From Pseudomonadota bacterium (GTDB lineage: Bacteria > Bdellovibrionota_C > UBA2361 > OMII01): a stretch of 32,689 bases of DNA. A program made the translations under genes and the position numbers. The notes under the pieces were generated by a model. The model did no database searches, was not told the origin of the DNA, and worked only from the letters and a program-made list of their open reading frames with translations. Positions 1 through 32,689 of this stretch are shown here, piece by piece (the first letter of the stretch is position 1; every line of letters starts with the position of its first letter). Location of the stretch: the NCBI GenBank assembly GCA_900299055.1, contig OMII01000026.1, positions 1-32,689 on the forward strand. The letters run 5' to 3'.

Positions 1-258
1 ACGAGAACTTGCCGCCACCTCAGTCGTTACTTGTGGTGCAATCCGGTCAGGCTCAACTTGATTCCCCGATTGCGCCCCGATGTCCGGCACTACAAGCAGG
101 AGTGTTCCAGAGGCAATCTCCTCAGTCGCTACATATCCACGTCCATGAACCGGATGGATACTCGGAAGCAGCATCGATGCCACCCAGGTTGGTCGCACTA
201 ACGCACGAGTTCCCGATAAATTGTTAGCACCATGCAGCGATGTAACAGGTTTCGCCAT
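1..258 (-). CDS. SET-domain-like protein, N-terminal part only (runs off left edge)
   Basis: Not in the ORF track because it has no stop inside the window. Minus-strand ATG at 258-256, then 86 open codons to base 1: MAKPVTSLHGANNLSGTRALVRPTWVASMLLPSIHPVHGRGYVATEEIASGTLLLVVPDIGAQ... 'GRGYVATEEIASGTLLLVVP' resembles the N-terminal GRG motif of SET domains (GRGlfAtrdIpaGelll). Confidence 0.5.
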   Translation of the reverse strand, partial: MAKPVTSLHGANNLSGTRALVRPTWVASMLLPSIHPVHGRGYVATEEIASGTLLLVVPDIGAQSGNQVEPDRIAPQVTTEVAASSR

Positions 259-543
259 ACCGGCGAACGGTACCCTATTTTGGAGGCTCACCCGAGTCGT
301 TTCGGGAGAAAAGATCGGCATTCTGGGCACCGTTTTAGACGGGCAGCCTGGCAGGTAAAAAATCAAACAGGGCTGTGTCTCTGCCACAGTGCGTGCGAAA
401 ATTCCCTCGGATATCCAGCACCTTGCAACGCACTTTGCGGAAATGTCTCGGCCCTAAGAAAAATCATGAAAGAGCTCATTTTCTCATCAAGCCAAAATCT
501 CGTTTTGCCGACCCTCTGTTGTAGAGACTACTGAGAGACACCC

Positions 544-3500
544 ATGGGACTTCGCCTCAAAACGGCCGCTACGGTAACCACCATCTTCTCTGCCCTTCTC
601 GGCGCGATCTACCTTCTCTTCTCAGAGGCGATTCTGGGAGAGTTTGCAAGTATCGAAGCTAACCAAGCGTCTATCGACTTAGCGCGCGTCATGGAGGCGG
701 TGCAGGGAGTCGAGAATGATCTGGAAGCTCGCGCAGTCGAATGGAGCCATTGGGATGAGGCTTTGGATTACATCCAAGCTCCTCATCACGATTTCATTCA
801 AACCAACTTTGAAGGCTCTCCCTTTGATTTTCAAGATCTCCTATTCCTCAACCCACAGGGTCAAATCGTCTTTGCTGGTCGACTTGAGAAAGGCTCAAAT
901 CAATTCATTCCTCTACCCGACGATGCCCGCGATTCGCTGTTTCGCGAGGCGCCTGTCGAAGACCTACTCCAGTCACGCGATCTGAAGAGCTTCTCCGGTT
1001 TTATCCGGCAAGATGGAGCACCACTCATTGTAGCAGCTTCAACCCTCTCCGATACGAGTGCAACGCGAGCTCCACAAGGAGCGCTCATCTTCACTCGCAG
1101 ACTTTCTCCGGAGCTAGAGGCGAAAATCTCGGCTCTTAACCACACTTCAATAGCGTTTAGCCTGCGCTCTCCTTCTTCATCGCAGGCTCGAAAGCAGTTT
1201 GAGCAAACCTCCTCAATAGCCACAGATAACGACCTCATTCGGGCGCTAGGCATCATTCCCGACCTGCGAGGGAACCCGCTATTACAGGTGGAGTTCTCTA
1301 TCCCACGCAAGGTATACGCTCAGGGCCGCGCAGCTCTCAACAATACAGTATTTCTCGTGGCGGCATTTCTGGTTGTAGCAAATGGTGTGATTCTTCTCTT
1401 CTTGAATAGCGCCGTTTTGAACCCACTTCGCAGAGTGTCACTTGTGATGGCGCAAATTGCGCGGACCAACAACTTAAGCCTTAGAGTACCAGCCAATCGA
1501 CGAGATGAAATTGGCGTGTTAGGGCGTTCATTTAATCAGCTCCTTGATAGCACTGAAACCTCGTATCGTGAGATGCTTCAAGCCCGAAACGAGGCACAAA
1601 CTGCTAACGGTGGAAAATCGCTCTTTATCGCGAAGGTCTCTCATGAGCTGCGAACTCCTATGCACGGCATCACGGGTATGCTTCGCATCCTCATGAAACA
1701 AGAGACTAATGCCGGCAAGCGCTCGTATATTCAAATGGCACAAGATTCGGCTAAGGGGCTCCTTGAGACCATCAACGAGATACTGGACTTCTCAAAAATG
1801 GAGACAGGTAGCTTGGCGCTTGAGGAAGTTGAGTTTGACCTCTTAGAAACGGTACGTGACACCGTATCCCAACTAGTTCCACGATTTGAGGAGAAACCAG
1901 AGGTAGAGCTCTTCTGGAATATAGCTCCTAATCTTCCAACCCGTGTGGTGGGCGATCCGCTTCGCATCCGTAATATCCTCACTAACCTCATCGGCAACGC
2001 CTTTAAGTTCACCGACCGTGGACACGTTTCACTCACGATCTCAGGTTATTCGGCGGAACACCCTGGGCTCTCAGGAGTTCAATTTCAGGTGGAAGACACC
2101 GGTATCGGGATTCCGACTCACAAGCTTCAAGAGATCTTTAATCCCTTTACTCAGGCTGATGAATCTACCGCAAGACTCTACGCTGGCACTGGTCTTGGAC
2201 TCGCTATCGTCAAACAGGTGATTGATCAGATGGGCGGCTCTGTCCGTGCAGACAGCGTGATCGGCAAGGGCTCGACATTTACCGTCCTGGCGCCGTTTAA
2301 AGAGTGTCTGAGACAATCTCCCGCAAAAGGCCGAACCAACACACTGGTTTCCCCTCATCGAGTTGCGGTCCTCGCAGAGGATTCTGCTGGATCGCGAGCG
2401 CTTATTTCTGGACTTCAATCGTATAGTTGCGCCGTGACACACTTTACTCCAGAGGATGGCCGCTCGCTTGCCGACCTCATCGACTCACTATCATCTTTTG
2501 ATATCGTACACATCTCCGGATATCGCGATATGCTTATTGATGAAGTGCGACCCTTGGTTCGACTAGCTGCACGGGGCGATATTCCTGTGGTCATGGCGAT
2601 ACGGCCATCAGAGATGGCGAGGATGGACCGGATTAGCATCTCGGATCAGTTTTTCCTTTCTCACAAACCAATCAGCGCTCTTGATATCCTTCTTATGGCA
2701 GAGGGTAAGCTAATGCCATCAACAGGCGCGACCGCCGATGACGATGAGCAAGTGCGCTCTGAACACCACCTTAATATCCTCGTTGCTGATGATGCGGCTA
2801 CTAACCGGATTATCCTAAAAAATCTGCTGGAAGAAGCCGGTCACACGGTTGAAGTTGTCGAAAATGGCAAGCAACTCGTCGATAGATTGATTCAGGCAAA
2901 ACAAGGCGAGGCGATGGGTGCGCGTCCTCTTGATGTCGTGATGACAGACATTCAGATGCCCGTTATGGATGGCCTTACAGCTGCCCAACAGGTTAGAGAA
3001 TACGAAAAAGATGCCTCTGAATCATACAAGATTCCTATCGTCGCTGTTACGGCATACGCTTTCCCAGAGGAGTGTATGAAGATGCGAGCATCAGGGATTG
3101 ATCACATCATTACCAAGCCAATTAGTCCCAAGAGGCTCAGTCGCCTACTTTCCCAGATTACGTGTGAAACCACTGACACCGCCATCGCGGACGAAGATAC
3201 CGATATGGAGGTTGTCCAAGAGCTTTCTCGTATTACCGAGAGGTTCTGCCATCAGATCTCAGAGACGCTCGCCCTACGACCCGAAGGACACGAGGCTGGC
3301 TCGCCGCCAGCCCTCGACATTCATGGTGTATATGAGCGCTCAGGCAACTCGTTACGACGCACAGGGCTGATCTTGTCTGGGTTTCTTGAATCGTATCAGA
3401 AACCGACAGAGACCGTATTCAACGCCACATTTCCACTAATCGACCCACCCGCATTTCGAAGAGCCGTCCATTCCCTGAAAGGACTATTGCTGGATGTTGG

Positions 3501-3705
3501 CGCTTCTCATGCTGCTCAGATCGCCGGCTCCATCGAGAAGATCGTCGTGGAGGCGCCTGAGACCCTAGAACAAAAGATGTGCCACGAACTCCTGGAAGAA
3601 GTGAAGCTAATAGCGTGTCTGCTTGAGGATCTCGTGTCCGCACTCCCATCAATCGAAGTGTTCGCGGCTCTCCCAGCACTGGAAGACACGCTGGCGTTGC
3701 ACTAG
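544..3705 (+). CDS. Hybrid sensor histidine kinase: CHASE4-like sensor, HAMP, HisKA, HATPase, degenerate REC, REC, Hpt
   Basis: N-terminal TM helix; 'EWSHWDEALDYI' CHASE4-like; HAMP region; H-box 'VSHELRTPMHGI'; HATPase 'NLIGNAFKFT', 'VEDTGIGIP', 'GTGLGLAI'; REC 'DVVMTDIQMPVMDG'; Hpt 'FRRAVHSLKGLLLDVGA'. Confidence 0.93.
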   Translation: MGLRLKTAATVTTIFSALLGAIYLLFSEAILGEFASIEANQASIDLARVMEAVQGVENDLEARAVEWSHWDEALDYIQAPHHDFIQTNFEGSPFDFQDLLFLNPQGQIVFAGRLEKGSNQFIPLPDDARDSLFREAPVEDLLQSRDLKSFSGFIRQDGAPLIVAASTLSDTSATRAPQGALIFTRRLSPELEAKISALNHTSIAFSLRSPSSSQARKQFEQTSSIATDNDLIRALGIIPDLRGNPLLQVEFSIPRKVYAQGRAALNNTVFLVAAFLVVANGVILLFLNSAVLNPLRRVSLVMAQIARTNNLSLRVPANRRDEIGVLGRSFNQLLDSTETSYREMLQARNEAQTANGGKSLFIAKVSHELRTPMHGITGMLRILMKQETNAGKRSYIQMAQDSAKGLLETINEILDFSKMETGSLALEEVEFDLLETVRDTVSQLVPRFEEKPEVELFWNIAPNLPTRVVGDPLRIRNILTNLIGNAFKFTDRGHVSLTISGYSAEHPGLSGVQFQVEDTGIGIPTHKLQEIFNPFTQADESTARLYAGTGLGLAIVKQVIDQMGGSVRADSVIGKGSTFTVLAPFKECLRQSPAKGRTNTLVSPHRVAVLAEDSAGSRALISGLQSYSCAVTHFTPEDGRSLADLIDSLSSFDIVHISGYRDMLIDEVRPLVRLAARGDIPVVMAIRPSEMARMDRISISDQFFLSHKPISALDILLMAEGKLMPSTGATADDDEQVRSEHHLNILVADDAATNRIILKNLLEEAGHTVEVVENGKQLVDRLIQAKQGEAMGARPLDVVMTDIQMPVMDGLTAAQQVREYEKDASESYKIPIVAVTAYAFPEECMKMRASGIDHIITKPISPKRLSRLLSQITCETTDTAIADEDTDMEVVQELSRITERFCHQISETLALRPEGHEAGSPPALDIHGVYERSGNSLRRTGLILSGFLESYQKPTETVFNATFPLIDPPAFRRAVHSLKGLLLDVGASHAAQIAGSIEKIVVEAPETLEQKMCHELLEEVKLIACLLEDLVSALPSIEVFAALPALEDTLALH

Positions 3706-3746
3706 TACGATCGTCGAGGCGAGGCGCTTTTGGTAGTCTTGCTTTG

Positions 3747-4571
3747 CTAGCCCAAGAGCAGCTTTACGGATGCAGCATTGAGCTTACTCGCCTGCGCCAA
3801 GACCGACACACCCGCCTGAGAAAGGATCTGATTCTGGGTAATTTTGGCCGTTTCTGCCGCAATATCGACGTCTCGTATTCGAGCCAGCGCCTCTGATTCA
3901 GCCCCCCCGCGCGCTCCTAACGTCTGGCCGATGGACTCAAGCCGGTTGTATGATGCGCCTATTGCTGAAGCGCGCTGCGTCGCCAGATCTTGAGAAAACT
4001 GCCTAACCGTATCGATCGCTGCCTGCCCGCCAGTCTGTGTTCCTATATCGATGGAGCCCAACTGCGATGCCAAGCCTTGCACATTAACTCCCCCAACCTG
4101 CAATGCTGAAGTTGCACCTCCATCAGTACCGACCTGAACCGATAATGTACTACCATCGAGTAACTTTTGGCCGTTGAACGACGTCGTCTCTGAGATGCGT
4201 TGAATCTCTTGGGTAAGAGAGGAGAACTCCTGCTGAAGCGCCGCTCGCTGCTCGTCTGAATAGGTGCCATTAGCGGACTGAACAGCAAGCTCTTCAAGGC
4301 GTCCGCTTATCGATTGAACCTGCGAAATTGCACCATCAGCCTGAAAGAGCGCCGAACCCGCATCACGTACGTTTTGTTCTGCCCGGCTCGTAGTAACTAA
4401 ACTTGCCGCCAATTGCTGAGATATCGCTAATCCGGCAGCATCATCCGATGCCTTTGTGATACGCGAGCCAGAGGCGAGGCGGCTGAGTGAGGTACCGAAA
4501 TCTTTGAGCGTCTTGCCGAGATTTTTCAGCGCTCCTAGCGAAGCACCCTGCGTATTTAACGACACAACCAT
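3747..4571 (-). CDS. Flagellin (compact, about 274 aa)
   Basis: N-terminal 'LSRLASGSRITKASDDAAGLAISQQL' and C-terminal 'DVDIAAETAKITQNQILSQAGVSVLAQASKLNAASVKLLLG' are canonical flagellin D0/D1. Start placed at the ATG preceded by GGAGGATAGCT, rather than the longer ORF start at 4595. Confidence 0.93.
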   Translation of the reverse strand: MVVSLNTQGASLGALKNLGKTLKDFGTSLSRLASGSRITKASDDAAGLAISQQLAASLVTTSRAEQNVRDAGSALFQADGAISQVQSISGRLEELAVQSANGTYSDEQRAALQQEFSSLTQEIQRISETTSFNGQKLLDGSTLSVQVGTDGGATSALQVGGVNVQGLASQLGSIDIGTQTGGQAAIDTVRQFSQDLATQRASAIGASYNRLESIGQTLGARGGAESEALARIRDVDIAAETAKITQNQILSQAGVSVLAQASKLNAASVKLLLG

Positions 4572-4887
4572 AGCTATCCTCCGAGAAGCACTCACACGAG
4601 CGTGAGAGCGCGTCTACGTATTTTTCGTAATTCTCTATTGCCACATGGATCGTCGGCTGAAGTATGCCTCGGGCAAACAAATGGGGGCCATTTAAGCGCT
4701 GCCATATCGCTTGAAAAGCCTGGGATATAGGGGAAACTAAGAGCAAAGCACGGAAGGTCGCGCCACGTTACCCCAAGAGACTCAAAAATGGGCGGACTTA
4801 AAAACGCGCCCCACCTCCATCAAGATCACTACATCGACCGTAGTAACCTCAAAAGCGAAGGCTCTATGCAGTTGTGTTGGGGTGCCG

Positions 4888-5295
4888 TCAGACCGTTGCT
4901 GAACGTCGTCTAAATACGTCTGCTATTTTACGCTGCAGGAGGCCCATACTTATCGGCTTTGCGATGTAATCGTCCACTCCTAAGTCGAGCGCCGAATCGA
5001 TAGCTGGAGCGTCTCGAACAGCGCTCACCATGATAAAGGGAATATCCGCCATTCGAGGGTCTTTACGCAGCGCCTCAAGGAGCTCAGTTCCCGTCATATC
5101 GTCCATCAACTGGTCACTAATAACGAGATCTGTTTCTTCGACCTGGATTTTGTTGAGCGCCTCTCGGCCATTTCGAGCCATCGACACGTTCGTGAAGCCA
5201 AGCTCACGCAACATATCTTTAATAAGACCTCGCGTGGACGCCATATCATCCACGATAAGAACTCTGCTATCTAACTGGTGTTTCTGCGGATACAT
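4888..5295 (-). CDS. Single-domain CheY-like response regulator
   Basis: 'VLIVDDMASTRGLIKDMLRELGFTNV...DLVISDQLMDDMTGTELL...IMVSA...YIAKPIS' contains the DD, phospho-Asp, T/S and K positions of a receiver domain. Confidence 0.9.
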   Translation of the reverse strand: MYPQKHQLDSRVLIVDDMASTRGLIKDMLRELGFTNVSMARNGREALNKIQVEETDLVISDQLMDDMTGTELLEALRKDPRMADIPFIMVSAVRDAPAIDSALDLGVDDYIAKPISMGLLQRKIADVFRRRSATV

Positions 5296-5562
5296 ACCTG
5301 CAATATCTCCCTAATTGCAAAGAATCGCTCTGTCCCTATCCTCTCATAGTTGTAAACGGCAGATACGAGGCGGATCTTGAGCACTGTTTTAGAAAAGCTA
5401 GGGCTACACACCAAGGTCAGCAAATCGGCAATTAGCTCCTGATTACTAACACTTACAGATGCCACACCGCGCTAATTGCAAGCTAGAGGCAGTCCAGGTG
5501 ACTGCGCGCCACTAAACACTACAGGCTGCATGGCGACCAGCTCCCCGCTCCTAGTTTTCTGG

Positions 5563-5581
5563 AGGTCAACAAAGATGACCT
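5563..5581. promoter_or_regulatory. Operator-like inverted repeat AGGTCA-N7-TGACCT upstream of panD
   Basis: Perfect 6-bp arms AGGTCA (5563-5568) and TGACCT (5576-5581), about 95 bp upstream of the panD ATG. Confidence 0.3.
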
Positions 5582-5638
5582 ACAAAACTCCCCAGAGAAT
5601 CCATTCTGGCTTTGCCAGCGGGCAGACGGCGCACAAGC

Positions 5639-5668
5639 TTGCTTATTTTTAACCCCTCCCAGTACACT
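5639..5668 (+). promoter_or_regulatory. Putative sigma70-type promoter of panD
   Basis: TTGCTT (5639-5644), 18-bp spacer, TACACT (5663-5668); ATG at 5677. Confidence 0.45.
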
Positions 5669-5676
5669 ACGCGAAC

Positions 5677-6072
5677 ATGGAAGGGACATTTCGCAAAGTT
5701 CTTAACGCCAAGAGTCACGGCGCTACCGTCACTGACGCTAACCTCGCCTATGAGGGGAGCATAACGATTCCTGACGATCTGCTGCAACGTACAGGACTAC
5801 TACCAAACGAAGCGGTGTGGGTGTGGAACGTTACGACTGGTGCTCGCTTTGAGACGTATATTCTTCGCGGCGTCGCTCACAGTCGAGAATTCCACATCAA
5901 CGGCGCGGCAGCTCATGTAGCTACTCGCGGTGATACGATCATCATCGCGGGCTTTACATTTCTTCCGTTTGCGCTCGCGCAAACTCACACTCCGATCGCC
6001 GTTTTTCTCGGCCCAGACAATTCGATCACGACAATTCGTGATGAACGTCCCGCCACATTGGCTGCGGTGTAA
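5677..6072 (+). CDS. panD: Aspartate 1-decarboxylase
   Basis: 'KVLNAKSHGATVTDANLAYEGSITIPDDLL...NVTTGARFETYI...INGAAAHVATRGDTIIIAGF', with the Gly-Ser self-processing site in YEGSITI. Confidence 0.93.
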   Translation: MEGTFRKVLNAKSHGATVTDANLAYEGSITIPDDLLQRTGLLPNEAVWVWNVTTGARFETYILRGVAHSREFHINGAAAHVATRGDTIIIAGFTFLPFALAQTHTPIAVFLGPDNSITTIRDERPATLAAV

Positions 6073-6127
6073 GTATTTTTAAGACCCCTAGAGAGCTAAA
6101 ACGTGCTTGGAATTAGGCACTTAGGGC

Positions 6128-6193
6128 GTTTGTCACAAACATAGCCACGACTTGGTACAAACTTTTTACAGCCTTTTCAGTACCTTGTGACAA
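6128..6193. promoter_or_regulatory. Pair of TTGT-S-ACAA palindromic sites upstream of the sigma factor gene
   Basis: GTTTGTCACAAAC (6128-6140) and TTGTGACAA (6185-6193): same half-sites, centres 55 bp apart, in the panD/sigma intergenic region. Confidence 0.35.
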
Positions 6194-6275
6194 CTGCCCC
6201 TCAAACATATGAGACAACGCCCTTCGTTGATTGAACGGACTTCAATCACACTTTTGAAATGTAAGGGAGGATGTC

Positions 6276-6923
6276 ATGAGGGATTCAAAGATTTCAGATG
6301 TAGGGTTGGTTGATTTATTCAAGGGCGGCGAGATCAGCGCATTCGAGGAGATTATTTCTCGATATGAAGCGAAGGTTATGAATCTCGCCCTCCGCTTCAC
6401 TCGCAACCAGGAAGACGCAGAAGAGGTTATGCAGGACGTATTTACGACTGTATACCGAAAAATCGATGGCTTTCGTGGACAATCAGCCTTCTCAAGCTGG
6501 CTGTACCGCATTGTGGTTAACGCTGCGTTCATGAAGCTTCGCAAGAAGAAGCAGAGCCAGACCGTTTCTATGGAAGATCTCGCCCCAGCTGTTAAGCAGT
6601 ACTGCATGGAGCGTGAGTCAGTAACAAATACTCACTCGTATAACATTACTGTGACGAGAGAGCTTCAAGAGGTGCTTCAGCGCGCTATCGACAAGCTCCC
6701 TGATCAATATCGCGCAGTCTTTGTACTCAGAGATGTAGACGGACTCTCCAATCAAGAGACAGGTGAGATTCTTGATCTATCCATACCAGCAGTGAAGTCA
6801 CGCTTGCACCGCTCGCGAATCATGCTCCGGAAGCGTCTGCACCGTTACTATGAAGATTTCACCGGAAATAAGGCTGTCATCGAGGAGATTAACGACGACT
6901 CAGCCGATCAGGTCGCGGCTTAA
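6276..6923 (+). CDS. RNA polymerase sigma factor, sigma70/ECF (RpoE-like)
   Basis: Region 2 'EDAEEVMQDVFTTVYRKIDGFRGQSAFSSWLYRIVVNAA' and region 4 'LPDQYRAVFVLRDVDGLSNQETGEILDLSIPAVKSRLHRSRIMLRKRL'. Confidence 0.92.
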   Translation: MRDSKISDVGLVDLFKGGEISAFEEIISRYEAKVMNLALRFTRNQEDAEEVMQDVFTTVYRKIDGFRGQSAFSSWLYRIVVNAAFMKLRKKKQSQTVSMEDLAPAVKQYCMERESVTNTHSYNITVTRELQEVLQRAIDKLPDQYRAVFVLRDVDGLSNQETGEILDLSIPAVKSRLHRSRIMLRKRLHRYYEDFTGNKAVIEEINDDSADQVAA

Positions 6924-6935
6924 GTCCCTACCTAC

Positions 6936-6951
6936 GGGGGGAGCACCCCCC
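6936..6951. terminator. GGGGGG-AGCA-CCCCCC hairpin just after the sigma factor stop
   Basis: Perfect 6-bp G:C stem with 4-nt loop, 13 bp after the stop codon; no U-tract. Confidence 0.45.
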
Positions 6952-6970
6952 TACCCAGATTTCGATGTAC

Positions 6971-7027
6971 CCATCGACAGCAACACTTGGAACATCCTTC
7001 CTCCCCTCCAAGTGTTACTGTCGATGG
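6971..7027. terminator. 21-bp inverted repeat (one mismatch) between sigma factor and MFS gene
   Basis: CCATCGACAGCAACACTTGGA (6971-6991), 15-nt loop, TCCAAGTGTTACTGTCGATGG (7007-7027), followed by AACATCTTTTTCT. Confidence 0.6.
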
Positions 7028-7055
7028 AACATCTTTTTCTGTACACTCCCCACAT

Positions 7056-8273
7056 ATGGGTACGCGTAAGCACCTCCTCTCGCCAGCTCTCCTCGTAGCA
7101 GCTCTCGGTTACTTCGTTGATGTCTATGACCTCATCCTCTTTTTAGTGGTCAAAAATCCCTCGCTTGCTGCGCTTGGTATCCCACGCGCTGAGTTTGTTC
7201 CAATCGGGCATCGGTTACTCGACTATCAAATGATAGGAATGTTACTAGGTGGCCTCGCATGGGGAGTACTGGGGGATAAGGTTGGCAGAACCAAGGTTCT
7301 CTTTGGCTCCATTATTATTTATTCCATCGCTAATATCGCTAACGCCTTCGTGGTGGATTTATCGACATACGCAGCGCTTCGATTCATTGCCGGATTTGGG
7401 CTCGCTGGGGAACTGGGAGCCGGAGTAACGCTTGTGGCGGAGCTTCTACCGAAACATCTGCGAGGCTACGGAACTACTGTAATAGCGTGCATCGGTGTGC
7501 TTGGAGCAGTCTTTGCTGGCCTTACTGGTGAGATTCTACCGTGGCAAGCCTCGTATATTTTGGGTGGCATTTTAGGCCTTGCTCTACTCACAATTCGCAT
7601 ATCCGTGCGCGATTCAGAGCTATTTGAGGCAGCTAAAAGCTCACACGCGTCCAAAGGCAGTCTCTGGATGCTAGTGCGCTCCCCCAGACGCCTGGGTCGC
7701 TATCTGTCGTACATAATTTTAGGTCTGCCAATTTGGTACTCAATCGGAATACTACTGTCAAACGCCACAGAGATCGCCGCAGCCATTAACGTACAAGGGG
7801 CGCCTAAACAGGGACTCTGTATTGCATGGTGTTATACGGGATTATGCATCGGTGACGCGACCGCCGGCATTTTGAGCCAGATTACTCAGAGTAGAAAGCG
7901 ATCGCTTGCGACATTCTTACTCTTAAGTCTTGTCAGTCCGATCTTGCTTCTTCAGAGCTCTGGGATAACTCTTGTGACGTTTTACGCCTACTACGCTCTG
8001 ATTGGATTCTCCGTAGGGTACTGGATTCTCCTGTTAACATCGGCGACGGAGCGCTTTGGCACGAACTTACGCGCAACGGTAACAACATCGATCCCTAACT
8101 TTATACGTGCGGCGATAATCCCTATTAGCTCAGTTTTCCTGATGCTCAAAGAAACGTACGGACTGACTAACGCGGCACTCCTCGTCGGAGTAGCTACCTG
8201 CGCCCTCGCTTCCACGAGCCTTTGTGTCATGAAAGAGAGCTTTCACGCAGACCTCGATTTTATTGAGAAATGA
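7056..8273 (+). CDS. MFS transporter
   Basis: Multi-TM protein; 'GGLAWGVLGDKVGRTKVLFGS' is the MFS loop 2-3 motif. ATG at 7056 preferred over the TTG at 6987, which lies inside the hairpin. Confidence 0.88.
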   Translation: MGTRKHLLSPALLVAALGYFVDVYDLILFLVVKNPSLAALGIPRAEFVPIGHRLLDYQMIGMLLGGLAWGVLGDKVGRTKVLFGSIIIYSIANIANAFVVDLSTYAALRFIAGFGLAGELGAGVTLVAELLPKHLRGYGTTVIACIGVLGAVFAGLTGEILPWQASYILGGILGLALLTIRISVRDSELFEAAKSSHASKGSLWMLVRSPRRLGRYLSYIILGLPIWYSIGILLSNATEIAAAINVQGAPKQGLCIAWCYTGLCIGDATAGILSQITQSRKRSLATFLLLSLVSPILLLQSSGITLVTFYAYYALIGFSVGYWILLLTSATERFGTNLRATVTTSIPNFIRAAIIPISSVFLMLKETYGLTNAALLVGVATCALASTSLCVMKESFHADLDFIEK

Positions 8274-8279
8274 TCGACT

Positions 8280-8834
8280 TTAGTCGATTGTTACGTACGT
8301 AACCTCGAGGATCTCAACTTCCTGCTGGCCCTTGGGAGAATTAAAGGTAATCACGTCCCCTTCACTCATCCGCATCAGAGCTTTTGCCAGGGGGGACATC
8401 CAGCTAATACGCCCCCGTGAGATATCAACTTCATCAATACCTACGATAGAGTACGTTTTCTCGGTGTCATCCTCATAGCGTAGCGTTACAGTCGCCCCAA
8501 ACTGCACGTAGGTTGCCTTAATAAGCAATGGATCAACTATCTCTGCCGACTCTAGTCGCTTGGCAAGAAACCTCATTCTTCTATCAATCTCGCGCAGGCG
8601 CTTTTTGCCGTATAGATAATCGCCATTCTCGGAGCGATCCCCGTTCCCGGCTGCCCAAGACACCGTGCGGGTGACTTCAGGGCGCTCTTCGTACCTGAGC
8701 TTCTTTAACTCACGGCGCATATTCTCTGCGCCTGCTGGCGTCATGTAGTTCTTTCCGCCGGGCACCGAGGCGTCGACTTCAGAATCAGAGCCGTCCTGAT
8801 CGCCAGCATCTTCTTTGACAAATGCCTTGTTCAT
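8280..8834 (-). CDS. GreA/GreB-family transcript elongation factor (GreB-like)
   Basis: 'GDRSENGDYLYGKKRLREIDRRMRFLAKRLESAEIVDP' is the GreB coiled-coil signature; acidic N-terminal extension. Confidence 0.9.
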   Translation of the reverse strand: MNKAFVKEDAGDQDGSDSEVDASVPGGKNYMTPAGAENMRRELKKLRYEERPEVTRTVSWAAGNGDRSENGDYLYGKKRLREIDRRMRFLAKRLESAEIVDPLLIKATYVQFGATVTLRYEDDTEKTYSIVGIDEVDISRGRISWMSPLAKALMRMSEGDVITFNSPKGQQEVEILEVTYVTID

Positions 8835-8854
8835 GAATTATTCGCGCGCGTTCA

Positions 8855-9271
8855 CTACTCCTGCGTTGGCACGTTCGTGTTAATCCACGAAATCACATCC
8901 TGCGTATGCGTGCCCGGAATGAAGATCTCCCGAACTCCAAGCTTCTTAAGCTGTTCGATGTCATCTTTCGGGATAATTCCACCACCGAAGACTATTATAT
9001 CATCGGCGCCCTCTTTTTTCAGCTTCTCTAAAAGGTCAGGAAAAAGAGTCATATGGGCGCCCGATAAGATGCTGAGCCCGATACAATCTACATCCTCCTG
9101 GATAGCGGCCCGAACAATTGCCTCTGTCGTTTGGTGAAGCCCCGTATAAATAACTTCCATTCCCGCATCACGCAGAGCGCGAGCAATAACCTTAGCCCCA
9201 CGATCATGACCATCGAGGCCCGCTTTAGCAATCAATATGCGAACTGGGCGTTTCGTTTCAGTTGTCGTCAT
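8855..9271 (-). CDS. Cobalamin-binding small subunit of acyl-CoA mutase (IcmB-like)
   Basis: 138 aa; '[29 protein letters not shown]' (DxHxxG), 'GLSILSGAH', 'VFGGGIIP'. Overlaps the large subunit ORF by 4 bp. Confidence 0.92.
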
Positions 9272-10944
9272 AGCATTCCCGGGTCCGTATACACTCCAAA
9301 TACATCACGATAGATATCCGACACCTCTCCCAAGGTAACTCCATCTGACACAGCGTCGATAAGTATCGGCACTACGTTTCGATCCTCCCTACAAGCCGCC
9401 TCAATATCTCGCAGCGCCTGCTTGTGCTTAGCCGGATCTCGTCGCGCTTTAAATGCCTTCACACGCTCTATCTGCTCACATTCGACTGCGTGATCTATCT
9501 TAAGAGTCGGGATATCTTGCTCTCCACCCTCTTGATATTTATTAACACCGACTATCGTCTGTTCACGGGCATCGATATCAAGCTGGAACTGATAGGCCGC
9601 TTCCGCTATTTCTTTCTGCGGGAACCCTATCTCTACCGCCTTAAGCATACCGCCGAGCGCGTCAATCTGGTGGATATATGCGAGCGCCTCGTTCTCAATC
9701 TCTGTTGTAAGCCGTTCTATGTAATACGATCCTCCGAGCGGATCGATGACATTCGTAACGCCACTCTCTTCGGCGATGATCTGCTGAGTTCTAAGTGCCA
9801 CACGCACTGCATCCTCAGTTGGCAATGAAAGAGTCTCATCCATACTATTAGTATGTAGCGATTGCACACCGCCCAGCACCGCTGCCAGAGCCTGCATTGC
9901 TACTCGTGCGACGTTGTTCACGGGCTGCTGCGCGGTCAAACTGACACCTGCTGTCTGAGCATGAGTGCGAAGCTTGCACGCAGCGTCTGTCTTGGCACCA
10001 TATCGATCGCGCATGAGGCGCGCCCATAGCCGTCTTGCAGCACGGAACTTGGCGATCTCCTCAAAGAAATCATTGTGCACATCAAAGAAGAACGACAGCC
10101 GCGGAGCAAACTGATCGATATTCATCCCACGGCCAAGACAATGCTCGACGTAACCCAGACCGTCGGCGATTGTGAATGCGAGCTCCTGCACCGCCGTCGC
10201 TCCCGCCTCACGGATGTGGTAGCCACTAATACTTACTGGATTAAACTTTGGCGCCGATGAGGCACAAAACTCTATAACATCACAAACAAGTTTAACGGAT
10301 GGCGCTGGCGGGGAAATCCACTCCTTCTGCGCAATAAATTCTTTGAACATATCGTTCTGGATTGTGCCGCCCAACGCATCGAACGATATATTTCGTCGCT
10401 TAGCCACCGCAAAGTAGAGCGCGAACGCCACAGTTGCGGTGCAATTGATCGTCATCGACGTGGTCACCTGATCGAGCGCGATGCCTCCAAAGAGGGTATC
10501 CATGTCCTCTATCGTTGATACACTCACACCCTCACGACCAACTTCACCCATCGACCGAGCATTGTCAGGGTCGTATCCCATCAACGACGGCATATCAAAG
10601 GCGGTTGAAAGTCCCGTTTGCCCGTGCTCAAGGAGGTATTTAAATCGTCGATTGGTGTCTTGGGGGGTTCCGAATCCCGCAAACTGGCGCATCGTCCATA
10701 GACGACCACGATACATCGTTGGCTGAACTCCTCGAGTAAATGGATACTCACCAGGGTAGCCAAGATCACGTTGATAGTCGAAATCTCCGCCATTCTCTGC
10801 GGTGACTAGCTCCGGTTGGTCCCGAAAACTGATCGACTTGAAGCTATGGCGACGCTCCCTCTGCGTCGAATAGACACCCTCGCGCCACTGATTATAGGAG
10901 GCACTCTTCGCAAACGCCTGTGCGGGCTCTTTCTTCTTTGTCAT
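9268..10944 (-). CDS. B12-dependent acyl-CoA mutase large subunit (isobutyryl-CoA-mutase-type active site)
   Basis: '[51 protein letters not shown]', '[17 protein letters not shown]', '[30 protein letters not shown]'. F88 and Q206 occupy the positions of MCM Tyr89 and Arg207. Confidence 0.93.
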
Positions 10945-10981
10945 AGCTACCTGTTACGTCCTGGGCACAAACACCCGTACA

Positions 10982-12142
10982 CTACTCCTTCAGAAGCTGC
11001 GTGGCTATGAGGATACGCTGAATCTCACTTGTGCCCTCGTAAATCTCTGTAATTTTTGCGTCTCTTAAGTGCCTCTCTGCCGGATAATCGGTCACGAAGC
11101 CATATCCGCCATGAATCTGGATGCCCTTCACAGCACACATCATGGCTGTCTCCGAAGCGAAGAGCTTGGCCATTGCAGCCTGCCTCACATAGGGCTGTTT
11201 TCGATCCTTTCTCTTTGCGGCGTCGAGGGTAAGATAGCGCGCGCTGTCGATGTGGCACACCATATCGGCGATGTAGTTCTGGATCGATTGGTGCTCACAA
11301 ATCTTTTTGCCGAAGGCCTTGCGCTCCTGAGCATATCGAAGCGCGTCATCAAGAGCCGAGCGAGCGATCCCAACCGCCTGCGAAGCAACTCCAATACGAC
11401 CACCGTTTAGCGTCGTCATCGCCACCAAAAAGCCACGGTTCTCTTCGTAAAGCAACGCGCTCTTGGGAAGCTTGACCTCATCGTACATAATGCTGGAAGT
11501 GGGCGAACCACGAATACCCATCTTGTCTTCCTTCTTACCCAACGAGATGCCCGGCAAGTTCATATCATGAACAAAGGCAGTCACACCTTTGTTACCCTTA
11601 CTCGTATCAGAAGTAGCGAACAGGACACACACACCTGCTTCCGGAGCATTTGTAATCCAGTTCTTAGTTCCGTTAATGACGTAGTTATCGCCTTCCTTAC
11701 GAAAAGTTGTAGTTATCGCGGCCGCGTCACTGCCTGTTCCAGGCTCAGAGAGCGCGAAACACCCTAGCGCCTTCCCAGAAGCGAGCTTAGGGAGGAAGTA
11801 TTGTTTCTGCTCAGGCGTTCCGTAATCAACAATCGGGGTGACACAGAGCGAGGTATGCGCGCTCACAATTATACCTGTAGAAGCACACGCCGCTGACAAT
11901 TCCTCTACGATGAGCGCATATGCAAGCGTCGACAAACCAGCGCCCCCGTACTCTGTTGGCACTATCGCGCCCATTAATCCTAGTTCTCCCATCTTAGGAA
12001 GAAGTTCTTTCGGAAAATAATGCTCTCGGTCAATCTTTGCGGCGAGCGGCGCCACCTCTTTTTCAGCGAAGGCTTTTGCCGTATTACACGCAAAGTTCTC
12101 CTCTTCTGACAGATCAAATGCGACGCTATCTCTCCACACCAT
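10982..12142 (-). CDS. Acyl-CoA dehydrogenase (short-chain/butyryl or isobutyryl-CoA type)
   Basis: 'CFALSEPGTGSDAAAITTTFRKEGDNYVINGTKNWITNA' and 'KITEIYEGTSEIQRILIATQLL' with the catalytic Glu position. Confidence 0.93.
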   Translation of the reverse strand: MVWRDSVAFDLSEEENFACNTAKAFAEKEVAPLAAKIDREHYFPKELLPKMGELGLMGAIVPTEYGGAGLSTLAYALIVEELSAACASTGIIVSAHTSLCVTPIVDYGTPEQKQYFLPKLASGKALGCFALSEPGTGSDAAAITTTFRKEGDNYVINGTKNWITNAPEAGVCVLFATSDTSKGNKGVTAFVHDMNLPGISLGKKEDKMGIRGSPTSSIMYDEVKLPKSALLYEENRGFLVAMTTLNGGRIGVASQAVGIARSALDDALRYAQERKAFGKKICEHQSIQNYIADMVCHIDSARYLTLDAAKRKDRKQPYVRQAAMAKLFASETAMMCAVKGIQIHGGYGFVTDYPAERHLRDAKITEIYEGTSEIQRILIATQLLKE

Positions 12143-12168
12143 ACAAGTGTCCCCTATTAACCGTGTTC

Positions 12169-12963
12169 CTAGCGCCCCGTGAAGGAGGCCTTTCGCTTCT
12201 CGACAAAAGCAGTCATCCCCTCTTCTCGATCTGCAGTTCCGAAGAGCCGTAAGAACTCCTCAACTTCAAGCCGCAGCCCAGACAGGAGCGTGTTATCTTG
12301 CGCCGCGTTAATTACTCGCTTGGCCCCTTGCACAGCCAGAGGTGCCTTACTAGCTATCGTCTCGGCTATCTTCGAAACGTGATCCATAAGCTCCGCGTCT
12401 GGAACTACCTTCTCAGCTAAACCTATTGCGAAGGCCTCGGTCGCCGAGATGAGGTCTCCTGTGTAGCACAGGCGTCGTGCCTGCCCTATTCCGCAACGCT
12501 GGATCAATCGCTGCGTGCCGCCAAACCCTGGAATAATCCCGAGGTTAACCTCTGGTTGACCCAACTTCGCACTTTCTGAGCAAACGATAAGGTCACACGA
12601 AAGCGCGAGCTCTAGGCCTCCTCCCAGAGCGAACCCGTTTATCGCCGCGATAACAGGAACGCGACACGTCTCAATAGCTCGCATCGTTCGCTGCCCCAGC
12701 TCTACGTAATCCGCTATCGGTCGAGCTCCCAACCCTTGCATCGAGCGGATATCAGCACCGGCAACGAAGGCCTTAGGACCACTTCCCGTAATAACGACCG
12801 CTGTTACCGTGTGGTCTCGTGCTATCGCCTGAAATTCGTTCAGGAGGCTCTGGAGTACGTCAGCATTGAGAGCATTAAGACTCTCCGGTCGATTGATGGC
12901 AATTGTCCAAACCCTCTCGCCACGGGTGACAAGTATGCAATTTTCCTCATGAACGGTGCCCAT
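12169..12963 (-). CDS. Enoyl-CoA hydratase (crotonase family)
   Basis: 'FVAGADIRSMQ', 'NGFALGGGLELALSCDLIVCSESAKLGQPEVNLGIIPGFGGTQRL', with both catalytic Glu positions (GGGLE, GQPE). Confidence 0.92.
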   Translation of the reverse strand: MGTVHEENCILVTRGERVWTIAINRPESLNALNADVLQSLLNEFQAIARDHTVTAVVITGSGPKAFVAGADIRSMQGLGARPIADYVELGQRTMRAIETCRVPVIAAINGFALGGGLELALSCDLIVCSESAKLGQPEVNLGIIPGFGGTQRLIQRCGIGQARRLCYTGDLISATEAFAIGLAEKVVPDAELMDHVSKIAETIASKAPLAVQGAKRVINAAQDNTLLSGLRLEVEEFLRLFGTADREEGMTAFVEKRKASFTGR

Positions 12964-13066
12964 ATCGATTCCCCCCTGCGAGCTAAAACTCGCCTATAAT
13001 TGTACCCCTGTTTCTGGGTTAGGGCTACCAATAGATTAGCGCCTGGAGAGGGCAAATTGTGCAGTA

Positions 13067-13420
13067 TTAGCCGGGGGGCCAGCTGAGATCTCGCCCCCCT
13101 AAGAGGTGGAGATGCAAATGAAAAACAGTCTGCCCACCATGCCGCCCGATATTAGTCACAACACGATACCCGCCATCCTCTAACCCCTCTTGGCGGGCAA
13201 TCTCAGCGACAGCGAGCATAAGGTCACCTAGCACACCTCGATGCTCTGGGGTCGAGTGCGCTAGACTTACAATCGGCTCCTTGGGGATCACGACGATATG
13301 CGTTGGCGCCTGGGGAGCTATATCGCGGAACGCTAAAACCGATTCCGTCTCATACACAATCGTCGCTGGTATCTCGCGACGGATAATCTTTCCAAAGATC
13401 GTATCTCCACCGTGACTCAC
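13067..13420 (-). CDS. HIT family protein
   Basis: 'DTIFGKIIRREIPATIVYE' start and 'QTVFHLHLHLLGGRDLSWPPG' HxHxH motif and C-terminus. Confidence 0.92.
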   Translation of the reverse strand: MSHGGDTIFGKIIRREIPATIVYETESVLAFRDIAPQAPTHIVVIPKEPIVSLAHSTPEHRGVLGDLMLAVAEIARQEGLEDGGYRVVTNIGRHGGQTVFHLHLHLLGGRDLSWPPG

Positions 13421-13467
13421 CGTTTCATCCTCCCCACTCTGCGCTCAGGCACTACACAAACTCTTCA

Positions 13468-15615
13468 CTACACGTTGAGGGCGAAATTAAAATTTCGCTC
13501 CGGCTCGCCGACATCCGTCACGTACGCGCCACCTGAAGCTTCATCATACTCAACTTGGATAAGGTGTTGAACCCCATCTTTTATGTCGTCGAGGTGCGTG
13601 ATAATGACTATCTGCTCGAAGCGTCTCCTAAGCTTCTCGAGAAGCGCCAAGACATTTCCTCTTCGACCCTCATCAAGTGAGCCAAAAACCTCGTCGAGCA
13701 TCAAAAGCGAGAAACTCTGTCCCGCCCGCTCCGCGAGCATATGCGAGAGCGAGATACGCATACAGAGGTTGAGGATATCCTCCTCACCACCGCTGATTAC
13801 CCGCTTAGCCTCACCATCCTCGAGAACTGTGGGGCTAAAATCTTCCTCCAACTCAACGGCTGAGTATCGCCCATCAGTGAGGTCCGCCAGATATTCGCTT
13901 GCCAACTCCGCCAAACGAGGGCGGATCGAGGAGTTAACGGACTTACGGAAATCAGTCACTATCCGATCGCATTCATCAAACACCCGCACGTCGCGCCTAA
14001 GCTTCTCTACGTCAGCACGTCGCTCGTCGAACTTAGCCAGCTCCTCCTTCGAGCGCGTCACCATCGCCTCATGCGTATTTAATTCGCCCTCTAAACGCAC
14101 TCGCTGAAGACGTGCGACCTCGAGAAGCCGCTGCGAAGCGTCATGAGCTCCCTTCTCTTTTGCATAGTCGTCCTCCGAAAACTGGAGGACCCGCAACCTC
14201 TCCCTGGCGCGTTCAACATCTTCTGCAACACTCGCTATTTCACCCTCAATAGACGCTCGAGCACTTTGTAGCTGTACGACTTTTTCGCCTAGTTGCTGGC
14301 AGGTTTGAAGCTCATGCAGGCGTGCCTGTAATTTTTGAAGCGCCTCCGACTCTTCTCGCTGTCTGCGACGGGCTTGCTCCACCGACTCAGGCGCTACGCT
14401 CCGCTGACGCTCAGACTCGAGAAGTTCGGCACTGCGTCTCTTTAACGTTGCAATCTCTTCTCGCAGATGATGACTCACGCCCTCAAATGACTCGCCCAGT
14501 GGCTGGCCACAGGTAGGGCACTCACTCGTGGCGTCGAGATCTCCGATTTTTTTGGCTTTTTTGGTTAGTTGCTCAACCTGACGCTCAAGAGCACCTCGTT
14601 CGGCCGCTACACCGGACACCCCAGCTTTCCAAGCGACCTCTTCCTCGTGAAGCCTGCGATTAGATTCCTCCAGGCTATCGCGTCTCGTTGCTATCTCCCG
14701 CTTTACCTCGGACAACGCTTCATTGAGATCGCGAGACCCTATAAGAGGCTTCAACGCGCGCGCAAGCTCGTCTTGACCCACAACTAGCGAATCATCGGTA
14801 GCACGACGCCGCTTCATCCGTTCTTCGAGTCGAACCTCGAGCGCCTGCACCACATCCCGCTCTTTAAGAAATCGCAAGCGACCGTCTTCAAGCTTATACA
14901 TCCTTTCATGAACAATAGAGAAATCACTCTCCACTTTCATCAATGACTGCACTGCGTCATTGTGACGCTCTTTTACTTTTAAAAGAGCGTCTCGTTCTTG
15001 AACTAATCGAGCCTCGATCTCTTCGCGACTCCCTAGACTCGCCTCATAGCCCACCAGGACTGATCGCTTATCTCGGCGATCGCCTCTCAACAACTCTTGA
15101 AGCTCTTCAAGTCGATTATAACCCATCATCCGAATGATGAATTTCTCTCGCTCTGTGGCCCCTTTTTTACCGCTCAGAAACTCAAGGCCTTTTTGCTCCG
15201 TGCAGTAGGTAGCCACAAACTCCTCATGCGACATCCCGATCAGCGTCCCAATCTTGTTCGACACCTCCCGGTTACCCGAAGCAATCGCCACCGCGTCGCC
15301 ACCGACAAAAAGCGCAGCTTCGGTCAGCGACCTCTCAATTTTAAAGACGACACCCTCGTGATCGATAGCAAGCTCGACTCGCATCTCTTGCTCGCGCTTA
15401 CCCCTTCCGGTTTTAAAGGGTGCCGTGCGGGTTCTCACATCTTCAAGTTTTCCGCGCAGCGCTTTTGAACCAAATAAAGCAAACGCTATCGCTTCCAAGA
15501 TAGTGGTCTTACCCGAGCCATTTGTTCCAATGACCCCTACGAGGCCGTCTGGGAACTGCACAGAGCTCTCCACGTGCTGACGAAAATAGCGCATCGTAAG
15601 ACTACGAAGCTTCAT
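13468..15615 (-). CDS. sbcC: SbcC/Rad50-like ATPase, DNA repair
   Basis: Walker A 'GTNGSGKTTILEAIAFALFG'; zinc hook 'CPTCGQP' in a coiled coil; C-terminal 'VISGGEEDILNLCMRISLSHML', 'LLMLDEVFGSLDEGRR'. Confidence 0.9.
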   Translation of the reverse strand: MKLRSLTMRYFRQHVESSVQFPDGLVGVIGTNGSGKTTILEAIAFALFGSKALRGKLEDVRTRTAPFKTGRGKREQEMRVELAIDHEGVVFKIERSLTEAALFVGGDAVAIASGNREVSNKIGTLIGMSHEEFVATYCTEQKGLEFLSGKKGATEREKFIIRMMGYNRLEELQELLRGDRRDKRSVLVGYEASLGSREEIEARLVQERDALLKVKERHNDAVQSLMKVESDFSIVHERMYKLEDGRLRFLKERDVVQALEVRLEERMKRRRATDDSLVVGQDELARALKPLIGSRDLNEALSEVKREIATRRDSLEESNRRLHEEEVAWKAGVSGVAAERGALERQVEQLTKKAKKIGDLDATSECPTCGQPLGESFEGVSHHLREEIATLKRRSAELLESERQRSVAPESVEQARRRQREESEALQKLQARLHELQTCQQLGEKVVQLQSARASIEGEIASVAEDVERARERLRVLQFSEDDYAKEKGAHDASQRLLEVARLQRVRLEGELNTHEAMVTRSKEELAKFDERRADVEKLRRDVRVFDECDRIVTDFRKSVNSSIRPRLAELASEYLADLTDGRYSAVELEEDFSPTVLEDGEAKRVISGGEEDILNLCMRISLSHMLAERAGQSFSLLMLDEVFGSLDEGRRGNVLALLEKLRRRFEQIVIITHLDDIKDGVQHLIQVEYDEASGGAYVTDVGEPERNFNFALNV

Positions 15616-16777
15616 ACGACGCCTCTACTTTTGACAGGTAGTCCCCCAGAACTTCAGCAATATCGTCGCTTGTTATGCCTGGCGCGTCCCACGTCTTACT
15701 AAAATCGAGCAACTGATCACGTAACAGTCCGCGGCCCGGCTGTGCGACCGCCTTCACATCACCGTAGGTCTGTACGAAAGCCACCTCCAATGTGAGATGC
15801 AAAGCTTTCGCGCGAAGTGCGCGCAATGCCTTATGATCAAGGTTTTTATAAGTCTCACGAGTAATGTTGCCAATGTGCAGCCGAGCAATTTTACCCTCAA
15901 GTCCTCCTGGAACCCCCGCCACAACTTCCTCTATTCGTTCCATTAGGGTCTCAGGCGTCAAATCGAGCGCATCGATTGGGTCCAGCACGACTACTTCACG
16001 AGGAGATGTGAGCGGATGGAAGGTACGCTTCCCTGTTGGAAGATTCACCTCTAAAAAACCTTTTAATTCTTTTCCCTCAGCCCAGATATTCGCTGACGTG
16101 TGCTCAAGCGATCCTGAGTAGAATGCATTCAAACCAACAATCTTATGAATATGCACGTGCCCAAGAGCAATATAGTCCCACTCGTGTGGTTGAAGAGCTT
16201 TCAGCTCTACCTCTGCGCCACCAAAATCACTTATCCACCGCTCATTAACCTGCGCGTGGGCGACCAAGATGTTGTGTGGGAATCGATCATCGGCGCGTAG
16301 CGAGTACTGAGAGAGATTCTCCATCGCTGAATGCGGGAGACACGTTACCGCCAACCCTTTCTCGGGAAATGTAAAAACCTCCATGCCCGTATCCGCGACG
16401 AACACACCATCGATCTCACATAGAAGCTGTAACACTGAGCCGGTGTCGACCCGCTTTGGTGCCTCGTGGTTACCTCCAACGATAATAATTGGCGAGCCAA
16501 GCTCGCGCGATAATTTTCGCAACTGCCGAAAACAGAATGTGACGATGGCGTTCGAGGGGCGGACCGCGTGAAACAGGTCACCCGCGATAATCACAACATC
16601 TGGCTTGCAGGAGATGACTCGCTGCACAGCCTCCTGAAATGCCAAATTTACATCCACCTCACGCTGATTGAGTCCCGACTTAGCGATCCGATTGTATCGG
16701 CGATATCCGAGGTGAACATCAGAGAGATGACACACCCGCAGTGATGGTTTTTTTGAAGACTTGTCGGCGGCTACCAT
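15602..16777 (-). CDS. sbcD: SbcD/Mre11-like exonuclease
   Basis: 'RVCHLSDVHLGYRRYN', 'VVIIAGDLFHAVRPS', 'IIVGGNHEAPKR', 'ALGHVHIHK' phosphoesterase motifs; 14-bp overlap with sbcC. Confidence 0.9.
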   Translation of the reverse strand: MVAADKSSKKPSLRVCHLSDVHLGYRRYNRIAKSGLNQREVDVNLAFQEAVQRVISCKPDVVIIAGDLFHAVRPSNAIVTFCFRQLRKLSRELGSPIIIVGGNHEAPKRVDTGSVLQLLCEIDGVFVADTGMEVFTFPEKGLAVTCLPHSAMENLSQYSLRADDRFPHNILVAHAQVNERWISDFGGAEVELKALQPHEWDYIALGHVHIHKIVGLNAFYSGSLEHTSANIWAEGKELKGFLEVNLPTGKRTFHPLTSPREVVVLDPIDALDLTPETLMERIEEVVAGVPGGLEGKIARLHIGNITRETYKNLDHKALRALRAKALHLTLEVAFVQTYGDVKAVAQPGRGLLRDQLLDFSKTWDAPGITSDDIAEVLGDYLSKVEASYEAS

Positions 16778-16855
16778 ACCCGCCTACGGTACTAGAGCGG
16801 AGACAATAGTTCAATTCAATTACCGGTATCTATCTCCTTGTAACAACGGCCCGTC

Positions 16856-16898
16856 AGCCCCGCAAAGAAGCCCTCAATCGAGCATCTTTGACGGGGCT
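16856..16898 (-). terminator. Terminator-like hairpin downstream of the pectate-lyase-like gene
   Basis: AGCCCCGCAAAG (16856-16867) pairs with CTTTGaCGGGGCT (16886-16898) with one bulge; no U-tract. Confidence 0.45.
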
Positions 16899-16922
16899 TA
16901 CCCAGGCCTACTCGAGCGACGC

Positions 16923-19880
16923 TTACTGCTCAAACAAGCGCAGCGCCACGTCGAGCTCCTCCTGTGAGATCGGATCCGTGTTAATAGTTACCGATCGTCG
17001 ATTCTGTGCGTACGTCGGCCATGTTCCAACCACATCGCGCAGCCGTAACGACTTACTCTGAACGCCTGCAATTATACGGAGGTCGTCTTGGTTTCGATCC
17101 CACGGTCTCGTACCAGCTCGAGCAAACACGGACGATTGAGTGTCTTTGCTCAAAATCGGTGCAGGCCCAGACCAAATCCGGGTCGCGGCTCGATACGATG
17201 AGCTTAGATTAGTCAGATACGGAGCGATATTGTCGTTAAGATAGACCCGCGAACCGGTCGGAGTATTCTCTGAGTAGATCGCGTAAGCCGTACTGAGACC
17301 CTGGGGGCCTGGCAGGTATACGTTACCGATAACGTCCAGCTGGGTCGCAATATCCATATTATCTAGATCCGACAGGTTAGTAGTATTCCACGACGAAGTT
17401 CCTCCCCACCCATAGACTACGTTATTTATCATCTCGCCCGTCGTGTTGTACTTCCAGCGGATATTTCGGTCGTTGTTGGCCGCGATTAAATTGCCGTGAA
17501 ATATGAGATCCTCTGCTGTTTCACCAACGAGAACTCCATTCCCACGTGCTCCCAGCGGGTGGATTGAGTGCCAAAGCGATTCCGCGACTATACAGTCTCT
17601 CATGACGACTCGGTCGACAGCACCAACGAGCGTGACGTTTGAATCGACCCCCCATGAAAGCGACAGATTTTTCAGCAGGATATCATCTGCCACCCCACTT
17701 GATACCGTGATCGCTCTGCGCTGCGACGGAGCGGTACCGAGGACTCCATCCCCTGGGCGAATGGCGAGGTGCTCTATTCGCACGCGGCTCGTCTGGATTG
17801 TGAAACCACCGTTGGTGATCATCACTCCAGGAGATGGCGCTGTTTGACCCACGACAATCAAATCTGGCTCATTCACGACCAGATCCGAGGACAATGCGAT
17901 CCGGCCTGAAACCTCAAACACACAAACTCGTGGTACCGGCTGTTGAACGCAGTCTCGCAGTGACCCCTCACCGCTATCTGCGAGAGAAGTAACTTTAATC
18001 ACGCTGTAACGTGTCGTTGTACTCGGGGTCCCAGTAGTCACAGCAGTAGGTGTCGCCGTACTCGTATACGTTGGTGGCACCGGGGTCCATGTCGCCGTAA
18101 ATGTGGATGTTGCCGTCATAGTTGGTGTCACTGTGTATGTCGGCGTTGCCGTATGGGTAGCCGTGAATGTTGGAGTAGAGGTCCTTGTGTACGTATTTGT
18201 AGGAGTCGCGGTGGACGTCGGTGTCGCCGTGCTCGTAAAGGTACGTGTCGGAGTCGCGGTAAATGTCGCAGTCGGGGGGAGTGGCGTAAATGTCGGGGTT
18301 GCCGTCCTGGTTGGGCTGCTCGTAGGAGTGGGTGTGTTTGGCACAGCCGTAGGTGTTGGCGTACCGGTTCCTGCACCTGTGTCGCTCGTAAAACTGAAGA
18401 TATAATTCTCTAGATTCGTGTAGCCATTACTCGCGATCGCCATCGGATTAGCTGGAGCCGTAAAGGTGCGCGTGTTGGTTGGGATGACCGACCAGGCGTT
18501 AATCGGACTGCTGGAGTTCTTGGTAGAGCCGTCTATCAATATAGTGCCGGGAACCGGGCAGAAGCCGCTGCCTCCCGTGTTCGTAACGCAACACGTCGCT
18601 GTCGTCGTACAATCCTTGTGCTTGCCTGTGTTCCCCAGGGTCTCATTAAGAATACGAGTGTCATGAGGGTAGCGATTCCACGGCCGTGCTCCCACTCCTG
18701 GCGCTAATGATGAGAGAAGCTGAGCTGGAGAGACGATTTCATTGGCGGCGTTCGATAGCGGAAACGCTGCGCTTGTCGCTTGCATTGAGCTCGGCAAACC
18801 CTTGCCATTGGCGTTAGCAATGAGCCATTCACTGCCCGAATCTGTGGGGCGCGTGTTAGAGCTTATATTGTGACTAACAAAAACTTTTGAGGCTGTTGGA
18901 GTTAAACTACTAAAGAAAAACACTGGAGAGCTAGTATCTGCTGTAGTTGGACCACGCTGATACACATTATTCATGAAATTGATCCGATTTCCCACTCCGC
19001 CAGAGCTGTAATCCATATTCCACTGGTTGTATCCATTGGTGCTTGTGTTGGCGAAGTTGTAGACGTAATTATTGATGAACTCGACATCTGAATTGCTCTT
19101 CATCCGGATGTGTCGTCCATTTGAGTTTGCAATGAGATTGCGATAGTACGTCATGTTCTTGGTATTTGACCCAAGAAGGGAAAACATCGAGTGTTTACCC
19201 TCGGTATCTCCGTGATTTGAGTTGTTAAGCCCCTCGGCAACCAGCGAATTAGAAATAGTGAAATTTTTTATAGGAGTCGTCCCATCTGCGGTGCTGTTCA
19301 CCCCGGTATATGTTGAGATCGATTCATCCATTCCCCATGTAACGGAGACGTGATCAAGCACGACTCGCTCTACCGGGTCTGATGATGAGATTCCCCACAC
19401 GCCAAATCCATCACGATCACTTGCACTGACTCCCGTCCCCCCATCTGTCGGCAAGTTTCTATCGCCTGGACGAGATGCGATATGCTGAATCAGGACATCA
19501 TCAGCCTGCACGACAATAGACCCATCTCGAACTTGAACTCCTGGATATGGCGCGGTCTGACCAAAAACTGAAAGATTAGGCGTCTTAACGGTAATACGTG
19601 AGGCGAGATTAATGTAGCCAGCAACCTCAAAAACGCAGGTTCGCGGACCAGTCGCCGTCATGCAGGCTCGAAGCGATCCCGTTCCCGTATCATTAAGATT
19701 GGTTACTTTGATAATTTGCGTTTGTGGCGGATTAGTTCCTCGCCCCGAACCGGCGACGGTTGTGGTACCAAAACCAACGGCTCCGGGAAATACGGGGAGC
19801 GCTGCTGTTTGAGCGTGAGCATTGATACTTACTCCAAGTACGAAAATTGGAATAGTTCGAAGAACAGATCGAAAAACCAT
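16923..19880 (-). CDS. Secreted protein with two pectate-lyase-like right-handed beta-helix domains joined by a Thr/Pro-rich linker
   Basis: Signal peptide '[24 protein letters not shown]' (start preferred over 19943). Both domains carry 'VTxLxDxGxGSLRxC...P R x CVFEVxGxIxLxSxxxVxxPxLxVxGQTAPxPGV'; linker of about 125 aa of TPT-type repeats. Confidence 0.85.
18010..18390 (-). repeat. Degenerate ACN-CCN (Thr-Pro) codon repeat tract encoding the interdomain linker
   Basis: Repeated 'GTCGGNGTNGCCGTN'-like units on + strand, i.e. TPT/TAT peptide on minus strand. Confidence 0.85.
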
Positions 19881-20151
19881 AAAAAACCTCTTCTTAAAAC
19901 ACCCTCGGGCGATCCCGCGGGCACAGCACCTATATGCTCCCACGGTAACGATCAGACGACAGAAGAGCCAGAGAATGCTGCAGAAAAACCGCCATGATTT
20001 CGATCATTTCTCAGTGCTCAAACCGAGCGATTCCCTACTCGCAGTCATGCTGATGCTTTATCTCTCGTAGAGTTCGCTTGCCTCATTTCAAACCTACGAT
20101 TGATTGTGGTAGATACGCACCAAGCTCAACATCATCAAGCTAGATAGCGGC

Positions 20152-20706
20152 TTGGTCCACGCAATGAAAACGATTGTTAACACCGAAGAAGATTTTCAGA
20201 TTACTGCCGGTACCAAACTTGGCTACGTGTCGATCACAGGCTCTCGAGCTGGTATCACAGCAATTAACTTTGTTGATGCTACCGATGCCAATTGCACTGG
20301 GCTACCACGCGACATCAAGACGCAAGCCCTCGTGCGAGAGGCTCTGCAGTCAATTAATAATCCACACCGAGGTATCCTCGTGCCTCTGCAATGTAGCGGG
20401 ACGTCTCTACAGCAAGCGGTATGGCGCCATCTACAATCGATACCTGTTGGCTCAACGATGACATACGCAGAAATTGCACGTGCGATAGGCGCTCCTCGTG
20501 CCTATCGAGCTGTCGCTAACGCCTGCGGAGCAAATAAAGTAGCTATCCTTGTGCCGTGTCACCGGGCGATCCGATCAGATGGCTCATATGGTGGGTACCG
20601 TTGGGGTATCGATAAAAAGAGGGAGATCCTTGCTTGGGAGAAGCGTGCCCTACCTAGTGGTGCAGCTCCTGAGTATCTTGCCTGCAACACGGAAGATCCA
20701 CGATAA
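20152..20706 (+). CDS. Methylated-DNA--protein-cysteine S-methyltransferase (Ogt-type)
   Basis: 'LQQAVWRHLQSIPVGSTMTYAEIARAIGAPRAYRAVANACGANKVAILVPCHRAIRSDGSYGGYRWGIDKKREIL' with the PCHR active site. Confidence 0.94.
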   Translation: MVHAMKTIVNTEEDFQITAGTKLGYVSITGSRAGITAINFVDATDANCTGLPRDIKTQALVREALQSINNPHRGILVPLQCSGTSLQQAVWRHLQSIPVGSTMTYAEIARAIGAPRAYRAVANACGANKVAILVPCHRAIRSDGSYGGYRWGIDKKREILAWEKRALPSGAAPEYLACNTEDPR

Positions 20707-22183
20707 CTTTTGTACCGTGCCCCGGCTCACTCTCGATCCAGAACACCCCCCCGTGCGACTGCACTAAACTACGCGCGCTCCAGATACCAAGGCCTTTTCC
20801 TGCTTGCTCAGGATCGTGATCGTGATGTTCGTCTGTTTTTGTAGAGTAAAACGGCTCTCCTATATGCTCGAGGGTCTGTGCATCTATTCCCTCACCGCTA
20901 TCCTCGATGACAATCCGGATGGTACCACGGCTTGGCTCGGCGGAAGCACTAACATGAATCTCGCCGGTTGCGTGGATCGCGTCTATTGCATTACCAAGAA
21001 TATTGCCCACTATCCCTGAGATTGTTCGAAGAGACATCGGCACCATCGGCAGATTCTCCGCGATATGCATGACGAAGGTAATTCTATCACCAAGTTGCAA
21101 ATGCGCCGCCTGCACGAGCACTGCTAGCACCCTGCCAACATCCTCTTTGTCTGGGCGGGTCTGCTTCCCAGATGAACACGCTCGCATCGTTTTCTCTGCG
21201 AGCTTTCGACCACAGGCGACACTCTCTTCAATTTTGTTCAAACAATTCTGGGTTAGTCCTTCGTTGTGATGAGCTCGTTTCAAGACCTGAGATGCCTCCT
21301 CAATGTTCGAGAAGAGGCTATCGATCTGCCCATTTAGACCCTGCACAAAGCGGGAAATCGAGCCTAGCTGCTCTTCAGCACGCACTTTATATTCAAGATG
21401 TCGCAGCTCAGTTACATCATTGAATCCCCACATTCTCAGTCGCTCACCTTCCCCAACGATTACGGGGCATGAGCGCACGACCATATGCTTGTCATACGGC
21501 GACCCCCAGTGAAATTCTTGTTCAAAAATACCCTCTTCACCGTGGTGCTGACGCAGAAGCTCCAACGCCCCGATAACTTCTTTGGGAAACATTAGCGAAA
21601 ATAAGTCCGTTACAAACCCCGGATTCTTACCAGCACACAATCCACTCACGACATCATTACGGTAGATGATGTGTCCTTCACTATCGGTAACCACGAGCCC
21701 CTCTGATGTCATATTGCCCAGGACCCGCTGTACCGCGAGGACATGATTCAGACGTTCCTGTTGCTCGACTATCTGGCGACGCGTTTGTCCGATCTGAATC
21801 TGTGTGTATACCCGCGCCATGAAGACAGTGCTCTCAACGGGCTTTGTCACATAATCATTCGCTCCCATTGTGAGGCAACGTACAATAGTACTCGAGCGAG
21901 CGTCAGCCGAGGTGATGATTATCGGCATAATCGCAGCCGAGTATCGCTCTCTTATCTGTGCAATCAATGCGAAGCCATCAACCCCTGACATATACGGGTC
22001 AAGGATAATCAGAGCCGGGAAATCTCTATCAGCATAATCCAAACACTGAACTGGCGAGGAAGCTTGCAACACGGCGTAGCCTGCGCCTGACAACTCCGCA
22101 GCCAAGCTACTTCGACTATCTGCGCAGCTATCAACAACGAGAATCGCTTGCGTCTTCTTGGTCATGCCACCGCCAACTACCAT
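20654..22183 (-). CDS. REC-PAS-HATPase_c protein; kinase-like but no recognisable H-box
   Basis: REC 'AILVVDSCADSRSS...LIILDPYMSGVDGFALI...YVTKPV'; PAS-like 'GLVVTDSEGHIIYRNDVVSGL'; HATPase 'GNILGNAIDAI', 'IEDSGEGID', 'EPFYSTK', 'GKGLGIWSARSLV'. Start at ATG 22183 or 22165. Confidence 0.82.
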   Translation of the reverse strand: MVVGGGMTKKTQAILVVDSCADSRSSLAAELSGAGYAVLQASSPVQCLDYADRDFPALIILDPYMSGVDGFALIAQIRERYSAAIMPIIITSADARSSTIVRCLTMGANDYVTKPVESTVFMARVYTQIQIGQTRRQIVEQQERLNHVLAVQRVLGNMTSEGLVVTDSEGHIIYRNDVVSGLCAGKNPGFVTDLFSLMFPKEVIGALELLRQHHGEEGIFEQEFHWGSPYDKHMVVRSCPVIVGEGERLRMWGFNDVTELRHLEYKVRAEEQLGSISRFVQGLNGQIDSLFSNIEEASQVLKRAHHNEGLTQNCLNKIEESVACGRKLAEKTMRACSSGKQTRPDKEDVGRVLAVLVQAAHLQLGDRITFVMHIAENLPMVPMSLRTISGIVGNILGNAIDAIHATGEIHVSASAEPSRGTIRIVIEDSGEGIDAQTLEHIGEPFYSTKTDEHHDHDPEQAGKGLGIWSARSLVQSHGGVFWIESEPGHGTKVIVDLPCCRQDTQELHH

Positions 22184-22879
22184 GTGAACCCCCACTCCGA
22201 GGACCATTCCCTGGCCCTCAACCAAAACTCTGGTCTGAGGATTGCAATCGGCACTGGTTCACAAGGTCTTGATAAATGGACGCTGGTAACAATTTTCCCC
22301 GCGGAATCAACTACTTTGAGTAGAATATCAACCGACGCTAGCCCAGAAACCACGCAAAAGATGCGCGATACAGCGCACAAAATTGTTCACTCTCCAGGAT
22401 CCGGAGTAATCCTCTTGGGAATCCTTAAATCAGTCGAGCAGGAACTGCTTATGCGCGAGTTTGTCGGGGACCCCGAACAACAGGCAACTCCGTTGTGGTT
22501 TATCGCTGAGACAGAGAGAAACGTATTTCTGTGGCGCAGCGGAAAGAGCCTCGATGAGCGCTCAGAGTTCATATTTTGGGTCGATATCCCGGCCCTCATC
22601 TGTAAAAGACGGGCCCAGCTCGAGAGAAATAGAGGCTTTAATCCGTTCATACAGTCGAAGATCGGACCTCAAAGCCATGACGAACAGGCAACCCAAACCG
22701 AGAAACTCTACCTCGAGCGAATTGAGGACATGATAAGTACAATCTTCGTTCACGCTGAGGCCCTCAGCCACGCCAGTGAGAGTATACGCCTCGAGCTCGT
22801 GCCAAACTCCTCAAGGCGCGCGGCTGTCACACTCCCCGCTACTCCGCCTCAAGCCGGTCTGCCACGTAGTAAAGAGTAG
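22148..22879 (+). CDS. Uncharacterised protein (start uncertain)
   Basis: Long open frame; no motif recognised. No ATG in the first 71 codons; candidate starts are TTG 22148 or GTG 22184. Head-to-head with the REC-PAS-HATPase gene. Confidence 0.55.
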   Translation: MRLLGHATANYHVNPHSEDHSLALNQNSGLRIAIGTGSQGLDKWTLVTIFPAESTTLSRISTDASPETTQKMRDTAHKIVHSPGSGVILLGILKSVEQELLMREFVGDPEQQATPLWFIAETERNVFLWRSGKSLDERSEFIFWVDIPALICKRRAQLERNRGFNPFIQSKIGPQSHDEQATQTEKLYLERIEDMISTIFVHAEALSHASESIRLELVPNSSRRAAVTLPATPPQAGLPRSKE

Positions 22880-22966
22880 CTGCGAACCCAGTATCCTCGC
22901 TGTATCCAGACAGATCGGAGGTGACAACTCAGCTTCATTGGCCCTACACTCTAGGAAACAAAAACT

Positions 22967-24133
22967 TTGATCCACACCCCTAAAATCATGAGTGACATCG
23001 CAAACCAGCAACTAATTCTTGAGACAGTGGAGCGCGTGTGCGCGTCAGAATTCGGAAAATATCAGACCGATCAACACTACAACACCGTGCCACGAGCATT
23101 GTTTGATTCGCTAGCTGCGATAGGACTCGCCGGACTATCAGTCCCAGAGCAGTATGGAGGAATGGAGGCAAGCGCCTCGACAACCGCCTCGGTATTCGAA
23201 TCGATTTCACGATTCGACGTGAGTCCTGCCATTTTTGTGTCTGTACACGCGATGGTCTGCGGGCTCATCTCGCGCTTCGGAGACAGTGCTCAAAAGCAAG
23301 GAATTCTTCCCGACCTAGCCTCTGGTAAAACACTGGGAGCATTCGCGCTGACGGAGCCACAAGCTGGCTCAGACGCCCAAGCGATCAAGACTGAAGCCAC
23401 CATTTCTGATGGCGGCTTCACCCTAAAAGGCAATAAATGTTATATTACAAGTGCGGGGTTCGCAGACCTCTATCTTGTCTTTGCTCGCACAAGTGATTCG
23501 ACAGGCTCTGGGGTCTCAGCGTTCTTGGTACCAGCTTCCACAAAAGGTCTTTCGATCGGCAAACCCGAAAAGAAGATGGGTGCTGAGCTCTCTCCAATCG
23601 CCTCCCTGTTTTTTGAGGATGCTTTTGTGCCGCAAAGTTCTCTGCTTGGCCCCCTCCACCACGGCTTCAAAGTGGCACTCTCTGGTCTCGCGGGGGGCCG
23701 GGTCAATATCGCAGCCTGTGCTAACGGTATCGCCCGCAGCGCCCTTGATATCTCCATCGCGCATCTGGCTGAACGCTCCCAGTTCGGTAAACAGCTGCGT
23801 GAGTTTCAGGGCCTTCAATTCATGATAGCTGATATGTACCAGAAGCTTGAGGCAGCTCGCCTCCTGACGATCAAAGCTGCTAGCGACATCGACGCCCAGA
23901 AGAAGGGAGACCTGTCGGTCAATATCAAACTCTCATCATCGACAGCGAAATGCTTTGCCACAGATGCTGCGATGTCTATTACAACCGACGCGGTGCAGCT
24001 ATTGGGAGGTGCGGGGTACATGAGAGAGTACTCGGTAGAGCGACTCATGCGGGACGCAAAGATGCTACAAATCGTGGAAGGTGCAAATCAGGTCCAGCGT
24101 GTGATCATTGCTCGAGAGATTCTGAACGCGTAG
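22967..24133 (+). CDS. Acyl-CoA dehydrogenase (second paralogue)
   Basis: 'GAFALTEPQAGSDAQAIKTEATISDGGFTLKGNKCYITSAG', 'MREYSVERLMRDAKMLQIVEGANQVQRVIIAREIL'. Start may be ATG 22988. Confidence 0.92.
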   Translation: MIHTPKIMSDIANQQLILETVERVCASEFGKYQTDQHYNTVPRALFDSLAAIGLAGLSVPEQYGGMEASASTTASVFESISRFDVSPAIFVSVHAMVCGLISRFGDSAQKQGILPDLASGKTLGAFALTEPQAGSDAQAIKTEATISDGGFTLKGNKCYITSAGFADLYLVFARTSDSTGSGVSAFLVPASTKGLSIGKPEKKMGAELSPIASLFFEDAFVPQSSLLGPLHHGFKVALSGLAGGRVNIAACANGIARSALDISIAHLAERSQFGKQLREFQGLQFMIADMYQKLEAARLLTIKAASDIDAQKKGDLSVNIKLSSSTAKCFATDAAMSITTDAVQLLGGAGYMREYSVERLMRDAKMLQIVEGANQVQRVIIAREILNA

Positions 24134-24152
24134 AGCTCATTCTACCAGCGCA

Positions 24153-24488
24153 TTAGCGCGGGGCGTTCACTGGTCCGAACCTACGTCCATGCTCAACAGT
24201 TGAATAGCTAACCTCGCTTCTGATGAAATCACGCTGAACATCGAGCGCGGTCAATACCGGCTGCCTTGCATGAATAAGAAGCGCCAGGCCCAAGACGCTC
24301 ACGTATATGAACGCACTACCTCCAAGGACCCAACGCTGAAGTGTTGGGGTGAACTCGATCCCCTGGGAGGCCTCAGGGACTACTGTATCAATGACGAGGA
24401 GTCCTCGATGGAACCTGCGTCGATAGCACGTCTCACACAGCCGTTGATCGGTTCCCTCAGGGAGACCACACTGGTAGCAGCCACTCAT
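24153..24488 (-). CDS. Small predicted zinc-ribbon membrane protein
   Basis: 'CYQC...CETC' pair at N-terminus then one hydrophobic helix 'VLGGSAFIYVSVLGLALLI'. Convergent with the acyl-CoA dehydrogenase, 19 bp apart. Confidence 0.55.
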   Translation of the reverse strand: MSGCYQCGLPEGTDQRLCETCYRRRFHRGLLVIDTVVPEASQGIEFTPTLQRWVLGGSAFIYVSVLGLALLIHARQPVLTALDVQRDFIRSEVSYSTVEHGRRFGPVNAPR

Positions 24489-24634
24489 ACGCCGATCCTC
24501 CTAGCCGTGTATTCGGCAGTTTTACGGATAACTATGAGACTATTCACTCGAAACTTCCGAGAAGAGTCCCTCTCTCGAAACCTACCTCCTAGCCTATCAC
24601 TCTCTTTTTTTTACTTACTAGCAAAAAGTGAGGG

Positions 24635-26053
24635 CTAGCACTGCTGACTACCGATGCACTGCGATGCCTCAATAGGGCCATAGCACACCCCTCCGAAGTT
24701 CATGTAAATCATCGAACTACCGGTATTTGCTCGAGCTTTTGATGCGACACTCGAACCATTCAAAGGCGTACCTGCGCCACAACCAACCCCTGCATAGTAA
24801 CGAGCTGCCCAACCCGCCCCTTGGGAATACAAGCCCAACTGAGCTATCACCGCCCCCTTTGAGTCGATAGCGCGAACGCAGCTCGGGAAAGGGCCTCTGC
24901 CACCTGGCTTCACCACGATACCAATCGTGTTTCTGCGTACGTCAGAAAAGTGGTTAGAGCCGATCGTCTTGTATACATGCCCACCTGGCCACGGCACGAC
25001 CGAGGAACACTGCGCAAGCGAGCCTCCTCCCGATGAGTCGCTTCCTCCACCAGACGACCCCCCCGATGATCCCCCACTACTACCTGAGGACGATTCACCT
25101 TGAACTGCGATCGAGATCTCATCTACTGGCGTGCCGCCGAAGTTAGTGACCTCCTGCATCTCAGCTTGATATGGATTAATTACAACACTCTCTTCGTCAC
25201 TTTGCACAACGACCTCATAGCCATCCCCCGCTGTAAAGTCTCCTACCGAGATAGAACCACTACCTTGGACAAGCTCAGAGGCAATTCTCGTCCCTGCAAA
25301 ATTATAGACGAGTAGTTGAGTCACTCCTCCTTTTTGCGTTTGAAAACCCAGGAGGTCAGCTCCTGAAGCCTGGCGTATAGGAAAAGCACGTGGTCTCAGA
25401 CCGGTACTGGCAAACTTGGGAAGTCGTGAAAACTGCCGGGCCTGTCCTGTAGTCATATTGCGCATTCGCGCGTTAGACCGGTTTCTACTCCCCTTGCGCA
25501 TGACTCCGATCCAATCGATGCCATCACTATCGAGTCGTGCAAAAAAAACTCGATCTCCAGACTTACCAAACTGAAGAGTTTCCGTGGTCGGAGACGCACT
25601 TGCGAAAAGATCGTAGGAGAACTCCCATTGGGCCTTGCCGTTGACGAGTCGCACTACTGCCGCGTCAGCAGTACCATTCCCGTTAAAATCAGCCCCCGCG
25701 ATGACAAGATCTCCCGGCTTACCAAACGTCTTATCTATCCGAGCTGAGGAGGAATCGAGAATCGACCATTTCAATGAATCGGTGCTTGCATCCTCAGCAA
25801 CAACTCCGACTTGAGTTCCGCTACCGAGCCATTGGGCCATAATCGGCAGATCTCCTGAGGCGCCGATAGAACCAAGAGTGCTCGTCGACGAGGAGCCCGA
25901 TAACTGAGCTTTCCATGTCAAAGAACCGTCACTACCCTCGTCAATCCAGGCCCTATCGGAGATGCCGTCCCCATCGAAGTCGCTGGGAACTACAGCAAAG
26001 ACAGGAGTAGATATGCCCAAGAAAGACACGAACAGAACGAGTCGCTTTATCAT
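24635..26053 (-). CDS. Secreted FG-GAP/VCBS-like repeat protein with Ser/Gly linker and Cys-rich C-terminal domain
   Basis: Signal peptide 'MIKRLVLFVSFLGISTPVFA'; 'DFDGDGISDRAW', 'DFNGNGTADAAVVR'; linker 'SSGSSGGSSGGSSGGGSDSSGGGS'; six or more Cys after the linker. Confidence 0.8.
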   Translation of the reverse strand: MIKRLVLFVSFLGISTPVFAVVPSDFDGDGISDRAWIDEGSDGSLTWKAQLSGSSSTSTLGSIGASGDLPIMAQWLGSGTQVGVVAEDASTDSLKWSILDSSSARIDKTFGKPGDLVIAGADFNGNGTADAAVVRLVNGKAQWEFSYDLFASASPTTETLQFGKSGDRVFFARLDSDGIDWIGVMRKGSRNRSNARMRNMTTGQARQFSRLPKFASTGLRPRAFPIRQASGADLLGFQTQKGGVTQLLVYNFAGTRIASELVQGSGSISVGDFTAGDGYEVVVQSDEESVVINPYQAEMQEVTNFGGTPVDEISIAVQGESSSGSSGGSSGGSSGGGSDSSGGGSLAQCSSVVPWPGGHVYKTIGSNHFSDVRRNTIGIVVKPGGRGPFPSCVRAIDSKGAVIAQLGLYSQGAGWAARYYAGVGCGAGTPLNGSSVASKARANTGSSMIYMNFGGVCYGPIEASQCIGSQQC

Positions 26054-26191
26054 AGTTACGCGGATTTATTAGTGTTTGTAGCAGCACTCCAAGACTCAAC
26101 CTTCGCATCCCTGATTGAGGGATTCAAAACGCCTTGCAAAGTCCTACCGAGGAGATTCAAAGGCTATGCCAGCTCGTTTGCGAGCCCACGA

Positions 26192-28015
26192 TCACATATC
26201 GTCACTCTCGGCGGCGCCCATCGATGCTGCTCGAAGTGCATTCACAACCGCAAATAAGTCTATCCCCTCTTGGAGCACAGCGCCCCAGACTGGAGTCAGA
26301 AAACCGAAAGCCGCCAGCAGCATTCCGATTACACTACACGTCATACCACCCACAGCACTCTGCAGAGCTATGCGTCGGAGCCGCGCACTGACGTGCAATA
26401 ACTGATCAACTTTACGTAAAGATGGCTCAAGAATCACAGCTCCCGCGGCCTCGGAAGTGATATCGCTTCGCGGCCCAAAGGCGACTCCCACGGTAGCTGC
26501 CGACAGAGCTGGAGCATCGTTAATTCCATCCCCAAGAAACAATGTCTGAGCACGCGCTGTCTCGTCGCGTGTTATCGAAACCTTATCTTCTGGTGAACGT
26601 CCCGCGTACACACGCGAAATGCCCATCTGCCGGGCGAGATACTGCACCTCTTCATCTCGATCGCCTGAGAGAAGAATGACATCTTTAAAATTATGGCGTG
26701 GCCCTAAATGGGAGAGAAACTGATGACTATCTGGCCGTGCTTGATCACGGAAATGAAGAACGCCTACTACCTGCCAATCGACGACTACAACGCATTCCAA
26801 TCCAGAAGACCGAGCTTCAAAACCAGTCAGCAGTGCGGGTTCGAGTGCCCGTCTCCCCGTAATCATGACGTGCTTACCTTCCACGCTTCCAGAGAGTCCC
26901 TGCCCAGGTATCTCACTCACATCAGTGACCGGCAGCACGACAATGTTTCGCTCCGCTGCTTTCGCTAGCACTGGGGCGGCAAGCGGGTGTCGTGAGTACT
27001 GCTCGAGGCTAGCAGCATACCGCAGTAGCTCATCTTCACTCACACCCTTGGTTTGAGCTGATTCTATAACGGGCTCTCCAATCGTAAGGGTCCCGGTTTT
27101 GTCTGTTATCAACACCTCGCATCGCTGCGCTCTTTCTAGCACGATGGGGTCTTTGATAATGATTCCGCGCTTGGCGCACCACGATATCGCCCCAAGTATC
27201 GCCACTGGGATGGCGATGATTAAAGGACAGGGTGTCGCTACGACTAACACTGCGAGAAACCTCCTCGGCTCCTCAGAAAATCCCCACGCAGCCAAAGCAA
27301 GCGCGAGGGCTATCGGTGTATACACAAGACCAAGGGTGTCCGCGATCCTCCGCATACGAGGGCGTCGCTGACGCGTTTCGTCCATGACCTGCATAATTGT
27401 TACGTAACGGGAGTCTTTGGCCTCGCGAACCGCTCGAATTACCAGCGGGCTCTCGCCATTAATTGCTCCAGAGATAACCTCGCAGCCCGGCGTCTTCGAG
27501 ATTCGATAGGGCTCTCCCGTCAGGTAGGACTCGTCCATTGCGCTGTGCCCCTCAAGCACGACTCCGTCGACCGGGCAGAGCTCATGTGGCAATACGACTA
27601 ATTCATCCCCAAGGCGCACCTCGCTGACTGAGATGTCTACCATGCTCACATTTACGCGTCGGTGCGCTATGGCAGGCATACGCTTAGCTAGCGCATCAAG
27701 AACCGACGATGCCCGCCGCATCGCATAATCCTCTAAGGCACTCCCTCCCGAGAGCATGAGCACTACGAGTGTGCCGGCAAGATATTCCCCGAGCGCAAGA
27801 GACGTAACAATAGAGACTCCCGCTAGCAAGTCAGAGCCAAACTGCCCCGCTAGCATTCCACCAACGAGGCGTACGACAAGAAACGCCCCTCCGCCTATGA
27901 GCGCAATTAACACAGGGAGCGACGTGTAGAGATCTGAACACCCAGCTAGGGTAAGAGCGAGCGTCGTAATAATCGCGATACACGACGTTGCCGCTACTAT
28001 CAGATTGGACGTCAT
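26192..28015 (-). CDS. P1B-type (heavy-metal) P-type ATPase with TPC transmembrane motif
   Basis: 'VVATPCPLIIAIPVAILGAISWCAKRGIIIKDPIVLE', 'LITDKTGTLTIGEPV', 'SRHPLAAPVL', 'LFLGDGINDAPALSAATVGVAFG'. ATG at 28015 preferred over 28111. Confidence 0.9.
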   Translation of the reverse strand: MTSNLIVAATSCIAIITTLALTLAGCSDLYTSLPVLIALIGGGAFLVVRLVGGMLAGQFGSDLLAGVSIVTSLALGEYLAGTLVVLMLSGGSALEDYAMRRASSVLDALAKRMPAIAHRRVNVSMVDISVSEVRLGDELVVLPHELCPVDGVVLEGHSAMDESYLTGEPYRISKTPGCEVISGAINGESPLVIRAVREAKDSRYVTIMQVMDETRQRRPRMRRIADTLGLVYTPIALALALAAWGFSEEPRRFLAVLVVATPCPLIIAIPVAILGAISWCAKRGIIIKDPIVLERAQRCEVLITDKTGTLTIGEPVIESAQTKGVSEDELLRYAASLEQYSRHPLAAPVLAKAAERNIVVLPVTDVSEIPGQGLSGSVEGKHVMITGRRALEPALLTGFEARSSGLECVVVVDWQVVGVLHFRDQARPDSHQFLSHLGPRHNFKDVILLSGDRDEEVQYLARQMGISRVYAGRSPEDKVSITRDETARAQTLFLGDGINDAPALSAATVGVAFGPRSDITSEAAGAVILEPSLRKVDQLLHVSARLRRIALQSAVGGMTCSVIGMLLAAFGFLTPVWGAVLQEGIDLFAVVNALRAASMGAAESDDM

Positions 28016-28186
28016 ACACCACACCTCAAAGATGAATTTCGCAGATAGACAGAAAGAGCCATGGCGTACACACGCCACACGTACGGGTGCAACACATCGA
28101 TTGCGCTGCACGCCTGCGCTACCTTACTGACCTGCTACACTTCACTACAGAGGGGGCTTGTAAGACTTTGCACAGCCATCATCACC

Positions 28187-28217
28187 GCCCCCGATTACCT
28201 CTCGTATAATCGGGGGC
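28187..28217. terminator. Perfect 11-bp hairpin downstream of the secreted recombinase-like gene and upstream of the P-type ATPase
   Basis: GCCCCCGATTA (28187-28197), 9-nt loop, TAATCGGGGGC (28207-28217); no U-tract. Confidence 0.5.
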
Positions 28218-28291
28218 TCGATAGATGACAAGGCTTTACATCACTTATACAAAACTAATCTGGTAGACGAGCGCTATGCCTCACATCTTCG

Positions 28292-29671
28292 TCAGCGGCT
28301 CGCACGATAAATGCCACCGATCGAAATTTTTGCATTCCTGGCTCTAGTTTTTGCCATTGCTCTAAGCTCACTGAGACATACAGCACTCCTCACTGTGGTG
28401 TGCAGAGCCCCAATCTTAGAAGACAGGAACAATGGATCGCTGGGTCCCTTTGGGGCCTCCGAAGAGGACACGTACTGGGCAATCGCACTCCTCGCTGCCC
28501 CACGCAACCTGATTCGTGTTGGTTTAGCTGCTGCGCGGGCTGAAACAGCCAGCACACCTTTCACCGGATCATAATCTCCCACCTTCACATTCACCAGAGC
28601 ACCAAGCGGGAGCGGCCTCTGGGCTAGCAACGCAATGATCGTTCGATCACGTAGGTCCGTGAGAGTTCCGGCTGGTATCTTTTTTACGAGCGCTGCGCGG
28701 GCCCGCGCTGAGACACTGATCGCACGACCAGTTCCCTGTTGTTTGATGGGGCAAAAGGAGTATGCGACCGAATGTGTATCGATCGCCCCTGAACCTGACG
28801 CATCTGGGACGCCCCTATCCGGAGTAGAGTCGCCATCGTCTGACGATGGGGGTGTGTCACCCCCACCCGCTCCAGTACGATCAGGACTTGAGAGCGGACA
28901 GGAGCTCACATTTGGCTGCTGAATGCTTGTGGCAACTCCGGAGCCAGCCGCAAGAGTAGTCCGAATTGTAAAGTTATCTAGACGTACCCGCCCGTTAACT
29001 TCTGTAAGAAAAATTCCAAATGCACGCACAGCGCCTGCCGACGGAAGAGGGCTGCCGTATGTGGATGGAATCACGGGTCCAAGTCCCGCCACGAGTGGCG
29101 CCGTTCCATAGCTCAGTGATGCGGGCGAAATAGTTACATCTTCCCACACTCCTGGACGTATCTGCTGAGTCGCCTCGCGAGAAATATACCAGGTATTATC
29201 GACGAGAAATGCGAGCTGCGTTTGATTATTCTGATTGGCGGGATTAATACCGCTCAACCTCTGCTTGTATGATATCTCCGAGGCTCCAGATTTTAGTAAG
29301 CCTACATCAAAGGAGAATTCACTTGTGAGAACAGACAAGCCATACACCGGGCGAAACCAAAATGCATACCCTTGAGACAACCCCGACGGCGCACTATTCA
29401 CAGCTCCTCCTATTACTGCGCTTCCGTACGAAAATACCTTGAGGTTGCTTATTTTCTCGACCGGCAATCCTGATACCACGCCGAACCACCTTGACTCACT
29501 TGCCCCTTCCTTACCAAGCGAACCACTACAAAAGCTAAACGTTTCCTTATAAATTGTGTCGTTTTGCGCCACCGCTTGGTTGACGGCAACGCCACTTACA
29601 ACTGCCCACGCCGCAACGAACCCAACGCATTTGCTCAACACTCTTTGTTTTACGAGCTGTACTGTTTTCAC
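28292..29671 (-). CDS. Predicted secreted protein: N-terminal beta-rich (LamG-like?) domain, Asp/Ser/Gly linker, C-terminal degenerate tyrosine-recombinase-like domain
   Basis: Signal peptide 'CVGFVAAWAVVSGVAVNQAVAQ'. C-terminus 'KKIPAGTLTDLRDRTIIALLAQ..LVNVKVGDYDPVKGVLAVSARAAAKPTRIRLRGAARSAIAQYV...DPLFLSSKIGAL...KISIGGIYRASR' parallels the phage-integrase core (LRDRaliaLL..LvnLkvsDiD..kGvL.V..K..rvpL...a..al..Yl..dpLFlS..G). Confidence 0.65.
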   Translation of the reverse strand: MKTVQLVKQRVLSKCVGFVAAWAVVSGVAVNQAVAQNDTIYKETFSFCSGSLGKEGASESRWFGVVSGLPVEKISNLKVFSYGSAVIGGAVNSAPSGLSQGYAFWFRPVYGLSVLTSEFSFDVGLLKSGASEISYKQRLSGINPANQNNQTQLAFLVDNTWYISREATQQIRPGVWEDVTISPASLSYGTAPLVAGLGPVIPSTYGSPLPSAGAVRAFGIFLTEVNGRVRLDNFTIRTTLAAGSGVATSIQQPNVSSCPLSSPDRTGAGGGDTPPSSDDGDSTPDRGVPDASGSGAIDTHSVAYSFCPIKQQGTGRAISVSARARAALVKKIPAGTLTDLRDRTIIALLAQRPLPLGALVNVKVGDYDPVKGVLAVSARAAAKPTRIRLRGAARSAIAQYVSSSEAPKGPSDPLFLSSKIGALHTTVRSAVCLSELRAMAKTRARNAKISIGGIYRASR

Positions 29672-29819
29672 CGATGTCTCCTTGATATGCGAAATCGAAA
29701 CCTAGCGGAGCAACAACGAATGTTGCCCGCGTTACAGGGAGCATTGGTATAGAAATAATGAGAGGCCTGAAATGAGCTCTCTCATGGAGATTCAAGGCAC
29801 GTGCGGCGAACTCAGCATC

Positions 29820-30341
29820 TTAGCTGCGCAACTTACGCTGTAAACTACGCCTGTGCACGCCAAGTATTTTTGCACTTTGTGTGACGTTTCCATCACACTC
29901 CGAAAGAACTCGCTGCACATATTCCGCCTCTACTTCTGCCAGCGATGGCATCTGCATTGCACTCTGGGCGACCACTCGATCAGGCGAGAACGAGTCAAGA
30001 ACACACTCCGCTGATACAGGTTTTGTAAGGTAGTTAATCGCGCCTGCCCTCACAGCTTCAAGTGCAGTGGAGATACTACCAAAGCCTGTTAGAACCACCA
30101 CAGCTAGCTGTGGATCTCGCTGACGCAATTCACGCACAAGCCATAGACCACTCTGACCGGGCATACGCAGGTCGACCACGGCGCTATCGGGTTTATAGTC
30201 TCCCTGCGCCTCAAGTGCTTCGTTGGCATTTGCCGCCTCAAACACCTCAAGGCCAAGCTGCGAAAGCGATCGCTTCAGTCGCCGGCGAAAAGTATCATCG
30301 TCATCGCAAAGAAGAATCCGCTGCGGCGTGCGCTCACTCAT
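29820..30341 (-). CDS. RegA/PrrA/ActR-like response regulator with Fis-type HTH
   Basis: 'ILLCDDDDTFRRRLKRSL', 'AVVDLRMPGQSGLWLVRELR', 'AINYLTKP', HTH 'NVTQSAKILGVHRRSLQRKL'. Confidence 0.9.
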   Translation of the reverse strand: MSERTPQRILLCDDDDTFRRRLKRSLSQLGLEVFEAANANEALEAQGDYKPDSAVVDLRMPGQSGLWLVRELRQRDPQLAVVVLTGFGSISTALEAVRAGAINYLTKPVSAECVLDSFSPDRVVAQSAMQMPSLAEVEAEYVQRVLSECDGNVTQSAKILGVHRRSLQRKLRS

Positions 30342-31639
30342 ACTGCCACCACTCGCGGAATACGCAGGATCACGGACGTGCCCTTGCCAAGCACCGACTC
30401 AACAGAGAGGATTCCACCAACCTGTGCTGCGAATAATTTGGCGAGATACAGCCCAAGGCCCATCCCCTCTCCTGGCTCTTTCGAGGTAAAAAACGGCTCT
30501 CCGGCGCGCCTCCGCACCTCTTCAGTCATACCAACGCCGGTATCAATCACTGAAAACGTAACTAGCTCATCATCAAGCCTCACCGAGACTCGAACTTCCC
30601 CACCTGCTGCGCAGGCCTGCAAACCATTGCGGATAAGGCTATGCAACGTCGAGGAAAGCCCTCCCCTCAAGGTCACCAGAGAGCTTGCCCCGACATCGGG
30701 CTCAACATCACTGACAAGGCTAGAGGCATCGAATTGGGAGGAAACGTCATCGAGCACGTCCGAGATCTCACAGCGGCTCGGCACTTCTCCAGCAAGCTCG
30801 CTACTCTGTCCCCGCATTCGCTGGAGAATCGCACCACAACGCTCCAATTCCTGACGCATGAGCTTGACATCGTCAGACCACGGAGAATCTTCAGCTAAAT
30901 CGCGCGCAAGGTCGTTACCTATTAAGACAAGAGTGCCGATCGGAGACGCCAGTTCATGTGCGGCACCAGCAGTTAGAGTCGCTAGCGACGCCAGTCGACA
31001 CCGTTCATCCTCCGCGCGCTCTAACGCTGAGATAACTCTCGCTTGCTCTAGTATCTCTCGATTCATTCTGGTCACAAACGCCGCAACGATGACTCCGATT
31101 ACCAAAAAAGCCACAAACATCCCGTGAAGGTGGAGTGACATGGTTTCTCCATGGCCGTGATGCGCGTGATGTGAATGCATACCCAACTGAGGGAGTGGTA
31201 CATGGACGTAGAATAGCGCAATAAAACAGCAGGTAGAGATGACCAACACACCCCAGGTCCACGCAGCGTCCAAGAAGAATGCTGCGAGCGTTACATACAC
31301 TAAAAACATCATGCTGAATGGATTGGTATAACCACCACTCATGTAAAGAAGTCCCGTGAGGACTACTACGTCAACCACGAGCGACATCCCAGCTATACGC
31401 CTCGGAGGTGTGCCATCACTCGCGGCACGTATCATCAGAAAGAAATTGAAGAGAGCGCTAACGCTCAGGACTCCAGCAACCTGCTCCCACGGAAGCGGGA
31501 AGTCGAACGCATACGCTGCGCCAATAAAAATTACTAAGAGCGATATGATAGACGCCCACCGAATCTTAATGAGCCACGACAGCTCAATATTTTCTTTGGC
31601 GCTCGTCCGCGCCGTGGAGGTCGATAAATCCAGTTTCAT
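30338..31639 (-). CDS. RegB/PrrB-like redox sensor histidine kinase
   Basis: Multi-TM N-terminus with 'YMSGGYTNPFSMMFL'; H-box 'GAAHELASPIGTLVLI'; Cys in 'QELERCGAILQRM'; HATPase 'IRNGLQAC', 'VIDTGVGMT', 'GMGLGLYLAKLF'. 4-bp overlap with the regulator. Confidence 0.9.
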   Translation of the reverse strand: MKLDLSTSTARTSAKENIELSWLIKIRWASIISLLVIFIGAAYAFDFPLPWEQVAGVLSVSALFNFFLMIRAASDGTPPRRIAGMSLVVDVVVLTGLLYMSGGYTNPFSMMFLVYVTLAAFFLDAAWTWGVLVISTCCFIALFYVHVPLPQLGMHSHHAHHGHGETMSLHLHGMFVAFLVIGVIVAAFVTRMNREILEQARVISALERAEDERCRLASLATLTAGAAHELASPIGTLVLIGNDLARDLAEDSPWSDDVKLMRQELERCGAILQRMRGQSSELAGEVPSRCEISDVLDDVSSQFDASSLVSDVEPDVGASSLVTLRGGLSSTLHSLIRNGLQACAAGGEVRVSVRLDDELVTFSVIDTGVGMTEEVRRRAGEPFFTSKEPGEGMGLGLYLAKLFAAQVGGILSVESVLGKGTSVILRIPRVVAV

Positions 31640-31750
31640 GTCTTCACACCGATATCCTCAAGCTCGATCGTATACTCCACTTCCAAGCGAACTTAAAGGC
31701 ACCCCTCTTACTTCAGCAGGAACAAGTATTTGGGCCAATTTCGATAGCTA

Positions 31751-32689
31751 TTATGGCGCGCCGCACAAGACAGAGGCCGATGAGACAACTCCACCATCAG
31801 CAGGAGTAGTACCTGTGTAACCTGCCGTGACTGTATAGCAACAGATAGTTGTTCCCGTAGAGCACGTTGAGCCCGCGCTACCATTGGTCACATTCCCGGC
31901 ATTAGTATAGTACGCATATGTGGAACTCGGGCAACTTTGACCGGTGCCCGCGGTTGTCCATAGGAGAGTTACCGCATCATTACCAGAGACATTACACTGA
32001 AACCCCCACATTCCACCGCCAGAATCAGCCGTCGAGGCTGACAGAGTTGAGTCAACGGATGATGTGGGAGTCACCGTAGGTGTGTGCGTAGGCGTTGGGG
32101 TAGGACCGCCGGGTGTATGGGTTGGAGACGCAGTCGGGGTCTCTGTTGGTGTATCCGTTGGTGTATCGGTTGGTGTATCAGAGGGAGAGGCCTCTGGGGT
32201 TTCAGTTGCTGTATCCATCGGCGTGTCCGTCGGCGCTTCAGTAGGTGTGTCGGTCGGCGTATCCGTTGGTGTATCAGTTGGCGTATCAGTTGGCGTATCA
32301 GTTGCTGTCTCAGCAGGCGTAATTGTTGGCGTACGAGTCGGAGTTATTGTCGGTGTGAGCGTTGGAGTAACGGTAGGCGTGACTGTCGGGGTACGAGTGG
32401 GCGTAAATGTCGGCATTATCGTCGGCGTACGCGTCGGAGTAGACGTAGGAGTAGCGGTTGGCGTGTAGGTTGGAGTTCTGGTCGGTGTGCCAGTTGGACT
32501 CTGTGTCGGTGTTACTGTTGGTGTATGCGTTGGGGTATACGTGGGCGTTACGGTAGGAGTGCTAGTAACTGTTGGCGTCAGTGCGGAGCGAGCCCCCCTC
32601 CCGCCATCAAATCGGTAGCGGCTCGACCCTGGACCACTCTCTACAAAGTCTCTGCGTGAAACCGCTCCATCACTCGAGTTACCATCAAA
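31751..32689 (-). CDS. (TPT)n-repeat protein with Ser/Thr/Cys-rich C-terminal domain, truncated at right edge
   Basis: The frame stays open upstream of the listed ATG (32416) to the window end (...[50 protein letters not shown]...). C-terminus '...[62 protein letters not shown]...'. Confidence 0.75.
32057..32582 (-). repeat. Long Thr-Pro codon repeat (about 175 codons), including runs of TPTD
   Basis: Tandem 'GTNGGNGTNTCNGTNGG' units on + strand; peptide [19 protein letters not shown] and variants on minus strand. Confidence 0.88.

Follow-up and report, generated by a model that had tools for sequence, protein, structure and literature searches.

A truncated tyrosine-recombinase-like half-domain at the C-terminus of a predicted exported protein family

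Proteins that keep a tyrosine-recombinase fold but no longer act as recombinases have been described before, and those that we found act inside the cell. MrpR/YopR, the SPbeta prophage repressor (8a0a, 8bpz), has an inactive tyrosine-recombinase fold with complete core-binding (CB) and catalytic (CAT) domains and binds DNA intracellularly (PMC10516654). Crypton-derived DUF3504 animal genes (KCTD1, ZMYM2-4, QRICH1, and KIAA1958) carry a domesticated tyrosine recombinase domain that is fused to other domains and lacks most of the catalytic tetrad (PMC3212892); many of these genes are transcriptional regulators, and we found no description of their export. In full-text searches of an open-access library, we found no description of an exported or secreted tyrosine-recombinase domain. 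A review of mobile-element genes recruited in prokaryotes contains neither "extracellular" nor "periplasm" (PMC8987985), and a survey of recombinases has none of the terms "signal peptide," "secreted," and "fusion" in its main text (PMC8138268).

The gene described here lies in a 32,689-nt stretch of DNA (the window), and its product ends in a module that resembles the first part of the CAT domain of Xer recombinases (XerA, 4a8e and 5hxy; XerD, 1a0p) in both sequence and predicted fold. Unlike these enzymes, the module family has no core-binding domain and no HxxR...H...Y half, has usually lost Arg I, bears a conserved couple of cysteines, and is predicted to be exported. It shares with MrpR/YopR a tyrosine-recombinase fold without recombinase function and with the DUF3504 proteins the loss of most of the tetrad and the fusion to other domains, but in contrast to the intracellular MrpR/YopR, only half of CAT is present and the protein is predicted to leave the cytoplasm.

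An initial sequence-only reading had proposed one continuous open reading frame with a beta-rich domain, an acidic, Gly-containing linker, and a recombinase-like C-terminus. This outline holds throughout: the gene is continuous, lies on the minus strand, and starts with GTG, and the three parts can be delimited as listed in Table 1. The N-terminus has a basic n-region, a hydrophobic core, and a cleavage-like site (AVA|Q), judged by eye to represent a signal peptide, and an equivalent is likewise visible by eye in the other family members with complete N-termini. Its sequence is hardly conserved among members (8-33% identity), which is to be expected of a signal peptide. No strong candidate for a second membrane span was seen after residue 60 (hydropathy maxima, 1.06-1.60). 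In the full-length structural model, the matches of the beta-sandwich part, to structures of CBM22, CBM11, sialidases, and lectins, are weak throughout.

Table 1. Features of the fusion gene and its surroundings in the window.
Feature	Position	Strand	Remarks
Whole gene	28292..29671	-	459 aa; product predicted to be exported, its C-terminal module resembling tyrosine recombinases; from ORF call and homologs
Shine-Dalgarno AAGGAG	29678..29683	-	6 nt before the GTG start; direct reading
Sec-type signal peptide, residues 1-36	29564..29671	-	Judged by eye; cleavage site inferred; equivalent in relatives with complete N-termini
Beta-sandwich domain, residues 37-240	28952..29563	-	Weakly similar to CBM22/CBM11/lectin folds; model partly low-confidence
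Acidic Gly/Asp/Pro linker, residues 241-305	28757..28951	-	Includes conserved C258; mostly pLDDT <50
Tyrosine-recombinase CAT-like half-domain, residues 306-459	28295..28756	-	Net charge +20; no catalytic residues
Cys307	28751..28753	-	First cysteine of the module; in all ten members
Pro355	28607..28609	-	Takes the place of active-site Arg I in the alignment to integrases
Cys432	28376..28378	-	Other module cysteine; found in 10/10 members; column is Cys in 0/23 integrases
RegA-like response regulator	29820..30341	-	Conserved upstream neighbor
RegB/PrrB-like redox histidine kinase	30338..31639	-	Conserved upstream neighbor; NF033792 E=3.7e-68, below curated cut-off
Heavy-metal P1B-type ATPase	26192..28111	-	Conserved downstream neighbor; TIGR01525 above cut-off
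Secreted FG-GAP-like protein	24635..26053	-	Further downstream, conserved; family match weak
Strong RNA hairpin between fusion gene and ATPase gene	28187..28217	-	Folding energy of 61 nt, -32.1 kcal/mol (z -5.25); lacks a U-run

The likeness of the C-terminus to tyrosine recombinases, also part of that reading, proved to be far above chance. Searched as a single sequence, the window protein gives nothing useful in Pfam or PHROGs but has a weak, yet significant match to the XerA model of NCBIfam over residues 328-425 (E=3.8e-5). With the cut-off relaxed to E=1, seven of eight family members match a Xer-type model (best 6.1e-9), and two of the eight match Pfam Phage_integrase (7.2e-6). A family profile built from ten modules finds XerA (4a8e, E=1.6e-9; 5hxy, E=4.3e-7) and XerD (E=3.6e-7) in the PDB. 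When run on 46 genomes translated in six frames, this profile ranks the modules first, followed, among the matches examined, by integrase-like open reading frames. It matches 23/23 integrases of related genomes (best 5.9e-19), although these had themselves been found with the unshuffled profile, whereas none of the 23 is matched at E<1e-3 once the profile is reversed or its columns are shuffled (20 shuffled versions). The loss of all integrases in these controls argues for homology rather than composition; hence, the module is homologous to the tyrosine-recombinase CAT domain. A tree of modules and integrases groups the modules together, with a support so weak (0.44) that it singles out no donor integrase.

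The predicted fold agrees with this assignment. An AlphaFold model of the module, computed from seven family sequences with no integrase among them, reached a mean pLDDT of 86.5 and a pTM of 0.85, and all 50 listed Foldseek matches in the PDB have the tyrosine-recombinase fold, with probabilities up to 1.00 and TM scores up to 0.66 on the query. Among these listed matches are XerA, Cre, XerD, XerH, lambda Int, Tn1549 Int, the integrase of phage Brujita, and MrpR/YopR. The C-terminal part of the full-length model gives the same answer (E=1.2e-4 to XerA). The predicted structure thus has the CAT fold over the first half of CAT only, and both the fold and the recurrence of the module are well supported.

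Aligned to the 23 integrases, the module spans CAT from the LRDRxxx motif to just before HxLRH; the eight distinct members tested stop 0-3 residues past the profile end, whereas the integrases run on for 59-142 residues that include the HxxR, H, and Tyr motifs. The sequence-only reading had noted the missing HxxR/H box correctly, as well as the replacement of the Arg I context (TGLRxSEL) by RPLPLGAL, but it had overlooked that the protein ends before the second half of the catalytic domain. Pro355 occupies the Arg I position. Its comparison of the ISIGGIY ending to the catalytic tyrosine segment does not stand: this stretch falls just before the HxLRH box when aligned to integrases, and relatives have other, unconserved endings (...LSSLIF, ...LSAPRAR). 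The His, Arg II, and Tyr segments are absent from every member, the hairpin Lys of recombinases is not kept, and in place of an N-terminal core-binding domain there are the signal peptide, beta-sandwich, and linker. Because the protein stops before the HxxR...Y half, it cannot recombine DNA. At the Arg I position, the proline of the window protein corresponds to arginine in relatives L075 and L076 and to lysine in a second module of genome G015 (see below), and such a gradual loss is consistent with an active enzyme as the ancestor.

Two properties have been gained. Beyond the signal peptide, each complete member has four cysteines and no more, in equivalent positions (48, 258, 307, and 432 in the window protein), with the second of the four displaced in the distant relative L076. 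Both module cysteines are found in 10/10 modules, and the column of C432 is never cysteine in the integrases. According to the model, a short strand precedes each of them (module residues 3-5 and 127-130), an arrangement compatible with a disulfide. The second property is charge: seven members measured have a module net charge of +17 to +27 and a pI of 10.5-11.8, and the net charge of the core is 13.6 per 100 residues vs 6.9 in integrases, mostly via loss of acidic residues. The highest integrase value (11.3 per 100) nearly reaches the lowest of the family (11.5), and since positive charge is common in recombinases, part of it is inherited. Net charge is better conserved than the individual basic positions, few of which are kept, and this suggests that any binding by the module would be electrostatic rather than sequence-specific.

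The fusion gene is present in 8/12 genomes of the genus, including that of the window (two copies are cut by contig ends), for the most part with a conserved gene order around it. Two further families of the order carry it as well, represented by G015 and by G028, in the latter of which a contig end truncates it. Among 383 genomes from 332 genera that were scanned, the module turned up in this order alone; the sole other match was a 323-aa integrase scoring 60.8 bits vs at least 140 for the modules. Single-sequence searches with the window protein, which reach close relatives only, found no relatives among viral contigs, plasmids, or phages, and hence give no evidence of a mobile carrier. Between the modules of the window and of L070 (75% identity), pN is 0.13 and pS is 0.88, from which it follows that selection keeps the module; this selection is purifying, with amino acids retained while synonymous sites are saturated (dS beyond the range in which dN/dS ratios can be given as numbers).

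The module is also found behind an unrelated carrier. In G015, a second copy (129 aa, net +22) follows a secreted GSDH-PKD protein after one in-frame TAA (L078:2100-5201, G015:C46), which may reflect a decaying copy, an assembly error, or stop readthrough; the GSDH-PKD body has a net charge of -28. Conversely, in G033, the N-terminal beta-sandwich domain occurs with a different C-terminus, in a TSP3-repeat protein (L010, G033:C49), so that modularity is seen in both directions. Both G015 carriers adjoin paralogous pectate lyases that are 61% identical (L076:7527-9311, L078:5449-7422) and are PelZ-like (E=4.7e-67; PDB pectate lyase, 1.2e-29). Like the module proteins, these lyases are presumably exported and combine a slightly acidic body (-6) with a strongly cationic C-terminal region (+38 and +27), but searches of these tails found no family match and, in contrast to the module, no recombinase match. 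In the G015 genome, exported proteins that act on carbohydrates thus repeatedly end in a cationic region. The association with pectate lyases is seen in this one genome only, the neighbors within the genus being RegBA, the metal ATPase, and the FG-GAP protein.

Taken together, we somewhat favor a reading in which a dead recombinase half has been exapted as an exported, disulfide-braced, cationic attachment module that binds polyanions. In this reading, the C-terminal domain goes back to a Xer-like tyrosine recombinase, of whose catalytic domain it retains the first half without DNA cleavage; the Sec pathway would export the window protein, and oxidation would pair C48 with C258 and C307 with C432. 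Outside the cell, the cationic half-domain would anchor the protein on a polyanion, plausibly an acidic polysaccharide, lipopolysaccharide (LPS), or extracellular DNA, as its charge and the gene context suggest, while the specific carbohydrate work may be done by the beta-sandwich domain or, in the other protein, by the sugar dehydrogenase with its PKD domains. The main rival, which we consider possible but unlikely, is that the module genuinely binds DNA outside the cell: having kept the DNA affinity of recombinases, it would capture DNA from the environment or from biofilms, to serve adhesion or uptake. Its strong positive charge, its descent from a DNA-binding domain, and the retention of basic residues near the beta-hairpin and helices (352, 379, 388, and 394) speak for this alternative, whereas the loss of Arg I in most members, of the hairpin Lys, and of the HxxR half, together with the low conservation of basic positions despite that of net charge, speaks against it, and no competence genes were recognized beside the fusion gene. 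Less probable still is a charge-independent protein-protein docking or sorting domain, by which secreted cargo would reach the cell surface or a partner. The module is always C-terminal and lies behind two unrelated exported bodies, as such a domain might, but its termini are not conserved and no genome holds more than two copies, unlike general sorting signals; for this latter reason, a general sorting tag was ranked low.

The sequence-only reading had also raised the alternative of a relic, that is, a piece of a recombinase gene that became fused accidentally and persists without function. One copy does have an in-frame stop, and in most pairs the module is more diverged than the N-terminal domain (about 38% vs 52-62% identity within the genus). 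Nevertheless, its conservation across three families, the invariant cysteines, one of which is foreign to integrases, the purifying selection indicated above, and the open frame in the other copies make this very improbable. That the protein is still a cytoplasmic DNA recombinase, for which only the similarity in fold would argue, is scarcely credible given the truncation common to all members and the predicted signal peptide. Instead, the original suggestion of a repurposed recombinase fold with predicted export is supported both by the structural match and by the occurrence of the fusion beyond this assembly.

In broader terms, a recombinase catalytic domain that was halved, locked by a disulfide, and exported has probably become a reusable extracellular binding module, and as far as we could find, it would be the first tyrosine-recombinase fold known to act outside the cytoplasm. 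If this is true, a fold used for genome rearrangement can cross a membrane and serve for binding, which would widen the range of what mobile-element enzymes can become and provide a naturally occurring minimal CAT half for study. For annotation pipelines, it would serve as a warning that weak "integrase" matches can mark surface proteins.

In the window and in L070, L071, and L075, the genes are arranged in the order RegB-RegA, fusion gene, metal P1B-ATPase, and FG-GAP protein. RegBA does not adjoin the fusion gene in L072 and L073, and the contig of L074 ends inside the gene. The hairpin that separates the fusion gene from the ATPase gene is a possible transcription boundary. The FG-GAP-like protein, which is syntenic across the genus, has a Gly-Ser linker and a Cys-containing C-terminal domain without a confident Pfam match. 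At the far end of the window (31751-32689), a protein that runs off the window end has a long Pro-Thr repeat linker (PTxTPT) and a Cys-containing C-terminal domain.
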